A stretch of 64,000 nucleotides of DNA from Pleurocapsales cyanobacterium LEGE 10410 (GTDB lineage Bacteria > Cyanobacteriota > Cyanobacteriia > Cyanobacteriales > Xenococcaceae). The notes below the pieces were generated by a model. It was given only the letters and a program-made list of their open reading frames with translations. It made no database searches and was not told where the DNA came from. How positions within the stretch are numbered: the first letter of the stretch is position 1; every line of letters starts with the position of its first letter. Made by a program: the position numbers and the translations under genes. Positions 1 to 64,000 of the stretch are shown piece after piece. The stretch spans positions 1-64,000 of the forward strand of contig JADEXJ010000005.1 in assembly GCA_015207195.1 (NCBI GenBank). The letters are read 5' to 3'.

Positions 1-2
1 GG

Positions 3-125
3 TTTTGTTCTTCTCCTAGACAACAAAAAAAGAAAAAACCAAAACCGACTTATGACCCCAAACATCCTCATCGCTCTACTGCTCGTCTTTTACAACAACA
101 TAAGCAGTACAAACGTTCACCTTAA
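3..125 (+). CDS. C-terminal end of an unidentified basic protein (cut by window edge)
   Basis: An open frame runs in from the left edge and stops at TAA 123-125, giving about 40 residues rich in Lys, Gln, Pro and His. No start is visible. The basic tail resembles the ends of some cyanobacterial transposases, but this is only an impression and no catalytic motif is inside the window. It could also be a chance open frame. Confidence 0.35.
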   Translation, partial: FCSSPRQQKKKKPKPTYDPKHPHRSTARLLQQHKQYKRSP

Positions 126-200
126 CAGGGGTACCCTTTAGGGTTAGCTTCGCGTCAAGGATTCCCTTCGGTCAAGGACTCGGCTTCGCCATCGCAGTAG
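126..200. repeat. Short dispersed GC-richer repeat (gcttcgc/ttcggtcaagga type)
   Basis: This stretch contains imperfect short repeats built on gcttcgc and on tcaaggattcccttcgg/tcaaggactcggcttcgcc. Similar gcttcgc modules recur near 2790 and 37750-37830. Small dispersed repeats of this kind are common in cyanobacterial spacers. The rest of the spacer up to 343 shows nothing recognisable. Confidence 0.4.
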
Positions 201-343
201 CAAGTTAAATATGGTCAAGGTTTGAGGTTAACTAAACGGTATCTTCTCTTACGCCTATATCTACTAGAATAACAACAACTTGCAAGTCAAACTAAGGTGG
301 TTAATCTGAAATATTTCAAAGTGATTTTATATCATCTTCAGAG

Positions 344-1012
344 CTACCTCAAATATCGAGACGGTTTAGTTCGCTTCTCGGAAGCTTCGGTAAGCCAAAA
401 ACAGACCTCTCGATCGCTTAGTTGAGGAAAACTTTGATACCAATTGCCCACCGCTTTGAAAGGTTCGGGATGTTCTAAACAGACAACCCGATCTACTCGC
501 TGAGCTAGTTGTTCGCAGGTTTTTTTGCTTCCAATCGGTACGGCGACAACAATTTGCTTGGGTTGTTGTTGTTGCAAAGCCTCGATGGCTGCCAGCATAG
601 TCGTGCCAGTAGCCAAACCGTCGTCAACTATAATTACAGTTTGTGACTCTACGTCTAACAAAGAGCGATCGTTGTTTAGATAGATGCGTTCTCGTCGCTC
701 TAATTCTTGCTGTTCTTGAAGGACAATCTGCTTAATTAGTTTTGGTGATAAGTCTTTTTGCTGCGCGAATTTATTAAACAATTGAATCCCTCCAGAAGCG
801 ATCGCACCTATAGCTAGCTCGCGATTCCCAGGCATCCCTAGCTTACGCACCATCAAAATGTTAAAGCTCAGGTTTAACTCTTCAGCTACAATAAAGGCTA
901 CGGGAACGCCACCTCTAGGCAAACCAACAACTACTACATCAGAGCGATTGGCATAGTCGCTCAAGTTGCTGGCTAGCTTTGCCCCTGCATCAGTACGGTT
1001 TTGAAATAACAT
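344..1012 (-). CDS. Phosphoribosyltransferase family protein
   Basis: The protein is a type I phosphoribosyltransferase-fold protein. The PRPP-binding signature is clear in the middle: two hydrophobic residues, then VDDGLATGTTM. The N-terminal part has GLPRGGVPVA, typical of the stand-alone predicted PRTase family found across cyanobacteria. The substrate base cannot be predicted. An upstream start at 1042 would add 10 residues, but the internal ATG at 1012 (MLFQNRTDAGAKLA) matches where this family usually begins, so it is preferred. No neighbour suggests a pathway; the gene points away from the export island to its right. Confidence 0.85.
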   Translation of the reverse strand: MLFQNRTDAGAKLASNLSDYANRSDVVVVGLPRGGVPVAFIVAEELNLSFNILMVRKLGMPGNRELAIGAIASGGIQLFNKFAQQKDLSPKLIKQIVLQEQQELERRERIYLNNDRSLLDVESQTVIIVDDGLATGTTMLAAIEALQQQQPKQIVVAVPIGSKKTCEQLAQRVDRVVCLEHPEPFKAVGNWYQSFPQLSDREVCFWLTEASEKRTKPSRYLR

Positions 1013-1419
1013 AAAACTCTCAAACCTTATTAGAAACAGCATAGCGCAGGTTGGGGTGTCCTGATGAGCGTTGCCGAACGAGTGATATTGTACAAAGAAC
1101 TACGGTTTGTAACTCTTAGTTTTTAAAAGAAAGCGGATCTGGGAAAAGACCAAAAAATGTCTCATGCCATTACAATTTGGCAACGCCTAGTAAAGCGATC
1201 GCATTGTCATCAAAAAAGTCAAGTCGATCTATATATTCTTAACAATAAATAGCCTGGTTTGAACTCTTTTACTCAAAGAATTACGATTCAACCACGATTA
1301 ATTCCCCAACAAAAATATCTGCCAAAATGGCAACATTGATCTTAAATTTATTTCTACACTTGTTAGTAACAACAAATAAAGGTTGTTGTAAGCATAATTC
1401 TTTGACAAGGAGAAGATAG
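1013..1419. other. Spacer containing the promoter region of the leader-peptide gene
   Basis: Apart from the palindrome at 1320-1332 and HIP1 sites there is no gene here. A looser TGCCA...TGGCAAC pair with an 8-nt spacer lies near 1165-1184; it may be a decayed second site or chance. Confidence 0.5.
1320..1332 (+). promoter_or_regulatory. Palindromic operator-like site TGCCA-AAA-TGGCA
   Basis: The sense strand reads CTGCCAAAATGGCAAC, 87 nt before the ATG of the double-glycine peptide gene. The same oriented 16-mer pattern occurs upstream of three other genes in this window, at 4322, 5507 and 7024. After this site the sequence CAACAT...ATTTATTTnTAC is also shared with the 5507 site. The palindrome suggests a dimeric regulator; the regulator is unknown. 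Confidence 0.65.
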
Positions 1420-1752
1420 ATGAAAATTTCCAATCTTAATTATCTAGAAGTTGTTAGTACCGAAACTGGAAACGCACTTGCTGGTGGTGGTGATATTGCT
1501 TTCAACATTGCTAAAGACGTTAATCTTAATAAGGTAGTTACCCTCGATATTGACAAAGTTGTTGACGTAAACGTAAATAATCCCGATCAGTTAGCTACTG
1601 CTGAAGCTGACGCGGAAGCCTTTGGTATTTATGCTTTAGCTGAAACCGATGCTTATACTTACGTTACCGAACAAGAAGCATTCTCTTACAGTGAATCTAC
1701 TGCTGCTCTGGACTTGAATCCAGGTGTTGACAATGGAGTAACACCTGCTTAA
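1420..1752 (+). CDS. Small exported peptide with double-glycine leader
   Basis: This is a 110-residue protein. Residues 1-23 look like a bacteriocin-type leader (INxLxYLExVSxE...) ending in Gly22-Gly23, the cleavage signal read by C39 peptidase exporters. The predicted mature part begins GDIAFNI and is acidic, with repeated alternating Asn/Asp/Val motifs, then DAEAFG, ALAETDA and a C-terminal FSYxESTAALDLN block. The same blocks recur in the protein at 4519-5415. A good ribosome site (AAGGAG, 7 nt before ATG) supports the start. The C39 exporter at 7124-10288 is the obvious candidate processor. Whether it is a bacteriocin, a signal or a surface protein cannot be told. Confidence 0.8.
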   Translation: MKISNLNYLEVVSTETGNALAGGGDIAFNIAKDVNLNKVVTLDIDKVVDVNVNNPDQLATAEADAEAFGIYALAETDAYTYVTEQEAFSYSESTAALDLNPGVDNGVTPA

Positions 1753-2038
1753 TTGGCTAATATTAGGTACTAATACTTCAATCGATCCTGAAACTTTACC
1801 TTAATTTGATTTATAGTTTCAGAGTAATAGTAAGCTAATTAATAGCACAATTGTTCACTTTTGCTTTTACAACAAAATCTGTCTGAGACAACAATTGAAA
1901 ACGGTATTGAGATAAACTTGCTGGAGGCTTAAACAATTAACAAGCTTTCAGCAAATTTATTATCTAAATTATCTTGGTAATTGTCTTAGTACGATTGAAA
2001 AATATCGAAATATATGTTTTCCAAGCATAAAGTTTGTC

Positions 2039-2785
2039 ATGATTAATTCCTGGGTAATACCAATCGAATCAGAAGAGATTATAAATTTTCTTAAACAAGA
2101 AATGCTCTTAAAGGGAATTTGTAAGAAAATTCTTTATCAAAAAATAATTGAATCAGCTGCTAAAAAACATCAGATTGCGATCGCGCCAGAAGAAATTCAA
2201 ACCGAAGCAGACAACATTCGTCACCAAAAACGCCTAGAAAACGCCAACGATACTTTCGCCTGGCTGAAAGAAGAAATGGTAACTCCCCAGGAATGGGAAG
2301 CGGGAATTATCAATCGTCTGCTAGCGCAAAAATTAGCCAAACACCTGTTTGAAAAAGAGGTAGAGCCGTATTTTGCGCAAAATCGTTTGGATTTTGACCA
2401 GTTTGTTCTCTATCAAATTGTTGTCCTAGATCGTCAACTAGCTCAAGAAATTTACTATCAAATAGAAGAAGAAGAAATTAGTTTTTATCAAGCTGCTCAT
2501 CTCTACGATCTTGACGAACAACGCAGATATCATTGTGGTTACAAAGGAAAAATTGGTCGTTGGAACTTGCCCCCACGCCTTGCCGAAGCTATTGGGAATG
2601 CTAGCATCAAACAAGTTATCGAACCGATCGCCATCCCACAAGGACAAGTAGAAGAATATCATCTTTTGATGGTCGAAAAATTTATTCCCGCCGAATTAAC
2701 TCCCGAAAGACATCAATACATTATCGAGCGTCTGTTTAAAAAGTGGCTCGAAAGCGAGTTTGATTCCCTAGTTCACAACCATTAA
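2039..2785 (+). CDS. SurA/parvulin-type peptidyl-prolyl cis-trans isomerase
   Basis: The protein has 248 residues: an N-terminal helical SurA-like segment (about 15-115), then a parvulin-like rotamase region (about 120-240) with the GxIGRWNLPPRLAEAI stretch. It has no signal peptide, so it is probably cytoplasmic. Proteins of this type often lie beside cyanobacterial HlyD/C39-ABC export genes, where they may keep substrates export-competent; here it sits between a leader-peptide gene and an RTX gene. The palindrome found before the candidate substrates is absent, and no clear ribosome site precedes the ATG. Confidence 0.75.
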   Translation: MINSWVIPIESEEIINFLKQEMLLKGICKKILYQKIIESAAKKHQIAIAPEEIQTEADNIRHQKRLENANDTFAWLKEEMVTPQEWEAGIINRLLAQKLAKHLFEKEVEPYFAQNRLDFDQFVLYQIVVLDRQLAQEIYYQIEEEEISFYQAAHLYDLDEQRRYHCGYKGKIGRWNLPPRLAEAIGNASIKQVIEPIAIPQGQVEEYHLLMVEKFIPAELTPERHQYIIERLFKKWLESEFDSLVHNH

Positions 2786-2807
2786 TTAGTAACGCTTCGC
2801 TTAAGTA

Positions 2808-2849
2808 GTGAGTAGGGAGTAGGGAGTAGGGAGTAGGGAGTAGGGAGTA
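2808..2849 (+). repeat. Heptanucleotide tandem repeat (gggagta)
   Basis: Five perfect copies of gggagta (2815-2849) follow one degenerate copy (gtgagta, 2808-2814). Heptamer arrays of this kind (STRR-like) are known in cyanobacterial spacers. It lies between the convergent ends of the isomerase and RTX genes. Confidence 0.9.
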
Positions 2850-2863
2850 GTAAGTCCGAACTC

Positions 2864-4252
2864 TTATATAACCGTAAAGTCAGCAGCACTGATGATTGGA
2901 ATGTTTTGCAAAGTGGCAAACTGTCCTCCCAAGCCAAATCCACTGTCAAAACCGTTTTGATTATAAAATAAATTACCAGTATCACTACTGTAGGTAATAA
3001 CAGCCTCGCTTACCCCAGCAAGCGAATCGGTAGCTACTACTTCAAATTCAGTAGCACTTATTGATTCACCCGTAGTGCTAGTAAGAGCAACAAAGGTTGT
3101 CTGGCTGAGAACAATTTTATCTCGATCAACTTCAAAGTCAGTAATTACATCTTTTCCGATCTCAGCAAATTCTAAAGCTCCATTGTAGGAAAAGCGATCT
3201 GCGTTAAAGCCTCCTGTGAGGGTATCATTCCCCCTACCACCATGAAGAAGATCTTCACCGTTACTACCGTTTAATAGATCGTTGCCCACACCTCCTCTGA
3301 GTAAGTCATCACCGTTACTACCGTTTAACAAATCGTCTCCAGTACCACCTTCGAGGAGATCGTCCCCATTGCTAGCATTTAAGGTATCATTGCCATAGCC
3401 ACCCTCAAGGGTATCATCACCGTTACCTCCAAAAACAAGATCGTCCCCATATCCAGCTAGCAGAAGATCATTACCATTCTTAGCAAAGATAACGTCGTCC
3501 CCCAAACTGGCATAAAACCTGTCGTCTTCTCGTGTTCCAAACCAAGTGTCGTCCCAAAGTGTACCATAGACAAAATCCGCACCCAAATTACCAATTTGAG
3601 AATCTGCCAACCATTCCACGGAACTTTGATTGACCATCAAGAGGGTGAGATTGGTATCGCGGTCAAAAGCGCGCTCATAAGTACCCCGCGCTGTATGGGA
3701 AATTAGATCGACATCATTGTTACCATCAATATCGATGTGGCGATCGCGATCGCTCAAGCTAAAATTAGGGCTAAAATAGACCTCCAAACCGCCAATTTGC
3801 TCGGACGAGACTAAATACGCCCAAAGATCGGCGTAGTCCACAACCTCAATATTATCAAGATCGGTAGTGTCTAGGAGCAGAAATTGAACGTTCAACTCCC
3901 CTTGGCTATATTCAGCCTCAGGAGCTTCGATTTCCTTAGCCTCTAGTAAAATATCTCCCAACCAATCAAAGGAGAAAGTGTCACCTTCTTCGACCGCAAA
4001 ACTAGCAACAACTCGCGCATCACTGGCAGCACTTCCTTCTGAAATTTCTCGACCATAGCCATTACTTTCGGTTAACAAGCCAGATAGATCGGAGTTATAA
4101 AAGAAAGCTTCCGCCTCAGCACCGCCAATGGTTTCACCACTTTCAACTATAGTAAGAGCGTCGGTATCGGTCTCGGTTGCTAAAGGAGCATGACTATAGT
4201 TGGAAAAAACAACATCGCCCAGTACGTCAACATAATTATCATGATCAAGCAT
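2864..4252 (-). CDS. RTX (hemolysin-type calcium-binding repeat) protein
   Basis: A 462-residue acidic protein. About 230 N-terminal residues have no family I recognise. Then come repeated GGxGxDxL nonapeptides (about 235-340) that form a calcium-binding beta-roll, and a C-terminal region (about 345-462) like those of type I secretion substrates. No Cys-rich or catalytic motif is visible. The N-terminus contains LATETDTDA and AEAEAFFY, faintly like the LATxExDAEAF block of the two leader-peptide-family proteins nearby. It has the same palindrome upstream (4322-4334). It is probably exported by the HlyD/ABC system here, or by another type I system with a TolC partner elsewhere. Confidence 0.85.
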   Translation of the reverse strand: MLDHDNYVDVLGDVVFSNYSHAPLATETDTDALTIVESGETIGGAEAEAFFYNSDLSGLLTESNGYGREISEGSAASDARVVASFAVEEGDTFSFDWLGDILLEAKEIEAPEAEYSQGELNVQFLLLDTTDLDNIEVVDYADLWAYLVSSEQIGGLEVYFSPNFSLSDRDRHIDIDGNNDVDLISHTARGTYERAFDRDTNLTLLMVNQSSVEWLADSQIGNLGADFVYGTLWDDTWFGTREDDRFYASLGDDVIFAKNGNDLLLAGYGDDLVFGGNGDDTLEGGYGNDTLNASNGDDLLEGGTGDDLLNGSNGDDLLRGGVGNDLLNGSNGEDLLHGGRGNDTLTGGFNADRFSYNGALEFAEIGKDVITDFEVDRDKIVLSQTTFVALTSTTGESISATEFEVVATDSLAGVSEAVITYSSDTGNLFYNQNGFDSGFGLGGQFATLQNIPIISAADFTVI

Positions 4253-4518
4253 ATCTCACCCGCCTAAATATAATTAATCGGGGATTATCCAGTATTTTTA
4301 ACGCTTCTGAGACATTGATGTTGCCATTTTGGCGAGTTTCTTTGATTATCTAAAGAAGGTCTGATTACCCTAGCTTATTTATCTGGTTATCAGAGAACTG
4401 GATTGATAATACTGGCGATCGCCTGGCAAACAAATAATTGCCTGTTGGAAAACCCCTTGATAGACAAATAGCGATCGCGATTTTGGAAAGTTGTCCCGTA
4501 GAATCTCTATATCGGCTG
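4253..4518. other. Spacer between RTX gene and leaderless paralogue
   Basis: This spacer holds the RTX gene's upstream region, including the palindrome at 4322. Open frames on either strand here are overlaps of the neighbouring gene and carry no recognisable protein. Confidence 0.5.
4322..4334 (-). promoter_or_regulatory. Palindromic operator-like site (CGCCA-AAA-TGGCA on sense strand)
   Basis: Sense reading for the RTX gene is TCGCCAAAATGGCAACAT, 69 nt before its ATG. It has one mismatch in the left half-site relative to the other three copies and the same orientation relative to the gene. Confidence 0.6.
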
Positions 4519-5415
4519 CTATACCAGGTTTCCACCATCGCCATTGAGGTCGAGAGCAGCAGTAGATTCACCATAAGAGAATGCTTCCCCTTCACCAGGA
4601 ATCGGCGGAACAGCACCACCAAAATTACTGGCAGCCTCGAAAGCCCAATCACCAGTTGCTCCAATTTGAAGACTTTCAAACTCGGTAACAAAACCAGTAG
4701 TTGGATAATCCACTCCATCAAAAGTAAAGAAACCTGGATTGTCCGCTGCAAATCCTTCAAAGATGACTTCAATCTCTGGACCAGGAGGGGAGAAATCAGC
4801 CAAGAATAGGCTACCTTCTGGTACAGTAAACAGTAGTTCGTCGGTAGTTTCTGTTCCATCACCATCAAGGTCAAGCGTTCTTTCCCCGAAGTTTACTACC
4901 CAATCGGCGTCGTTAGTATATAGGCCTTCTACCAGGGGTTCGATAATCTCCCCTGTCTGAGTAAGATTTAAATCTGTAACAGAAAGCAGAGGATCTGGTA
5001 GGGGCGTATCCTGCCCAGGTGGTGGTGCGCTCAAACTAGCTAACGAGCCAAAGCCGTTGATATCATCTACGTCTGGTGGGGGGTCACCCGCCGAGTCAAA
5101 CACGATCTCAATCGTGTCTGCTAACTCGTCATCGTCATCTCCGTCATCCCCGATAACTAAGTCGTCGATATTACCCAGAACGTCAATCGAACCAGGATTG
5201 AGTACGGGTTCGCCAGGTTCTCCAGGTTCGCTGTTAACGTAAGTAAAAGCATCAGTTTCAGCTAAGGCATTTTCACCAAAAGCTTCGGCATCAGTTTCAG
5301 AAGTAGCCAGCAGATCTTCATTGTCTACGTTGGCGTTAACATTCTTGTCGATTTGCAGATTAACATTTTTGTTGAGATCGACATTTTTCTCAATATTAAA
5401 ATTAATGTCACCCAT
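4519..5415 (-). CDS. Leaderless long paralogue of the double-glycine peptide
   Basis: The start is ATG 5415, preceded by AAGGAG. An in-frame TAA lies just upstream, so no leader can be encoded in this frame. The first residues after Met (GDINFNI) align exactly with the predicted mature start of the 1420-1752 peptide, and homology continues through LATSETDAEAFG and ALAETDAFTYV. The C-terminal FSYGESTAALDLN block also matches. Between these shared ends lies an insertion of roughly 190 residues, acidic and Pro/Gly-rich, with EFESLQIGATGDWAFEA. That insertion has no family I can name, but its composition suits an extracellular beta-rich domain. The protein has 298 residues. How it would be exported without a leader is unclear. 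Confidence 0.75.
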   Translation of the reverse strand: MGDINFNIEKNVDLNKNVNLQIDKNVNANVDNEDLLATSETDAEAFGENALAETDAFTYVNSEPGEPGEPVLNPGSIDVLGNIDDLVIGDDGDDDDELADTIEIVFDSAGDPPPDVDDINGFGSLASLSAPPPGQDTPLPDPLLSVTDLNLTQTGEIIEPLVEGLYTNDADWVVNFGERTLDLDGDGTETTDELLFTVPEGSLFLADFSPPGPEIEVIFEGFAADNPGFFTFDGVDYPTTGFVTEFESLQIGATGDWAFEAASNFGGAVPPIPGEGEAFSYGESTAALDLNGDGGNLV

Positions 5416-5827
5416 GGTTTTTCTCCTTGGTTTCAATAATTAATTCATGGCAACGATTTAAAACTATCGTTACCATAAATAGTAAAAATAAATGTCAGTA
5501 ATATGTTGCCAAACTGGCAGAAATATTTGTTGATAATTAATGCCAGCAAATTACTTGTACATCACCGTTTACAGTCAGCGACATACTCAAAAAAGATTAA
5601 AGGTTAAAGAGTAAAAAATAAAGGTCTACTAAAAAATCGAAAATTCTTCTTATTACTTTTATAATTGTTATCAAAAAGCAAGTTTCTTTGCTTGAAGACG
5701 CAAGAAGCTTATTTGTTCAGGTCGTTTGCTTGCCAAAAATTTAGAAAGATTAATTTTTAATCTGGACTTTTATATTCGTAACCAGCAACTCGATCAATAT
5801 AATCAATAATCAACAAAAAACGCTATA
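5416..5827. other. Spacer: upstream region of the leaderless paralogue
   Basis: About 410 bases without a gene. The only structured signal is the palindrome at 5507-5519. The rest is AT-rich. Confidence 0.5.
5507..5519 (-). promoter_or_regulatory. Palindromic operator-like site TGCCA-GTT-TGGCA (sense strand)
   Basis: Sense reading is CTGCCAGTTTGGCAACAT, 91 nt before ATG 5415, nearly the same distance as in the 1420 gene (87 nt). Flanking bases ACAAAtAT and ATTTATTTnTAC are also shared with the 1320 site. Confidence 0.65.
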
Positions 5828-6829
5828 TCAACTAGCCGAACTAAAAACATTTCCAGCTATGAGACTAGCAGCATCTATTCCTAAGACAGCACCAATCAAA
5901 TCATCATTAAAGAAAATTAGCGCGTTGCCACTAGCATCTACCCCAAAATCATAGCCTTCCTGGTTATTGGCATTAAGCTGAATTGTATCCACACCAATCT
6001 CTAAGTCTTGAATTAGAGCATAATCTGCTGCACCATCTCCGAGATAAAAAACATTGTCCACATCTCCCAAGACAAATGTATCTGCCTCTCCTTCCCCCAC
6101 TAAAATATCTATTTCTCCAGTTGACGTTCCACCACTTCCACCAGTAAGAGTATCATTACCAGCACCACCAAAGAGAGTGTCATTTTCTGTACCTCCATCG
6201 AGTAGATCGTTGTCGTTACCGCCACTGAGTTGATCAAATCCCCCCGCACCCATAAGTTCGTCGTTACCGTCTTCTCCTAAGAGGAGGTCATTTCCTGCAA
6301 CCCCATTGAGTGAGTCATCCCCCGTACCTCCTGATAACTGATCGTCACCTCGGTTGCCATTGAGGACATCATTGTCAGCACCGCCAAACAGCAGATCGTT
6401 TCCTAAACCAGCATATAGTTCATCATTACCGTTACCACCAAAGAGAAGATCGTCATCTCTACCGCCATTGAGAGAATCATCACCATCGCCACCAGACAAT
6501 TGATCCATACCGTCATTCCCAAATAGGGAATCATTACCGATGCCCCCGTCTAATTCATCATTGTCATCACCGCCAAAAATCAGGTCGTTTCCCACTCCTC
6601 CATTTAAAGTATCTTGTCCTTCCTCTCCTTGAAGGAAGTCATCTCCATCTAAACCAGATATTAGATCGTTGCCTTCCTCACTGCGAATAATGTCTTCAGC
6701 TAAAGTTCCCTCTAATACATCATCTCCTTCGGTAGTTGCCAAAGAATCTCGCAGGCTTTCTCTAGAAGTTGTTTCTTGACTGGCTTCACGTCTTGCAGTA
6801 ATTGTTGCTCCTGGTGTGTAGGTTGCCAT
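5828..6829 (-). CDS. RTX calcium-binding repeat protein
   Basis: A 333-residue acidic protein. After a 35-residue N-terminus come about 20 tandem GGxGNDxLxGG-type nonapeptides (about 36-235), a long beta-roll. A 90-residue C-terminal region follows (DTFVLGD... LIQDLEIGVDTIQL...), of the kind seen at the end of many cyanobacterial RTX proteins and type I secretion substrates. GGAG stands about 12 nt before the ATG. The same palindrome is found 194 nt upstream. No enzymatic domain is seen; a structural or surface role is likely. Confidence 0.88.
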   Translation of the reverse strand: MATYTPGATITARREASQETTSRESLRDSLATTEGDDVLEGTLAEDIIRSEEGNDLISGLDGDDFLQGEEGQDTLNGGVGNDLIFGGDDNDELDGGIGNDSLFGNDGMDQLSGGDGDDSLNGGRDDDLLFGGNGNDELYAGLGNDLLFGGADNDVLNGNRGDDQLSGGTGDDSLNGVAGNDLLLGEDGNDELMGAGGFDQLSGGNDNDLLDGGTENDTLFGGAGNDTLTGGSGGTSTGEIDILVGEGEADTFVLGDVDNVFYLGDGAADYALIQDLEIGVDTIQLNANNQEGYDFGVDASGNALIFFNDDLIGAVLGIDAASLIAGNVFSSAS

Positions 6830-7023
6830 AGATTATATCTCCTAATTTTTCGATAAATCTGGTCATCTGGTCGCGTATTACAGCACTAATTTGTCCTCAT
6901 TTGGCGATCGAGAATAATTCTGGTTGTTACTAGAACCAATCCAGGCTCAATGCCTGATGCAATAACGTTCTTCAAAAACATCCGCTACACCGTTAACGAT
7001 AGTAGAGTAGAGTTGCTTATGGT

Positions 7024-7036
7024 TGCCAATATGGCA
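7024..7036 (-). promoter_or_regulatory. Palindromic operator-like site TGCCA-TAT-TGGCA (sense strand)
   Basis: Sense reading is CTGCCATATTGGCAAC, upstream of the RTX gene that starts at 6829 and in the same orientation as the other three copies. At 194 nt before the ATG it is further out than in the other genes. Confidence 0.6.
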
Positions 7037-7080
7037 GTTTTTTAAATCAAAGCGAGGTTAGACAACAACTCCAAACTCCC

Positions 7081-7108
7081 GTACAGACGTTCCATAAAAC
7101 GTCTGTAC
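7081..7108. repeat. 11-bp perfect inverted repeat (GTACAGACGTT/AACGTCTGTAC)
   Basis: An 11-bp stem with a 6-nt loop lies 15 nt past the end of the exporter gene. There is no T-run on either side. Palindromes of the form GTAxAGACGTT...AACGTCT are familiar dispersed elements in cyanobacterial spacers, so this is more likely a repeat (which may still stabilise the mRNA end) than a canonical terminator. Confidence 0.6.
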
Positions 7109-7123
7109 CCGAACTCCTAACTC

Positions 7124-10100
7124 CTAAATATCCAATTGTTGTTTGGCGAGATGGTAATAAAGACCGTGTTGAGCAATTAGTTCTTCGTGAATGCCTTGTT
7201 CGACAACAATGCCTCGATCCAATACGAGGATGCAGTCTGCATTACGCACGGTGGAAAAACGATGGGCAATGATAAAAGTCGTACATTCCTGACTGATACG
7301 CCCTAAGTTATGCTGAAATCTGCTTTCTGATTCAGTATCGAGAGAACTAGTTGCTTCGTCTAAAATTAAAATTCGCGGTTCTCCTAATAAGGCGCGAGCG
7401 ATCGCAATTCGCTGTCTTTGTCCCCCAGAAAGGGTCGAACCCCGTTCTCCGACTTTGGTATTATATCCCAAGGGCATGGCTTGAATAAAACCATGAGCCT
7501 CCGCTAGTTTGGCAGCCTCGATCGCCTGTTCTAAATCAAATTCGGGTCGGTATAGGGTGATGTTTTCTAAGATCGTTCCCGAAAACAAAAAGCAGTCTTG
7601 GGGTACAACACCTATTTGCGATCGCAATGAGACGGGAGAGACGTGCTGGATATCGTGACCGTCGATCCAGATTCGACCGTTAGTCGGGTAATATAAGCCC
7701 TGTAATAATTTGACTAGGGTACTTTTACCCGAACCACTACGACCAACTATAGCCAAAGTTTGTCCTGGGGTGACTGTAAACGAAATGTTTTGCAGTACGT
7801 TGCGTTCTTCTTCCGTGTCATAGCGGAAAGTGACGTTTTCGCAGCGGACATCACCCCGTAATTCTGGGAGGACGAGCATTTGCTTGGTGGGGGATTCTTC
7901 TTGTTCGGTGTCAAAGACATCATTGAGTCTTTCTACGGAAATCAAGACTTCTTGCAGTTCGTCCCACAGACCAACCAAGGCAATTACAGGACTGATAATA
8001 TGACCCTTCATCATGTTAAATGCCACAAACTGACCGATAGTTAGCTGGTCTTGGATGACTAAGGTTGCACCGTACCACAACAAAGCCGTTCCTCCAATGG
8101 AGTTGATCAGTCCGCTGAGGAGTCCCAAATTAATTGCCAGCTTTTGACCTTTAAAGCGCACGTTGATCTGATGGGTTAACAAATCTTCCCAACGCCAGCG
8201 TACTTCTTTTTCGGCTGCTACTGATTTGACCGTGGCGATTCCCGAAATCATTTCCACCAAAGAAGAATTTTGGTCGGCTGCTGCGCTAAATCTTTCTCTC
8301 GACAGCTTGCGTAATAGGGGGGTTGCTACCAAAGTCAAAATTATAATCGGCGGAATTAATCCTAAAACCAGCAAAGTCAGTTTCCAGTTGTAATAGAGCA
8401 TCAACCCCAAATAGACAAAGCCCGTGACGAAGTTTAACCACGACAACAAAACTTGTCCCAATAAAAATCGCTGAATCTTGGAGTTTTCTCCTACCCTAGT
8501 GGTGATGTCTCCCACCCGACGGGATTCAAAAAACTTGAGAGGTAAAGTTATGGTGTGGTTAATAAAACTACTAACCATAGTTAGGTTAATTCGGTTGGAA
8601 AAATAACTCAGCAAATAGTTACGAGTTGCCGACAAACCCATCCCCCACAGACCAAACAACAATGCTCCAATGACAAAAACATTTAGGGTGCTTTGACTTT
8701 TATTTACGACTATTTGGTCGAGGATAATCTGGGTAAATAGAGGGGAGACAATCCCAAAAACTTGAATCAAGATCGACAGGCTGATAATTTGCCAGATTAG
8801 TTTGCGATAGGGTAAAAGTAACTTAAAAAATTTACCCAAAGAACGTTTTTCATCGGGGGTTTGATAGAGACGCTCAGTAGGATCGAGCAAGATAGCGTAT
8901 CCCGTCCAGCCAACGAGAAATTCTTGACGAGATAAAATACGTTTTCCCTTAGCAGGATCGGCGACCAAAAGGCGATCGCCCTTAACCCAATAGACGACCG
9001 CGTAATGATTGCCTTCCCAGTGAGCAATCCAGGGGTTGGTCTGTTCTGCCAGACGGTTTAGACTAGCTCGTACGGGGCGAGCATGATAGCCGATGTTTTC
9101 GGCTGCTTTGGTTAAACCTTTGAGGGAAATACCAGTACGTCCAATTCCTGCCAGCCTGCGGAGATAATTGACCGTAAAACGTTTGCCCCAATACTGACTA
9201 ATCATTGCCAAGCAAGCAACCCCACAGTCAGAGGAGCTTTGTTGCCCGATAAACGGATAGCGTCGCCCAAATGAAGTCTGCTTGAATTTTGGTTGAGGAA
9301 AGTCAATCTCGGGAGGATCGGGCTTAACTGTAGTGGGGAGTGAAACCTGCGTCTGAAGGTCGGTAATTATCGATTCTGGGCGATCGCGGGGGGTAAAAAC
9401 TATAGTGTTGGTTTCGTCCTCACTATCCGCTGTTGCGCCACCGTTGGTATAAACATCGGCAAAAGAAGGAATGAGCCGACACACGGTTTCCCAATGTTGT
9501 TTGGGTAGATGATAGACCTTTAGATCTGTTTGAGCTACCCAATCATCGGCAATAGCATCGGGATATCCCCAAGCCGAACCAATATTCACCGAGCAGTCGC
9601 CAATTTCCCCCTGACAAAGCCAACAGCGGTCTAGATCAGTCTCGGCTAGAGTCGTTCCCGCAGCAAGGTGACGTTCTTCAAGATAGGGCAGAAGCTGCTG
9701 TAGTTTGTGACTGGAAAGAGAGCGCAGAGCAGTCAGGGTTTTAAAAAAGATTAAGCCCTGGCGTTTTTGAGTTTCCCTACGCCAGTGTTGTTGAAATTGT
9801 GGTGATATTGACCAACGGTCAGAGCAGGCTCCGTCGTTGTACGGCGGAGTAATCTCTGACTCCAGCTGTAATTTTTCCAGGGGAATTCTGGCAACTCGTA
9901 CTTTGCTTTCTGCTGCGATCGCCCGATAAGATAAGTATTGGCGATCGAATAGGGGTTCGCTACCAAAAGTGTTTCCTTCAGTGAGTAACCCCGTGGGAAC
10001 TTCTCGCTGGAGTTCTGGATCGCAACTCAACAGTCGTACTCGTCCCTGACAAATTAGATAGAAAAACTCGGTCGAATTAGTCGAAGCTATATCATCTATT

Positions 10101-10288
10101 AAATCTCCTAGCTCGAATTCTAAAATTTTCCAATATTGAATTAAAGGTTGCAAAAACAATTTACTTTTAGCATCGATCTTTAATTGCTTCTCTAAGGGCA
10201 AAATCAGCAGATCGAGCTTGTTTCGATTTGGAGGCTTGTGTTGCCCGTCAGCAATAGACTGAACGGAAGTATTTTGATGTGTATTCAT
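7124..10288 (-). CDS. hetC-like: HetC-like C39 peptidase/ABC exporter with cyclic-nucleotide-binding-like region
   Basis: This 1054-residue inner-membrane exporter has the layout of HetC. Residues about 40-280 resemble one or two degenerate cyclic-nucleotide-binding folds. C39 peptidase: about 345-470, with Cys355 (SDCGVACL), His428 (NHYAVV) and Asp444 (ADPAKG), so the triad is intact. Transmembrane domain: about 495-780. ATPase: Walker A GRSGSGKST (849-857), signature LSGGQ (953-957), Walker B LILDEA (974-979), H-loop His1009. The family cleaves double-glycine leaders and exports the product with an HlyD adaptor and an outer-membrane channel. It lies downstream of the hetP-like and hlyD-like genes on the same strand, 557 nt from the hetP-like stop. 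No strong ribosome site precedes the ATG. Confidence 0.9.
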   Translation of the reverse strand: MNTHQNTSVQSIADGQHKPPNRNKLDLLILPLEKQLKIDAKSKLFLQPLIQYWKILEFELGDLIDDIASTNSTEFFYLICQGRVRLLSCDPELQREVPTGLLTEGNTFGSEPLFDRQYLSYRAIAAESKVRVARIPLEKLQLESEITPPYNDGACSDRWSISPQFQQHWRRETQKRQGLIFFKTLTALRSLSSHKLQQLLPYLEERHLAAGTTLAETDLDRCWLCQGEIGDCSVNIGSAWGYPDAIADDWVAQTDLKVYHLPKQHWETVCRLIPSFADVYTNGGATADSEDETNTIVFTPRDRPESIITDLQTQVSLPTTVKPDPPEIDFPQPKFKQTSFGRRYPFIGQQSSSDCGVACLAMISQYWGKRFTVNYLRRLAGIGRTGISLKGLTKAAENIGYHARPVRASLNRLAEQTNPWIAHWEGNHYAVVYWVKGDRLLVADPAKGKRILSRQEFLVGWTGYAILLDPTERLYQTPDEKRSLGKFFKLLLPYRKLIWQIISLSILIQVFGIVSPLFTQIILDQIVVNKSQSTLNVFVIGALLFGLWGMGLSATRNYLLSYFSNRINLTMVSSFINHTITLPLKFFESRRVGDITTRVGENSKIQRFLLGQVLLSWLNFVTGFVYLGLMLYYNWKLTLLVLGLIPPIIILTLVATPLLRKLSRERFSAAADQNSSLVEMISGIATVKSVAAEKEVRWRWEDLLTHQINVRFKGQKLAINLGLLSGLINSIGGTALLWYGATLVIQDQLTIGQFVAFNMMKGHIISPVIALVGLWDELQEVLISVERLNDVFDTEQEESPTKQMLVLPELRGDVRCENVTFRYDTEEERNVLQNISFTVTPGQTLAIVGRSGSGKSTLVKLLQGLYYPTNGRIWIDGHDIQHVSPVSLRSQIGVVPQDCFLFSGTILENITLYRPEFDLEQAIEAAKLAEAHGFIQAMPLGYNTKVGERGSTLSGGQRQRIAIARALLGEPRILILDEATSSLDTESESRFQHNLGRISQECTTFIIAHRFSTVRNADCILVLDRGIVVEQGIHEELIAQHGLYYHLAKQQLDI

Positions 10289-10711
10289 GCTTAATTCTAT
10301 TGTTTGGTAATGGTTAAGCGATTTGGTTGGATTTAATAGCGGTAATCTGGCTTACTCGTAGTTTGAAAAAAAAGCCAGCTAATCAATATCGAGGTTTTTT
10401 GTAGCAATTATTACTGTCGTGTCGATTGATAGTTAGTAAGATTTTAAAAAGCTAAAAAACCAAGTTAGGTTAAAAGCGATCGCCTGCTAGAAAAAACCTG
10501 GTTTAATTAGGCTGCAAGAGTACAAGAGTGCTAACTCATAGACACTCGGACATCACTAGACCAAAGACCAAGAGGAAAGACGCGACAAATCTTCTTGAAA
10601 CTCTCGACTGAGCAAAGCGATCGCCAAACGAGTTCAAAAAATTACCAATTCCCGATTATTTAAATTTGCTTGTTGTGCGAGCCTGTAGCCAATCGCAGCG
10701 TAATCTGATAA
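10289..10711. other. Spacer between hetC-like and hetP-like genes
   Basis: About 420 bases with HIP1 sites and short AT-rich stretches. I see no gene and no convincing terminator. The length suggests the exporter gene has its own promoter here. Confidence 0.45.
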
Positions 10712-11155
10712 CTAAGCTGCTAGAGCTAAACGAACCGCTGAAAAATCAAACTCATCTTCAGCTAAAACCCAATCAGATAGATAAGTCCTATTACCCCCAT
10801 GTAGCTGTTTTTCTTCCCGCGAGACAGTTTCCAAGTAACTGAGATCGTTAATTTGATAAGAAGATTTGTTTGAAGCTGATTTTGCTGCCTTAACTGCCAG
10901 GCAGTCTCGATCTTGTTGGCTCAAGCTATCTGTCACTGGTCGCTCTGAAGCATTTTGTTGAGCATGGCTTTTCATCAAGCGATTATAGGTTCGATAGGGA
11001 ATATAGTGTAGCGGATTATATCCAGCAAAGCGCAACATCAAGACACAAGCCCAGGAATACTTACCCGCCAAAATTGCTGCGACAATGCGATCGAATTTAC
11101 TAGATTCCATTACTTCGTCAAGTTTAGTTTCCGAATTCACTAAGTGCTGATTCAT
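10712..11155 (-). CDS. hetP-like: HetP-like protein with a double-glycine-leader-like segment near its C-terminus
   Basis: The chosen start at 11155 (MNQHLVNSE) follows GAGGAAATG and gives 147 residues; an upstream start at 11203 would add 16. Residues about 22-63 hold the HetP signature: [21 protein letters not shown] followed by [13 protein letters not shown]. In Anabaena, hetP lies next to hetC and commits cells to heterocyst formation. Residues 102-121 read [20 protein letters not shown], very close to the leader of the 1420 peptide, and are followed by a 26-residue acidic tail (NRTYLSDW...). The C39 exporter gene is next downstream. Whether cleavage occurs at the GG is an open question. 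Confidence 0.85.
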
Positions 11156-11287
11156 AACATTACATTTCCTCAAATAATTAGGGTTATAAAGACAAAACAT
11201 CAAGACTGACCCGACAAATTGTTACCCCTTGCTGCTTTCTCGACAGCAAAATTTTGGGCATTTTCCATCGGCTATACATAACAGCAT

Positions 11288-12925
11288 TTAAATTTCCATT
11301 CCGTCTTGCTGTAATTTTTTAATCGGCTCTAGCCAAACATCCAGAATGCGACGACGGCGAATTACGATATCGGCGGTAGCTGTTTGACCTGCTTTGAACT
11401 TAATCTTTTGTCGATTTTCAGTAATATGGTCCCGCTTTAGTGCAACTTCTACCTGATAAACTTCTCCTAATTGAGAATCGTCTTTGGCATCGGCAGAAAG
11501 ATGGGTTACTTCACCAGAAATCAGACCGTAATACTGGTAGGGATAGGCATCCAATTTTACCTGTACTGGCATCCCTTCCTCAATAAATCCTGCTTCAGAG
11601 TTAAGTATGCTTGCTGAAAGAATTAGGGGAGCTGCAATGGGTGCTATTTCCACTACAGTTTCACCAGCTTGAACGACTTTACCAGCATTATCCACGTTGA
11701 GTGATAAGACAACACCATCTACGGGGGCTTTCAGCGATTTTTGTTGCAGCTTAACTTTGGCACTGGATAATAAGTTTTGGGTATCGACAACTTTACTTTC
11801 TATTTGAGCTAGTTCAAATTCTAGTTGCTCAATTTTTTGTTGAGTTTCTAGCTGAGTTCTCTTCCCATCGGCTTGTTTTTGAATTAACTCTGCTTCTAGC
11901 ATCTTAATCTCTTTTAGGGTGGTAGCCAATTCCCCCTGATTACTTGTAATCTGAGACTCAAGTTCTCCCCTAGCTCGATCCGATTGAAATATTTGTTCGT
12001 TAGCAGTAGTAACTTCTTGGAGTTGGCTTTGAGTAACTTGTCTTTGGGCTTCACGCAGAGATTGTTCTACTTGAAAAACGTATTCTTGAGATACTGCCCC
12101 TTGTTCAGCTAGGGTTGCCAGCTTGTCCAAACGCTGTTGACGAGAGACTATTTCGGTGTTTAGTTGATTTAAACGTTCTCGCGCCAAGTTGGAAAGTGGT
12201 CTTAAGTTAATTTGCCTGTCAGCATAGGCTGTGACTTCCCCTTGCTTTTGAGCTAACAAACGACTAAGGGTGTCTACTTTATCTTTAGCTAGGGAAATTG
12301 CCGTGCGTTGGGCGGACACTTCCGCATTAGTAATATCCTCTCTAGTTTTAGCTTCTAATGCTAGTTGTTCTCGCAAAGCTCGTTTTTGACCAAATTCAAA
12401 TCGATAGGCTTGAAGCATCTGTTCGAGTCGTGCAACTTCTTTGGTTACTAGCTCGGTATCCAACTCGATTAAAGTTTGTCCTGCTTTGACTTCTTGCGCT
12501 TCTCGGACGGCGATATATTTAACCTTACCAATTTCTACTGGTTCGACTTTATAAGTTTTACCTTGAGGAATTAGTTTGCCTTGGGCTTTGCTCACCTCGT
12601 CAATTTTCCCCCACCACGACCAAGCAAAAAATACGAGACAAAAACTCATTGCCCCCAGAGTAACGAGCTGAGAAAAACGGGGCGGTGGTTCTTCTAAAAG
12701 TTGATTTAAAGTAGGAGACCAATGGGAAGTCTGAGTTGTGGCAAGATCGATAGAAGTTACGGTATTTAAGGAAGCTGAATTTGGTGTTACTGAGACGAGG
12801 TTGCTCCCTGGTGAATTGAGCTTCGTTACTTCTGTTGAAGAAGATTCTGAACCATCTTGGTTCTGTGCAGCAATATCTCCAGCTTCTCTCCTAGAAATAG
12901 TAGATGCTGAGTTGAAAAAATTCAT
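11288..12925 (-). CDS. HlyD-family membrane fusion (adaptor) protein
   Basis: A 545-residue periplasmic adaptor for a type I exporter. It has an unusually long Ser/Thr-rich cytoplasmic N-terminus of about 80 residues, one membrane segment (about 86-105), a first half-lipoyl segment, and a long Gln/Glu/Leu coiled-coil hairpin (about 150-390). The second half-lipoyl segment (LKAPVDGVVLSLNVDNAGKVV) and a beta-barrel domain follow. It is first in the hlyD-hetP-hetC order on one strand, and should link the ABC exporter to a TolC-like channel that is not in this window. Confidence 0.9.
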   Translation of the reverse strand: MNFFNSASTISRREAGDIAAQNQDGSESSSTEVTKLNSPGSNLVSVTPNSASLNTVTSIDLATTQTSHWSPTLNQLLEEPPPRFSQLVTLGAMSFCLVFFAWSWWGKIDEVSKAQGKLIPQGKTYKVEPVEIGKVKYIAVREAQEVKAGQTLIELDTELVTKEVARLEQMLQAYRFEFGQKRALREQLALEAKTREDITNAEVSAQRTAISLAKDKVDTLSRLLAQKQGEVTAYADRQINLRPLSNLARERLNQLNTEIVSRQQRLDKLATLAEQGAVSQEYVFQVEQSLREAQRQVTQSQLQEVTTANEQIFQSDRARGELESQITSNQGELATTLKEIKMLEAELIQKQADGKRTQLETQQKIEQLEFELAQIESKVVDTQNLLSSAKVKLQQKSLKAPVDGVVLSLNVDNAGKVVQAGETVVEIAPIAAPLILSASILNSEAGFIEEGMPVQVKLDAYPYQYYGLISGEVTHLSADAKDDSQLGEVYQVEVALKRDHITENRQKIKFKAGQTATADIVIRRRRILDVWLEPIKKLQQDGMEI

Positions 12926-13281
12926 GATTATCCAGATTTAGGATTGATATAAAACTTTGCAATAGAAGGCTATGGAAACGTAGTTGCCTTCAACCTAATT
13001 TTAGTTCGGATCGAGTTAGATATTAAAGCGAATCGAGATTTCATGGTTGCAATCATCACAACTATCTCCTCAAACTCTGTAAATAAATAATTGTTTCGGG
13101 CATTGGCTAATAAAGCTCTTATTTTGAGCTATACCAAAGCTATGTCAAAATTGTGAGAAAAACGTGAGGAAAAAACAATCAAGTTACAATAGTTTGTCGA
13201 ACATCGATGCCAATTCACTGTTGATCCAAACCTGAGATAACTCATTGAAATGAGAACTGTATAAGCTATATCGCAATTATT
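12926..13281. other. Spacer with the probable promoter of the hlyD-hetP-hetC set
   Basis: About 355 AT-rich bases with no open frame of note. The palindrome shared by the candidate substrates is not present, so machinery and substrate genes are probably controlled separately. Confidence 0.45.
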
Positions 13282-14094
13282 TTAATCGTTAATTTTTTGT
13301 GAACTAACTGCGCGAGCAGCCAGGCGATCGACTAGATTGGGCATTAATAGTTTCAACCACAAGCCTAACTTACCTTTGAGCGTCATAACTAATTCCCGCT
13401 GTCGTTTAGTCATGGCTTTGACAATTAAATCGGCACATACTTCTGGAGACATAGCTTTCTCTTGTTCGTCAGGCAGCGTAGCTTTGACAAATTTTCCTGC
13501 TGCACCCAGAATATGCTGACGTATATCCGTAGCGACAAACCCAGGAGAAACAATTAACACATCGACTCCCGTACCCTTCAATTCAATCCGCAAAGAATCA
13601 AAAAAGCCCTGCATGGCGTGTTTGCTGGCTGCATAGCCACTGCGAGTAGGTACGCCAGTTTTACCCGTCAGAGAAGAAATTGCTACTAGTAATCCACGAG
13701 ATTGTTTTAGATAGGGTAGAGCGTAATGAGAACAGTAAACAGAACCTAAATAGTTGACTCGCATTATCTCTTCAAAGATCGATAAATCTTCCATTTCGTC
13801 AAATCTCGCCCACATTCCAATCCCTGCATTGTTGATCAAGCATGATATCTCCCCAAAAGCAGTAACGCTTTCTGCGATTAGCTTTTGACAAGCTTTCTGA
13901 TTGGTAACATCAGTCGGGACAACAACCGCTTTTCCACCAGCTTTAATACATTCGGATGCGGTCTTTTCTAGAGCAGATTGACTGCGCGCTGCCAATACTA
14001 AATTTGCTCTTTGTTGTGCTAATTTGATAGCTAAAACTTTACCAATTCCACTAGAAGCTCCTGTTATGATGATAGTCTGGTCAGCAAAACTCAT
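13282..14094 (-). CDS. Short-chain dehydrogenase/reductase (SDR)
   Basis: This 270-residue classical SDR has the cofactor motif TGASSGIG (11-18), NNAG at about 89-92, the catalytic Ser (ISSLTG) and Tyr-x3-Lys (YAASK). The arginine after the first beta-alpha unit suggests an NADP(H) preference. It has a hydrophobic C-terminus. Substrate unknown. It lies just outside the export island and is a stand-alone gene on the minus strand. Confidence 0.88.
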   Translation of the reverse strand: MSFADQTIIITGASSGIGKVLAIKLAQQRANLVLAARSQSALEKTASECIKAGGKAVVVPTDVTNQKACQKLIAESVTAFGEISCLINNAGIGMWARFDEMEDLSIFEEIMRVNYLGSVYCSHYALPYLKQSRGLLVAISSLTGKTGVPTRSGYAASKHAMQGFFDSLRIELKGTGVDVLIVSPGFVATDIRQHILGAAGKFVKATLPDEQEKAMSPEVCADLIVKAMTKRQRELVMTLKGKLGLWLKLLMPNLVDRLAARAVSSQKIND

Positions 14095-14336
14095 GGGTTC
14101 AACAGGATTTATAATCTTGTATGGGGAATCAGTTTAAAAATAAAAATTATACTAAATGGGCAGGTTGGCTTATCAGTTTGTTAAAAGCCTACCTTGGTGG
14201 TGGAGAAGAAGTCTCCAACCTGAAGCAAGATTATCTCAATTAATAGGTCTACAAACTCTTTAGAGTCCCTCAACGAGTCCCTAACTTAATCTAGGTGTAT
14301 TTCGTCGATTGGAGAAACGTTATATTGCTAGACTAC

Positions 14337-14726
14337 TCAAAATTTTCCCTGAGAAATTGAATTTTTAATGGCAAAAGTTTCAATTGTTCGCTTAGAAAGA
14401 CCTAGCTTTTGGTGGTTTTGCTGACTAAATTTTCTGAAGGATATGTTTGGAGTAGAATTTGATTTTCGACTGGTTTGGGTAGTTTCTATCGTGTCTGGAA
14501 TTATGTTTACAGAACGCTGTAGTTGAATTCCGCTTAGTAGTAACAAGGTACTAATCATGCCTAAGCCAAAAATAACGGCTCGTTCTGAAGCTTTTGATTC
14601 AACGGTTGTCTTTGCTGAAGTCATAGAATGCTCTGCCTCCATGAGTAGGATGGTTTCAGGAATACTATTGAGCTGATAATATTGGGCAAATTTCAGTTCA
14701 GCAAAAAAATCAGATTCATTGTTCAT
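14337..14726 (-). CDS. Small single-pass membrane protein of unknown function
   Basis: A 129-residue protein with a hydrophilic N-terminus, one clear membrane helix at about 48-68 (AVIFGLGMISTLLLLSGIQL) and a Ser/Thr/Lys-rich tail. I recognise no family. The frame is long and uninterrupted in a stretch with no competing gene, but no homologue can be named. Confidence 0.55.
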   Translation of the reverse strand: MNNESDFFAELKFAQYYQLNSIPETILLMEAEHSMTSAKTTVESKASERAVIFGLGMISTLLLLSGIQLQRSVNIIPDTIETTQTSRKSNSTPNISFRKFSQQNHQKLGLSKRTIETFAIKNSISQGKF

Positions 14727-15099
14727 AACGGTAACTACCTTTCACAACTTATAGTTGATAAACCAAAGCAAAATTGACCAATACTTTATCCAATTACACC
14801 TAAAATAGAGAATACCACGATAGTTTCTCAGCCTAAATTAAGGGTTAAAGTTTTGTAATGAATGAGCAAGTTGATAGCTGTATCCTCCAAAACGAGAGAT
14901 TACATTTGAGCAAACATTCATGCTGTGGTTACAAAATTGCAATTTAAAGTATATCGATCGCTATTATTTAGTAAAGCTACAGAAATAAACAGGGGAAAAG
15001 TTCAGGTATTTACCAAGAGTTGCTCATTAAAATAAGTAACAAAATTGATATTGATATAGAGAAGAGGCAACCTAATTTTTTGTAGTTTTGGTCAGATAG
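14727..15099. other. Spacer, nothing recognised
   Basis: About 370 AT-rich bases upstream of the small membrane-protein gene. No gene, repeat or convincing hairpin was seen. Confidence 0.4.
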
Positions 15100-15537
15100 T
15101 CAATTTATCCGCGACAATACTTCTAAATCTTGCTCGTCTAGGCTGGCAGGTATCCCATTACGAATTAGTTCCGAAAAGTCTTCATTTGGAACCATCATAC
15201 ACAGGGCGTATAAACGTTCCTCTCCCGTATTTTTGAGATAATGAGTCCCCGTCTTGGGCATTAATACGCTATCGCCAGTATGCAACAGAGTTTCTTTCCC
15301 ATCACAGACAGCAATTCCTTCGCCTTTAAGAATAAAAAACATCTCCACTGCAAAATTATGACGGTGGGGAGGAGTCTCACTACCTACTTCAAAAATTTCG
15401 ACACAGACAGTCAAAGAATTATCGACAGTACTCGGATCGAAGATAATCGCCAGGCGGTTGGTATCTTGTGGACTAATTCGATAGGCTTGATAATCTCTGA
15501 GGGTTTTGATTACAGGAATCATGCAACGTTCGTTCAT
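15100..15537 (-). CDS. Small cupin-domain protein
   Basis: A 145-residue single-domain cupin. The conserved beta-barrel motifs are present: the first with PPHRHNFAVEMFFILKGEG (His, His, Glu metal ligands) and the second with MPKTGTHYLKNTG. It may bind a metal and act as an enzyme or sensor; the substrate cannot be predicted. The start is uncertain by five residues (a second Met at residue 6). No operon partner is evident. Confidence 0.8.
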   Translation of the reverse strand: MNERCMIPVIKTLRDYQAYRISPQDTNRLAIIFDPSTVDNSLTVCVEIFEVGSETPPHRHNFAVEMFFILKGEGIAVCDGKETLLHTGDSVLMPKTGTHYLKNTGEERLYALCMMVPNEDFSELIRNGIPASLDEQDLEVLSRIN

Positions 15538-15756
15538 CTTGCTGCCGTGCTGTAGTAGTTCTCATTTTGTTCACTAATATTTATTGTATGGTTGACCAAT
15601 AAGCGCAAGGGGTAAAGTTAAGGTATTTTTTCAGATTAGGCGATCGCAGCGATTAATCCAAACAAATCTTTACGTTTTTCGTGAGTGATGATGCCCTCAG
15701 AGTATTTTTGAGCTTAATTGAATCTCTTTTAATTTGGAAACCTTTCAAGTCGTGTA

Positions 15757-16509
15757 TTAAACAGGTTTGCTAAACACCAAAAAATGCTGTTCTGGTAAAA
15801 ATTCTTTGGTTCCTTGCCACTCTAATCCTACGGCTTGTAACTCTTTTTTGACTTGCTTTTGGGTCATTTTATGTAGGGGTTTAATCATAATCATCGGGTT
15901 TTCTTTACGGTATTCTAGTAAGACCACTCTAGCTCCTGGTTTTAAAGCCTTGACTATTCCCTCCATCATTTCCCTAGGATAGGCAAATTCATGATAGGCA
16001 TCTACCATTAAAGCTAAGTCAATGCTTTCTGGGGGTAAGTTGGGCTGGTCTTCTGCTCCCAAAACAGTCTCGACATTAGTAATATTATTTTCTGCTTTGA
16101 GAAAAGCGATCGCCTCCAACATCTCTGGCTGAATATCTACCGCATAAACTTTTCCCTGGGGTACTTGATCTGCCATACGAAAGCTAAAATAGCCCGTTCC
16201 CGCACCAATATCCGCCACCACATCATCGGGTTTGAGGTCTAACCTAGCTACGGTGGTTTCGGGCTTTTCTTCTGTTTGTCTGCTCGTTCTTTCCAGCCAC
16301 ATCATTGCCTGATGTCCCATTACCCTGGCAATTTCTCGGTTCATATAATATTTGCCAATACCGTCGGGATTATGAATAGCCTTTTCACGATAGTAAGACG
16401 GGGTGTCTTGAGCCAGAGCCAGGGGAGTATAGGTAAAATTAGTCAGGAGGAAGGCGATCGCAGCTATAAATAAAGCAAAGCTAGCTAAGTATTTGTGGCT
16501 AATTTTCAT
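15757..16509 (-). CDS. Exported class I SAM-dependent methyltransferase
   Basis: The 250-residue protein has an N-terminal Sec-type signal (about 1-34: basic start, long hydrophobic run, then ALAQD). A methyltransferase domain follows, with motif I VADIGAGTGYFS, an acidic loop (AVDIQPEM) and post-motif ALKPGARVVLLEY. The substrate is unknown. A SAM enzyme outside the cytoplasm is puzzling, because SAM is made inside; the hydrophobic segment could instead be an uncleaved membrane anchor. It starts 91 nt from the divergent transporter gene. Confidence 0.82.
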   Translation of the reverse strand: MKISHKYLASFALFIAAIAFLLTNFTYTPLALAQDTPSYYREKAIHNPDGIGKYYMNREIARVMGHQAMMWLERTSRQTEEKPETTVARLDLKPDDVVADIGAGTGYFSFRMADQVPQGKVYAVDIQPEMLEAIAFLKAENNITNVETVLGAEDQPNLPPESIDLALMVDAYHEFAYPREMMEGIVKALKPGARVVLLEYRKENPMIMIKPLHKMTQKQVKKELQAVGLEWQGTKEFLPEQHFLVFSKPV

Positions 16510-16600
16510 GTTTAGTAAAAAACTCCGTCTTGAAGCTGAGGATTTTTGGGGATATGATTGCTTATTATTAAAATATAGTTATAAAACTTTAACAATATAC

Positions 16601-18055
16601 ATGATTGCTGATTCCTTTGAGTTCAAAGGCTTTAAAAAACTAGTACAAGATAAAATTCTATTTGGCAACAAGCCAACGCCAGAATTGTTAGCCATCCTCA
16701 CAGTTTATTTTGTGCAAGGGATCTTAGGATTGGCTCGCTTGGCGGTAAGCTTTTTTCTCAAAGACGATTTGGGTTTAACTCCTGCCGAAGTTGCAGTTTT
16801 AACTGGTATTTCAGCTATACCTTGGATTATTAAACCATTGTTTGGCTTTATTTCCGATGGTTTGCCTGTTTTTGGCTATCGTCGCCGACCATATCTCATC
16901 TTTTCAGGTTTATTGGGAACTGCCTCTTGGTTGGCTCTGGCTACCCTAGTCGATAATGCTTGGACAGCAACCTTAGTAATTCTTTCAACCTCTTTGTCTG
17001 TCGCCATTAGCGATGTAATTGTCGATTCTCTAATCGTTGAAAGGGCCAGAGAAGAATCTTTATCGCGAGCGGGTTCGCTACAGTCTTTATCATGGGGCAG
17101 TTCCGCTCTAGGAGGATTATTGACCGCATATTTTAGCGGATTATTGCTACAGCATCTTAGCAACGCCCAGGTATTTGAAATCACCGCTACTTTTCCGCTC
17201 ATCGTCTCAGCAGTAGCTTGGCTAATTGCCGAAGACAAAATTACTCCAGGTGATGATAACTCCGAACAAATTTCTCCCGTCAAACAGCAAATCGAGCAGC
17301 TGTGGGGGGCAATCAAGCAAAGACAAGTATGGCTGCCGATCGCCTTTTTGTTTGTCTGGCAGGCTACACCCACGGCAGATTCCGCATTTTTCTTTTTCAG
17401 CACCAATGAGTTAGGATTTGAACCAGAATTTTTGGGCAGAGTACGACTGGTAACTAGCTTTGCTTCCTTGGTTGGGATTTTTCTCTTCCAACGCTATTTA
17501 AAAACCGTTCCTTTTCGGAAAATTTTAGGCTGGAGTACTTTGATCGCAGCCGTTTTGGGGATGACAACTTTGCTCTTGGTTACCCATGCCAATCGTGCTT
17601 TAGGTATCGACGATCGCTGGTTTAGCCTGGGGGATAGTTTGATTTTAACCGTTGTCGGACAGATTACCTGGATGCCAGTCTTGGTCTTGTCAGCGCGGAT
17701 TTGTCCTAAGGGGGTAGAAGCGACTTTGTTTGCTCTATTGATGTCTATTTGGAATTTATCGGGCTTATTATCCCACGAATTTGGTGCGCTACTCACTTCC
17801 TGGCTGGGAGTAACCGAAAGCAATTTTGACAAACTCTGGCTGTTGGTTATTATCACTAATCTTTCCACACTACTTCCTCTGCCGTTTTTAGGCTGGCTGC
17901 CTTCAGGAGATCCTCAAGCAGAATTGGATAGTAACAATTTTGCCCCTGGTGAAGCTCCAGTACACCATTCGGGAGGATTTATTGAGTCGAATATTGCACC
18001 TGACCTCGTTCCCGAATTTGTGGTTAATACAGGCGTTAAGAATAATGACGATTAA
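16601..18055 (+). CDS. Folate-biopterin transporter (FBT) family protein
   Basis: A 484-residue membrane protein with about 12 hydrophobic segments. It carries family features such as LTPAEVAVLTGISAIPWIIKP, FGFISDGLPVFGYRRRPY and DVIVDSLIVERAR. Proteins of this family move folates and pteridines in cyanobacteria and plastids. The open frame extends upstream to 16493, but that start would overlap the divergent methyltransferase start, and the ATG at 16601 (MIADSFEFKGF) precedes the conserved part, so it is preferred. The gene converges with the gene at 18064, with only 8 nt between stops. Confidence 0.9.
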   Translation: MIADSFEFKGFKKLVQDKILFGNKPTPELLAILTVYFVQGILGLARLAVSFFLKDDLGLTPAEVAVLTGISAIPWIIKPLFGFISDGLPVFGYRRRPYLIFSGLLGTASWLALATLVDNAWTATLVILSTSLSVAISDVIVDSLIVERAREESLSRAGSLQSLSWGSSALGGLLTAYFSGLLLQHLSNAQVFEITATFPLIVSAVAWLIAEDKITPGDDNSEQISPVKQQIEQLWGAIKQRQVWLPIAFLFVWQATPTADSAFFFFSTNELGFEPEFLGRVRLVTSFASLVGIFLFQRYLKTVPFRKILGWSTLIAAVLGMTTLLLVTHANRALGIDDRWFSLGDSLILTVVGQITWMPVLVLSARICPKGVEATLFALLMSIWNLSGLLSHEFGALLTSWLGVTESNFDKLWLLVIITNLSTLLPLPFLGWLPSGDPQAELDSNNFAPGEAPVHHSGGFIESNIAPDLVPEFVVNTGVKNNDD

Positions 18056-18063
18056 TTGCCAGT

Positions 18064-19869
18064 TTAGGTAAGCAAAAAATGCTCTACCGCATCTCGATCT
18101 AGCAATTGAGAAATTAGATACCCTTGCCCGCGATCGCATTTTAATTTCCTCAGCAGATTTAGCTGATAATTATTTTCGATACCTGTTGCGGTGACATCCA
18201 TTTTCATCTGGTGGGCAATTTCCATAATTTGCTTGAGTAACAGAGTCACCGAGGTCTCTTGTTCTAAATTGGGATTTTCTTGACCAATATGGGCAATTAG
18301 GGAACGATCTATTTTTAATTCATCAAATTGAAAGCGATGTAGACAGGTTAGAGAAGAATAACCGACTCCAAAATTATCCAAACAAAGTCTTACCTGACGT
18401 TTTTTTAATTCTCGCAAAATCTTGATTGCAGATTTGGGATGCTCGATAACTACGGCTTCACCAAGATCGAATTTTAGATGATGCCCCTGGATTTTGCTTT
18501 TTTTCAAAATCATCTCAACCTTAGAAAGCAGGCTGGGATGAAACAGCTGTTTGGCAGACAAGTTAATACAGATCCCTAAGTTATCTCGACCTTTAAAGCT
18601 ACTTTGCCAGTGGTTGATATGGTGACAACCCTGTCTTAAAACTAAATTACCAATAGCATTCATCAATCCCATTTTTTCTGCTGGATCGATAAATTCCTGG
18701 GGTAAGATTACTCCTTGTTCGGGATGATGCCAACGAACCAAAGCTTCTAATTCTACAGTTTGCCGTGTTTTTAAAGATATTATTGGTAGATAATAATTAA
18801 CAAATTCCTGACGCTTGATTGCTTGTTTGAGTGCGATCTCATAATTAGAAAACTCCGTGTCTTTTTGGAGTTGAATATACATTTCTGGCTCAAATATCTG
18901 ATAGCGACCGCTTCTAGAACGCGCCTGCTGCATGGCAAGGTCGGCATCATTGAATAGGCGATCTGGATCTTGATAATCTTGATTGCCGATCGCTATTCCA
19001 ATATTGGCATTGACTAAAATTTGACGTTGTTTAACTTTAAAAGGCAGAGTTAATTTGTGCTGAATTTTTTCCACTACGGCGATCGCCGAGTTGATCTCCC
19101 GAATATTATCTAAAAAAATGCCAAATTCCTCACCTTCTAGGCGATAAAGTAGGGCAGATTCTGGCAGACAAGAATCAATGGCATTGGCAATCGTCATCAA
19201 TAGTTGATTACTATCAATATGGCTGATGATGTGTTTGATGTGTTTAAAGCGATCGCACTCTAGTAAGATTAGCGCGAAACAGTAATCGGGCTGTCTTTCT
19301 GTAATTTTCAAACCCTGCTTGAGCCGAGCGATTAGAGAATTGCGGTTGCCAAAGCCAGTAATTGGGTCTTGTAAGGATATTTTAAATAGTCTATCTTGTG
19401 CCTGTTTACGGCGATCGATTTCTAGCTGCAACTGTTGCTTTAGCTGCTCGTTTTGCCGAATAATTTCGCTGTTGTTGGATTTAATCGCTATTTGGTTAGC
19501 GATCCTAACTAAAATTTCTTGAAATTCACAGGATTGACTAATACAATCTACACCTCCAGCTGCAAAAGCCTGCTGTATCTGAGAGATATCCGCAGCACCG
19601 ATAAATATAACTGGAATCGCCCTGGTTTGAGCGTCGGCTTTAAGTTGCTGACATACTTGATAAGGGTTGGTATTGGGCAGCATAATATTTAGTAAAATCA
19701 ATTCCGCCCAGCCAGAAAGAGCAATCGAAATAGCTTCTGCCCCACTATTAACCTGGCGAGTTTGATAGCCATGTCGATGAAGTGTAGTAGTGAGCAAATC
19801 CAAACTGCCTGGAATGCGATCGATCAGAAGAAGATTTACGTTTTGATTGTTAGCCTGAGTTGTATTCAA
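18064..19869 (-). CDS. REC-GGDEF-EAL protein with degenerate active sites
   Basis: A 601-residue three-domain signalling protein. The receiver (about 10-128) has Asn61 in LLNIMLP where the phospho-accepting Asp belongs, and lacks the conserved Lys. The GGDEF domain (about 160-330) has EGEEF (245-249) instead of GGDEF. The EAL domain (about 340-595) keeps LEALVRW, NLSA and LKIDRS. In it the LExTE motif is changed to FDLGE, DDFG is DNFG and the AEGVE motif is ATGIE. Taken together, diguanylate cyclase activity is unlikely and phosphodiesterase activity is doubtful. It may be a c-di-GMP or protein-binding module. The start codon is TTG; no closer ATG exists before the receiver domain. Confidence 0.9.
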   Translation of the reverse strand: MNTTQANNQNVNLLLIDRIPGSLDLLTTTLHRHGYQTRQVNSGAEAISIALSGWAELILLNIMLPNTNPYQVCQQLKADAQTRAIPVIFIGAADISQIQQAFAAGGVDCISQSCEFQEILVRIANQIAIKSNNSEIIRQNEQLKQQLQLEIDRRKQAQDRLFKISLQDPITGFGNRNSLIARLKQGLKITERQPDYCFALILLECDRFKHIKHIISHIDSNQLLMTIANAIDSCLPESALLYRLEGEEFGIFLDNIREINSAIAVVEKIQHKLTLPFKVKQRQILVNANIGIAIGNQDYQDPDRLFNDADLAMQQARSRSGRYQIFEPEMYIQLQKDTEFSNYEIALKQAIKRQEFVNYYLPIISLKTRQTVELEALVRWHHPEQGVILPQEFIDPAEKMGLMNAIGNLVLRQGCHHINHWQSSFKGRDNLGICINLSAKQLFHPSLLSKVEMILKKSKIQGHHLKFDLGEAVVIEHPKSAIKILRELKKRQVRLCLDNFGVGYSSLTCLHRFQFDELKIDRSLIAHIGQENPNLEQETSVTLLLKQIMEIAHQMKMDVTATGIENNYQLNLLRKLKCDRGQGYLISQLLDRDAVEHFLLT

Positions 19870-19959
19870 GAAACCAATATAGAGAGAAGTTACTATCTAA
19901 AGCTATAGTTCCCTAAAACAAATTGAAGCTATCATCGACCTGCAAATTCTATATAAATT

Positions 19960-21636
19960 TTAATTCAGACCTAAAAGCGATCGCCACGTAGAACTTACTG
20001 ACTGCTGTATCTTAGCTAACGGCTGTTGTCGATTTAGAAATACGCGGGCGCAGTTGCGTCCTGGCATTCCCGAAATTGAACCACCTGGATGAGTTCCTGC
20101 CCCTGTAAGATATAAGTTTTTAATCGGCGTAGTGTAGTTGGCTATTTCTGGTAGAGGACGCAAGAAAATCATCTGATCTAAACCCATATCCAGATGATAA
20201 TAATTGCCCTTATACGACCCCAATCTTTCCCCCAGTTCTGCGGGACTTTCTACCCGACGAGCAATCATCGAGTCTTTAATATTGGGTGCATAGTCGGCTA
20301 GTTTATCAATTACCTTGTCGGCTACCTGGTTTTTTAGCTGATCTGTCCAGCCAGTACCATGTAGCCCCGTCCCTGCTTTGCCTGCTATTTGATACGGGGC
20401 AAAAAATTCAATCCAGAGAGTGTGCTTGCCTTCTGGGGCGAGAGTTGGGTCTAATACTGAGGGAATATCGAGATACATTGAGGGATTGGCATCGGGAATT
20501 TCTCCCATGGTTGCTAAAGAATGCGCCTGTTCGACGTGGGCTACTGAATCAGCAATCAAGACAGTACCGATTAAATGCTCTTGGTCTTCTCGTTCGTACG
20601 CGGTGAAGCGGGGCGGTTCGGATAAGGCACAGTCAATTTTGAGAATAGTTTCGTTGTTGTTGGTAATGCGACGGTCTACTTTCTCTCGAAGGTTCGGCTC
20701 GACGGCATCGGGAGCAACTAACTGTAAAAACAACCTACGGACATCAATATTAGAAATTATTCCCTGCTTGGCGAGATATTCTTTGCCCCCAGCTACCCTA
20801 ACCCCAACGGCGCGTCGATCTTCAACAATTACCTCTTTCACCATTTGTTCAGTCAAAATTTTGCCCCCTTTTGCCGTGACTAGTTTGACCAACGCCTGAG
20901 TTAATGCCCCCGTTCCTCCCTGGGGTCGAGCCATACCTGGGTGGTGACGCATTGCCAGCATCATTAATCCTGCGGTAATTCCTTTTTGGGAAGGAGGTGC
21001 GCCAATTTCGGCAGCTAGTCTGGCTAAGGGAGCTTTAACTAATTCTGTATCAAAATACTCGTTGAGCAAATCTTCAGGGGCAGTAATCATCGTGCGGATG
21101 AAGTTCAACGCCTTATCTTTAGAACCTGCGATCGCTAGAACGTCAGCCAAATTTTTGCCCTTGTAGCCTCCAGCAATACCTAAAATAGATTGGGGAGGGG
21201 CGTTAAAAAACGGCGCGATCGCGCTCATCAACTTTGACCAATAGTTAACAAACTCTACATATTTATCCGCGTCTCTGGCACTGTAACGAGCGATCTCTGT
21301 TCTGGTTTGTTCTAAAGACTGATGTGCCAAAAAATATCTCCCGTCTGGATGGGGACAAAAAGTATGGGGATCGCAGGTAAGATACTTTAAACCGTACTTA
21401 TGAAGCTGTAGCTCTTGAATAATTGGACCAAGAAAAATAAATTCATGGTCGATGGCACAAAGATTAAACTTGAATCCAGGAGCTTCTTCTGGTAAAGCCT
21501 CTTCTGTAGTTGCAGCACCGCCAGGAACGGAACGTTTTTCGAGTAACAGAACGCTATGACCAGCATTTAATAAATATGCAGCACAAACTAGACCATTGTG
21601 TCCAGCACCGATCACGATCGCATCATACGCTTCCAT
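19960..21636 (-). CDS. crtO: Beta-carotene ketolase, CrtO type
   Basis: A 558-residue FAD-dependent amine-oxidase/phytoene-desaturase-like protein. The N-terminal dinucleotide-binding motif is IGAGHNGLVCAAYLL with LLEKRSVPGGAATTEE. Long stretches such as CAIDHEFIFLGP, AEIGAPPSQKG and the C-terminal TGAGTHPGGSISGMPGRNCARVF match my recollection of the Synechocystis CrtO ketolase, which makes echinenone from beta-carotene. Length and full-length similarity support this over a desaturase. It is membrane-associated and appears monocistronic. Confidence 0.92.
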   Translation of the reverse strand: MEAYDAIVIGAGHNGLVCAAYLLNAGHSVLLLEKRSVPGGAATTEEALPEEAPGFKFNLCAIDHEFIFLGPIIQELQLHKYGLKYLTCDPHTFCPHPDGRYFLAHQSLEQTRTEIARYSARDADKYVEFVNYWSKLMSAIAPFFNAPPQSILGIAGGYKGKNLADVLAIAGSKDKALNFIRTMITAPEDLLNEYFDTELVKAPLARLAAEIGAPPSQKGITAGLMMLAMRHHPGMARPQGGTGALTQALVKLVTAKGGKILTEQMVKEVIVEDRRAVGVRVAGGKEYLAKQGIISNIDVRRLFLQLVAPDAVEPNLREKVDRRITNNNETILKIDCALSEPPRFTAYEREDQEHLIGTVLIADSVAHVEQAHSLATMGEIPDANPSMYLDIPSVLDPTLAPEGKHTLWIEFFAPYQIAGKAGTGLHGTGWTDQLKNQVADKVIDKLADYAPNIKDSMIARRVESPAELGERLGSYKGNYYHLDMGLDQMIFLRPLPEIANYTTPIKNLYLTGAGTHPGGSISGMPGRNCARVFLNRQQPLAKIQQSVSSTWRSLLGLN

Positions 21637-22184
21637 TAAGTTTATTATTCCTCTATTTGAAACTGAAAAAAGATTAATCTTTTATTGAGAATAACAAAAT
21701 AAACTGTGTCGAGTTAGGAATAGTTAGTTGCTTCGACAACTGGCTAATAATTTGGCAACCAAAAGCTAATTATCGATGATTGCTAGCTCAAAACTACTTG
21801 TTTAAGTAATAGTTTAGTTTTTTAGATAGATGCGGTTAAAACGTAATTTAAAAATATATTAAATTACCTACAGTAATTAATAACCCAGATTTTTCTCAGA
21901 CTTATACTCATTTACTCATTCCCAAAAGAACCCAAAGGTATAATCGACTTGACCAAAATATTTCTTAGCTCTACTAACGACTAACGACTAACGACTAACG
22001 ACTAACCAGCTAATCACAAGGAAATTAATTAGAACGACTAGATAATTCAGTTTAATTCAGTTTAATTAAGAAAATTAGGATTAATCGCCTTTTAAATTAT
22101 TTTTAGCAGCGGTTGGCATTCGTTATATTCTATTTATTTTGCTATACTGACTGGTACTTACGATTTTAACAACTTATTTACTAT
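21637..22184. other. Spacer upstream of crtO and the STAS gene
   Basis: About 550 AT-rich bases between divergent genes. It contains the heptamer array at 21973-22007 and a short duplication, ttcagtttaattcagtttaatt, near 22047-22068. No gene was seen. Confidence 0.5.
21973..22007 (+). repeat. Heptanucleotide tandem repeat (actaacg)
   Basis: Four perfect actaacg units are followed by one actaacc. It is a different heptamer from the gggagta array at 2808 but the same kind of element. Confidence 0.88.
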
Positions 22185-22511
22185 ATGAATTCTGTTGTTC
22201 AAATAATTGAACCCAAAGGGATTTTGGATGGCACAAAGACTACGGACTTTCAACATCAGATTGAACAAAGTATAGAAAGTGGCGTAGATACCATCTTAGT
22301 TGACTTTCAGGATGTCACCTTTATGGACAGTTCGGGTTTGGGGGCTTTGGTCAAAGCCTTAAAAACTCTGGATGCTGCTAATGTCCGATTTTATTTGTGT
22401 TCGCTCAACGAGCAAATTAAAATGTTGTTTGAGTTAACTAGTATGGATAACTATTTTGTTATTTTGGCTAATCGCGAGGAATTTACCCAACAGCTACGAG
22501 AAAAAAGTTAG
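22185..22511 (+). CDS. STAS-domain anti-sigma factor antagonist-like protein
   Basis: A 108-residue single STAS domain (SpoIIAA/RsbV type). The motif FMDSSGLGALV contains the Ser normally phosphorylated by a partner switch kinase. It probably takes part in a partner-switching circuit. No anti-sigma kinase or PP2C phosphatase lies next to it, so partners must be elsewhere. Confidence 0.88.
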   Translation: MNSVVQIIEPKGILDGTKTTDFQHQIEQSIESGVDTILVDFQDVTFMDSSGLGALVKALKTLDAANVRFYLCSLNEQIKMLFELTSMDNYFVILANREEFTQQLREKS

Positions 22512-22641
22512 TTGCCAAATATTTTAATAATTATTAAGGTAACAAGTATGGCTGAGATGATTGCTTTACGGTCGGTTTTGTTGCCTTTTTTGATGATAGT
22601 CTTTAAACCTCCAAAATTTTGATCGATTATTTATTTTGCCA

Positions 22642-24714
22642 CTAAGAACCAATAGCCTGAGCAAAACTTTGGTACAGGTTTTCGATTTTAGCCGACTCTT
22701 GACTAACCTTTTGCTCTAGCTGTTCTATTCTGGCTATTTCTACCCCACGGTCGATCTCTACTGCCTGCTTCTGCTGTAATAGATTATCTAATTCTGCTTG
22801 TCGAAACTGAATATCTTCGTTCATTCTGGTGCTTATTTCTCGTTCATAAGCCTCAAAGCATTCGGCGATCGCAGTGGCTACCTTGGGAGACTGTTCCTCG
22901 GCTATTTTTGGTAAATGTTTGACTAACTCTTTACGGGCTACTTTGACTAATTCTTTGCGGGCTTGATCGGCTTGAAAAACGCCAATACCCAAACCTAATA
23001 GAGCAAATCCGATTGGTCCTAAAACCAGTCCTGTAATGGCAGTAATCACCGTACCCACGCCATATACGGTAACAAAGTTGAGCATGATATTTTTCCAATC
23101 AAACCCAGCTCCAGCCATCGCTACACCCGCTAAATTACCTCTGGCTAAAGAAAATATACCTGCTGCCCATTTTGCCCAAGAAGGTGAATTATCTTCTGAA
23201 TCCAGCCTACTAAAGCGCGGAATTTTTTGTCCCGTGAGTTTTTCGGTAATCTGGTTAGTAACTTCGGTGTAGTTACCGCCATAGATAGTAGCAATCTGTG
23301 ATAGTTTGGCAAAGGCAGATTCCATCTCTTTTTCTGCACCGCGACTCCATTCGGCAAGTTTATCGTTAACGTATTGTTCAAAAGCCTTGGTCAATTCTCT
23401 CTCAAAGATTTCGCGTTTTCCTGAAGAAAGAAAGTCGAGGAAGTTGAGGCTAGGTTGATAGCGCATAAAGTCTGTTTCAAAAGTATTTCCCAAATTGATG
23501 ACAAAATCGCCAAAAGAATCGGCGATCGCTGCGGATTTTTCCTTGCCAATACGCTTAATTTCCTGCTGAAAATCCTGACAAATTTCGTTGAGCAATTCAA
23601 ACTCAGGAGCAACGGAGGCTATTTTTTCCTTTAATTGATCAATATCTGACTCTAATAGGGGAATTCTGCGTTCTACGGCTTCTTTCACCCGGATCTGAGT
23701 TTGTTTAGTCAAAGTTTTAGCTTGACGCAGTTCGGCGATCGCTCTTTCCTGGGTCAAAAAGATGTCTAATGCGCCCAAAAATTCGGGAAAACCCGTACCT
23801 TCGAGGGAGGCATTGCTATCTTTGATTCGTTTGCGTAACGCCATGAGGGAACAGACAGGAAAAACCCGCTCTTCGTATAGATCTCGGTCTTCAACTCGGC
23901 AATATTCGGCTAGGTTAGACTTAAATACCCGATGTAATTTGAACTCTGCTTCCGCCAATTCTTCAGGATCGTCTGGATCGATCAAGCTTTCTTTGACCTG
24001 ATCCCAAGCATTAATCAAAAAGAAAACCGTTACTCCCCGATCTTTGATGTAGTTTTCCAAATAGCGACGTTCACCCAAAGTACAGGGTTGAGTTGCCCTT
24101 AAAACGAACAAAATTGCATGACAATTATTAATGTATCCCAGAGATAATTCATTACGGGCTTCCGTGTCGTTTAAACCAGGACTATCAACAATTTCAATCC
24201 CTTTTTCCAGTAGAGACAGGGGATATTCGACAATGGCATGACTGACATGGGGAAAAGCTAGTTTCTTTTCTTGTTCTAAACGTTTTGCCTCGGCAGGATC
24301 GATAGTATAGCGAGTTTTAAAAATTTTGAAGTCGATTTCTTCTGGTTCGTCATTGTTAAAATAAACCGTAACTTTCTTTTGTGTGCCGTAGCGTAGAACA
24401 GTCAAAATTGCGGTACAGGGATTGACATCACTCGGTAAAATGTTTTCACCGATTAAAGCATTGAGGAAGGTGCTTTTGCCTCGTTTCATATCTCCCAATA
24501 CTAAAAGGCGAAATACACCTTGTTTGAGGTTGCTACTTGCCTTTTTGAGATCTTCTATCTCTCTCTCTAATTCTAATTTTCCCGACTTGTTTTGGTTGAT
24601 TTTTTCTGCCTCTTCAAGAGAATCGACAATTACCACCATAGAATTGGCAATATCTGCTTTTGCCTGGGCTACTAATCCAAGATCTTGAAGAAAATTTTGA
24701 GGATCGATCTGCAT
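22642..24714 (-). CDS. Bacterial dynamin-like GTPase
   Basis: A 690-residue protein. GTPase motifs are clear: P-loop LGDMKRGKST (73-82), switch region with TAIL, DSPGLND (G3), and NAWDQ (G4). Long helices (about 330-480) precede a hydrophobic Gly-rich segment (about 545-585, GVGTVITAITGLVLGPIGFALLGLG) like the membrane-inserting paddle of bacterial dynamin-like proteins. A coiled coil closes the chain. Likely roles are membrane remodelling or repair, perhaps of thylakoids, but no direct link is visible. It appears monocistronic. Confidence 0.88.
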   Translation of the reverse strand: MQIDPQNFLQDLGLVAQAKADIANSMVVIVDSLEEAEKINQNKSGKLELEREIEDLKKASSNLKQGVFRLLVLGDMKRGKSTFLNALIGENILPSDVNPCTAILTVLRYGTQKKVTVYFNNDEPEEIDFKIFKTRYTIDPAEAKRLEQEKKLAFPHVSHAIVEYPLSLLEKGIEIVDSPGLNDTEARNELSLGYINNCHAILFVLRATQPCTLGERRYLENYIKDRGVTVFFLINAWDQVKESLIDPDDPEELAEAEFKLHRVFKSNLAEYCRVEDRDLYEERVFPVCSLMALRKRIKDSNASLEGTGFPEFLGALDIFLTQERAIAELRQAKTLTKQTQIRVKEAVERRIPLLESDIDQLKEKIASVAPEFELLNEICQDFQQEIKRIGKEKSAAIADSFGDFVINLGNTFETDFMRYQPSLNFLDFLSSGKREIFERELTKAFEQYVNDKLAEWSRGAEKEMESAFAKLSQIATIYGGNYTEVTNQITEKLTGQKIPRFSRLDSEDNSPSWAKWAAGIFSLARGNLAGVAMAGAGFDWKNIMLNFVTVYGVGTVITAITGLVLGPIGFALLGLGIGVFQADQARKELVKVARKELVKHLPKIAEEQSPKVATAIAECFEAYEREISTRMNEDIQFRQAELDNLLQQKQAVEIDRGVEIARIEQLEQKVSQESAKIENLYQSFAQAIGS

Positions 24715-24870
24715 TGGGTTGAAGTTACTAGTTCAATGTCAACTAACCGTGCAAAAATCTACCAAAAGCTTGCTGATAAATATTTTGCACTTGAAGACTT
24801 TTCAAATTTAACCAATAATTCTCAAATGTACAAATAAACCCCGTCTACCAAAACTAAGGCGCGATCGCCG

Positions 24871-27315
24871 TTATAATTTTCGGTTGCCTAATTCTGCATT
24901 GACTAGGGCGAGCATCTCATCATATTCAAAGTTTTTCAGCATTCTGGTCAAGCCTTGAGCTAGATTAATCTGTGCCGAAGGTATTTGTGAGATCGAGCGC
25001 AGTATAAGATCGCCATCAACTGCGATCGCAGCTTCCCCTAGTTGCTCAAGCCATTCTGTTGGCATATTTGCTAATTCAGATAGATTGATTGCTGGGGTAG
25101 GAACAGATAATGTTTGAGGTGTCTGGAGAGCAATGTTATGTGGCGGGTGTTCGACAGCAGAACTTTCTGGAGGTTCTACTATTTTGAGGGGAATCTGAAA
25201 CTCATATATTGAACCCTGTCCGAGTTGGCTACTGACGATAATTTCTCCACCTAGTAAGCGTACATATTGCTGAGAGATTGCTAATCCCAATCCAGTACCT
25301 TCTCGAATTGAGTATTTACTGCAAGTAAAGGGAACAAAGATTGAGTCTAATTCTGAGGGCGTAATACCATGTCCAGAATCGCTGATGGCAAAAGCAATTT
25401 TCTGTTCGTTAGCCTCTGTTACCAGTTGCAGATTAAGAGTAACGTCACCTTGTTGCGTAAATTTAATACTATTTTCAATCAGATTAATTAAAGTTTGCTT
25501 GAGTTTGACAGGATCGGTTTCGATGTACTGAGGTAGTTCGGGCGATCGCTCGATTGTGAGACTCATTGTTGACTGCGACCAGCCCCAATTGGAGGGAGAG
25601 CAACCTGAACCAGGGTTGCTAGAGGGGACTGAATCCGATAAAGGCTGTGCTTCGCTACGCAACTCGAACATCTTGCTTAAACTGTTCAACAGCAGATCTA
25701 AATCGCAGGGTTTGAGGTTCAACGAGAGCGAACCTGCTTCTAGATTAGACATTTCCAAAATGCCGTCGATTAGACTTAGTAAATGTTCGCCACTGTTTTT
25801 GACCGTTAATAAATTTTCTTGTTGCTGAAATTTGAGGGAAGTATCCTGCAAGGCTACTTGGGTAAAACCTAAAATGGCATGAAGTGGGGTGCGTAATTCG
25901 TGACTCATGTTGGCTAAAAATTCGCTTTTGGTGCGATTGGCTATCTCGGCAACTTCTTTAGCAACTATTAAATCTTTTGTCCTTTGTGCGACTCGCTTTT
26001 CTAGGGTTTGATTAGAGTTCTCTAGATCTCTGAAGGCTGCTTTTAATTGAACTGCCATCTCGTTAAATGACTCTGCCAACAGCTGCAATTCTTTGATATT
26101 TTTGGCTTGAACTAGAGGACAAAAGCTGGTGCTGGTGTTCCGCTCTTTAGCACTTCGAGCAATAATATTTGTTACCCGACTAAGATTGGCGATCGGTTGA
26201 GCAATCTTACGAGAAGTATAAATTCCCAGGATAGTGGCGATCGCCAAGGCCAAGAAACATAATAAAATAGTATTACGCGTGTTTGACTCAATTTCTGCCA
26301 TAAAATCCGCTTCTGGCAGTACCACCACAATTAGCCAGTCTAAACCAAATTTGTCTTGATAGGGGACGACCTGCACTAGTTGGTTTTGCTGATTTAGTTT
26401 GAATTCAAGTTGCTGGAGACGATTTACGTGATATAGACTGCTAAAATGCTCGGTAATATGTTTAGTGGTAGCTCTGACTAAGCTATTCTGACTGGCGATC
26501 GCCCGCAGACGTTGTTCTTTTTTAGTAACAGGATTGTAGATAAACGGTGCTTCATCAGTAGAAGTAGCGACTAGATAACCATTGCGTTCGAGAACAAAGA
26601 CCTGTCCGTTTTTGCTAATTTCGATACTCCTTAAAAAGCGACCGATTCCGCTCAAAATCAAGTCTACCCCTACTATGCCTTGAATATCACCTTGTCTATC
26701 TTCTAATAAACCTGCTGCGGTAATTCCTAATTCTCCACCAGTAAAAGTATAAATTTTACTCCAGTTATTTTTTTGGGTTCTTAGGGTATTAACATACCAC
26801 GGACGTATTCTGGGGTCGTATTCATTTGTTTCAACTAACCCTTGTTTTTGACCGCGACTATCTAAGATGTAGGTTTTACGGAGGGGTGTATCAATTACTT
26901 CCTGACTATAAAAGCGATTCTGTTCCCTTTTAGTGTAAATAAACTTACCTGTCTCATTGCCTACGTAAATTGCTCGTACTGAATCAAACAAGCGAATAGT
27001 TGACCAGAAATCCCGTTGAGTAGAGGGAAAATCGGCAACGTTCAACTGTTTATTGCCAACGCTGTTCTGCTTTAATTGAACGATTAAATGAGGCGTTTGC
27101 AGATATCCTTTCAGGTGTTGTTCTACACCAGTTGTCACCTCACTTCTTAATTTGCTGGTGACATTATTAACTGCTTGTTCTCCGTTGCGCCAAGAAAGAT
27201 ATCCCACCAAACCAACTGTAACAAAAATTTGCAGCAAGAAAGGAAAGGTAATAATATTCTGTAGAGAAAGATTGCGATAAGACTCGGTTAGCTTACCCAG
27301 TAGCTTTGATGACAT
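24871..27315 (-). CDS. Membrane sensor histidine kinase (Cache-HAMP-HisKA-HATPase)
   Basis: An 814-residue kinase. Membrane segments at about 21-41 and 348-367 enclose a periplasmic double Cache sensor. HAMP runs about 368-425, a coiled coil follows, then HisKA with phospho-His472 (MSHELRTPLHAILGF), and HATPase_c to about 712 with TGLGLAISQQYV. The last 70 residues (MPTEWLEQLGEAAIAVD...) match the tail that follows the receiver domain in its divergent neighbour, yet this protein has no receiver. About 25 extra residues lie between HisKA and HATPase (557-581), encoded by an in-frame insertion. It is divergent from the 27538 kinase, a probable paralogue. Confidence 0.9.
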   Translation of the reverse strand: MSSKLLGKLTESYRNLSLQNIITFPFLLQIFVTVGLVGYLSWRNGEQAVNNVTSKLRSEVTTGVEQHLKGYLQTPHLIVQLKQNSVGNKQLNVADFPSTQRDFWSTIRLFDSVRAIYVGNETGKFIYTKREQNRFYSQEVIDTPLRKTYILDSRGQKQGLVETNEYDPRIRPWYVNTLRTQKNNWSKIYTFTGGELGITAAGLLEDRQGDIQGIVGVDLILSGIGRFLRSIEISKNGQVFVLERNGYLVATSTDEAPFIYNPVTKKEQRLRAIASQNSLVRATTKHITEHFSSLYHVNRLQQLEFKLNQQNQLVQVVPYQDKFGLDWLIVVVLPEADFMAEIESNTRNTILLCFLALAIATILGIYTSRKIAQPIANLSRVTNIIARSAKERNTSTSFCPLVQAKNIKELQLLAESFNEMAVQLKAAFRDLENSNQTLEKRVAQRTKDLIVAKEVAEIANRTKSEFLANMSHELRTPLHAILGFTQVALQDTSLKFQQQENLLTVKNSGEHLLSLIDGILEMSNLEAGSLSLNLKPCDLDLLLNSLSKMFELRSEAQPLSDSVPSSNPGSGCSPSNWGWSQSTMSLTIERSPELPQYIETDPVKLKQTLINLIENSIKFTQQGDVTLNLQLVTEANEQKIAFAISDSGHGITPSELDSIFVPFTCSKYSIREGTGLGLAISQQYVRLLGGEIIVSSQLGQGSIYEFQIPLKIVEPPESSAVEHPPHNIALQTPQTLSVPTPAINLSELANMPTEWLEQLGEAAIAVDGDLILRSISQIPSAQINLAQGLTRMLKNFEYDEMLALVNAELGNRKL
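25573..25647. repeat. In-frame insertion in the kinase gene, probably a dispersed repeat
   Basis: Compared with the paralogue at 27538, the linker here has about 25 additional residues, Pro/Ser/Gly-rich and containing SNPGSGCSPSNWGW. On the sense strand the DNA includes aaccctggttcaggttgctc and cctccaattggggc, which looks like cyanobacterial spacer repeat sequence rather than coding sequence. The exact ends are approximate. Confidence 0.45.
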
Positions 27316-27537
27316 AAGCGAAGAGCGTTATTGGTCATTTGTTCTCAGTCACAGATTACTCCGTCGTAAAACGACATATTGAGTGCGGTTTTAAAAAGAA
27401 ATAGTTTTAGCTATAAATCACTTTAAAACCCAATCGAGAAAAAGTCGAGATTGAGTATAATCTCCTACCGCTATCACTAATCTAAACCCCAGATATAATT
27501 CAGATAGCCTTAAATTGTATCCCAACGTGTTTCTTCA

Positions 27538-29961
27538 ATGAAATTACCGCAGTTATCTTTAACTACGAAGATCGCCAATTACTTTCTACTATTGGCATTA
27601 ATTACTGTCGGGATAGTTAGCGGAGTGGCATATTTCCGTGCTAGAGAAGCTTTAAAACAGGCAGCATTCGATCGCCTCAAAGTTGCAGCTACTCTTAAGG
27701 AAGCAGAAATTACTCGTTGGTTTGAGGATCGGCAAAGAGACTTTCTTCAGACGACTCAAACACCAGATGTACAGAGCAATCTAGATATTTTATTAAATTC
27801 TCAAGATATTGCAGCACAACAACAAGCTTATCGAGTACTTGCTCGATATTTAACCAATCTAGATCAAATCAAGCCCAGTTTGAGAGAAATATTTATCCTC
27901 GATCGCAGTAATAAAATTATCCTTTCTACCGACCAACAACGAGAAGGAGATTACGAAATCTTGGCAAATATTACCTATGTCGAACAGGTGGAAGTGGGGG
28001 CAAACTTTGCACCCATATTCTATGTATCCCCCATAACCAGAAAACCAGCCATTACCTTGGCAAAAACCTTAGCAAATCGTCAGGGAATGATTTTAGTCGA
28101 TCTCGATCTCGATCGCATCGATCGCATTGTCAGAGAAAAAACGGGTTTGGGAGAAAGTGGGGAAAGTTATTTGGTGGGTTCGTTGATTAGCAAAAATACC
28201 TTTATTGCTGGAAAATCCCAATCCGAGCAAGATTTATCCGACAATATAGATAGTCCAGGAATCAATGCAGCCATGAGTGGCATGAGTGGTTATGGGCTGT
28301 ATCGCAATTATGCCAACAACTCTGTATTAGGAGTATATCGTTGGCTAAACGAACAAGATATTGCGTTGCTGGTAGAAATAGATCGAGAAGAAGCCTTTGC
28401 TCCTGCCCGTAAACTGGCTAGTGCGATCTTTATAGTAGGTATAATATCCGTGTTTGGGCTATTAATTGGAGTTAATTGGTTGTCACTGCAACTATCTGCT
28501 TCCCGCAAACAATTAGAAAAATCTAGCCAACAACTACGGCTAAAAGCCCAAGAAGCTGAAGCAGCCAACCGAGCCAAAAGTTTATTTTTGGCTAACATGA
28601 GTCACGAGTTACGAACGCCTCTCAACGCAATTTTGGGCTTCTCTCAGCTAATGTCGCGAGAAGATACGATCACTACCTCCCAGAAAGAGTCTTTAGATAT
28701 TATCAATCGTAGTGGAGAACATCTGCTCAATCTGATCAATGATGTCTTGGAGATGTCTAAAATTGAGGCAGGAAAAATCGCTCTAAATAATGAACCGTTC
28801 GATCTGCATCGACTGTTGCAAACTATTCGAGAGATGTTTCAGATTCGAGCCGAAGCTAAAGGATTATGGTTTCAGTTCTTGCTGGCGGATCGTTTACCTC
28901 AATATATCGTGAGTGATGCAAGCAAACTGCGTCAGCTATTAATTAACCTGTTGAGCAATGCGGTGAAGTTTACCCAAACTGGAGGAGTAACTTTACGAGC
29001 ATTTACTTGTCCGTCAGAGCATTCTGCAAACGGTAAAGCTCAACTCTGTTTTGAAATAGCCGATACAGGGAGAGGAATTGCACCAGAAGAACTACCCCAG
29101 CTATTCGATCCCTTTGTGCAAACCGCTAGCGGGATTCAATCTAAAGGGGGAACGGGTTTGGGGTTGGCGATTAGTCGCCAATTTGCTGAATTGATGGGCG
29201 GTACAATTCGGGCAACTAGCAGCTTGGGTGAAGGTTCGACTTTTGCTTTTGATATTCAAGTAGAGTTGGCAGATTCACCTACTAGAGATTTGTCCTCTAC
29301 AAAACAAATCAAGCAGCTGGCACCAGGACAAGCAAGTTATCGTATAGCAGTGATTGACGACCACGAAACCAATCGTCTGGCATTAACCAGGTTGTTGCAA
29401 GCTTTTGGGTCTAAACCCCGTACGGCAGCTAATGGTGTTGAAGCGATCGCTCTTTGGCAAGACTGGCAGCCCGACTTGATCTGGATGGATATGAAAATGC
29501 CCCAGATGGATGGTTATGAGGCTACCAAGCAGATCAAACAGCAGTCAAATCTCAAGCAGACAGTAATTATTGCCCTGACCACTTCTGCCTTTGAAGAGCA
29601 AAGAGAAAAAATTCTTCAGGCTGGTTGTGATGATTTTGTTGCCAAACCGTTTACCGAACGGGTTATTGTTGATAAATTAACTCAGCATTTAGGAGTAAAA
29701 TTTACTTATCAGGCAGAACATAATGCTGAAGCAAATAAAATAGCTAGAGAAAGCACGAAATCTATCTCAGCTAAAGATTTAAACTTGCTTCCGTCAGAAT
29801 TAATAGCTAAACTCAATCGAGCTGCGATCGCCGTTGATGCCGAACAGATCGAACAAATAATTGCTCAAATTCCCCGCGAGCGACAATACGTTGCTCAAGC
29901 AATCGCCCAAATGCTGGCTCAATATGACTTCGATGCCATTATCGATTTGACTGAATCTTAG
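27538..29961 (+). CDS. Hybrid sensor histidine kinase with C-terminal receiver
   Basis: An 807-residue kinase. Membrane segments at about 13-33 and 293-315 flank an extracytoplasmic Cache-like sensor. A coiled coil, HisKA with His356 (MSHELRTPLNAILGF), HATPase_c with GTGLGLAISRQF, a linker, and a receiver (about 602-720) with phospho-Asp651 (IWMDMKMPQMDGYEA) and Lys703 follow. The last 60 residues form a helical tail (LPSELIAKLNRAAIAVD...) of the type common after the receiver in cyanobacterial hybrid kinases. Its start is 222 nt from the divergent kinase. Confidence 0.92.
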   Translation: MKLPQLSLTTKIANYFLLLALITVGIVSGVAYFRAREALKQAAFDRLKVAATLKEAEITRWFEDRQRDFLQTTQTPDVQSNLDILLNSQDIAAQQQAYRVLARYLTNLDQIKPSLREIFILDRSNKIILSTDQQREGDYEILANITYVEQVEVGANFAPIFYVSPITRKPAITLAKTLANRQGMILVDLDLDRIDRIVREKTGLGESGESYLVGSLISKNTFIAGKSQSEQDLSDNIDSPGINAAMSGMSGYGLYRNYANNSVLGVYRWLNEQDIALLVEIDREEAFAPARKLASAIFIVGIISVFGLLIGVNWLSLQLSASRKQLEKSSQQLRLKAQEAEAANRAKSLFLANMSHELRTPLNAILGFSQLMSREDTITTSQKESLDIINRSGEHLLNLINDVLEMSKIEAGKIALNNEPFDLHRLLQTIREMFQIRAEAKGLWFQFLLADRLPQYIVSDASKLRQLLINLLSNAVKFTQTGGVTLRAFTCPSEHSANGKAQLCFEIADTGRGIAPEELPQLFDPFVQTASGIQSKGGTGLGLAISRQFAELMGGTIRATSSLGEGSTFAFDIQVELADSPTRDLSSTKQIKQLAPGQASYRIAVIDDHETNRLALTRLLQAFGSKPRTAANGVEAIALWQDWQPDLIWMDMKMPQMDGYEATKQIKQQSNLKQTVIIALTTSAFEEQREKILQAGCDDFVAKPFTERVIVDKLTQHLGVKFTYQAEHNAEANKIARESTKSISAKDLNLLPSELIAKLNRAAIAVDAEQIEQIIAQIPRERQYVAQAIAQMLAQYDFDAIIDLTES

Positions 29962-30091
29962 GTAAGTACTAGTAAGTATATTCAACATCATAGCTTGTTG
30001 CTAATTCTCCATATTTTCCCGATTGCATCCCGACTTGTTCTTTATCTGTGACTAAATTACTAAACAAGTAAATTAACAGGAGAGAACAATT

Positions 30092-30265
30092 ATGTTTTGC
30101 TATCGCGGTGCTAAATATCAAGCAAAAAATCATTTAGTAAATACAGTCGCCACGGAAATAACTGCCAGATTTTTGGGTCAGACTTACACTCTACGCCAAG
30201 CAAATTATCAAAGTCCTCGGCAGTCAGATTTATATAAATATCGTGGCATTGTCTATCAAAAGTAA
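30092..30265 (+). CDS. DUF4278-type small protein
   Basis: A 57-residue protein. It begins MFCYRGAKYQ and ends KYRGIVYQK, the repeated YRGxxY motif typical of the DUF4278 family of short cyanobacterial proteins. AGGAG lies 11 nt before the ATG. Function unknown. The last 105 nt are duplicated at 31526-31630 (99 of 105 identical). Confidence 0.8.
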   Translation: MFCYRGAKYQAKNHLVNTVATEITARFLGQTYTLRQANYQSPRQSDLYKYRGIVYQK

Positions 30266-30372
30266 AAAATAATTGTCTGAAAAACAGGGCGATCGCTCCA
30301 ATCTACCAAGATGCTAGGGAAGCAAACGTGCTGAACCTAAGAGATTCAAACCATTTAAGAGAAATTTACAAC

Positions 30373-31299
30373 ATGCAAAAAACTATATTCTGTATCACTA
30401 GCTCTTTGTTCCTAATTGTCGGGATACAAACCAAAGCTGTATCACACATGGTACATACCGACAAAGCTGTAACGCAAATGAACATCGGCTTTGAGACTGG
30501 AGATTCCGAAGCTAAGGAAAAGTTCTTAAACCATTTATCATCCGATACATTGGAATTTGAAGTTCCTGAATCATATTCGGAATTGACATTTGAATTTCCA
30601 ACGCTTTCAATCGAACCAAATCCACCTTTAATCTTGGGACCTGCTGGCGAAGCGTTTGCTTTTTTTAAAAGAGGTGAAAAATATACCCTATCAGAAGGTT
30701 TAGTTCCTGTTGGCGCAGGTCCACCACCACATATACATAAAGATTACGATGAATATTTCTATCTTCCAGACGGCAATGTTAAGTTTTGGGTCGGAGATAA
30801 AACTTATCCAGGGGACTCGATACCTGGAGAGAATGCTCCCAAATCTGATGTACATTCGATAGTAACTAAACCAGGAGACTTATTGTACGTCCCAGCCAAT
30901 ACAGTACATGGATTTGAGGCAGTTGGAGATGAACCAGTGCGGATGGTGTTTATCTGGGAATCAGATACAACCTTTGATTATTTTCAGGCAGTCGGGCAAC
31001 CGATTGAAGATCCTTCAAACCCGCCAGAGGTCAAACCTGAAAACAAAGAATTATTCGTATCATCTGCACCTCAATTTGATATTATTCAAAGCACTTCTTT
31101 CGACCAATATGTAAACAAGGTAAAAGACGGATTTCCCTTTGACAATAATTCTGATGGTTTAAGAGCATTACTAGCCCCAGATACTATAACTAGAAATAAG
31201 TTAGAAAAAACATCAGTACCCAAATCTTCTTTTCTGTTGTTGAGTATGTTGGTATTTGGTGGTCTTTTGACGACTTTAACTCTGAAAAGGTATAAGTAG
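30373..31299 (+). CDS. Exported cupin with PEP-CTERM-like tail
   Basis: The start at ATG 30373 gives a 308-residue protein with a signal peptide (MQKTIFCITSSLFLIVGIQT...). A start at 30328 would put 15 polar residues before the signal and is less likely. A cupin barrel spans about 75-215, with HIHKDYDEYFYLPDG metal ligands and a second motif ending PANTVHGFE. The C-terminus reads VPKSS, then a hydrophobic helix, then LKRYK, the plan of a PEP-CTERM sorting signal (VPEPxx-helix-basic). It lies inside a duplicated patch, between DUF4278 copies. Confidence 0.8.
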   Translation: MQKTIFCITSSLFLIVGIQTKAVSHMVHTDKAVTQMNIGFETGDSEAKEKFLNHLSSDTLEFEVPESYSELTFEFPTLSIEPNPPLILGPAGEAFAFFKRGEKYTLSEGLVPVGAGPPPHIHKDYDEYFYLPDGNVKFWVGDKTYPGDSIPGENAPKSDVHSIVTKPGDLLYVPANTVHGFEAVGDEPVRMVFIWESDTTFDYFQAVGQPIEDPSNPPEVKPENKELFVSSAPQFDIIQSTSFDQYVNKVKDGFPFDNNSDGLRALLAPDTITRNKLEKTSVPKSSFLLLSMLVFGGLLTTLTLKRYK

Positions 31300-31346
31300 C
31301 AGCTAGTACTTACGAACTAAACCGAACGGTCGAAAAAAGAATCTAG

Positions 31347-31373
31347 TTTCCCACCCCTTCCCAGTACTCATAA
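31347..31373 (+). pseudogene. Remnant of an acyl-CoA-dehydrogenase-family C-terminus
   Basis: These 27 nt encode FPTPSQYS-stop, identical in protein to the last eight residues of the full gene at 31668-32855. Bases on both sides (aat...tttccca, cataaaa) are also similar. An in-frame TAG precedes it, so nothing longer is coded. It looks like the tail of a lost second copy. Confidence 0.55.
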
Positions 31374-31386
31374 AAGTTTAGTTGTC

Positions 31387-31521
31387 CTACTCATGCTCCC
31401 AAACAGACTTATCTGCAAGATAGCGAGCAGCATCGGCGGTGTTTTCTGGCTGATAGTCAGCAAAAAGATTGGGTGGATAACGATTGACGTACTTGTCAAA
31501 GATCTCTCGGTATAGTTCCAT
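31387..31521 (-). CDS. Possible 44-residue protein or gene fragment
   Basis: A short open frame (MELYREIFDKYVNRYPPNLF...) has protein-like composition and an ATG, but no clear ribosome site. I do not recognise it. It sits between two remnants, so a gene fragment is as likely as a real small gene. Confidence 0.3.
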   Translation of the reverse strand: MELYREIFDKYVNRYPPNLFADYQPENTADAARYLADKSVWEHE

Positions 31522-31522
31522 A

Positions 31523-31630
31523 ATGACTGCTAGATTTTTAGGTCAGACTTACACTCTACGCCAAGCAAATTATCAGAGTCCTTTGCAGTCAGATTTGTAT
31601 AAATATCGTGGCATTGTCTATCAAAAGTAA
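31523..31630 (+). pseudogene. Truncated second copy of the DUF4278 gene
   Basis: Bases 31526-31630 match 30161-30265 at 99 of 105 positions, stop codon included. The first 23 codons of the full copy are missing. A chance ATG at 31523 could give a 35-residue product, but no ribosome site is seen. The downstream gene starts 37 nt later. Confidence 0.75.
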
Positions 31631-31667
31631 AGCAGCAGTCGAGAAAAAATTATTTTAGGTGAAATCT

Positions 31668-32855
31668 ATGGTATCGACAATACAATCAAACAAAAATATA
31701 GACTATCGTGCAGTTGCTGCCAAAGTTGCTCAAGTTTTAGTCGATAGTGCAGCGGAACGAGATCGCCTGGGGGGACTTCCAGAAGAGGAAATTCAGCTAC
31801 TCAAGGAATCTGGGTTACTGTTGCTAGCTGTTCCTCAAGAATATGGAGGAGTAGGGGCAAGTTGGTCGGAAATTTATCAAGTCGTGCAAACTTTGTCCGC
31901 AGCAGATGGTTCAACAGGACAGCTTTATACGAATCACGTTGTCTTAGTAAACTTGGGTCAAGCAGTTGGTAGAATCGGTCAAGCCGAACAGCTTTATTGT
32001 CTCACTAGCGAACACAACCTATTTTGGGCTAATGCAGTTAATGCTAGAGATGCTCGACTAAAGATTACCCCAGACGGCGATCGCTTTTTAGTTAACGGGA
32101 TTAAAAGTTTTGGTACGGGAGTGGCAGTAGGAGATCTTAACGTCATTGCTGCGGTTCACCAAAGCATAGATGACCCCATTACCTTTATTTTGCCAAAAGA
32201 CAGAGCGGGCATTACCTATAATTATGATTGGCACAATATGGGGCAACGGCGCACAGCTAGCGGTAGCTATACATTTAATAATGTATACGTAAATCCAGCC
32301 GAAATTTTGGGTCCTCCACCAGTGTTTGAAAGTGCTTTTCCGACGCTGATCTTTTTGGTAGCGCAACTATCTAAAACCTTTGTCTATCTAGGAATTGCCG
32401 AAGGTGCTTTAGCAGCAGCCAAAGCATACACCACAACTAATACTCGTCCTTGGCTGAGTTCGGGAGTCGATCGCGCCACCAAAGATCCCTATATCCTGCA
32501 TCACTATGGCGAATTCTGGACACAATTACAAGCTGCGATCGCCCTGGCAGAAAGAGCAGCCCAAAAAATCGACCTGGGTTGGCAACAAGGAGTCAGTTTA
32601 ACCTTTGAAGAACGAGGCGACATTGCAGTTTCCGTATCTGCTGCCAAGGCATTTGCTGCCCAAGTTGGTTTGGATATTACTACTAAAATGTTTGAAGTCA
32701 CGGGGGCAAGAGCTACTGCGCTGCGCTATGGATTTGACCGCTACTGGCGCGATCTGCGAACTTTCACCCTCCACGATCCTGTCGATTACAAACTACGGGA
32801 TGTGGGAAATTGGTTACTCAATGATATTTTTCCCACGCCTTCTCAGTATTCATAA
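31668..32855 (+). CDS. Acyl-CoA-dehydrogenase-family flavoprotein (SfnB/DszC-like)
   Basis: A 395-residue protein of the acyl-CoA dehydrogenase fold. Landmarks are AVPQEYGGVGASWSE near the N-terminus, the middle-domain beta region (ITPDGDRFLVNGIKSFGTGV), and the helical C-terminal domain. Similarity is greatest to the flavin-dependent monooxygenase-like branch (SfnB, DszC) used in sulfur scavenging or xenobiotic oxidation, not to beta-oxidation enzymes; this is from memory of the family. AGGTGA sits 5 nt before ATG 31668. A GTG nine nt earlier is a possible alternative start. GNAT and GST genes follow on the same strand. Confidence 0.82.
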   Translation: MVSTIQSNKNIDYRAVAAKVAQVLVDSAAERDRLGGLPEEEIQLLKESGLLLLAVPQEYGGVGASWSEIYQVVQTLSAADGSTGQLYTNHVVLVNLGQAVGRIGQAEQLYCLTSEHNLFWANAVNARDARLKITPDGDRFLVNGIKSFGTGVAVGDLNVIAAVHQSIDDPITFILPKDRAGITYNYDWHNMGQRRTASGSYTFNNVYVNPAEILGPPPVFESAFPTLIFLVAQLSKTFVYLGIAEGALAAAKAYTTTNTRPWLSSGVDRATKDPYILHHYGEFWTQLQAAIALAERAAQKIDLGWQQGVSLTFEERGDIAVSVSAAKAFAAQVGLDITTKMFEVTGARATALRYGFDRYWRDLRTFTLHDPVDYKLRDVGNWLLNDIFPTPSQYS

Positions 32856-32956
32856 AAATTAGAATCGATAGCTCAATCAAAGCTCGAACCAAGCCTATTT
32901 TAAGCTATTTGTTCAATTGAAGAAAGTTGACAATCCTTGAAAGATTTAGATCAGTC

Positions 32957-33559
32957 GTGAATATTTTAACTTTAGAGAATCCCAGTCAACAGCAAGTTGT
33001 TCTCGAAAATATTATTAATTCGGTCGTACTTGCTTTTAGTGCCGATCCGATAGCACGTTGGATGTATCCTTCTCCCCAGGAATATCTCTCCAATTTTCCC
33101 AATTTTATTAAAAGTTTTGGTGGCAAAGCGTTCGACTCCCAAACTGTATATTATGCCGATCTTTATTCTGGTGCTGCTTTTTGGTTTCCTCCTCAAATTG
33201 AACCAGACACGGATGCAGTTGTGGACGTGATCCACAAGACGATATCTACAGAAAACGTGGCACAAGTGCTTAGTTTGCTAGAACAAACGAGCTATTTTCA
33301 TCCTAGTGAACCTCATTGGTATTTGGCGATCTTAGGAGTAGAACTAAACCAGCAAAAAAAAGGATACGGTTCGGCACTAATGCAGCAGATCTTAAATCAT
33401 TGCGATCGTCATAACCAACTTGCTTATTTGGAGTCTTCCAACATCGCTAATCTAGCTTTCTATGAGAAACATGGTTTTGAGGTTATTGGTGTAATTCAAA
33501 CAGGAAATTCTCCTTCCATGTTTCCGATGGTGCGCTATCCTCAGAATATTAAAGACTAA
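32957..33559 (+). CDS. GNAT-family N-acetyltransferase
   Basis: The C-terminal half has the acetyl-CoA binding pattern (HWYLAILGVELNQQKKGYGSALMQ) followed by ESSNIANLAFYEKHGFEVIG, the conserved end of GNAT domains. The N-terminal half is less conserved. The start is uncertain: GTG 32957 (200 residues) is chosen, while TTG 32927 would add ten. Substrate unknown. It lies about 100 nt after the flavoprotein gene and 42 nt before the GST gene, probably co-transcribed. Confidence 0.82.
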   Translation: MNILTLENPSQQQVVLENIINSVVLAFSADPIARWMYPSPQEYLSNFPNFIKSFGGKAFDSQTVYYADLYSGAAFWFPPQIEPDTDAVVDVIHKTISTENVAQVLSLLEQTSYFHPSEPHWYLAILGVELNQQKKGYGSALMQQILNHCDRHNQLAYLESSNIANLAFYEKHGFEVIGVIQTGNSPSMFPMVRYPQNIKD

Positions 33560-33601
33560 GGCGTTGCTGATTGAGTAATGTCATGCCAAGAATTTTTAAT
33601 C

Positions 33602-34258
33602 ATGATTAAATTTTACTATTCGCGTCTTTCCATCAATGCTCGTCGTGTCTGGGTAACGCTGCTAGAGAAAAATATTGAGTTTGAACCAATATTATTAAAG
33701 CTCAACGGCGATCAGTTTCAACCAGACTTTTTAAAATTAAATCCTTTTCATCATATTCCTGTTTTGGTCGATCGCGACTTCAGGGTTTTTGAGTCTCTAG
33801 CAATCTTGGATTACCTCGAAGCGAAATATCCCGAACCATCTTTTATGCCCACCAATGCCGAAGATATTGCCAAGGTTCGCACGATTGAATTAGTAACGGT
33901 AAATGAACTTCCTCCTGCTTCTATTGTGCTGATGAAAGAAATGTTAGACGTGGCGGTTGAAGAGCAAAAAATCGTACAGGCAAAACAAAGTATGGCAACA
34001 GCATTACAATATTTTGAAGATAATTTAGCGTCGGACAAACTTTATTTTGTGGGAGAACAATTAACCTACGCCGATATCGTTGCAGGAACAGCCGTGGCTG
34101 CAATCCCCAATTTAGGAATTAGTTTAGAACCATATTCTAAAGTAAGCAAGTGGGTTGAAAATTTAAACCAGCGTTCGAGTTGGCAGCAAACTGTACCCTC
34201 TGCCGAAGAAATTGAAAAATCTAGAGCAGTTATGAAAGCAATTTTGCAAAGACGCTAA
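33602..34258 (+). CDS. Glutathione S-transferase family protein
   Basis: The protein has 218 residues from ATG 33602 (MIKFYYSRLSINARRVWV); an ATG at 33578 would add eight. An N-terminal thioredoxin-like domain has Ser9 near the expected catalytic position, NPFHHIPVLVD (cis-Pro) and ESLAILDYLEAKYP (glutathione gamma-Glu contact). A helical C-terminal domain has LTYADIVAGT. It is probably a detoxification enzyme. It ends the flavoprotein-GNAT-GST set and is followed by a terminator. Confidence 0.88.
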   Translation: MIKFYYSRLSINARRVWVTLLEKNIEFEPILLKLNGDQFQPDFLKLNPFHHIPVLVDRDFRVFESLAILDYLEAKYPEPSFMPTNAEDIAKVRTIELVTVNELPPASIVLMKEMLDVAVEEQKIVQAKQSMATALQYFEDNLASDKLYFVGEQLTYADIVAGTAVAAIPNLGISLEPYSKVSKWVENLNQRSSWQQTVPSAEEIEKSRAVMKAILQRR

Positions 34259-34320
34259 CGATAATTTATTCTCAATTTTGTCTCCAAAAAACAATTCAAA
34301 TTATTTTGGATAACTATCGA

Positions 34321-34347
34321 GAGTCTAAAAGCTTTAGGCTCTTTTTT
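34321..34347 (+). terminator. Rho-independent terminator after the GST gene
   Basis: The stem gagtctaaa/tttaggctc with a two-base loop is followed by seven T. It lies 62 nt after the GST stop codon. Confidence 0.85.
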
Positions 34348-34392
34348 TGTGCTTTGAAAAACTTCTCTAGTTCTTCTTGATTCTATCTCGAC

Positions 34393-34563
34393 TTATTCGC
34401 GATCTTGGTTGATGTCAATGCCGAACAGCTTACTGAAGAAAATTTTGGAGTGGTAATAGAGTTTTAAGGCTAGAAATTTGGCAGTGGCGATTGCTTGTAC
34501 CGTATTGTTATTTCGTAGTAGCCGAGCGATCTCCTTTTTTAACGCCAGTTCAGGATCAAAATA
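34393..34563 (-). pseudogene. Possible gene fragment (L7/L12-like helix segment)
   Basis: An open frame of 56 codons without a start codon begins after an in-frame stop. It reads DPELALKKEIARLLRNNNTVQAI, which resembles the first helix of small proteins with ribosomal L7/L12 C-terminal-like domains. After that the sequence no longer fits. It is probably a decayed fragment. Confidence 0.3.
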
Positions 34564-34740
34564 TTAACTTGTTGGGGTAGCTATCAGCTATCAGCTTTTA
34601 GCGGTTTTAAAAGCTAGATGATTGGAAAATGTTAAACAAAATAAAAAATTGTCAAAACATTACTGCGTATAGTTTCTGGCTTAACCCGAACTCACGTTTT
34701 CTATTCTTAAAATCTCCTTGGACTTTTACTAACAACTAAC

Positions 34741-35190
34741 AAAAAGCCAGTCAATATCGATCTCAGCTTGGTCGGTTCTATAATTAATCCAGCATTTATC
34801 AAACAAGCCGAAGACCTGGTTGAGATTAGTGCTAACCTTACCGATGAACAAAAATTGGTTGCGGAGTTTTGGGAAGATGGAACAGGAACTTCGTTTCCCC
34901 CTGGCACTTGGATGACTTTTGGGCAGTTTGTCTCGGCTAGAGATAACCATACTCTCGATCGGGATGCACAATTGTTTTTTACTCTTAGTAATGCCGTCTT
35001 TGATGCTGGAATTGCCACCTGGGAAGCTAAACGTTATTACGACTATGCTCGTCCCGTACGGGTAATTCGGGATTTGGGAGAACTCGGATTAATTGGCGAA
35101 TTTGATCGAGATTTGGGAGGATATGCGATCGAAGCCTGGCAATCAGGAGAGGGAACTCAACTTTATGAATGCATATTTTATTTAAAGTAA
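34741..35190 (+). pseudogene. Truncated vanadium-dependent haloperoxidase/PAP2 gene
   Basis: The translation contains AEFWEDGTGTSFPPGTW, TFGQFVSARDNHTLDRDA and IATWEAKRYYDYARPVR, a middle segment of cyanobacterial vanadium-dependent haloperoxidase-like proteins. No ATG/GTG start, signal or upstream half is present, and after GEGTQ the reading frame ends in unrelated residues and TAA. The metal-binding His/Arg motifs of the C-terminal half are missing. Only a TTG at 34768 could initiate. It is a relic. Confidence 0.75.
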
Positions 35191-35468
35191 TTATCAGGAC
35201 TTGATATAAATATAAAATAAAATATAGTAGACTTTGCAGCTTTATATAGCAAACAAAACTGAACTTGATAAAAGTATTATTGCTGTAGATAGATGTATTT
35301 ATTGAAGCTTTGACTTTATCTTCATATTTGCAAGCTTGGAGATATTTCGTGCCGTTATCAACACCATAGTAATGGTTGGTATCGCAAACTAAAGTTACAC
35401 TCCAGCTATTACTTAATATATTGAACGATAATGCTAATTAATACAGTAACAAAAGTTACAAGCTGGAT

Positions 35469-36626
35469 ATGTTAAAAGGATTTAAAAAATGGTTACAGAA
35501 TAGTCGTGGTTTTTTATTTTCTCGATACACTAAAGACTCCCAGGAAACACAAGAGCCAGAACGAACGCTAATTGACCTACCAGAAGATGTGCGACGAAAG
35601 TTGGTAGATAAGATTGAGAATTTGCCTAGTAACCCCGCAAATCGAGAGGCGATCGTCTCTACCTTGGATGAGGCTTTTGACCGTTGGCGCGCCGATCCTC
35701 ACAACAATAACAACAATAATTCAGTAGTAATTTTGAGTAGTCCCGTAGTTGCCGTAGCGCGTATTTTGTCGCAGACGCTGGAGGAATGGAGTTCACAAAA
35801 GCAGATTCCGCTAAATCTTTTACCCTTTTCCGCTAGACCAACCAAAGTCGAAACTATTGAATCTAAATTAAAATACTATCTTGAATCAGAACCACAGAGG
35901 TTAGAAGCATTAGTAATTCCCAATCTTAGCTGGTGTTTTCTCCGTTCCCTAGAAGGTCTAAAAGGAATTGAATATCTACAGTCTCTATTATGTAATGGTT
36001 CGCCAGATCGCTTTTGGATTATCGGCGGAGGACAGGTGGGATGGGAATATTTAAACTCAGTTTGCAACATTGAAGCTTATTGCGGAAAGGTATTTGCCTT
36101 ACCTGAAATTGAGGCAGCAAGATTCCGCGAATGGTTTGAACCGATTATCAACGATCTAGGCATTGTTTTTGACGATCCAAGCATTGATCGAAAGCTTTTA
36201 AAAGGAGATAAAGATAATCAAACCCACTACTTTGAACATCTAGCAGATATTTCTAACGGGGTCAGCACCGTAGCAGTGCAGGCTTTTTTAAAGTCAATGC
36301 GCTACGAAGAAGCAGATCCAGAACAAAATATAGAACAAGATCGTATAGTTGCTCAAACACCAGTACTGCCCGAACTACCAGAGTTGGATTCTGACGACCG
36401 ATATCTTTTATATTCTTTGCTGCTGCATGGAGACTTAACTATATCAGCCTTAGCCGAAAGTTTGGGCGATACGGAATCGCAAGTGCAAGCCAGAGTTCAG
36501 GTGCTACGACATGAGGGTGCGATCGAACAGCGCGGACAAACTCTTAAAATTAATCCAATTTATTACCCTAAGATTAAGCGAAATTTAGCAGGTAATAATT
36601 TTGTAATTGACGAACATCTGACATAA
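35469..36626 (+). CDS. Conserved-looking protein with C-terminal winged-helix-like domain
   Basis: A 385-residue soluble protein. The N-terminal and middle part (about 30-260) has alternating hydrophobic strands (NSVVILSSPVVAVARIL, LEALVIPNLSWCFLR, DRFWIIGGGQVGWEYL), suggesting an ATPase-like alpha/beta fold, but I see no intact Walker A. Residues about 318-370 (DLTISALAESLGDTESQVQA then RVQVLRHEGAIEQRG) look like a winged-helix module. It lies 91 nt before an MscS channel gene on the same strand; the two may be functionally linked. Function unknown. Confidence 0.65.
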   Translation: MLKGFKKWLQNSRGFLFSRYTKDSQETQEPERTLIDLPEDVRRKLVDKIENLPSNPANREAIVSTLDEAFDRWRADPHNNNNNNSVVILSSPVVAVARILSQTLEEWSSQKQIPLNLLPFSARPTKVETIESKLKYYLESEPQRLEALVIPNLSWCFLRSLEGLKGIEYLQSLLCNGSPDRFWIIGGGQVGWEYLNSVCNIEAYCGKVFALPEIEAARFREWFEPIINDLGIVFDDPSIDRKLLKGDKDNQTHYFEHLADISNGVSTVAVQAFLKSMRYEEADPEQNIEQDRIVAQTPVLPELPELDSDDRYLLYSLLLHGDLTISALAESLGDTESQVQARVQVLRHEGAIEQRGQTLKINPIYYPKIKRNLAGNNFVIDEHLT

Positions 36627-36717
36627 ATAATGCTGTATTGGTCGCCGACACTTCCTTCAAAGCATCTTAGATAGAATGCTCGATCGCTAAAAAATCAGGA
36701 ATTAAACACAATAATAA

Positions 36718-37632
36718 ATGAATTATCTAACTTATTATAATTTCTACTGGTTGGCTCAGTCTGCTGCCGAATCTGCGGGAAACGCAGCCAAGGAAACAGC
36801 CGAACAAACAAAGGATCTTGTTTCCAAAATTACTACGGGTAAAGTTGCTCAAGCGATATTTATTTTGCTGGCTACCTATCTAATCTTGAAGATCTTGGAT
36901 CGGGTGATTCTTTGGCTTTCAGAAAAAATTGCTAAAGAGTGGCGATTGCGAGTGAAGCAGTTTCTACCTTTCTTACGCATGGTAATCTTAACCAGCGTCG
37001 TGATAATTTTGATGAATTTGTTTCTTAATTTGTCTAAAGAAAATATCTTGGCGGTAACTGGTACGGTAGCTGTAGCGTTGGGGTTCGCCTTCAAAGATCT
37101 TGTCAGTTCGATTATCGCGGGAATCGTGGGGTTGTTTGAATCTCCTTATGGAGTGGGCGATCGCATTAAAATCGGCGATCATTATGGGGAGGTTGTAAGC
37201 TATGGCATCCGCTCGGTTAGAATCCGAACTCCAGACGATAATCGAGTGACTATTCCTCATAATAAGATTTGGACAGAAGCAGTATCCAACGCCAATGCAG
37301 GAGCTTTAGAAGCCCAGGTAGTCACCGAATTTTACTTCGCACACGATATTAATATTGACTTTGTTAAAAAAATCCTCTATCGTGTAGCCCAGACTAGTAA
37401 ATATACTCATCTTAAATTACCTATTGTGGTAATAATGCAGGAAAAACCTTGGGGTAGCGTATTCAAGCTCAAGTGTTATCCTCTAGACGCACGGGATGAG
37501 TTTGTCTATCAAACGGATTTGATTACCAGAGCCAAACAAGCTTTTAATAAATATCAGCTTGCCTATCCTCATTTCTTTGGCGACGAACAGCTAGAAGCTA
37601 ACTTAAACAATCAGAGGGGCGATCGCTCTTAA
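36718..37632 (+). CDS. MscS-family mechanosensitive channel (small type)
   Basis: The 304-residue protein starts with a short periplasmic/amphipathic N-terminus. Membrane helices follow at about 41-64 and 82-101, then the pore-lining Gly/Ala-rich helix (TGTVAVALGFAFKDLVSSIIAGI). The beta domain has SPYGVGDRIKIGDHYGEVVSYGIRSVRI and PHNKIW. It should release solutes on hypo-osmotic shock. It is the first of three MscS genes in 14 kb. Confidence 0.9.
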   Translation: MNYLTYYNFYWLAQSAAESAGNAAKETAEQTKDLVSKITTGKVAQAIFILLATYLILKILDRVILWLSEKIAKEWRLRVKQFLPFLRMVILTSVVIILMNLFLNLSKENILAVTGTVAVALGFAFKDLVSSIIAGIVGLFESPYGVGDRIKIGDHYGEVVSYGIRSVRIRTPDDNRVTIPHNKIWTEAVSNANAGALEAQVVTEFYFAHDINIDFVKKILYRVAQTSKYTHLKLPIVVIMQEKPWGSVFKLKCYPLDARDEFVYQTDLITRAKQAFNKYQLAYPHFFGDEQLEANLNNQRGDRS

Positions 37633-38274
37633 CAATACTCAATACTGTTTTAGATACCATACTCAAAAATTCCCTAATAAAGAATAAATGTACAATATCC
37701 TGCTGTCAGTTACTCGATTTGTACAGACAATCAGCCCGCACTCTCAGTCGCAGAAAGCGAAGCTTTCAAGTCCCGTCTAGCGACGCTCTGCGCGAATGCG
37801 CTGCGAAACAAGGCTGAGTTAGGGCGAAAGCGAAGTGGGTTGGCATTGTGTGGTATACTACTTTCAGTTGCAAAGGCACTATTGCCCTCCAGACACAGAA
37901 AGCTGGTTGATTAGGGTAGATATAAGACCGATGTAGCAAAGTTCGTAACTGATAAGCCTTGTGTCGCCTGATAAGTAATAGTAGGGAGCAAGCAGAAAAA
38001 CGATACATAACCAAATATTTGTTTCTTTTTAGCTCTAGCCAGAAATGAGTTAGAGGTTCAGTATGGCTAAAGTCGAGGGGCTGTGTGCGGAGGTTGCCTC
38101 CGCACTTTATACGCCCCGTCCTGCTGTTCACCGAGAAGCACGGTTTTCTGGGATACGAGTAGCTGTCTCATACGAGAAGAGTGTCTTACCAGATACTCAG
38201 TCCTCGCCACAAGGCAGGGCTGAGAGGCTTCATTACTTCTTTATGTGATATTTGATTTTGGCAAATGCTATGTA
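37633..38274. other. Structured spacer with repeats
   Basis: About 640 bases between an MscS gene and a DUF2294 gene. From about 37740 the composition becomes markedly GC-richer than the flanks, with gcttcgc/gcgctgcg dispersed-repeat modules (37750-37850), a strong nested hairpin (38077-38117) and repeated atacgag words (38153-38177). I see no convincing protein. The open frame at 38063-38248 lies across the hairpin and is likely not coding. It could be a remnant of a mobile element or a structured RNA. Confidence 0.5.
38077..38117 (+). ncRNA. Strong nested hairpin, possible structured RNA or element end
   Basis: The inner stem gtgcggagg/cctccgcac (9 bp, loop ttg) lies inside an outer stem ggggc/gcccc. 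No T-run follows, so it is not a standard terminator. I cannot assign it to a known RNA family. Confidence 0.35.
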
Positions 38275-38682
38275 CTACCTACGTCGTTTTTGAGAAGATT
38301 TGGTACGGATTTGAGGAGAATCGGCTAAAATGATAATTGCTCCCGCATATCCTGTATCCATCTCTGTGTTATAAAGACAATTGGTAACGCTGACTTGAGA
38401 TATTTCTTCGACCACTTCCTTAATCCTATTTTTGATAGTTTCGTCTATAAAACTACGTACTTGGGTGACTAGAGTAGAAGGTTGTGCTTCAACCAGCAGC
38501 TTTTCGATTGGAGTAATTACATCCTCTAAAGATATAACTATCTTGTTCTTTAATACATGACACTCCACCTTGCTTGGCTGATGACCAAACCAATCGCGAT
38601 ATAAGGTTCTTATTCTCTGGGAAATAGTTCTTTCAAGCTGTCCAACAGTAGGACAAGATATAACCTCTGAATTAGTATTCAT
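38275..38682 (-). CDS. DUF2294 (MpsC-like) protein
   Basis: A 135-residue protein with the DUF2294 plan: TVGQLERTISQRIRTLYRDWFG, a central VISLEDVITPIEKLL strand-helix, and a C-terminal MDTGYAGAIIIL, then a basic tail. The Pfam family is now linked by name to MpsC of a cation-translocating or bicarbonate system in Firmicutes; the role in cyanobacteria is unclear. A single-domain response regulator lies upstream on the same strand. A paralogue at 56447-56887 is also beside a response regulator. Confidence 0.8.
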   Translation of the reverse strand: MNTNSEVISCPTVGQLERTISQRIRTLYRDWFGHQPSKVECHVLKNKIVISLEDVITPIEKLLVEAQPSTLVTQVRSFIDETIKNRIKEVVEEISQVSVTNCLYNTEMDTGYAGAIIILADSPQIRTKSSQKRRR

Positions 38683-38976
38683 ATTTCAATAATTTACAGT
38701 TAGCTGAATTAAAAATTTAATTACAATTGATGCTTCTCTGGCAGAAACAACACGTCAATTTTTGATCAAACAGCAATTAGAGGTATTTGAGTCTCAGCTA
38801 CAGTGTAGGTGAGCAAAATACAGAGCCACATTGCCAATTAACAGTGAAGCTTTGTGTCGCTAATCCCAAGCAGTACTCTCAGGTTTACTGTAAACTATTG
38901 TAACAAAATATTAAACTTTTCTTTACACAAAATAATTGATCTGGGTAGGGAAAACCATAAATTTGGTGTAGCGATT

Positions 38977-39390
38977 TCAGCTAACAGCGATTTTTGAGTA
39001 ATGATTTTGGTTCTTCGACTCAAGACAATCACTAGTCATACGGTCAACTCTAGAAATTAGATAATCTAAATCGAAGGGTTTATAAATAATAGCGTCAGCT
39101 TTGCTTTCTGCGATCTGTTCTTCTTTGAGGCGGTCAACGGCAGAGACTAACAAAATTGGCAAAGACTGATAGTCAGGTCTTTCCTTAATTTGGCGGGCAA
39201 CTTCTAGACCACTGATTTCTGGCATCATGATATCCATGACAATCAGTTGGGGGTCAATTTCTTCAATCTGAGTCAGGGCATCTCGCCCATTATCTATGGT
39301 GGCAACTTGATACCCTGCGGACTCTAATACTAATTGAAATAGCAACGAAAGATCGCTGTTATCTTCTACCACCAAAATTGAATCAGACAT
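38977..39390 (-). CDS. Single-domain response regulator
   Basis: A 137-residue receiver-only protein. It has an acidic pair at VEDNSDL, phospho-Asp in LIVMDIMMPEISG, conserved Ser in LLVSAVD, and Lys in IYKPFD. It has no output domain. It lies 294 nt upstream of a DUF2294 gene in the same direction, a pairing repeated at 56 kb. Confidence 0.9.
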   Translation of the reverse strand: MSDSILVVEDNSDLSLLFQLVLESAGYQVATIDNGRDALTQIEEIDPQLIVMDIMMPEISGLEVARQIKERPDYQSLPILLVSAVDRLKEEQIAESKADAIIYKPFDLDYLISRVDRMTSDCLESKNQNHYSKIAVS

Positions 39391-39620
39391 GCTACGGATC
39401 GTTAATCGACTACATTAACTACAGATTAATCGGCGATCTTCTGTTTAACATCATGAAAAAGATGTATATCTTTGGTGGCAGTAATATTATTTGTAGTTTC
39501 AATTGCAGTAAATTCTTAAGCTGTTTTCGTCTAATATTAATAAAAATCACTAATTGCTAAGTTAAGTAAAGAAAAATATACTTTTAAGACAAATCTGCTT
39601 TACAAGTATAGATATACTAG

Positions 39621-40964
39621 CTAATTTTCTTTAATCTGAACCTGTTTTGAGATTAATTCTTGGGGCATTTCGCGAACAATCAAGGTGTAAATATCGGTTG
39701 GCATATCTATATCCGCAGCTTCCAATGCTTCTTTAACTGTCTGGGCTACTTTAGACGTGGTTGCTAAAAAGCCAGATCTGCGAGAGTCTACCCAAAAGCG
39801 AATTTCCAGGTTGACCGTACTCGCAGCCAACTCACTAACCAAGACATCTGGGGCTGGTTGACTTTCAACTTGTTCGACGCTATTTAATACCTGGTTGATT
39901 ACGGCGATCGCTTGACTGATATCTTCTCCATAGTCGATGCCCACCATAACCGAACTGCGACGAAAGGAAGAAGCAGTATTGTTAATAATGCTGGCTTGAA
40001 ACACTTCCTGATTGGGAATATAGACTACCCTGCCATCATAAGTTTTCATCGTCGTGGCTCGTAACTGAATTTGGGTAATCGTACCTTCATAATCGCCAAT
40101 TACCACCTGATCGTTGATTCTAAAAGGACGGGCAGCCAGCAAGATCACTCCAGAGATATAATTACTTAACACATCTTTGAGACTAAAACCAATTGCCACA
40201 CTGGTAAGTCCCAACGCCCCCAGCAATGCGCCAAAGTCTAGTCCCATAACTCCCAAAGCAATTACACAACCGACTACCCACACCCCACCGTAACTCAATC
40301 TGCCGATTAAGAGTTCAGTATTAGAATCACCTTCGGTTTGTCTTGCCCAAGAATAAGCAATGTAGCGAACTGCTTTGGCAACGCCCCAGGTAATTGCAAT
40401 CACGATTATTGCCCCCACCAGTGAAGGTAAATTATTAACAATATCTCGTAATAGCTCCCTAGTCGTAATGTAGAGACGTTGAGTAACATCGATCGCCAAC
40501 GGAGGTTTATCAAATGCGGTATTTAACTGTTGAGCCCATCTTTCAGCCAACTCTTCCGTAGTTAAACCGAAATCCTCCGCATCCTGCTGGGTAACGGTCA
40601 TGATGATCCGATTATTAACCCTTAGGGTAGCAATTTTACGTGGGTTGTCAGGAGCAATTTCTACTCGCTCTGGAGTTTCGTTTTGCGTCAACAAACTGCT
40701 TATTCGGCGATTGATAATCGCTGTTCTGGCACTGGCATCAATTTCGGGCAAGCTACCAATTTGAAATATAGGACGATTTCTCACTACTACATCAGCAAAA
40801 TACAGTCCATCCCTAGGAACAGTAGCTGATGGGGTTTCTGTCGGTATAGCAAGATCTTCTTGAGTTACCGCTCTGGGTGCGATGCTCAAGGAAAAGGCGA
40901 TCGCAACTATCAATAAAATAGTCAATCGCGATCGCCTAAAAGATGAATAAAATCGGTATGACAT
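39621..40964 (-). CDS. MscS-family mechanosensitive channel with extended N-terminus
   Basis: A TTG start at 41033 is possible, but the ATG at 40964 places a basic stretch and hydrophobic signal-like helix (LTILLIVAIAFSLSIAP) at the N-terminus, so it is preferred (447 residues). A periplasmic domain (about 40-170) precedes three membrane helices. The pore helix is GALLGALGLTSVAIGFSLKD, followed by the beta domain (PFRINDQVVIGDYEGTI, YIPNQEVFQA) and an alpha/beta C-terminal domain. It fits the YnaI/MscM-like or cyanobacterial MscS class. Confidence 0.88.
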   Translation of the reverse strand: MSYRFYSSFRRSRLTILLIVAIAFSLSIAPRAVTQEDLAIPTETPSATVPRDGLYFADVVVRNRPIFQIGSLPEIDASARTAIINRRISSLLTQNETPERVEIAPDNPRKIATLRVNNRIIMTVTQQDAEDFGLTTEELAERWAQQLNTAFDKPPLAIDVTQRLYITTRELLRDIVNNLPSLVGAIIVIAITWGVAKAVRYIAYSWARQTEGDSNTELLIGRLSYGGVWVVGCVIALGVMGLDFGALLGALGLTSVAIGFSLKDVLSNYISGVILLAARPFRINDQVVIGDYEGTITQIQLRATTMKTYDGRVVYIPNQEVFQASIINNTASSFRRSSVMVGIDYGEDISQAIAVINQVLNSVEQVESQPAPDVLVSELAASTVNLEIRFWVDSRRSGFLATTSKVAQTVKEALEAADIDMPTDIYTLIVREMPQELISKQVQIKEN

Positions 40965-42033
40965 TAATAGCTGTATTATGGTCTGGCTAAAATAATTTAA
41001 CTTAGATTCACTATTTATGGAAGACTTGAGCAACTAACGTTTTTTAGTTTTCCTTGGTCTAAATCCACAAATTAAGCGCGCCAGACAACTAGACGTTCTT
41101 GACCATCAACAGGCAAGAAGTTTATTATCTAGAAATTTACTATTATGTCTTACTATTTCTAATTAGCAGTATCTATTCCAAAATATATCAAGTATATTCT
41201 TGGCACTTTTTAGTTGACATATTCTAAGTAAAATATGAACGCCAAATAAATAGACTCCGCCGATGAATGGAATAAGTAGGGATGAGCTGATATGCATATT
41301 GATTGTCTGCTTTAGATGTTTCTAGTTTAATCTTCAATATCCTCTCTTCAAACAAGGTGATATTTGATGCTCAAAACGAGCGTTTATTTTTCTCGGTAAT
41401 TGTAAAGTTTGCCCTTTCTAGGGAAGCACTTATAACTCGAAAATATCCAAGTAAATGTGTCCGTCAACATAAAAAATGACGCTTCAGCAACCAACCTTAA
41501 TAAACAACAAAATATACGGTTAGCTTAATGGTAGGTAAACTAAGCTCAAAGCAGGAAAGATGGCTTATCCCTTACACAATCTAATGGTCATCAACCAGAC
41601 TAGTGAAGCACGACAACTTTTCACCACTTTGTCTTTGCTCAAATTGCTAAGTCATACAAACTTTAGCACCGCCTAATTTAACGTATATCTATGGTTATTA
41701 ATTATTTCGTTGGCGTTGCTACTAATAATAAACGGCTTTTCTCTGTTTGGCAAATCTAAAATGTTGGGAAATATACAATATATAAAACAAATTATTAAGT
41801 TCGTGAAATTGCGCTGCTCTCAACTAGAAATAAGGTTCAAAAACCAGCAAAAATTGAACAGATTGAGTATAAAAACTCATAGCAAAGCTACGGCGATCGC
41901 AGCATATCGGTTGGAGTTTTAGATTTAATTCTTATTCCTAAGTAGGTAGGCAGAATAATTTATCACATCCAAACATCTCCCCATCTCCCATAGCCAGCTA
42001 ATTATCTTCTATTTAACTACCTTACCTACTTAT
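40965..42033. other. Long spacer, nothing clearly supported
   Basis: About 1 kb of AT-rich sequence. One open frame (41710-41922) begins with TTG, has biased Lys/Ile/Leu composition and no ribosome site, and is not accepted. No inverted repeats or RNA genes were recognised. It might hold promoters or decayed genes. Confidence 0.4.
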
Positions 42034-43056
42034 TTAACTATTGCTGCCTAATGCAGACATATCTAGATCGAATTTGGTGGCAATCTGACTCAAAATTTCC
42101 TGTTCGCTCAAGGTTATTTCTCCTGTAGACTTGGCAATGTCATAACATCTATTCAAAGTTGTGGGCGCAAAATCAGGTAGTAGCTGTTTTAGCAACAGTG
42201 ATAAATCTTGAGGCTGTTGAAGATTTTCAGCAATTGTATCCACTGAAGATGGCGAGATTTCTCTAATTTTGGGGAGAATTTCTGCCCAATCCTGTTCGGG
42301 ATAGCTTACCTTCACCATGTGGGTGATGATACGATCCATAATTTTTGTCTGTCTTAGGGCAACCTGCCAATCTAAATCGGTTTTTTGCTGCATCGCTCCT
42401 AATTCTAGATGGTTGGCTTTGCCTTCGTAGAAGCGACAGGCGGTTTGCCCCAGAACATAAAGCATTGCAGCATTGGTAGAGGCTCCGACTACAGCACCTA
42501 TCCCTGGAAGAATCTCAACTATAGTCAAGCCTGTTTTTATTGCGTCTGCACCCAGAGACAAACCAAAGATGGCTAACACTTCGCCTCTACGGGTAGGTTC
42601 TTCAAGATCCAAACCATAGGCTGCTGCAATTTCATAAACCATTTCGGTTTGTAGTTTGGTGGTGGCAATTAATTCTATGCCTAAAAATAGGGCTGCAACG
42701 GGGGGAATAATATTAGTCAATAGTCCCAAACGTCCACCTTCCCAAGCCTTCTGCATAATTAGCTGATGAGCAATTTGAGCGGGTGTCTGGTTAGGATTTT
42801 GCGATCGCACTCGTTCTACTCTAGCAAGTACTTCAGCAGTATTCACCTTGCCCAAAAAAGTCATCAGCCAGTCTAAGCCAATAATATTATCTGCCGACTT
42901 AAGTATAGGATTTGAGGCGATCGCCTCCATAGTTTGTCCAGTAGACATAGCAGTTTGTTCCAACAGCGTTTGCACTTGGGCAGTCACTCCTTCAGTGAAC
43001 TCTTCTACCGTCTTGATCGCCTCTGCAAGAAAATTGACTGGATTTGGTTGGGTCAT
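42034..43056 (-). CDS. EcsC-like protein
   Basis: A 340-residue protein. The central KAWEGGRLGLLTNIIPPVAALFLGIELIATT with two amphipathic or membrane-like helices, and VEILPGIGAVVGASTNA, resembles the EcsC family. The C-terminal region (about 260-335) is helical and ends in a LSEQEILSQIATKFDLD segment like the end of TerB-type domains. It is probably membrane-peripheral. Function unknown. The gene seems monocistronic. Confidence 0.65.
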   Translation of the reverse strand: MTQPNPVNFLAEAIKTVEEFTEGVTAQVQTLLEQTAMSTGQTMEAIASNPILKSADNIIGLDWLMTFLGKVNTAEVLARVERVRSQNPNQTPAQIAHQLIMQKAWEGGRLGLLTNIIPPVAALFLGIELIATTKLQTEMVYEIAAAYGLDLEEPTRRGEVLAIFGLSLGADAIKTGLTIVEILPGIGAVVGASTNAAMLYVLGQTACRFYEGKANHLELGAMQQKTDLDWQVALRQTKIMDRIITHMVKVSYPEQDWAEILPKIREISPSSVDTIAENLQQPQDLSLLLKQLLPDFAPTTLNRCYDIAKSTGEITLSEQEILSQIATKFDLDMSALGSNS

Positions 43057-43224
43057 AATCTATTTATTAATAAACATAAACATTAAAATTCCTGACTATG
43101 CCTATTAAATCGAATCTAGGATAATCAGGATATTATAGGTTAGAAAGTTTTATTATTCGATTGCTGATAAATAACCGAGAGACAAAAAATATCTATCGGT
43201 CGTTCAAATAAAAAACTTAAATTC

Positions 43225-43572
43225 CTAGTTAGTCAAATTATCTAAGAAGCTAGCTGCTTTTTCTTTGACTGAAGTTGCACTAGTCTCTTCTGGCTTGACC
43301 ATCTTGCCCTTATCCGCTGCACCCTGTACCGCATTAGTTCCGCCCTGAGCTTTCTCAGTTACTTGTTTGATTCCTCTGGGGCTAGCATCGGGATTGGCTG
43401 CTTTGTCTGTTTCTGCTTGTATTCTGTTTAAGCTTGCTTCTCCTTCGGTGCGATCGCTGGTTACAGCCTGTACGGGATTAACGCTAGAGATAAATAGTAA
43501 ACTACATACTATAGCTGTTAATACTAAACGCAAAGATAATCTCAACCAGCTGTTTAACTTCTTGAATAACAT
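43225..43572 (-). CDS. Small exported hydrophilic protein
   Basis: A 115-residue protein. The signal peptide (about 1-37) ends VQA-VTS. The mature part is polar and low in hydrophobics, with KAANPDASPRGIKQVTEKAQGG, and likely disordered. Its composition resembles cyanobacterial low-temperature or stress-induced small proteins, but I cannot place it in a named family. Confidence 0.65.
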   Translation of the reverse strand: MLFKKLNSWLRLSLRLVLTAIVCSLLFISSVNPVQAVTSDRTEGEASLNRIQAETDKAANPDASPRGIKQVTEKAQGGTNAVQGAADKGKMVKPEETSATSVKEKAASFLDNLTN

Positions 43573-43974
43573 TAAGCTTTCCTCAACATTCTTTTTATTT
43601 AACCGATTCTATTAATAGCAATTGTCAGAACTCACCAACATCATCCCTGAGAAATAAATTATTCTCTCATCAGCGAAAAACATCTCCAGGATAGATTTAT
43701 CTGAAATATTTCTGGTTACTTTGTTGGTTGAATTTTTTAAATAGATAATCTATTATCTATCTTTTGATAGATGCTAATAACTGTGAATGGCGTGTTCAAA
43801 CTTAATGCTATATTATTTTGGACAAAACAATTATTTTGTAAAAAAACTTAAAGCCCTTCAAACTTTTGGTAGAAGTTCGGCAACTTTTTTCTAACTAACC
43901 TGAAATCACCTTAATAATAGTACCCCAAAAAAAGCTATTTCAAAGGTATTCATTATATTCCAAGCTATTTCGCC
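43573..43974. other. Spacer upstream of the nblA-like gene
   Basis: About 400 AT-rich bases between divergent genes. It contains a 20-bp palindrome at 43741-43760 (see that entry). No gene. Confidence 0.45.
43741..43760. promoter_or_regulatory. Perfect AT-rich palindrome upstream of nblA-like gene
   Basis: ATAGATAAT-CT-ATTATCTAT is a 9+2+9 inverted repeat, 214 nt before the nblA-like ATG and 168 nt before the divergent small-protein gene. It could bind a dimeric regulator; no T-run follows that would fit a terminator. Confidence 0.4.
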
Positions 43975-44172
43975 ATGGATGCTAACTTTTCTAATTTTCA
44001 CCTAAACTTAGATTTGAGCCTCGAACAACAGCTGAGAATGAGTATTTTTCAAAAATCGGTTCGAGAAATGAATCTAGAGGAAGTATGCTCTTTATTATTA
44101 GATGCCTCCAAATTGTTGATGATAAAAGATAATATTATTAAAGGACTCATAGAACAAGATCTTGCTCAATAA
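43975..44172 (+). CDS. nblA-like: NblA/Ycf18-family phycobilisome degradation protein
   Basis: A 65-residue protein with the NblA hallmarks LSLEQQLRMSIFQKSVREM and, after the turn, a second helix ending MIKDNIIKGLIEQ. NblA proteins tag phycobilisomes for degradation by Clp protease under nutrient stress. It differs from canonical NblA in the second helix, so it may be a divergent copy with another target. It is 64 nt before the M48 protease gene on the same strand. Confidence 0.8.
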   Translation: MDANFSNFHLNLDLSLEQQLRMSIFQKSVREMNLEEVCSLLLDASKLLMIKDNIIKGLIEQDLAQ

Positions 44173-44236
44173 ATTAGTTCTAGTTGGTTCTAGTTCAATT
44201 AACGAACCGCAAGCTTGAGGAACAAACGCGATCAAA

Positions 44237-45115
44237 ATGAACAGTAGTAAATGGCTAAAAAAATTTCAATTGCTATATTTATCATTTTTTATAGCTTTAT
44301 TGCTAGTTAGCTTAAGTAACTCTGCTTCCGCTCGACATCCAGAGTCGCTTGCCAAGTCAGCCCAGCCACCCTCAGAGGTTGTGGCATTTGATATTTTGGA
44401 TGCTGTTGAGGGGGCAGTACAGTACATTCAAATATCTAATATTTCTGATGAACAAGAGATAGCGATTGGTGAGCAAACCAACCAACAGGTATTGAGCCAA
44501 TATCCCCTATACAACAATTCCCCAATTCAAGAATACGTCAGAAACCTCGGACAAGAGTTAATCAATAATAGTGATAGTCGTGACATTCCGTTTATTTTTC
44601 AAGTACTTGCCAGCGATGAAGTCAATGCTTTTGCCACTCCTGGAGGATTTGTTTACGTGACTACTGGCTTGCTAAAAACTGCCGAGAATAGAGCGCAGCT
44701 AGCATCAGTGACGGCTCACGAAATTGCTCATATTAATGAGAAGCATGGCATCAAAGGTTTGAAACAGGCAGTCGCTGCCAGAGGAATTGCCAATACAGTA
44801 GGTTTAGATACCAGCACCCTGGCACCAATTGCCTATCAGTTGGCAGTAGATTTACCCCGAAGTCGTTCTTTTGAATATGAAGCTGATAGTACTGGCTTAG
44901 AAATAATGCAGCAGGCTGGCTATCCTCCCGAAGCTTTTGCCAACTTTTTGGCTAAGTTAGAGAGTGGTGGTGGTACACCCGAATTTCTTCGCACTCATCC
45001 CACCAGTGACAACAGAATTGAAGCAATTTCTCAGAAAACTGAAGTTGATGGAGTTAGTAATAATAAGGGACAAGACTCCACGGAGTATCGCAATAACGTT
45101 CTTGCCTTGATGTAG
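44237..45115 (+). CDS. M48-family metalloprotease, exported (BepA/LoiP-like)
   Basis: A 292-residue protein. The signal peptide (about 1-33) ends SASA-RH. The catalytic zinc motif is His161-Glu-Ile-Ala-His165, and the third ligand lies in SFEYEADSTG. The C-terminal region has LRTHPTSDNRI, common in this family. It is likely periplasmic or lipid-facing and may act on outer-membrane proteins. It could be co-transcribed with the nblA-like gene. Confidence 0.9.
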   Translation: MNSSKWLKKFQLLYLSFFIALLLVSLSNSASARHPESLAKSAQPPSEVVAFDILDAVEGAVQYIQISNISDEQEIAIGEQTNQQVLSQYPLYNNSPIQEYVRNLGQELINNSDSRDIPFIFQVLASDEVNAFATPGGFVYVTTGLLKTAENRAQLASVTAHEIAHINEKHGIKGLKQAVAARGIANTVGLDTSTLAPIAYQLAVDLPRSRSFEYEADSTGLEIMQQAGYPPEAFANFLAKLESGGGTPEFLRTHPTSDNRIEAISQKTEVDGVSNNKGQDSTEYRNNVLALM

Positions 45116-45144
45116 TTGTTTGGCTAATAAGCAAAGCTACAAAT

Positions 45145-45939
45145 TTAGACCGAGATTTTAGTTAGAAGCTGTAATTCTTCCAATATTCCCGATACAGAAG
45201 CTCTCAACGCCTGATGTACCGCCTCCATCTTGGCTGAGTCTGGCTGGTGAGTCCATTCGTTCATAAAAAACTTTTTGACTTCGATGGCTAAGACGCAGGC
45301 AGAATCGGGGAAATGTGTATGAATCCACTCGGCAAAGTGTCCTCCCTGAAACTTAACGTTCTCTCGAACATCTAACTGTCTGCCAAGAAAATCAAACTGT
45401 CTCATGTCGTGGATAAATCGCTCGACTACAGGCTGCCAATATTCTCGGTTGAGACTTCCCGTTCCTAAATTGATCTCTGGATTGTGTAGCTCGCTGGCGG
45501 GAGAAGCGTCAATTCCCTGGCGATAGTAGTTATAGGTATGGAGATCGTAAATCACAAATCGTCCGTGGCGTTGCTCTAGTGTCCGACAAATTTTGCCAAC
45601 CTCGGCATAAAAAGCATCATACTCTGCTAAAGATTGTTCGATTAGATCCTGAGGTGGTTGTTTTTGCCAAACCTTTAATCCCCAGGAGTCTTCGGGCTTG
45701 AGATAAATAGCTCGATCGCGGGGACGATTAAGATCGAGTTCAAAACGCGATCGCAAAACCACTAGTCGCGTGCTGGCAATGTCCGTCCAGGCAGCCGTAA
45801 ACGGATCTTCTTCCCGCTTGCGATCGTTCGGGCTGATAGCCAGCAGTTGCTTAACTTGTGGGCGTACATAATGACCGTCATGAAGAGCTACGGCAACTAT
45901 TGGTTGGTGTCCTTCTGTTGATATCCAAAGCTTTGACAT
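45145..45939 (-). CDS. N-formylglutamate amidohydrolase-family protein
   Basis: The protein has 264 residues from ATG 45939 (MSKLWISTEG); an upstream ATG at 45975 adds 12. Family residues are HDGHYVRP near the N-terminus, FVIYDLHTYN, GGHFAEWIHTHFP and LAIEVKKFFMNEW. The fold is a zinc peptidase/amidohydrolase. The true substrate in cyanobacteria is uncertain. The gene converges with the M48 protease gene. Confidence 0.85.
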   Translation of the reverse strand: MSKLWISTEGHQPIVAVALHDGHYVRPQVKQLLAISPNDRKREEDPFTAAWTDIASTRLVVLRSRFELDLNRPRDRAIYLKPEDSWGLKVWQKQPPQDLIEQSLAEYDAFYAEVGKICRTLEQRHGRFVIYDLHTYNYYRQGIDASPASELHNPEINLGTGSLNREYWQPVVERFIHDMRQFDFLGRQLDVRENVKFQGGHFAEWIHTHFPDSACVLAIEVKKFFMNEWTHQPDSAKMEAVHQALRASVSGILEELQLLTKISV

Positions 45940-46163
45940 ATTTGAGAATATTGGTTGGTATGAATTAATAAACAAATGAAGAGCTTACTGTGTTATTAAA
46001 TTACTCCAAACAGCTTTTAATATCTGTGTAAAATAAACATCGGCAGACTAAAAAATTGCTTGAGTTAATCCCTCGGCTTAAAGCTTAATCTATCAATGGC
46101 TAGATTACATAATGGTGTATAGTCACTTTTAATGGTGGTTAAGGATTTAAAATAAGAATAATT

Positions 46164-46454
46164 ATGAGTAACCAAGAACACGAAAAAGTATATCGCGAAA
46201 GTAATAGTGAAGAAGCATTCCGTACGGCGAATAAAGGCGACGTAGTTGATGAATCAAAAGATTTAGAAGAGAAAAAAGAACAGGTAGCAGTAGATACTTG
46301 GGATTCTACTGGTCATGTAAAAGTACCTACTTATTTTCCCGTAGAAGGTGAGGATGGTGAAGAAGAAGCACTCCATCACGTAAAAGATGCTAAAGAAATT
46401 TCTGATGTTATTCGTCAAGCTAGAGTCGATGAAGACGGCGATCGCCAATGGTAA
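46164..46454 (+). CDS. Small acidic hydrophilic protein
   Basis: A 96-residue cytoplasmic protein, very rich in Glu, Asp and Lys, with a conserved-looking centre (WDSTGHVKVPTYFPVEGED) and no hydrophobic segment. It is probably disordered in part and stress-related, by analogy only. A transposon-like element was inserted 26 nt after its stop. Confidence 0.65.
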   Translation: MSNQEHEKVYRESNSEEAFRTANKGDVVDESKDLEEKKEQVAVDTWDSTGHVKVPTYFPVEGEDGEEEALHHVKDAKEISDVIRQARVDEDGDRQW

Positions 46455-46480
46455 TTTAGTTGAAAGCAAGTGTTCGATGG

Positions 46481-46651
46481 CTGACTGCCTGACATAAGTA
46501 CCTCAAAGCTTTACTCTGTGTAGATTCTACTTTTTCTGGGAAAATAGGATTTTCTGATAATGCGATCGCTTAAAAGTATTGGATTGCTGTACTAGCGAAA
46601 TTGTATTTCTACGAAAAACATAGGTTTGACATAGATGTGTCAGGCAGTCAG
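46481..46651. mobile_element. MITE: 171-bp non-autonomous element with 14-bp TIRs and 9-bp TSD
   Basis: The ends CTGACTGCCTGACA (46481-46494) and TGTCAGGCAGTCAG (46638-46651) are perfect 14-bp inverted repeats. They are bordered directly by GTTCGATGG at 46472-46480 and 46652-46660, a perfect 9-bp target duplication. There is no open frame inside. CTGACT-type ends and 9-bp duplications recall the IS50/IS4-type elements, so a transposase of that kind would be the driver; the family call is inference. Confidence 0.85.
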
Positions 46652-46690
46652 GTTCGATGGTGCTGCATTTGCCAGTTAAATTTATCAGAA

Positions 46691-46722
46691 ACCATACTTC
46701 TCAACAGAGGTATGGTTTTTTT
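46691..46722 (+). terminator. Rho-independent terminator
   Basis: The stem accatac/gtatggt (with ctc/gag extension possible in the loop) is followed by a run of T. If the MITE and one target copy are removed, it lies about 56 nt after the stop of the 46164-46454 gene, so it is probably that gene's original terminator. Confidence 0.75.
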
Positions 46723-46888
46723 GTGGTGTTAACTACTGAAAGCATCTATCAGAAGATTTATACCTGCTGAAGGATGGTATTAACAACTAAATTGTATAGT
46801 ATTGTACTACTGGCAGACTTTGTTATTTAGTCAAATATAACTAAATGAATACCAGGAAATAAATTAAAAATATATTTAGGAGTTTCTT

Positions 46889-47416
46889 ATGAACCTTATT
46901 AAATTAACTACAGCTACTATAATTGGTCTTAGTTTGACCGTACCCGCAGGCACAGCTCTAAGCCAAGAAAAAGAAGTCGATCAAAATCTAAACCAAGCCG
47001 AACAAAACCTCGATCGCACTGGCGAAAACCTCAAGGAAGCAGGAAAAGCCTTTGGCAACAGTGTAGAGAACACTGGTGAAGCAGCAGGACAGGCTTTAGA
47101 AAACACTGGTGAAGCAATAGAAAACGATCTGCAAAATGCTGGTAATGCGATCGAACGCAACTATAATCAGGCAGAACAACAGGTTGAACAGACCGCAGCA
47201 GAAGCAGAACAGAACATCGAGCGAGCAACAGATGCAGCAGCAACAGAAGTCGCCGAAACCGCTGCTGCGATCGAGCAAGAATCAAACTGGGGTTGGTTGG
47301 GTTTACTCGGTTTACTCGGACTATTTGGTTTGGCTGGTAGAAAGAAAACCCGCAGAGTAGAACGGGGCGATCTAGAACTAGATGCTGAAAATCGCCCCAC
47401 GATGTATAACAGCTAG
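46889..47416 (+). CDS. Exported repeat protein with WGxxGxxG-CTERM-like tail
   Basis: A 175-residue protein. The signal peptide (about 1-25) ends ALS-QE. A helical Glu/Asn/Ala-rich domain has repeated EN(T)GEAxxxA and EQxxxQ units, likely coiled coil. At about 132-150 comes WGWLGLLGLLGLFGLAG then RKKTRR, the layout of the WGxxGxxG-CTERM anchor: hydrophobic helix followed by a basic cluster, here with an extra 20-residue tail. A ribosome site (TAGGAG) precedes the ATG. Followed by a terminator. Confidence 0.75.
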   Translation: MNLIKLTTATIIGLSLTVPAGTALSQEKEVDQNLNQAEQNLDRTGENLKEAGKAFGNSVENTGEAAGQALENTGEAIENDLQNAGNAIERNYNQAEQQVEQTAAEAEQNIERATDAAATEVAETAAAIEQESNWGWLGLLGLLGLFGLAGRKKTRRVERGDLELDAENRPTMYNS

Positions 47417-47449
47417 ATAATTTTGGTTGATGGTTAGTTGATTAGTTTG

Positions 47450-47476
47450 AGGGACGGGTAATCTGTCCCTTTTTTA
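47450..47476 (+). terminator. Rho-independent terminator
   Basis: The stem agggac/gtccct with a 9-nt loop is followed by six or more T, 34 nt after the WGxxGxxG-protein stop. Confidence 0.85.
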
Positions 47477-47665
47477 TTAAATTATCTGGCAATCAGATTA
47501 ACTTCAAGCAACAAAAACAAATAGGTCAAATTCTAGATTTCAAACAAGCTGACTCAGAGTAAATTATAGACAGAGCCAAACTTTGAAGAGTAACTGGCGA
47601 GCAAAATTGCTTACGGCACGAAAAATAAACTATCAGCAGAATCTTGTAATCGAACTAATTAGACT

Positions 47666-48265
47666 ATGGAAATTGTTATCGCTCTGTGCTTAGGAATAAC
47701 GCTTAGTGCTGCCTGTGGCTTTCGCGTGTTCGTGCCACCCCTAGCCATGAGTTTGGCAGCTATTTATGGACATTTCCCCCTATCATCAGGATTTGAGTGG
47801 CTAGGCACGACTGAAGCTGCGATCGCCCTTTCGATTGCTACTATTTTAGAAGTATCTGCCTACTATATTCCAATTGTCGATAATCTCTTAGATACGGTTC
47901 AGATTCCCCTTGCCGTTGGCATTGGTACAGTAATTACTGCTGCTACTTTAGGTCATACCGACCCCGTGTTGCAGTGGACGCTGGCGGTGATTGCGGGAGG
48001 AGGAACTGCTGGTGTTATGGGAACTTTAGCGAGCTTTACCAGATTAGCTTCTACAGGCATAACAGGAGGATTGGGTAACTTTATTGTTGCCACTGTTGAG
48101 GCAGTTGGTTCGATTTCTTTATCCGTATTAGGTATTACCTTTCCTCTGTGGACTGGGGCGATCGTTTTGGCTGTATTAATAATTGCAGTTCTTAAACTAC
48201 TAATCGATCCTCCAGCAATCTTTGCCAGAATGAGAAATTCGACAGCTACAAAAGAGAAAGGATAG
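47666..48265 (+). CDS. DUF4126-family membrane protein
   Basis: A 199-residue integral membrane protein with five or six hydrophobic segments. Family-type features are AACGFRVFVPPLAMSLAA near the N-terminus, EVSAYYIPIVDNLLDT and the Gly-rich AGGGTAGVMGTLASFTR. Function unknown. It appears to be a single gene. Confidence 0.8.
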   Translation: MEIVIALCLGITLSAACGFRVFVPPLAMSLAAIYGHFPLSSGFEWLGTTEAAIALSIATILEVSAYYIPIVDNLLDTVQIPLAVGIGTVITAATLGHTDPVLQWTLAVIAGGGTAGVMGTLASFTRLASTGITGGLGNFIVATVEAVGSISLSVLGITFPLWTGAIVLAVLIIAVLKLLIDPPAIFARMRNSTATKEKG

Positions 48266-48592
48266 GGAAAATAGTTAGTAGGTAGTAGTACAACAAGGCT
48301 AAAACAGTGGCTTAATGTTTTTGGCTTTTCCCCCAAACTTGGGGGTTAGGGGGCTAAAATCAATTTACTTTACCCACATTTTTAAGCGTGTCACACCAGT
48401 AGGGTGAAGAAATTTCTCAAGCTAACCACGAGCGAGTAACCACAAGTTATTTTTGCCCACCTTACAGTTAGTAGTTGGTAGTAAACGACTCTATCCTTCT
48501 ATTGATGTTGAAACACTTTCCTAATCATTAGAATTTAATCATAGCCAATCAATTATTATTGCTTACTACTTTCTACTTCTTACTTTAAAATT
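48266..48592. other. Spacer with hairpin repeat
   Basis: Contains the inverted repeat cccccaa/ttgggggt (48330-48345) followed by tagggggc, a common cyanobacterial spacer repeat, and tagtagg/gtagtag low-complexity stretches. No gene. Confidence 0.45.
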
Positions 48593-49408
48593 ATGTCTCC
48601 TACTGCTTTTATCACTGGCGCGTCTCAAGGTATTGGCAAAGCCACCGCATTATTATTTGCCAAAAATGGTTACGATTTAATTATTACCGCTCGTACCAAA
48701 GATAAGTTAGAGGCTGTTGCTGAAGAAATTAGAAGTTCGGGTAGACAGGTAATTGCGATTACTGCTGATACTAGCAATCGCTCGGCAATAGAAGCATTGG
48801 TCAACTTGGGTATTGAACGCTTTTCTCAGATTGACGTTTTGGTGAACAATGCAGGGGTGTGTATGAGCGCGCCGATGGCTGAAACTACCATCGAAGATTG
48901 GGAAAGAATTATCGATGTCAATCTCTGGGGATATATTTATACGATCAACGCCCTATTACCCCACTTTATAGAGCGTAAGCAGGGAAATATTATTAACGTT
49001 GGTTCGTTCGGTGGAAAAGTTCCCTTACCCAAAATGACGGCTTATTGCACCAGCAAGTTTGCGATCGCTGGCTTAACTGAAACCCTACGTTTAGAACTAG
49101 AACCTCAGGGGATTCACGTTTCGGGAGTACACCCTAGCGTAACTAATTCTGACTTTATGGAACGTGCCATATTCAGAGATCGCGATTCTCAAGAAGAGGA
49201 AAATCGCCGTAAATCAATGCAGCAAATGCTAACCAGCCCCCTTGCTAGCCAGCCAGAAGACGTAGCCAAAGCTATCTTGGATGCAGTGAAACACCCTCAG
49301 GCAGAAGTTATGGTCGGTTCGGCTAAAGTTCCTGCTTTCTTGAACCGTCTGTTTCCTGGAATTACCCAAGGAATGATGCAGCTAACTACTAAATCCAGTC
49401 TGGTTTGA
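48593..49408 (+). CDS. Short-chain dehydrogenase/reductase (SDR)
   Basis: A 271-residue classical SDR: TGASQGIG (9-16), NNAG (about 87-90), catalytic Ser in VGSFGG and Tyr-x3-Lys in YCTSK. The C-terminal part has QPEDVAKAILDAVKHPQAEV, frequent in oxidoreductases of this branch. Substrate unknown; similar in plan to, but clearly distinct from, the SDRs at 13282 and 59314. Confidence 0.88.
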   Translation: MSPTAFITGASQGIGKATALLFAKNGYDLIITARTKDKLEAVAEEIRSSGRQVIAITADTSNRSAIEALVNLGIERFSQIDVLVNNAGVCMSAPMAETTIEDWERIIDVNLWGYIYTINALLPHFIERKQGNIINVGSFGGKVPLPKMTAYCTSKFAIAGLTETLRLELEPQGIHVSGVHPSVTNSDFMERAIFRDRDSQEEENRRKSMQQMLTSPLASQPEDVAKAILDAVKHPQAEVMVGSAKVPAFLNRLFPGITQGMMQLTTKSSLV

Positions 49409-49484
49409 ATAATCCCTCAACTATATGTAGAGACTGGAAGATAGGGGAATAGGGAACAAGTAATAAACAACCAGTCAAGAACTC

Positions 49485-50591
49485 TTAAGAGGGCATTTTC
49501 ATAGCCTGGTGTTGTCGATCCTCAAACGAATCAGCAGATAGGCTATTGAGATAATTAATTTGGGTAGGATAGGCAAACTCAATTCCGTGTTGAGCAAATT
49601 TTGCTTTAACCGCCAGATTAATTTGCTGTTGGGCATTCATATAGATGTTGTAATCACTGGTATTGACAAAATAAACTACTTCAAAGTCCAGGCTATATTC
49701 GCCATAGCCTGAAAAATGAGCGCGATCGCAAGTAGCATTTTCAGTATGATCGATAATTTCCTGAATCAAAGCAGGAATTTGGGCTAGTTTCTCAGCACTG
49801 GTTTCATATACTACCCCAAACTTGAATACTATCCGACGCTGACGCATTCTCTTAAAGTTACGGATCCGCGAACCAGTCAAATCGGTATTAGCAATCACAA
49901 TTTCTTCGCCACTAATACTTCTAAGTCTGGTGGTTTTAATACCCACATATTCTACCGTACCTAGATAATCACCCACGATAATAAAATCACCTAATTCAAA
50001 TGGTCGATCTAAGAGGATAGAAAAATAGCTAAATAAGTCTTGTAATACACCTTGAGAAGCTAGAGCGATCGCTACACCGCCAATTCCCAAACTTGCTACT
50101 ACTGCTGAAATATCAAATCCTAAATTGTCCAATAAAAAGACAATTCCAATCAACCAAATGACTACCCTAATAGCTGGAAGCAAAGCATTAATACTCTGTT
50201 CTAAATTGGCATTATCTGGTTGATAGGTAATCCAATAGATTTTGATCAAATATTCTACTGAAGCTGTAAATAGTTTAATCGCAAAGATAGTTGAAAGTAT
50301 AACAACCGTAACTTCTACAACGCTTTCTAATATAGGATGCAGAGTTAAATTGTTAATAGCAAGATAAGTACTTGCTATATAAGCAATTGGAATTAAGTCT
50401 CTTTCTATGATGTTGACGATAGCATCGTCATATACATTGTCTGTTTTGGCTGCCCATTTTCTGAGGTTTTTAAAGCCTAAGCGTCTAAAGATTCTGATCA
50501 AAATTATACAAGACAACAATATGGTAGCTGCTATCAAATAGTCTAATAGCTCATTGTTTAAAAACTCGATTAACAAAAAATTGAAACTCAT
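49485..50591 (-). CDS. MscS-family mechanosensitive channel
   Basis: A 368-residue protein. About four membrane helices precede the pore helix (ISAVVASLGIGGVAIALASQGVLQDLF). The beta domain has RPFELGDFIIVGDYLGTVEYVGIKTTRLRS and the C-terminal domain is alpha/beta. This is the third MscS gene in the window, divergent in sequence from the other two. Confidence 0.9.
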   Translation of the reverse strand: MSFNFLLIEFLNNELLDYLIAATILLSCIILIRIFRRLGFKNLRKWAAKTDNVYDDAIVNIIERDLIPIAYIASTYLAINNLTLHPILESVVEVTVVILSTIFAIKLFTASVEYLIKIYWITYQPDNANLEQSINALLPAIRVVIWLIGIVFLLDNLGFDISAVVASLGIGGVAIALASQGVLQDLFSYFSILLDRPFELGDFIIVGDYLGTVEYVGIKTTRLRSISGEEIVIANTDLTGSRIRNFKRMRQRRIVFKFGVVYETSAEKLAQIPALIQEIIDHTENATCDRAHFSGYGEYSLDFEVVYFVNTSDYNIYMNAQQQINLAVKAKFAQHGIEFAYPTQINYLNSLSADSFEDRQHQAMKMPS

Positions 50592-50988
50592 GTAGATAGA
50601 ACTGGTGTACTCTATTTTGCAAGCTGGCTAAATTTATACTATTATTACCTTGCTCTTCTGGTTCTGGTGTAAAAAAAGTATTGCCGATCTAATTGATAAA
50701 CTCTGTAAAAATGTTCTCGGCTAAAAGGCGATCGCGGTTTATTTATGGTGCAGTTTTAGCGTGTAGCTGCTACCAGAAATTTTTTACCCTACTATGGAGT
50801 TTAAATTTACCCAGGGCGATCGCGACAATAATACAATACATCGTATAGCAATTTTTGATTAGCTCAATCTACTAAACTTGCCGATCTTTCCATTCATCAA
50901 CAAAGGGATATAGCATAATACTATATCCCTGCTAATTGTTACTAGATAAGCAAATCGCTTTATTTGACCTTTTTCTTACAAAACAATT
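50592..50988. other. Spacer downstream of HPF-like gene
   Basis: About 400 bases holding the upstream region of the 49485-50591 MscS gene and, nearer the HPF-like gene, the hairpin at 50904-50930. No gene recognised. Confidence 0.45.
50904..50930 (-). terminator. Strong hairpin downstream of HPF-like gene, probable terminator
   Basis: AGGGATATAG/CTATATCCCT, a 10-bp perfect stem with a 7-nt loop, lies 59 nt past the HPF-like stop on the minus strand. Only TTTG follows, so the terminator call is moderate. Confidence 0.55.
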
Positions 50989-51609
50989 TTAACCCCAACC
51001 CTGAGGTGCTTCTGCTGCATCGGGAGCATCTGACGAACGCCCCGAACCATGCTGGCTGACGATCTGTACGGTTGTCGCCTGGGGACCCATTTCTCCCATG
51101 GTTTCTTTAAATCTAACTCCAGTACCTACCTTGATGCGGTCGAAGTCATTATTGGTAACGCTGTTGCGATGAAAATACACTTCTTTGCCAGTGTCCACCT
51201 GCTTGATAAAACCGTATCCCTGTTCCGCAAACAGTTTAACCACTATTGCCGTAGTCTCCTGTTCGGGATGTACCTTTCTTTCTCCCTGCTGTTCTGTACT
51301 GATACTCACGATCTGGCGACGCGCAGCCTCAAAAGCATCGCGAATTACCGTTTCTAGCGGGGTATATTGTTTACCCGTGTCTGGATTTTCCACTACTGCT
51401 ATTTCACGACTGTGAGGAATAGTAATGTCGATACTCACCCGATAGGGCGAACCACTAATAGGACTATCTTTGTCTTTCTCGACTACAATCCGACAGCTAT
51501 TCATGTAGTCGCAAAATTGCTCTAATTTGGCTATTTTTTCTTGAATCAAGTTATCGATTGCAGGGGTTCTTTCTAAATTACGATAGGTTATTTCTGGAGT
51601 AATTTTCAT
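50989..51609 (-). CDS. HPF/RaiA-like ribosome-associated protein fused to a cold-shock domain
   Basis: A 206-residue protein. The N-terminal domain (about 1-115) has the hibernation-factor fold pattern, with TPAIDNLIQEKIAKLEQF and IRDAFEAARRQ. The C-terminal domain (about 118-188) is a cold-shock domain with GYGFIKQ (RNP1-like) and VYFHRNSV (RNP2-like), then a short acidic tail. It likely binds ribosomes and RNA. Canonical long HPF has a different C-terminal domain, so this is another architecture. Confidence 0.85.
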   Translation of the reverse strand: MKITPEITYRNLERTPAIDNLIQEKIAKLEQFCDYMNSCRIVVEKDKDSPISGSPYRVSIDITIPHSREIAVVENPDTGKQYTPLETVIRDAFEAARRQIVSISTEQQGERKVHPEQETTAIVVKLFAEQGYGFIKQVDTGKEVYFHRNSVTNNDFDRIKVGTGVRFKETMGEMGPQATTVQIVSQHGSGRSSDAPDAAEAPQGWG

Positions 51610-51949
51610 CTATTTTATCCGTAAACAATGGGTTGGTTGTCAAACTGCAATTCAATTGACCTGCGATAAACTATAGCAAAAGTATCGGCGATCGCGCTCT
51701 TAAGCAAACTTTCTATTAATAATTGCCAGAAGCACAGAATATACAAATATACAATTTAGAGCGATTTACAAACTTTAATTAAATATAAATTTACCCAATG
51801 TTAAACTGCATCTATCATCAGAAGTAAGATTGTTTTACATTTAAAACTTAGTCTGCTAAAAGACAAGTTAATTTATATACTTTAGATAGATAAACCAAGG
51901 ATCTATGTCCCATAAACTATAGGAAAATATTTTATATGGTTGATTAGAT
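51610..51949. other. Spacer between divergent genes, nothing recognised
   Basis: About 340 AT-rich bases with promoters for both flanking genes implied by their orientation. No hairpin or repeat of note. Confidence 0.4.
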
Positions 51950-52747
51950 ATGGAAACGTTAGCCAGATTTGGTTATGTGGCAAAAGGTTTTGTTTACGCT
52001 GCGATTGGAATCTTAGCACTTATGGCAGCATTTAGCGTTGGTGGAGGCGAAACCACTGGCACTAGTGGAGCTTTACAGGCGATCGCCAGACAGCCTTTTG
52101 GACAAGTACTATTACTTTTAATTGCTATTGGCTTAGTGGGATATGTTATTTGGCGTTTGGTGCAGGCAATTAGCGATCCAGAAGACAAAGGGAGCGATGC
52201 TAAAGGTGTAGTCGCTCGTTTGGGATATGGGATCAGTGGACTGGCATATGCAGGGGTGGCGGTCAACGCTGCTTTGTTGGCTTTTGGTTCTAGTAGTGGC
52301 GGTAGTGGCGGTAGTGGCGGTAGCAGTTCTAAACAAGACTGGACGGCAACCGTAATGCAGCAGCCTTTCGGTAGGTGGCTAGTTGGGATAGGTGGTGCGT
52401 TAATTATTGGCATTGGTTTTTACCGAATTTATCGAGCCTACAAAACTAAGTTCCGCAAAAAATTGAATCTAAGTGAACTTAGTTCCGAACAGGAAAACTG
52501 GCTGGTAAATATCAGCCGTGTAGGAATAGCTGCTAGAGGTGTGGTGTTTATTATGCTCGGCTTTTTCGTGTTGCAGGCTGCCAAAAATTACAATCCTCAG
52601 GAAGTCAAAGGATTGGATGGAGCCTTATTAACCCTAACTCAACAGCCTTATGGTAAAGTTTTATTGAGCTTAATGGCTTTAGGATTAATAGCTTATGCAG
52701 TCTATTTATGCTTACAGGCACGCTACCGCCAGATTGAAATTAATTAA
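51950..52747 (+). CDS. DUF1206-family membrane protein
   Basis: A 265-residue protein with six membrane helices in three internal repeats of about 75 residues. Each repeat begins like ARFGYVAKGFVYAAIGILAL and ends with QPFGQVLL...GLVGYVIWR. A GGSGGSGGSS linker encoded by a 9-bp tandem repeat (ggcggtagt) follows the second repeat's first helix. Function unknown. Confidence 0.85.
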   Translation: METLARFGYVAKGFVYAAIGILALMAAFSVGGGETTGTSGALQAIARQPFGQVLLLLIAIGLVGYVIWRLVQAISDPEDKGSDAKGVVARLGYGISGLAYAGVAVNAALLAFGSSSGGSGGSGGSSSKQDWTATVMQQPFGRWLVGIGGALIIGIGFYRIYRAYKTKFRKKLNLSELSSEQENWLVNISRVGIAARGVVFIMLGFFVLQAAKNYNPQEVKGLDGALLTLTQQPYGKVLLSLMALGLIAYAVYLCLQARYRQIEIN

Positions 52748-52750
52748 TAT

Positions 52751-53140
52751 TCAAGGTAACCTGTAGCTTGCCACCCTAATAGCTAGTTCTCCCTGGTTGG
52801 GGTCATGACTAAAAATAAATTCTCCCGATCGCTCTTCTTTGCGGGAGAGAAAATCGAGCTGTTGCCTACCTGTTTCGACTATTTGCGGGCTTAAAGTTAA
52901 CTTGGCTACTATTTCTACAGACGCAGCAGTTTCTCCCCCGTTGTTAATTACCGTGAAGGGAACATAATATTGCGAGTTGACTTGTCTGACGTTGAATTGA
53001 GATATGGACAAGATCGGCGGGTTGCTATTTCCCGAAATCCAACTATAGCAAATTAGGGTAACAATGATTCCCACTATCGATAGGGAAATACTAAAGCTGA
53101 CTTTTTCGGCTAGGGAGCGTCGCCAAGAATTTTTCGGCAT
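52751..53140 (-). CDS. TIGR02588-family single-pass protein
   Basis: A 129-residue protein: a basic N-terminus, a membrane helix at about 13-33 and an extracytoplasmic beta-rich domain (VPFTVINNGGETAASVEIVAKL). It pairs with the TIGR02587-type gene 35 nt upstream on the same strand, as is usual for these two families, which supports both calls. Function unknown. Confidence 0.75.
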   Translation of the reverse strand: MPKNSWRRSLAEKVSFSISLSIVGIIVTLICYSWISGNSNPPILSISQFNVRQVNSQYYVPFTVINNGGETAASVEIVAKLTLSPQIVETGRQQLDFLSRKEERSGEFIFSHDPNQGELAIRVASYRLP

Positions 53141-53175
53141 TAGTTGACCATTAGTTACTAATTACTAGATTGACT

Positions 53176-54075
53176 TTATACTGCTAAACGTCCTGCTGCA
53201 CCACCAATACTAGCGGGTAAGCCCAAGATTATACTGTAGCGTAACCAGATATACCACGAATCTGCAAAGCTAATCTTTTGAAAAAACCACAGCATCAGCA
53301 TTCCCGTGATTAAAGATATTAGGTAAGAGATAATTGTTTCGCTTTGAGGAGTCTGGAATAAACCTTGCTGTTGACGACGTTGCTCATAGTTGGTAATGGT
53401 GGAGGCAAATACAATCCCGTAGGAAATCAGCAACGAAACAGTCATGATAATCAACAACCACCAAGAAGAAGCACTGGCTGCCAAAACGGTGATTTCATCT
53501 GTGGGAGCAATACTAAAAGCAATAAATAAAGCACCAATTAGCGTAGCACTAAGATCTGCCATTGTGTCTCGCAAATAACCTGGACGATTATCGGAGCGAG
53601 GTTTTTGTTCCCGTCCGTTGTCCTCTGCTGCTCCATTTTCGGTTAACAGCGATCGCGAAAATGCTACTCCTAAAGAAAAAGGTACTCCTTCAAAAACCAC
53701 TTTGCCCAATCCTTCAGTCAGAGATGTTTGGAAATCGATCCGTTTTAAAATTACCAGCATGATAACCGCGCAGACAATGCCAATCGCCATAGTTTCGATC
53801 GTTTCGGCGATCGCTCCTGGCAAGGTTTCGCTCTCCTGAGGACGAAAACCTTCAATACGGTTGATTGATAAGATGATTAGAAAGGTAATAGCCAAAATAG
53901 CCACAAGGATGGGCGGGCGAACATACGAACCAATAAACCAAACCTCCATAGTATAGAGCAGGGGGATGCCAAACAGAAAACCACCAGAAGCTCCACTGAT
54001 TATTTCTTCAATTTCTTCTCGCCAGGTATCGCCAGAGACGCGCCTGGTGTTGCGATTGCGCTGATTCTTACCCAT
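53176..54075 (-). CDS. TIGR02587-family integral membrane protein
   Basis: About 299 residues from ATG 54075 (MGKNQRNRN), with a TTG two codons earlier as alternative. It has seven or eight hydrophobic helices and segments GASGGFLFGIPLLYTMEVW and FEGVPFSLGVAFSRSLL. It is upstream of the TIGR02588-type gene and probably in one operon with it. Function unknown. Confidence 0.8.
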   Translation of the reverse strand: MGKNQRNRNTRRVSGDTWREEIEEIISGASGGFLFGIPLLYTMEVWFIGSYVRPPILVAILAITFLIILSINRIEGFRPQESETLPGAIAETIETMAIGIVCAVIMLVILKRIDFQTSLTEGLGKVVFEGVPFSLGVAFSRSLLTENGAAEDNGREQKPRSDNRPGYLRDTMADLSATLIGALFIAFSIAPTDEITVLAASASSWWLLIIMTVSLLISYGIVFASTITNYEQRRQQQGLFQTPQSETIISYLISLITGMLMLWFFQKISFADSWYIWLRYSIILGLPASIGGAAGRLAV

Positions 54076-54106
54076 AGTCAAGCAAATTGCCTATAATTAC
54101 CGACAG

Positions 54107-54151
54107 CAAAAAGATCGGCAAACTACATCATAAAATGAATTACCGATCTTT
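54107..54151 (-). terminator. Terminator-like hairpin on minus strand
   Basis: AAAGATCGG/CCGATCTTT, a 9-bp stem with a 24-nt loop, is followed on the minus strand by TTTTTG. It lies just after the small 54173-54364 gene and before the TIGR02587 gene. Confidence 0.65.
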
Positions 54152-54172
54152 GTTATGAGTAATATAATTTTA

Positions 54173-54364
54173 CTAGCGTGCGTCTGTACCTTGGTTGGGA
54201 TCTCCCGCTACATCGTTTCTTGTTCCAGGTGCTTCTGCTTCTGCACCATCACGAGTATCCTCTCCCGCAGTCTGTCCTGTTTTACGCTGCGTGGGGTCGA
54301 TTGGAGTATTTAATCCACCATCAGCAGCAGGAGTTGCCTGTTCTTTTTCTTGGGAATTTTCCAT
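54173..54364 (-). CDS. Small disordered hydrophilic protein
   Basis: A 63-residue protein, rich in Ala, Asp, Gly, Thr and Glu, with no hydrophobic residues of note. It is likely disordered. No family recognised. The terminator-like hairpin after the stop supports it being a real transcription unit. Confidence 0.55.
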   Translation of the reverse strand: MENSQEKEQATPAADGGLNTPIDPTQRKTGQTAGEDTRDGAEAEAPGTRNDVAGDPNQGTDAR

Positions 54365-54732
54365 ATTCTTTATATTTGTTTCTGCTATTTTCTTATCTAC
54401 TAATATTATTAAGAACAGTCAGGACAGATAAACCTATCTCAAGATATAAAAAACTAATTTAAAAAAGTTAATAATAGAGAATCAGAGCAAATATAAGTCA
54501 CGCAAAATAAAAATCGAGCTGAAACGACAAACTGCTTCAATACGATGATTACGGGCAAAATTCACTGCAATTGGCTTGTGATTAGAACTTTTAATCTAAA
54601 TAAGTATTAGTTACTATATATCTTTAGCTGTATTTAATTTCGTTAACATCTACTTCATAAGTTAGATGAATAATAACTCCATAATCAATAACCTGGAGTT
54701 GAAATTGTAATACATAAAGGAAGTATTAACTT
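54365..54732. other. Spacer upstream of the PRC-barrel gene, nothing recognised
   Basis: About 370 AT-rich bases between divergent genes, presumably carrying both promoters. No clear repeat. Confidence 0.4.
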
Positions 54733-55581
54733 ATGGTACTAGCTAAAATCGCCGATCTATATCCCAATTATAAAGAAGACATTTTTGGTGGCGAAGATAT
54801 AAAAAGTTTTTCAGTATACGATTATACTAACGACAAAATTGGTTCAGTTCATGACATTATTGTTGATGATTCTGGAAGATTTCGCTACTTGGTTATAGAC
54901 ACTGGTTTTTGGATCTTTGGTAAAAAAGTCTTGTTGCCTGTAGGTAGAGCTAGTATCGATTACAGTCAACAAAGAGTTTATGCTAAAGGTCTGACAAAAG
55001 AACAGGCGGAAAGCTTGCCTGAATATGATGATGATATGACCGTTGACTACGACTATGAAGAGCGAGTCAGAACAATTTATCGTGGTGAAGATTATGAAGC
55101 AGCAACGGCTGGTGCTGGTACTGTAGATCGCGATACCTACAATTATGATCGCGACGCAAGTTTATACGCTCATCAAGAAGAAGATCTTGATAACCGCCAG
55201 AACCTAAAATTATATGAAGAGCGTTTGGTTGCCAACAAAGATCGTTTCCGTGCTGGTACAGTCAGTATTGGTAAAAGAGTAGAAACTGAAACTGCATCTG
55301 TTGCGGTTCCTGTAGAGAAAGAAAGAGTTGTTATCGAACGTAATGCTGCCGTTGAAGGTACTGTAGTTGCTCCTGGTGAAGCTACCTTTGGTGAAGGGGA
55401 AGTAGCTAGAGTCGAAGTCTACGAAGAAACAGCCAACGTTGAAAAACAGGCATTCGTGAGAGAAGAAGTCAACGTTCGCAAAGAGGTAGAGCAAGAAACC
55501 GTACAGGCTAGAGAAACTATTCGTCGTGAAGAATTAGAAGTAGAAACTGATGGAGATGCGGTAATCGATCGCGACCTCTAA
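54733..55581 (+). CDS. PRC-barrel plus DUF2382 (YsnF/AvaK-like) stress protein
   Basis: A 282-residue protein. A PRC-barrel (about 20-100: VYDYTNDKIGSVHDIIVDDSGRFRYLVI), an acidic linker, then a DUF2382 domain (about 155-265) with LYEERLVANKDRFRAGTVSIGK and three repeated strands of the EREVVIERxAV type. A ribosome site (AAAGGAAG) precedes the ATG. Families of this type are linked to stress and envelope conditions. A terminator follows. Confidence 0.88.
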   Translation: MVLAKIADLYPNYKEDIFGGEDIKSFSVYDYTNDKIGSVHDIIVDDSGRFRYLVIDTGFWIFGKKVLLPVGRASIDYSQQRVYAKGLTKEQAESLPEYDDDMTVDYDYEERVRTIYRGEDYEAATAGAGTVDRDTYNYDRDASLYAHQEEDLDNRQNLKLYEERLVANKDRFRAGTVSIGKRVETETASVAVPVEKERVVIERNAAVEGTVVAPGEATFGEGEVARVEVYEETANVEKQAFVREEVNVRKEVEQETVQARETIRREELEVETDGDAVIDRDL

Positions 55582-56033
55582 AACTAAAAATTTGCTTTGA
55601 TTAATGCAGGTGGGTATTTTATCCCGCCTGTTATTTATAATAATAATCTTGAAACTATAACTCTACATACAGTTAAAATTGCGGTGATTGAATCAGTATT
55701 TTTATTAATAGAGAAAAACTAATAACTCAAAATTATACCCTTATTTGGCGATCCCAGTCTAGTTTATATACAAATGTAAAATATAGTTTATTTATATTGC
55801 CTAGATGTCTTGTCAGGTAACAATAACAACTAAGATTAAAATATGTAAATTCTAAAGTTCAGAAATAAAAACAAATCTAAGTTATCGATATTCTCTCTTC
55901 AACTTTATTTATCGAACAGAGATATTTAACAACTTAATAAATAGGTACGACCCGTTTTTAATAGGCAAGACAAATTAAATTTTATTCTCTTGAAAGAAAG
56001 CGTCGTCTATTCTTGACTATGGAGCATTAGAGA
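55582..56033. other. Spacer with terminator and upstream region of the response regulator
   Basis: About 450 AT-rich bases. Besides the hairpin at 55607-55630 I see no gene or repeat. Confidence 0.4.
55607..55635 (+). terminator. Terminator-like hairpin after the PRC-barrel gene
   Basis: The stem caggtggg/cccgcctg (one G-U pair, 8-nt loop) is followed by ttattta, 26 nt after the stop. Confidence 0.65.
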
Positions 56034-56465
56034 ATGGACTCAAATTATACTGAACTAGCATCAGAAGCTAGCTCAGACCGAGATATTGTAATACTGGCAG
56101 TAGAAGACGATGAAGATAATCAACTATTGTTGGAACACGCCATAACTATGTTTGGCTGGAAATATATTTTTGCTACTGACGCAGTTACAGCAATCTCCCT
56201 AGCCAAAGAGCAACAGCCCGATCTAATCTTATTAGATATTGTTTTGCCACAAATAAGTGGGTTGCAAATAGCAATGATGCTTAAAAGTAACAAGCGAACC
56301 CGCGATATACCCCTAATTGCAGTTACGGGTTTGGCAAAAAAACCAGAACAACTACTGTTTGCTGCGGGCTTTGATGATTATATTTACAAACCATACAACC
56401 TAATCGACTTACAGCAGGCGATCGCGTCTAATCTCAATCACGCTGATTATTGCGAAATAACCTGA
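56034..56465 (+). CDS. Single-domain response regulator
   Basis: A 143-residue receiver-only protein: acidic pair in VEDDEDN, phospho-Asp in LILLDIVLPQISG, Thr in IAVTGLA and Lys in IYKPYN. It converges on a DUF2294 gene with a 19-nt overlap of the two coding ends (56447-56465), the same partner type as at 38 kb. Confidence 0.9.
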   Translation: MDSNYTELASEASSDRDIVILAVEDDEDNQLLLEHAITMFGWKYIFATDAVTAISLAKEQQPDLILLDIVLPQISGLQIAMMLKSNKRTRDIPLIAVTGLAKKPEQLLFAAGFDDYIYKPYNLIDLQQAIASNLNHADYCEIT

Positions 56466-56887
56466 GCCTTTCGCTGGGATAACTGCTGATTACGATATTT
56501 TCTCTTTGTTAAACGTGTCTCAGGCGGACTTGCTAAAAAAACAATCATGCCCATATAGCCACTCTCTAAGGTAGAATCACTAATCGCCTCAAGTACCTCA
56601 ACCTGCAAAATATTGGTAACTTGCTGCTTAACATCGGTAGTAAACGCTTCATTAACTGCTTTTCTGATGTTGTTTGCTAGCTCCAGCTGTGAATTTTCGG
56701 CTAATAACTGCTCAATACTAGTTACCGTATCTTCCGCTACTATGGCGACTTTGTCGGCAAAAATATGACAGACAACTTTACGAAGCATATGTCCGAACCG
56801 AAGGTGGTATAGGGATTGAATAGCTTGGGAAAGCTGTCTTTCTAGTTGTCCACAAGTCGGCAGAATTTTTTCTATGTCCATTGCCAT
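56447..56887 (-). CDS. DUF2294 (MpsC-like) protein
   Basis: A 146-residue protein, paralogous to that at 38275-38682: TCGQLERQLSQAIQSLYHLRFG, central VAEDTVTSIEQLL and LESGYMGMIVFL near the end, then a basic tail. Its 3' end overlaps the convergent response-regulator gene. Function not established. Confidence 0.8.
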   Translation of the reverse strand: MAMDIEKILPTCGQLERQLSQAIQSLYHLRFGHMLRKVVCHIFADKVAIVAEDTVTSIEQLLAENSQLELANNIRKAVNEAFTTDVKQQVTNILQVEVLEAISDSTLESGYMGMIVFLASPPETRLTKRKYRNQQLSQRKAQVISQ

Positions 56888-57283
56888 AATCTCTAAAATT
56901 TAAAGTTTTAGGTTTTATTATTATAAATTAACGTAAATATACAAAACTTAACGTAAATTGCGGTATTTTTTCATAATTCGCGGTTTGTAATTTACGGGCA
57001 AAGGCAAACGGGCTGTGGATCAGGCGATCTGAAGCTCAAGTTTTCGATTTGTTCCATATGGTATATAAAACTTAATGTTTGCTTAAGGTTGTTAAGTGCT
57101 GCCGTAATTTGTCTTGATAGCTTTAGCAAGATAAACCAACAAATTGAAGAACCTGTGAGGATGGAAAGAGAAGCAACAACTAATGACTCAACTGACCGTA
57201 ATACTATCTAGAGAAGGATGCGATCGCCTGAGTATTTTGCTGCTATAAAGATAGACGCTATCAGTAAATTAAAATACTTATTT
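56888..57283. other. Spacer upstream of baeRF-like gene
   Basis: About 400 bases. The word taacgtaaat occurs twice near 56930-56960, with a related gtaatttacg near 56986. A 21-codon frame at 57181-57246 ends just before the chosen gene start and is probably not coding. Confidence 0.4.
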
Positions 57284-58456
57284 ATGACCGAATTATCACG
57301 CTCTGATTTTCAACAGCTAGCCGAACAACAAGGATCTACCTGTATTTCTATATATATGCCTGCGGAGAAAGCAGGAGCCGAAACTCGCAAAAATTCAATT
57401 CGGTTTAAAAACTTAATTCGAGAAGCTGAAGAAAAGATCGAGCAGCTACAATCAACGACTCAACTCAACGATGCAGTGGAATCTGCGAAAGGATATATCG
57501 ATAATTACGACTTCTGGCAGCATCAAGACTGTGGTTTGGCTTTTTTTATCAATGCAGATGGCGTTAAATATTATCGACTTCCCCAAAGTTTTGCCGAGTT
57601 GGTGGAAGTAGGCGATCGCTTCTATCTCAAGCCTTTACTACCCGTACTTACCAACGATAACAAGTTTTATTTATTGGCACTGTCACAAAACGAAGTACGG
57701 TTTTTCTTGGGCAGTCACTACAGCATTAGCGAACTACAATTACCCGATTCAGTTCCAGTAAGTTTGGCGGAAGCCCTGAAATACGACGATCCAGAAAAAC
57801 AAACTCAGTTTCATACTGGCGATGCGGGCGGTAGTCCGATCTATCATGGTCAGGGAGTCGGTACGACGGATAACAAAGACGAAATCAAACGTTTTTTCCA
57901 TCAGATCGACAACGGCTTACAAGCAGTCTTGCAGGAAGAAAAGACTCCTATGATTCTGGCTGGGGTAGAATATTTGCTGCCTATCTATCAGGAAGCAAAT
58001 TCCTACAACAATCTTTTAGAAACGGGGGTTATTGGCAATCCTGAAAATGTTGACCCAGCCGATTTACATTCCCAAGCCTGGAAAATCATCGAACCTAATT
58101 TAAAAGCAGCCAAAAAACAGGCTATGGAGCAATACTATCAGCAGTCTGGAACTGGGGAAGCTAGCTCGGAGATCGCCCAAATAGTTGCTGGTGCTGCTAA
58201 CGGACAGGTAGACACTCTATTTATTACAGCTAATACTCAACGTTGGGGGCGGTTTGAACCTTCAACTAATAAAGTAGAAATCCATCAAGAAGCCACGGAG
58301 GACAGCATGGATTTGTTTGATTTTGCCGTGACCCAAACTTATTTACAGCAAGGCAATGTCTATATTTTAGAGCAGTCAGAAATGCCAGAAAATCAGACTA
58401 TGCTGGCTATTCTCCGCTATCCTGTCTATTCTCAGACTAGTAAAACAACCGTATAA
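57284..58456 (+). CDS. baeRF family 3-like protein (archaeo-eukaryotic release-factor fold)
   Basis: A 390-residue protein from ATG 57284 (MTELSRSDF). The frame continues upstream to 57218, where an ATG overlaps a HIP1 site and adds 22 residues that do not look conserved. Features of the bacterial eRF1-like family are present: CISIYMPAEKAG, NSIRFKNLIREAE, the IYHGQGVGTTDNKDEIKRFF middle segment and LDTLFITANTQRW-type C-terminal strand. The cellular role, probably at ribosomes or in stress, is unproven. Confidence 0.8.
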   Translation: MTELSRSDFQQLAEQQGSTCISIYMPAEKAGAETRKNSIRFKNLIREAEEKIEQLQSTTQLNDAVESAKGYIDNYDFWQHQDCGLAFFINADGVKYYRLPQSFAELVEVGDRFYLKPLLPVLTNDNKFYLLALSQNEVRFFLGSHYSISELQLPDSVPVSLAEALKYDDPEKQTQFHTGDAGGSPIYHGQGVGTTDNKDEIKRFFHQIDNGLQAVLQEEKTPMILAGVEYLLPIYQEANSYNNLLETGVIGNPENVDPADLHSQAWKIIEPNLKAAKKQAMEQYYQQSGTGEASSEIAQIVAGAANGQVDTLFITANTQRWGRFEPSTNKVEIHQEATEDSMDLFDFAVTQTYLQQGNVYILEQSEMPENQTMLAILRYPVYSQTSKTTV

Positions 58457-58889
58457 GCTGCTGCTATTGGAAAATCATTTCTTTAGCATTACATTCGCAA
58501 ATCTCTAATCTCATCCCTACCATAAATGAAGTGGGATTTCACGTTGATAGTTGATAGTTGATTGATTTCCTATCAACAATTTGCCACGTCCGATACCAGC
58601 CCTTGGGCTTTCCCCAAGGGACACGGACTTATCAACAAAGCGATGGGACGACTTATCATCCCACCTTGATAAAAAATAGGCTTTCCCAGTCGCTTTCTGT
58701 TTCTGTAAAGAACTATCTACCCATCTCTACATTGTCAAGTCTCTAAGTTTTCGGGGTATTCGCTATTTCTAAAAGTTATCAAATATACCAGCTAAAACAA
58801 ACAATAGTTCTCAAGATAGATTTACTAAACAAAACTCTATCGCTTTAATTAAGGTGAAGAAATAAAAAGAAATATAAAGCTGAGTAACA
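58457..58889. other. Spacer with nested hairpins
   Basis: About 430 bases. A nested hairpin lies at 58589-58627: outer gtccg/cggac and inner cccttggg/cccaaggg. There is also an inverted pair gatgggacg/tcatccca (58642-58662) and a gttgatagttgatagttgat microrepeat (58543-58563). It could be a small dispersed repeat or mobile remnant; no gene accepted. Confidence 0.45.
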
Positions 58890-59114
58890 ATGCCACAGAT
58901 AAAATATAGAATTGATCAGGCAGAAAACCAGAGGTGGGGAATATATCAGGGTGAACGGCTACTAGCAACTATCGGTAGTTATGAAGCTTGCCAATCTATT
59001 TGGAAATATCTACAGCAAGAGCTTTCGTATACAGAAAACGTTAAGTCACGCTTGTCCTATCGTAATGCAATCAATAAAAACTTAATTGTTGATTCTAGCA
59101 GACGTGTAGGGTAA
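58890..59114 (+). CDS. Small protein of unknown function
   Basis: A 74-residue soluble protein starting MPQIKYRIDQAENQRWGIYQ with GERLLATIGSYEACQSIWKYLQ, resembling short cyanobacterial proteins with a WxIyxxxxLLAT core. I cannot name the family. A terminator follows 53 nt downstream, supporting a real transcript. Confidence 0.6.
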   Translation: MPQIKYRIDQAENQRWGIYQGERLLATIGSYEACQSIWKYLQQELSYTENVKSRLSYRNAINKNLIVDSSRRVG

Positions 59115-59167
59115 AATTTGCTACTTTGTTAGTTACCAATATTTAAAAATGCGATCGCTAAACATTT

Positions 59168-59203
59168 AAAGATGCTTTAGAAACTAGATCTAGGGCATCT
59201 TTT
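59168..59203 (+). terminator. Rho-independent terminator
   Basis: aaagatgctttaga/tctagggcatcttt forms a long imperfect stem with a 7-nt loop and ends in TTTT. Located between the small gene and the SDR gene. Confidence 0.75.
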
Positions 59204-59313
59204 GTCATTTTAAAACACACAGTAACACACAGTTAAATTTATAGCCTAAGAGGGATGTGCCAAGAGATTTATTTGTTAGATACTATGGGGCAAATGATAG
59301 TAGAAAGCAACAA

Positions 59314-60123
59314 ATGAAGGGTATACAGGGCAAAAATATTCTAGTTACGGGGGCAACTTCGGGAATCGGACAGGCGATCGCTGCCTATTTCGCTACAGAG
59401 GGTGCTAATGTTGCTCTAAACTATCGCAACGATCCAAACAAGCTAGACGACACGCGAAAATTAATAAGCCAAATGTGTTCGCAGGTTAAGGGTTGTGGCG
59501 GAAAAGAGCTACCTGTAGAAGGAGATGTATCCGAAGAAGGCGATATTATTCGGATGTGCAACGAGGTAATCGAAAAACTGGGTAGCCTAGACATTTTGAT
59601 TAATAATGCTGGGATTCAAACTTCCGCTGCTTCCCACGAGTTGAAAACATCCGACTTTGACAAGGTGATGAACGTCAACCTTCGGGGTGCCTATCTATGT
59701 GCTAGAGAAGCAATCAAACATTTTATGGAGCGGGGCAACGGTGGCATCATTATTAACGTTTCCAGCGTTCATGAAATAATTCCCCGTCCTCAGTATGTTA
59801 GCTATTCTATGAGCAAGGGTGGCATGGAAAATATGACTAAAACCTTGGCATTAGAATATGCACCACACAACATTCGAGTTAATGCGATCGCTCCAGGTGC
59901 GACCGCTACACCGATCAACAGTTGGACTGACGATGCTCAGAAAAGACAAGAGGTAGAAAGTCACATCCCGATGGGACGAGTGGGAACATCAGAAGAAATG
60001 GCAGCCATAACTGCTTTCTTAGCTTCGGATGATGCAGCCTATATCACTGGTCAAACCCTATTTGTTGATGGAGGTTTAACTCTCTATCCCGATTTTCTCA
60101 ATCCCTGGTCGGCAGGAGAATAG
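59314..60123 (+). CDS. SDR, glucose 1-dehydrogenase-like
   Basis: A 269-residue protein from ATG 59314 (MKGIQGKNILVTGATSGIG); an upstream start at 59257 would add 19 residues. TGATSGIG, NNAG, catalytic Ser (NVSSVHE) and YSMSK are intact, and the C-terminal TGQTLFVDGGLTLYPDF is typical of the glucose 1-dehydrogenase branch. Actual substrate unknown. It is isolated, with a terminator before it and a stem-loop after it. Confidence 0.88.
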   Translation: MKGIQGKNILVTGATSGIGQAIAAYFATEGANVALNYRNDPNKLDDTRKLISQMCSQVKGCGGKELPVEGDVSEEGDIIRMCNEVIEKLGSLDILINNAGIQTSAASHELKTSDFDKVMNVNLRGAYLCAREAIKHFMERGNGGIIINVSSVHEIIPRPQYVSYSMSKGGMENMTKTLALEYAPHNIRVNAIAPGATATPINSWTDDAQKRQEVESHIPMGRVGTSEEMAAITAFLASDDAAYITGQTLFVDGGLTLYPDFLNPWSAGE

Positions 60124-60789
60124 TAATTTATGGGGCGTTGTTCCAACCTCAACTGACACAGAACAACGCCATCAGATCAAAACAAGATTACACTTGCTCT
60201 CTGACTAATTTGCCAATTTCAAGTTTTCTCTCGATTAATATCACAACAGTAGGAAACAACAAAAGACAGGAAAACCGAATTGCATTTTAGATATTTAATC
60301 TTTAAGATCTATATAAATATATACAAAGAACAACCGCTTTATAACTTACGAATGATTCATAACAGGTCTGTTTATTGAAATAATTAAGCAAAGCTAAAAA
60401 ATTTATCAATATTTACTGGTTATTGATGATACCTCTCAATATTTTATTATTTTAATAAACATGACTCAAATATTTTTGCCATCAAAACCGAACGTCCAAC
60501 TTTTAAAAATTTTATTGCTATATAAACCATACCAATAAAATTATTATTACTTGGATTAACGACTTAGCGAATCAACATTGCAAAAAGAGTTGTTTTTCCA
60601 GGAGAAAAGTTTTTATTCAAAGCCCATAATGACAGTAGTTTAAAGATTTCTCAACACACCAACATCGGCATAATGGAGAAAAGCATTGCTGGTTTCCAAC
60701 TCCAGACAGCAGGCAAGGACAACTAAAAACCTCGCTCCCTAAAGACAAACCAAAAAACAAAATTAGCACAAAACACTAGGTAATTAACA
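60124..60789. other. Long spacer upstream of the sigma factor gene
   Basis: About 665 AT-rich bases with no gene. It includes the stem-loop at 60134-60170. The length suggests a complex promoter and long 5' leader for the sigma factor. Confidence 0.45.
60134..60170 (+). terminator. 10-bp stem-loop after the SDR gene
   Basis: GGCGTTGTTC/GAACAACGCC with a 17-nt loop begins 10 nt after the stop. No T-run follows, so it may serve as an mRNA 3'-end stabiliser or an inefficient terminator. Confidence 0.5.
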
Positions 60790-61677
60790 ATGGCAAGCAC
60801 ATACAACAACAGCGTAACTAGCTACTTAAAAGAAATTGGGCGTACACCATTATTGAAGTCGGAAGAAGAGGTAAAACTTGCCAATCAAATCCAGGCAATG
60901 CTGCCCTTGTTGGAGCAAGAAAATTTGACCCTAGAAGAACAAAACATCGTTCGTCAAGGTCAGATAGCAAAAAGAAAAATGACTCAGGCAAATTTACGCT
61001 TAGTAGTGTCGATCGCTAAAAAATATCAAAATCGGGGTTTATCTTTGCTCGACCTAATCCAGGAAGGTAGTATTGGTCTGATGCGAGCAGCCGAAAAATT
61101 CGATCCTAGTAAAGGATACAAGTTCTCTACCTATAGCTACTGGTGGATTAGACAGGCTATGACCAGAGCGATCGCTAACTATGCTCGGACAATTCGGTTA
61201 CCAATTCATATCACGCAAGATCTCAACAAAATCAAAAAGGTCAACCGCCAACTATCCCAAAAGCTAGGTCGCAAACCAACCGACAGCGAAGTTGCAGCAG
61301 AACTGGATATCGATGTCAAAAAACTCAGATCCTTAGCCGAATCGGCAAGAATGACCAGACCGAGAAGTCTCAACGCCACTATTGACGAAAACCAAACCGA
61401 ATTAGGACAAATATTGCCTGATGATTCTGATTCACCCTCAGACTTCGTCGCCGAAAGAGAAACTATTACCAGAGTACAAAATTTATTAGATACTCTATCT
61501 CCCAAACAAAGAGACGTAATTATTCTACGTTACGGATTAAAAGATGGTAAAACCATGACTTATGAGCAGATTGGTGATATTTGTGGAATTAGTCGCGAAC
61601 GAGTCAGACAGATTAAAAACAAAGCGATGAAGCAATTGAAAAAGCGTGCGATTAAGATTTCCGCCATAGCAGGATAA
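60790..61677 (+). CDS. RNA polymerase sigma factor, RpoD family (group 2)
   Basis: A 295-residue sigma-70 family protein. Region 1.2 ([20 protein letters not shown]), region 2 ([37 protein letters not shown]), region 3 and region 4 ([20 protein letters not shown]) are all present. It lacks the long region 1.1 of the primary sigma factor, so it is an alternative group 2 factor such as SigB-SigE in other cyanobacteria; I cannot say which. AGGTAA lies before the ATG. A kinase gene follows at 84 nt. Confidence 0.92.
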
Positions 61678-61761
61678 AACTTTTGTCGGATATTGTTTCA
61701 TAATGTTAGAGAAGGAGAATAGGAATATGTTGTTGGTAGCAACACATTATCTTGGCATTCA

Positions 61762-62997
61762 ATGAATAAGAGTGAAAATGTAGTTGAGACCAGTGAAAAA
61801 ACCAGCTCACAATACGGGTTGGCGATCGCTAAAAAATTAATTAAGGCGATCGAACAAGACAATCAAATCAAAAGCTCTAGCTCTCTAAGTTTCAAAGCTT
61901 TGAAAGACAGTTTGCCTGAAATTTGCCAGACCATTGTAGAGATGGTTATGTTGTCCCCTACCCCAGAGATCGGCAAAGACAACCTAACCTTGTTTGCTAC
62001 TGAAGAAAATGCTCAAGGCAGCAAACACGGATATGTTCGTTCGCTCCAGGATTTTGAACCAGAAGAGCTAGTGAGAGAATTTTTTCTCTTAAAGAAAGTC
62101 TTGATTGCTGAGTTGCAGCCACAGCTAGAGACATATGCTCCACAAAAAATAATAGAAAAGATAGCTTTGATTGATTCGGTGATTAATCGAATTATGGAAA
62201 ATAGTTTTCAAAGCTATGCGGATGTTAGGCAACGCCAGCAAGAGAAGCTACGTCAGCAAATATTTCTTACTAATCAGGAATTAACCCGTCTCATTGCCGA
62301 CAATCAGGAAAGTCTGGCATATTTGGTTCATGAAATAAAAAATCCTCTCACCTCAATCATTGGCTATTCCGATTTGTTTATTCGACAGCAGCAAGATGAT
62401 TCAATTGATAACCTGAGGCACATCCACCAGGTTTTGCAGCAAGGTCGTAAAGTTCTGCGGTTAGTTAATGATACTACCGAGATGTCTTCTTATAAGCAAG
62501 GCAATTTTCAATTACGAGTACGACCAATAAATATCTGCACTTTAATTGAAAACATTACTATAGGTTTGAAATCTTCAATTGAAGCTAAGAAGCTGAAGTT
62601 AATCGCTAGTTGCCACCCCAAAAAGTTAATCATCAAATCCGATTCTTTGCGTTTACAGCAGATTATTACCAATTTATTGATCAACGCCATTCGCTACACT
62701 CCCAAAGGTCAAATCGAGTTAACTTGTAATCAAACTGCTGAGGAATCGTTAGAGATTAAGGTTGCAGATACGGGGATTGGGATCTCTGAATCTGAACAAG
62801 AACGTATTTTTGAACCATACTTTCGTTGTCAAAAGTCTAAACACCAATTTAATAACGAAGGGGTTGGTCTGGGTTTGGCTATTGTTTCGCAGCTAGTAAC
62901 TGCTTTGCAAGGAAAAATTGAGCTGTCTTCAACCATAGATGTTGGCTCGGTTTTTATCGTTACCATACCTCTTATATCAGGTTCGGATGAACAGTAA
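61762..62997 (+). CDS. Soluble histidine kinase with RsbRD-like N-terminal domain
   Basis: A 411-residue kinase without membrane segments. Residues about 18-150 match the pattern of the RsbRD N-terminal domain (HGYVRSLQDFEPEELVREFFLLKKVLI). HisKA with His190 (LVHEIKNPLTSIIGYS) and HATPase_c (TGIGISESEQERIFEPYF, GVGLGLAIVSQL) follow. RsbR-type domains occur in stressosome and general-stress signalling, so the place right after a sigma factor is suggestive. The response regulator is not adjacent. Confidence 0.88.
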   Translation: MNKSENVVETSEKTSSQYGLAIAKKLIKAIEQDNQIKSSSSLSFKALKDSLPEICQTIVEMVMLSPTPEIGKDNLTLFATEENAQGSKHGYVRSLQDFEPEELVREFFLLKKVLIAELQPQLETYAPQKIIEKIALIDSVINRIMENSFQSYADVRQRQQEKLRQQIFLTNQELTRLIADNQESLAYLVHEIKNPLTSIIGYSDLFIRQQQDDSIDNLRHIHQVLQQGRKVLRLVNDTTEMSSYKQGNFQLRVRPINICTLIENITIGLKSSIEAKKLKLIASCHPKKLIIKSDSLRLQQIITNLLINAIRYTPKGQIELTCNQTAEESLEIKVADTGIGISESEQERIFEPYFRCQKSKHQFNNEGVGLGLAIVSQLVTALQGKIELSSTIDVGSVFIVTIPLISGSDEQ

Positions 62998-63031
62998 AAA
63001 CGAAGGTATGAAGTAGCACTATAGTTCTTGC

Positions 63032-63574
63032 CTATTGATTCTCTGCGCCAACAGCAATTAAATGTTGACGTACTAATTGCTCAAACTGATATAGATAGGC
63101 GACACATACCAAACGAATCAACATCAAAGGTGTAAAAAAATTATTCATTCCCTGCCACCAAGCAGCCATTTCAGAAAAATAATGATTAGGGGAGAATATG
63201 ATGATGCCAATTGCAGTACTAATAATCATAGTTAAGGCGATCGCCAGCCAACCATACAACCCTTCCCACCAACTCATTAAACCAGGAAACCAAAACTTGC
63301 GTAGGGACATTTCTGGAGTTTGAATGTCAGGGGCAAACAAATCCAGACAGATATGTAATAAATTGTGGGCGATCGCAATGACGACTATAGGCGATAAAAT
63401 AACCGCTAAATAAAGCAGAATATAGCTTTGATATGATAGCGAACTAAATACGTCATAATCAATACGCTCTAAAATCTCTTTGAGTACAAATTTCATTCCT
63501 CGTACTAGTAATAAGAGTAGAATTGCGCTCATCCAAGCATTAAAACTAGGTATCCAGGGTGGCAGGTTTTTCAT
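63032..63574 (-). CDS. Integral membrane protein of unknown function
   Basis: A 180-residue protein with about four membrane helices (about 13-30, 50-75, 108-130, 146-165) and Trp-rich loops. No family recognised. It converges on the kinase gene with 34 nt between the stops. Confidence 0.65.
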   Translation of the reverse strand: MKNLPPWIPSFNAWMSAILLLLLVRGMKFVLKEILERIDYDVFSSLSYQSYILLYLAVILSPIVVIAIAHNLLHICLDLFAPDIQTPEMSLRKFWFPGLMSWWEGLYGWLAIALTMIISTAIGIIIFSPNHYFSEMAAWWQGMNNFFTPLMLIRLVCVAYLYQFEQLVRQHLIAVGAENQ

Positions 63575-63819
63575 TTTTGTTTATTTCAGCAAATAATTAT
63601 TATTACAAGTTAATTACTTAGCTGAAAAACAGGTGCGATCCTACTCACACTACAAGTAGATTAGTTTGACAAGTTGCCAACTGGCTGTAGGCACTGCAAT
63701 CAAATACATTGTTTAGCTTAGGATAAAGAGTAAAGAAATAAAGGATTAATAAATTAAATTTCAGCCTTTAGCCTTCAGTCTTTAGTCTGGGTATTGAGTA
63801 ATTTAAGTATTTTGCCAAA

Positions 63820-64000
63820 TTATTGGGGGGTTTTCTGTAAGTCTGGTCGTTCTTCTGGTAGGATTGCACCTTCTACGGGACATACTTGTAAACATATACC
63901 ACAGTCGATGCAGGTAGCAAAGTCGATCCAATACCAGTCTAGCCCTTTAGTGTTTTTACCAGGACCATCGTGAATGCAGGCGACTGGACAAGCGTCAACG
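63820..64000 (-). CDS. Ferredoxin-like 4Fe-4S protein, C-terminal part (cut by window edge)
   Basis: The last 59 residues are inside the window: VDACPVACIH with two Cys of one cluster, then CIDCGICLQVCPVEGA with a full second 4Fe-4S motif, and a short tail ending in TAA 63822-63820. The pattern is that of a bacterial-type ferredoxin with two 4Fe-4S, or 3Fe-4S/4Fe-4S, clusters. The N-terminus lies beyond the window. Confidence 0.85.
   Translation of the reverse strand, partial: VDACPVACIHDGPGKNTKGLDWYWIDFATCIDCGICLQVCPVEGAILPEERPDLQKTPQ

Follow-up and report, generated by a model that had tools for sequence, protein, structure and literature searches.

The palindrome CTGCCANNNTGGCAAC is very probably the operator of an activator-dependent promoter that serves the substrates of a HetC-like exporter. 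In our model, a dimeric activator would bind TTGCCANNNTGGCAA with its centre approximately 41 bp upstream of the transcription start, where it would replace the −35 box, and a −10 hexamer of the form TANNNT would follow the palindrome at a fixed 20 nt. The activator would switch on genes for double-glycine peptides, leaderless paralogues and RTX proteins. In some cases it would also act on PpiC and, within a single family, on a structured RNA.

The palindrome copies and the exporter locus

The palindrome copies and the genes of the locus are listed in Table 1 with their positions in the 64-kb window, that is, the whole stretch of DNA that was analysed. A sequence-only reading had described four copies, one of them with a single mismatch. 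Three copies are indeed exact, but the fourth carries two mismatches in fixed bases (TCGCCA); the same degenerate variant also precedes a related RTX gene in another genome (G026, locus L040). The copies all have the same orientation relative to the gene, each exact copy being aimed at its own gene, and the measured gaps to the ATG are 67, 85, 89 and 192 nt (69–194 nt in that reading). The two copies that it described as sharing flanking bases precede genes that are paralogues. The further claim that the isomerase, hlyD, hetP-like and hetC-like genes lack the motif holds in the window, where there is no match before them, but not in relatives: in two genomes of the same genus, G003 and G008, PpiC has a site to itself.

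Table 1. Features of the exporter locus in the 64-kb window.
Feature	Position	Strand	Remarks
Palindrome CTGCCANNNTGGCAAC, exact copy	1319..1334	+	ATG of double-glycine peptide gene 85 nt beyond
Predicted −10 hexamer TACACT	1355..1360	+	20 nt past palindrome; site-plus-−10 match 1320-1360
Double-glycine leader peptide MKISNLNYLEVV...LAGGG	1420..1752	+	110 aa
PpiC-type peptidyl-prolyl isomerase	2039..2785	+	profile matches
RTX repeat protein	2864..4252	-	462 aa; PF00353
Degenerate palindrome copy TCGCCAAAATGGCAAC	4320..4335	-	2 mismatches; RTX ATG 67 nt beyond; lacks TANNNT at offset 20
Leaderless paralogue MGDINFNIEKNVDLNK...	4519..5415	-	65% identity to residues 24-86 of double-glycine peptide
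Predicted −10 hexamer TACTAT	5479..5484	-	20 nt past palindrome; site-plus-−10 match 5479-5519
Palindrome, exact copy	5505..5520	-	ATG of leaderless paralogue 89 nt beyond
RTX repeat protein	5828..6829	-	333 aa; PF00353
Predicted −10 hexamer TATCGT	6996..7001	-	20 nt past palindrome; site-plus-−10 match 6996-7036
Palindrome, exact copy	7022..7037	-	ATG of second RTX gene 192 nt beyond
Peptidase C39 ABC transporter with cyclic-nucleotide-binding domain (HetC-like)	7124..10288	-	profile matches
HetP-like protein, C-terminal leader-like DLSYLE..GG	10712..11155	-	NF037966; candidate regulator (inferred)
HlyD-type adaptor	11288..12925	-	profile matches

A chance origin of the copies was ruled out by shuffles, by the base-composition expectation and by genome-wide counts. 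When up to two mismatches were allowed, five matches were found in the window against 0.76 expected, a number reached in none of 100 shuffles; the fifth match, at 63550, is far from the genes of this locus. In the 6.64-Mb genome (G000), the exact sequence occurs three times, all at this locus, where about 0.09 exact matches were expected from base composition, and the reversed pattern has no exact match. The core palindrome is found at seven places, of which three are those described here and the other four lie within open reading frames. The random scatter over the genome that the sequence-only reading had named as evidence against itself was thus not found, the other core palindromes being coding. 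When one mismatch was permitted, there were 13 genome matches versus seven for the reversed pattern, and the single-mismatch copies elsewhere are therefore mostly background.

The locus contains the components of a Group II bacteriocin cluster, namely a C39 transporter with an N-terminal extension, HlyD, PpiC/SurA and a HetP-like protein with DLxYLE..GG. The last belongs to the HetP family, scoring 112.4 bits against NF037966 (curated cut-off 45). The double-glycine peptide matched nothing in Pfam or NCBIfam at E 0.01, and its homologues were found in 8 of 60 genomes, its own genome counted.

Spacing, target genes and spread of the site

In 27 genomes of the family, the pattern TGCCANNNTGGCAAC matched 76 sites, versus 12 for the reversed pattern; 53 of these are intergenic (two places at L094 were assigned to this set by hand) and 23 are coding. 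By reading, 45 of the 53 intergenic sites were found to have a target gene (34 double-glycine peptides, 7 leaderless paralogues, 2 RTX proteins and 2 PpiC), one of the 45 preceding a mere fragment, and the remaining eight lie before other genes or none. A plain pattern script alone placed targets at 35 of the 53 (29 double-glycine, 6 leaderless); of the ten that it missed, six (five double-glycine genes, one leaderless fragment) were overlooked by the patterns, and the two RTX and two PpiC genes lay outside them.

At 41 of the 53 intergenic sites, a TANNNT hexamer begins at exactly 20 nt past the motif, and the next-best offset accounts for 7 of the 53. At coding sites, a hexamer at offset 20 was seen in only 1 of 23, and we therefore rejected the coding-region copies as regulon members. 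Between the site and the −10, column information is low except for the two bases directly after the motif; an A is found seven bases upstream in 46 of 52. No −35 hexamer is conserved among the intergenic family sites. Because TANNNT stands at offset 20, the palindrome would lie near −41 in the absence of a −35 box, which is an activator-type architecture. Two sequence hallmarks of a class II activator-dependent promoter were found: a two-fold symmetric operator whose spacing to the predicted −10 is constant (centre near −41; 41 of 53 sites) and the lack of a consensus −35 hexamer. We infer the transcription start, activation as the sign of control and the regulator protein, whereas the site itself, the constant spacing between it and a −10-like hexamer, the set of its targets and its distribution are observed. 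In two relatives (L029 and L035), three imperfect copies are spaced 30–36 bp apart, the nearest being at the usual distance.

The arrangement resembles the class II promoters of NtcA/CRP-type activators, which have a palindrome centred near −41, a TANNNT −10 some 22 nt past its conserved half-site, and no −35. The site differs from these in being an odd-length TGCCA-N3-TGGCA, whereas the operator consensus is GTA-N8-TAC for NtcA and TGTGA-N6-TCACA for CRP. An NtcA operator was rejected, as mostly C, A or T stands before TGCCA and there is no GTA-N8-TAC register in these sites, which were selected for TGCCA...TGGCAAC. Promoters of sigma-54 have the consensus TGGCAC-N5-TTGC at −24/−12; this candidate was also rejected, given that no TTGC is conserved after TGGCAAC and a sigma-70-type TANNNT occurs at offset 20 instead. 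A LysR-type box is a T-N11-A dyad with the LysR gene nearby. The palindrome has the form T-N11-A; among the genes listed, no regulator gene is regularly beside the sites.

The proposal of a dedicated regulator or special promoter for exported proteins is supported: across the family, most intergenic copies lie in front of genes for export substrates, and a −10-like hexamer stands at one constant distance. The target set, however, is wider than proposed, including PpiC and a non-coding RNA. In family f33 the site, judged from sequence, appears mostly to drive a structured RNA, which had no match at the Rfam gathering score in 13 loci (23 of 28 non-redundant sequences were aligned).

Of 291 genomes in the order, 107 carry the site together with its −10, against 2 for the reversed control; in a draw of 291 genomes from the class, the corresponding numbers were 46 and 3. 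Outside the order, a leader-peptide-like open reading frame lies downstream of the site in all nine loci read (L209–L217). Among 30 loci from the order-wide search, which cover part of its matches, 10 showed no cassette or substrate gene, and at least three of those are coding hits.

Candidate regulators and alternative readings

Among the gene families tested, HetP showed the best co-occurrence with the site (100 of 107 genomes, odds ratio 124; this and the other counts are uncorrected for phylogeny). In the order (n = 291), 100 genomes have both, 7 the site only, 19 HetP only and 165 neither. Four of the 19 HetP-only genomes were looked at. The corresponding counts for PpiC at E 1e-50 (73, 34, 18 and 166) led us to reject PpiC as a better correlate. 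The site and HetP occur without PpiC (E 1e-50) in 28 genomes and the reverse is seen in one, so that membership of the cassette alone does not suffice to explain the HetP link. Of the seven genomes with the site only, four are coding hits (in G190, one of two hits was examined); in the other three, the target was judged, post hoc, to be lost or broken. Outside the order, HetP is present in 23 of 25 site-positive genomes, their hits counted without individual inspection, versus 13 of 55 hand-chosen site-negative genomes; G432 and G529 have the site and lack HetP.

The link was also seen in HetP loci taken regardless of the site (the best 80 of 360 relatives, 72 of which include the 1.5 kb downstream of hetP). 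Within that 1.5 kb, 59 of the 80 loci hold 62 core palindromes, of which 40 have a −10 at offset 20 in the hetP direction and none in the opposite one. Elsewhere in the same loci there are 31 core palindromes, and the reversed pattern occurs at one place in 1.4 Mb. In G057, G097 and G129, the sole site among the matches listed starts directly after the HetP domain, and these sites therefore carry no information independent of hetP itself.

The HetP-like protein of the cassette has the best support as candidate activator. One tentative hypothesis is that proteins of this type regulate transcription from the palindrome, and that their C-terminal tail copies the substrate leader DLxYLE..GG that docks on the C39 exporter, possibly tying the regulator to it. 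The exporter may then hold or cut the HetP-like regulator, which would match peptide production to export capacity. The HetP domain is modelled as three helices (block pLDDT 75–94 for residues 11–70, and 81–88), and the alignments were built from the window protein and 46 of 54 non-redundant relatives. Neither the HetP-like protein nor its domain gave a significant Foldseek match to known folds (best VIA Z 2.8 and 2.1; a known fold is still possible), and the domain has no Pfam or PDB sequence match. An IS630-like HTH protein encoded downstream of the site at L135 was rejected as a universal regulator: 87 genomes have it together with the site, 93 have it alone and 20 have the site alone (odds ratio 4.3), and its match in G000 is weak (1.3e-6). 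Profile comparison showed no relation between it and the HetP domain.

Alternatively, the same activator-type promoter might be read by an unlinked transcription factor (CRP/NtcA-like, GntR, LuxR or other), with HetP as cargo or helper inherited with the cassette, and we give this an even chance. HetP has no detectable relation to any DNA-binding family, and a leader-like tail such as it carries would be expected of a substrate; HetP itself has been proposed as an export substrate in the parts of the Group II study consulted (PMC3140520). Furthermore, three genomes of the order that lack HetP still have the site in an intergenic position, one (G278) with an intact precursor gene. The excess of the HetP link over cassette membership argues against an unlinked factor. 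When open reading frames were clustered in 95 loci from 58 genomes, no regulator gene recurred regularly beside the sites among the genes listed, although an unlinked regulator would escape such a test. A generic response-regulator cluster was present in 7 of the 58 genomes; among the genes listed, its members lie between 905 and 4933 nt away from the closest core palindrome, and it was not counted as linked.

That the palindrome is the −35 region of an alternative sigma factor promoter is improbable: spacing and orientation are fixed, as such a promoter would have them, but conservation covers a 13–15-mer whose two-fold symmetry would fit a dimer, the −10 is an ordinary TANNNT hexamer, and a triplicate arrangement is found at L029 and L035. 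It is very doubtful that the copies merely reflect a mobile or structural DNA element or gene duplication devoid of regulatory meaning. Two target genes are paralogous and their copies have common flanking bases; RTX, PpiC, peptide and RNA genes, however, have the same site and spacing despite different flanks, and the site is kept across genera and orders. Equally remote is the possibility that the palindrome works as a hairpin of the 5′ leader RNA, although its sequence would permit a 5-bp stem with a 3-base loop. The palindrome lies upstream of the conserved −10 hexamer and would, for that reason, escape transcription from that promoter.

Known systems and significance

Clusters of HetP-type exporters with double-glycine precursors are already published. 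The Group II cyanobacterial bacteriocin clusters (Wang et al. 2011, PMC3140520), in the parts consulted, share with our locus the long-type C39 transporter, HlyD, SurA/rotamase, double-glycine precursors and a HetP-like protein with KIxDLxYLEx10GG. They differ in that the words 'promoter' and 'RTX' each occur 0 times in the main text, and no regulatory site is described in the parts consulted. The hetC-hetP-patC locus of Nostoc/Anabaena PCC 7120 likewise has a C39 exporter with a cNMP domain adjoining hetP and a small-peptide gene, but work on it has concerned heterocyst control, together with PatS and HetN, and the palindrome goes unmentioned in the portions consulted (PMC4133259, PMC10986499). 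According to the same portions, over-expression of hetP compensates for a defective hetC (PMC4133259, PMC10986499), and no substrate of the HetC exporter is known (PMC10986499). In the EbfG/PteB biofilm system of Synechococcus elongatus, as far as the sources were seen, double-glycine small proteins are co-transcribed and need a C39 transporter for efficient secretion (PMC4997328, PMC9260433), and the mechanism of EbfG regulation was termed unknown in 2016 (PMC4997328). We found no account of the motif in the open-access literature searched.

The site is present in many cyanobacteria, where it marks exported-peptide genes, and its reach is wider than originally noted. It offers a handle on the control of double-glycine exported peptides in cyanobacteria, by which regulon members can be predicted from sequence alone in many genomes, and the predicted regulon includes a conserved RNA that lacks an Rfam match. 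It also points to one testable candidate role for HetP. If the HetP-like proteins are indeed regulators, this would give a molecular job to HetP, which is needed for heterocysts, and would account for hetC and hetP acting as a pair.

Copies of the motif in the window and the genome

The motif CTGCCANNNTGGCAAC precedes four genes of the window. The sequence-only reading had described four copies, one with a single mismatch; three are indeed exact, and the fourth carries two mismatches, not one. A fifth match, at 63550, also has two mismatches and is remote from these four genes. The repeated element is real: the window holds five matches at no more than two mismatches, against 0.76 expected from shuffles, and none of 100 shuffles reached five. 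That reading had also called for a genome-wide search, in which the exact motif was found only as the three window copies in 6.64 Mb. With one mismatch allowed, the genome has 13 matches, compared with 7 for the reversed pattern. The palindrome core TGCCANNNTGGCA occurs at seven places, three of them in the window; the other four lie inside ORFs, two of which appear on reading to be pentapeptide-repeat-like.

Motif copies of the window, the genes downstream of them and the HetP-like gene
Feature	Position	Strand	Mismatches	Distance to ATG	Gene downstream
Motif	1319-1334	+	none	85 nt	double-glycine leader peptide
Motif	5505-5520	-	none	89 nt	paralogue starting where leader cleavage would fall
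Motif	7022-7037	-	none	192 nt	RTX repeat protein
Motif, degenerate copy	4320-4335	-	two	67 nt	RTX repeat protein
HetP-like protein	10712-11155				

The neighbouring genes encode a C39-peptidase ABC transporter with a cyclic-nucleotide-binding domain, HlyD, the HetP-like protein and a PpiC isomerase. This gene set agrees with the group II cluster of Wang et al. 2011 (PMC3140520).

The site in predicted promoter regions of the family

A search of the family's 27 genomes gave 76 matches to TGCCANNNTGGCAAC and 12 to the pattern read backward; an ORF rule placed 53 of the sites in intergenic and 23 in coding sequence. As judged by reading, the intergenic sites precede double-glycine peptide genes (34 of 53), leaderless paralogues (7, one a fragment), RTX genes (2), PpiC genes (2), and other genes or none (8); a plain pattern script assigned 29 to double-glycine peptide and 6 to leaderless paralogue genes. 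One genome, G014, has eight sites in series, each ahead of its own peptide gene.

A TANNNT hexamer begins exactly 20 nt after the motif at 41 of the 53 intergenic sites, counted without any condition on the downstream sequence, whereas the next-best offset accounts for 7 and only 1 of the 23 coding sites has the hexamer at offset 20. An A is found seven bases upstream of the palindrome in 46 of 52 non-redundant sites, and no -35-like hexamer is conserved at the family sites. In two relatives three imperfect palindrome copies are spaced at 30-36 bp; here too, 20 nt separate the nearest copy from a TATAAT. If the TANNNT hexamer is the -10 element, the palindrome would be centered near -41, an arrangement known from activators binding across the -35 region. 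Judged from sequence, then, the site is a predicted promoter element, best explained as the putative operator of an activator-type promoter for substrates of HetC/HetP-type exporters. The original proposal of a dedicated regulator or special promoter for exported proteins is supported: the intergenic family sites lie mostly before such genes at a fixed -10 spacing. Listings from searches of open-access papers gave no description of the element.

Distribution and targets in the order and class

Of 291 genomes in the order, 107 carry the site together with its -10, versus 2 for the reversed pattern. A class-wide draw gave 46 of 291 genomes, 25 of them outside the order, versus 3 of 291. Downstream of the site, 16 of 30 loci obtained for part of the order's matches have a double-glycine peptide ORF; a Nif11-leader-like precursor, an RTX gene, a PpiC gene and an HTH protein gene follow once each, and ten loci have none of these. 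Outside the order nine loci were read (L209-L217), and each has a leader-peptide-like ORF downstream. Some genomes carry the site ahead of a graspetide-like precursor adjoining an MvdD-type ATP-grasp gene (L381:9527-9829 and 8149-9051; L380; L379). Two of these genomes lack HetP; one has an interrupted ATP-grasp frame (L380), and the other has lost the precursor (L379).

In one family, f33, the target is mostly non-coding: in place of an ORF, most sites have downstream of them a conserved stretch of about 160 bases, a predicted structured RNA with a C-rich loop and a terminator-like hairpin at its end (L193-L199, L201-L204, L218-L231, L238-L265). Only L246 and L253 lacked these features among the 41 site places examined, a list that excludes L200, L205 and L206, where protein genes or other sequence follow the site. 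RNAalifold (23 sequences) predicted 32 pairs, 15 of them with at least one double-sided pair-keeping change; covariation contributes little to the energy (-2.02 of -29.75 kcal/mol). Rfam searches of 13 loci gave no hit. A covariance model, counting irrespective of the site, located 41 copies in 26 of the 291 order genomes, all f33, and none in the genome of the window. In several loci of heterocystous genera (L318, L320, L330, L339, L312 and others), the site downstream of hetP is followed, as judged by reading, by apparent remains of a double-glycine peptide gene together with a hairpin whose loop is C-rich.

Candidate regulators

ORFs were clustered from 95 loci of 58 genomes, a set biased because the loci were mostly fetched around sites; PpiC was present in 47 genomes, the transporter in 39, HlyD in 39 and HetP in 35. 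No regulator gene was regularly near the site in these loci, and a response-regulator cluster (7 of 58 genomes) lay at least 905 nt from any core palindrome. We therefore turned to 80 HetP loci selected solely on the protein, the best 80 of 360 relatives. In 59 of them the 1.5 kb downstream of hetP contain core palindromes, 62 in all, 40 with a -10 at offset 20 in the direction of hetP and none in the opposite direction. The loci span 1.4 Mb; their remaining sequence has 31 core palindromes, of which seven have a -10 in one direction or the other, and the reversed pattern occurs at one place.

In the order, 100 genomes have both HetP and the site, 7 have the site alone, 19 have HetP alone and 165 have neither. 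The corresponding counts are 73, 34, 18 and 166 for PpiC at E 1e-50, 96, 11, 62 and 122 for PpiC at E 1e-20, and 87, 20, 93 and 91 for an HTH family; p-values from such tables overstate the case because the tables ignore shared ancestry. Among the seven site-only genomes, four have coding hits (G012, G043, G140 and G190, the last from one of its two hits), and the targets of the other three are lost or damaged: G195 has lost the precursor, G278 has an interrupted ATP-grasp frame beside an intact precursor, and no peptide gene was found in G268. Four of the 19 HetP-only genomes were inspected: G009, G185 and G240 carry a deviating site, either with the -10 displaced by one base or with TGGCAAA at its end, and the stretch read in G034 has none. 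Outside the order, HetP is present in 23 of 25 site-positive versus 13 of 55 chosen site-negative genomes; the two exceptions are G432 and G529, and the six near-identical hits in G529 look like a repeat.

Several further arrangements were seen. A palindrome copy lies inside hetP or right after the HetP domain in several genera (L305:8752, L360:10193; G057, G097, G129, G120). The copy right after the domain is the sole site of G057, G097 and G129, so that these three say nothing separate from hetP in the counts above. An IS630-like HTH family (L160-L189) has a C-terminal motif resembling a peptide leader start (xIxIxDL) in 26 of 27 parsed members, whereas among the tails of 227 other ORFs 41 have it; an exact core palindrome stands just upstream of three of its genes (L160, L161, L180). 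Two HlyD-type adaptors appear on reading to have an N-terminal response-regulator receiver domain (L237:474-2453, L232:1553-3310), and HlyD N-terminal regions in L220, L226, L278, L294 and L296 have a double-glycine-like motif, e.g. EAARIYGGVA.

The AlphaFold model of the HetP-like domain has three helices (block pLDDT 75-94 in one prediction and 81-88 in another), and that of the full-length protein a disordered tail, a modeled layout compatible with an HTH protein. Fold searches with Foldseek and VIA gave nothing significant, and sequence searches of Pfam and PDB likewise found no match. Of 47 sequences, at least 90% retain D, L, Y, E and GG in the tail; the pattern D[LI]..E..GG is present in 65 of the 80 HetP loci (L298-L377), and the HetP-like proteins, that of the window included, end in a leader-like DLxYLE..GG. 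PMC3140520 already reports a leader-like motif in HetP and proposes HetP as a precursor. In Anabaena, excess hetP expression makes up for defective hetC, according to PMC4133259, and the HetC substrate is stated as unknown in PMC10986499. HetP as a mere exporter substrate would be in line with the tail and the hetC observations. HetP as a candidate regulator bearing a substrate-like tail would fit both the conservation of that tail and the relationship between hetC and hetP.

Follow-up and report, generated by a model that had tools for sequence, protein, structure and literature searches.

A segment near the C-terminus of the HetP-like protein encoded in a 64,000-nucleotide stretch of Pleurocapsales cyanobacterium LEGE 10410 (the window hereafter) has the features of a recognition element for C39 peptidases, the domain present in the HetC-type exporter encoded next to it. 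Judging by sequence comparison, we put the probability at close to 0.6 that the exporter recognises HetP through this element, and it would then probably cut HetP after the double glycine. The motif is not peculiar to the locus in the window; it is widespread among exporter-linked HetP proteins, and its survival across the phylum mainly where HetC is encoded beside it suggests that HetP is the partner of HetC. In Nostocales, moreover, loss of the double glycine (GG) depends on loss of HetC beyond what shared ancestry accounts for.

In the window, the genes are arranged in the order HlyD, HetP and exporter, all three on the reverse strand (Table 1). A HetP family search of the genome found a single HetP, the closest named relatives are Xenococcaceae MAGs (50–60% identity), and the organism is apparently non-heterocystous. 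The surrounding cluster has further features of its own. Two RTX-repeat proteins, at 5828–6829 and 2864–4252 (-), share it with the C39 exporter and HlyD and may be type I secretion cargo that leaves through the channel formed by these two. At 4519–5415 (-) lies a paralogue of the small secreted protein at 1420–1752. This paralogue is a leaderless copy, and its own ATG and a ribosome-binding-like sequence are located exactly at the predicted post-GG cut of the other protein (M-GDINFNIEKN aligned with GG-GDIAFNIAKD).

Table 1. Features of the HetP locus and its cluster, with positions in the window.
Feature	Position	Strand	Basis
HetP-like protein, 147 aa	10712..11155	(-)	NF037966 match, E 4.7e-33, 112.6 bits
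HetP domain, residues 2-63	10967..11152	(-)	NCBIfam HetP_family NF037966
C39-leader-like motif, residues 102-121, predicted cut after Gly121	10793..10852	(-)	Leader HMM, alignments
Post-GG tail, 26 aa, candidate released peptide	10715..10792	(-)	Aromatic-rich, weak constraint, dN/dS ~0.5
HetC-type exporter, 1054 aa: cNMP, C39 peptidase, ABC membrane and ATPase domains	7124..10288	(-)	Pfam C39 E 4e-39
C39 peptidase domain, exporter residues 344-472, Cys355/His428/Asp444 intact	8873..9259	(-)	
HlyD-type periplasmic adaptor (membrane fusion protein)	11288..12925	(-)	TIGR01843 E 4.5e-74, over cut-off
Small exported-type protein, N-terminal double-glycine leader MKISNLNYLEVVSTETGNALAGG	1420..1752	(+)	Sequence, leader HMM
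PpiC/SurA-type rotamase of the cluster	2039..2785	(+)	PF00639 E 6e-5, over cut-off; TIGR04500 under cut-off

The HetP-like protein lies well above the curated cut-off of NF037966 (112.6 vs 45 bits) and has no match in a Pfam search. Helices are predicted at residues 18–29, 33–43 and 54–70, the last slightly overrunning the end of the HetP domain, and AlphaFold2 returns a confident three-helix domain (block-mean pLDDT 83–95 over residues 21–70). From residue 76 onward, that is in the linker, motif and tail, pLDDT is low, which by itself is not proof of disorder, and no secondary structure is predicted; the motif is thus probably accessible and flexible. A Foldseek search with the HetP model gave no significant match in the PDB (best E 5.9), and the fold therefore yields no clue to function.

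The residues that make up the motif are of the leader type, with DLxYLE, V, I or L at position -4, and GG. The window HetP has both parts of the double-glycine motif as defined here, a GG, GA or GS pair and a hydrophobic residue at -4. It is not an N-terminal leader directly preceding its cargo, since the motif occupies residues 102–121 of 147 and has the HetP domain ahead of it. Spacing and composition are regular among the 43 operon-type HetPs, where the YLE core lies 10 residues from GG in 35, the -4 residue is V, I or L in 40, and the -3 residue is basic (R, H or K) in 27. The tails that follow GG in these proteins are 6–58 residues long and rich in aromatic residues (W/F/Y 16.5% vs 1.2% in the linker). 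Substrates of PCAT/ComA-type enzymes carry N-terminal leaders with the canonical positions E(-8)L(-7). In HetP, by contrast, the motif is C-terminal and the YLE core is further from GG than these canonical positions. The C39 domain of the window is homologous to the solved C39 domains of PCAT, ComA and AMS/PCAT (6mpz), with E-values of 2e-19 to 5e-16 and the Cys-His-Asp residues in common. Long, protein-like leaders are found in NHLP and N11P. Both are double-glycine precursors of cyanobacterial C39/HlyD clusters (PMC3140520); theirs is a different leader family from that of HetP, and in heterocystous species HetP is conserved as a regulator in the cytosol.

The sequence-only reading of this locus had noticed that the C-terminal segment of HetP resembles the leader of the small exported-type protein (MKISNLNYLEVVSTETGNALAGG), and the resemblance is real. 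A leader HMM was derived from 53 N-terminal leader candidates from operon-type loci, zero HetPs being included; some of the 53 are clear chance ORFs, the effect of which is at most a blunting of the profile. Run on 34,986 ORFs and 227 HetPs, the HMM detected 71 of the HetPs at E<1 and five at E<0.01. The HetP of the window ranked first among them (E 3e-4, residues 101–121), and no non-HetP ORF among the 34,986 had an internal match (start >60) at iE<1. As the profile finds the HetP segment and no other internal one, the segment is objectively leader-like. Chance could be invoked because the motif is short and pairwise similarity by itself is weak evidence. However, the motif is found again in many families, its spacing is nearly constant and it is under purifying selection, and with zero other internal matches in ~35,000 ORFs the internal match is unique to HetP. 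Chance resemblance was rejected on these grounds, its probability being practically nil.

Of 386 cyanobacterial genomes, 64 contained matches to the HetP family model, at 146 places counting the window; the window was re-entered from its own sequence to give 147 rows, so that its HetP is possibly counted twice, with the overall picture the same. Under the first pattern set, the core together with GG was present in 34 of the 147 HetPs, and a C39 exporter was located within 6 kb of 31 of these 34, compared with 31 of the remaining 113. When a HetP was counted as exporter-linked if a HetC-type exporter lay upstream of it or next to it, or if HlyD was its direct neighbour, and the pattern was hand-widened for four diverged motifs (three with an exporter and one without), an intact GG was found in 34 of 41 HetPs beside a HetC-clade exporter or HlyD and in 4 of 106 others (Fisher p 5e-22). 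The enrichment near C39-bearing HetC on which the earlier hypothesis depended is therefore present, and it also holds when phylogeny is taken into account, as described below. Four HetPs beside an exporter or HlyD are motif-less (L061, L089, L158 and L174), and the exporter-less HetP paralogs L139, L162 and L131 have motif remnants only.

The usual non-heterocystous gene order, seen in many GTDB families, is C39 exporter, HlyD and HetP, the gap between HlyD and the HetP that follows it measuring from tens to a few hundred bases; in the genus of the window, unlike this usual order, the exporter follows HetP. Covariation between the HetP motif and the leader of its own locus was not significant in any comparison across 19 genus-level groups (p 0.11–0.69). 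The locus-specific cases that had appeared promising by eye (DLDYLQ in L148, YLEP/YLQP in L054/L066 and YV/HV in L159–L165) were rejected on these values.

The neighbouring exporter had been described as HetC-like, and this description is borne out by 51% identity to a Nostocales HetC (query residues 31–1056) and by placement in the same clade. It combines the cNMP, C39, ABC membrane and ATPase domains that define the HetC type here, and its catalytic triad is intact. In the exporter tree, which comes from a quick search with a midpoint root and includes two long-branch HetCs, the exporter of the window and Nostocales HetC group on one side (SH-aLRT 100) with the other exporters located next to HetP or upstream of it, and the exporters downstream of HetP in many Nostocales fall on the other. 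This split ties the motif to the HetC type and not to C39 exporters generally.

Part of this picture has been in the literature for some time. HetP-like proteins beside bacteriocin clusters, carrying the motif KIxDLxYLEx10GG, were described by Wang, Fewer and Sivonen, who proposed an M16 peptidase for these HetP-type precursors and a bacteriocin as their product (Wang et al., 2011; PMC3140520), and a 2015 survey listed HetP-type putative precursors in Subsection V genomes (PMC4558948). The location of HetP beside a C39/HlyD cluster and the motif itself are common to the precursors of Wang et al. and to the window. What differs here is that the motif tracks the HetC-clade C39 exporter and is found in true hetC-hetP pairs as well. 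The sequence-only reading had also allowed that the segment might be a normal part of the HetP family, which is correct for the exporter-linked branch, where the motif is ancestral and was published in 2011 (PMC3140520). A search of the open-access literature gave no paper that connects the HetP motif with HetC. Thus, the motif and its bacteriocin-cluster context have been known since 2011, and the co-evolution test is new here.

That test makes use of the loss of HetC within Nostocales. A whole-genome HetC search combined with gene order placed HetC in 13 of 42 Nostocales genomes; the best matches in the other genomes reach at most 47–48% identity and are other exporters. Absence of hetC has been published for Nodularia spumigena (PMC3610870) and Cylindrospermopsis (PMC2821919). 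The correlation tree contains 100 Nostocales HetP orthologs and was built from the part of the protein preceding the motif; this is a mixed sample of family-model places and the nearest relatives of the window, and some genomes are possibly in both. Both HetC and GG are present in 43 of the orthologs, neither in 38, GG only in 16 and HetC only in 3. On this short HetP gene tree, used in place of a species tree, the dependent model is favoured over the independent one (LR 29, p 8e-6), and the fitted rate of GG loss is 7.1 without HetC vs 0.84 with it, a difference of ~8-fold. Simulations under independence (n=40) produced an LR of at most 14. Parsimony places 13 HetC changes on the HetP tree, and hence the association does not arise from one event.

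Several loci deserve separate mention. Scored as HetC-present were L056, with a 259-residue HetC fragment, and the Nodularia-type L046 and L060, in which the catalytic Cys of the HetC C39 domain has changed to Ser. HetP in L046 and L060 ends a few residues past the GG site, with GGGLDN or with GS in its place (RGSGLDN). L051 and L247 have an intact C39 domain yet RGRG in HetP, and an apparent loss of catalytic residues in L247 was rejected as an alignment artefact. HetC is apparently broken, with a partial C39 upstream of hetP, in many Nostoc-type genomes (L194, L209, L211, L215, L223, L224, L245, L248, L251, L254 and L257). Several of these broken-HetC genomes have changes in the HetP motif (DRAYLEV, RSG, RAG) or a truncation.

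Selection on the motif was compared between groups with and without HetC, using regions that are short and give rough individual values. In five HetC-bearing Nostocales groups dN/dS is 0–0.02 for the core and 0 for the GG spacer, below that of the HetP domain in most of the five, compared with 0.12–0.39 and 0.17–0.28, respectively, in HetC-less groups. The HetP domain is itself under strong constraint (0–0.14), and the post-GG tail gives 0.07–0.36 in Nostocales vs 0.49–0.67 in operon types. The YLE core is partly kept in HetC-less heterocystous species after the loss of GG, and this persisting constraint leaves room for a second role.

These patterns bear on whether the motif is cut at all. 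The leader-like tail might merely tether HetP to the C39 domain, GG serving as docking sequence and not as cut site; the exporter would then set the location of HetP, or HetP would control the exporter. In favour of this, the YLE core is constrained even after GG and HetC are lost, post-GG tails are weakly conserved in operon types, and HetP-GFP is polar like HetC-GFP and remains so without the peptidase domain (PMC4133259). However, GG and the hydrophobic -4 residue are nearly unchanged where HetC is intact, a large HetC-less group loses GG while keeping the core, and in the two Nodularia-type genomes with the Cys-to-Ser change, a small sample, HetP ends just past GG/GS. Docking without cutting is unlikely in light of these observations. 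A role unrelated to the exporter, for instance in the binding of a HetP partner or in turnover, would make the co-occurrence a matter of shared operon ancestry. Most lineages do inherit HetP and the exporter together, and some HetC-less clades retain the core. However, the loss of GG follows that of HetC to a degree that common descent does not explain, the motif is lost in exporter-free paralogs, and the leader HMM singles the motif out, all of which renders such a role very unlikely.

The experimental work on heterocyst formers, including genetics in PCC 7120 that connects HetC with HetP, constrains what a cut could achieve. Peptidase activity has been demonstrated for Nostoc HetC, without a known substrate, and a double-glycine-leader gene near hetC was not found in the same 2024 study (PMC10986499). 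The HetC-HetP pair of Nostoc/Anabaena PCC 7120 has a cNMP-C39-ABC exporter beside HetP, as does the window, and the motif of the window HetP is also present in Nostocales HetPs encoded next to HetC. The window differs from PCC 7120 in its full-length HlyD, its one HetP, its HlyD-HetP-exporter order and its apparently non-heterocystous host. In PCC 7120, deletion of the HetC peptidase domain is overcome by moderate overexpression of HetP-sfGFP, which brings heterocysts back, C-terminal HetP-GFP looks cytoplasmic with or without that domain, and GFP fusions of HetC and HetP both concentrate near the heterocyst poles (PMC4133259). The bypass by overexpression implies that the cut is dispensable, and the cytoplasmic location of C-terminally tagged HetP counts against wholesale export of the C-terminus. 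Together, the rescue and the tag make it more likely that the essential heterocyst output is the HetP body.

It could be argued that HetP is no more than the precursor of a bacteriocin or pheromone, with its HetP domain acting as a long leader and the tail behind GG as the product that is exported. The operon does include a C39 exporter and HlyD and has small GG-leader proteins close by, the tails are aromatic-rich and fast-evolving in operon types, and HetP has been classed as a putative precursor (PMC3140520; PMC4558948). Nevertheless, the strong constraint on the HetP domain and its work as a cytosolic regulator in Nostoc are at odds with this, overexpressed HetP functions without the HetC peptidase domain, and GG tracks HetC, whereas Wang et al. 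proposed an M16 peptidase. We consider it rather unlikely that HetP is a precursor and nothing else.

Recognition of HetP by HetC, probably with cutting, is the reading that we prefer. The C39 domain of the adjacent HetC-type exporter, which lies in the cytosol, would bind the motif and cut behind Gly121. The first 121 residues of HetP would stay in the cytosol as its body, and a short tail rich in aromatic residues would be released and may pass out through the ABC/HlyD channel. For non-heterocystous cyanobacteria like that of the window, HetP would then serve as a precursor with a long leader, as a cytosolic sensor of how active the exporter is, or as both. Heterocystous lineages would have turned this pair into HetC-HetP while HlyD decayed, and commitment would be driven by the HetP body and not by the released tail. 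If the cut occurs in heterocysts, it may tune or free the HetP body and would not be an indispensable maker of peptide.

The state of hlyD is consistent with such a descent. Non-heterocystous operons have a full-length copy of the gene. Where it lies between hetC and hetP in Fischerella-type genomes, it encodes ~305 residues and lacks the middle part; it encodes 336 residues in Scytonema/Tolypothrix and 160–178 residues with a short N-terminal match only in several Calothrix-type genomes. In some genomes, L201 and L238 among them, no hlyD was detected next to HetP. The shrinkage series in Nostocales runs through L226, L230, L233, L236 and L237, L200, L212 and L217, and further L198, L210, L213, L222 and L231. 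With this stepwise decay, hetC-hetP looks like a reduced secretion operon, and the absence of a membrane fusion protein near hetC, which was known before, appears as the last step of the series. It is conceivable, at somewhat less than even odds, that HetP is a HetC substrate cut after GG and that HetC-HetP is a repurposed bacteriocin-type operon in which the long leader became a regulator.

HetC is essential for heterocyst formation in PCC 7120, and a leader-type motif sits at the C-terminus of the neighbouring HetP, which makes the question of the HetC substrate directly testable. If HetC does read HetP, then a developmental decision of a multicellular bacterium would descend from a peptide-secretion operon.
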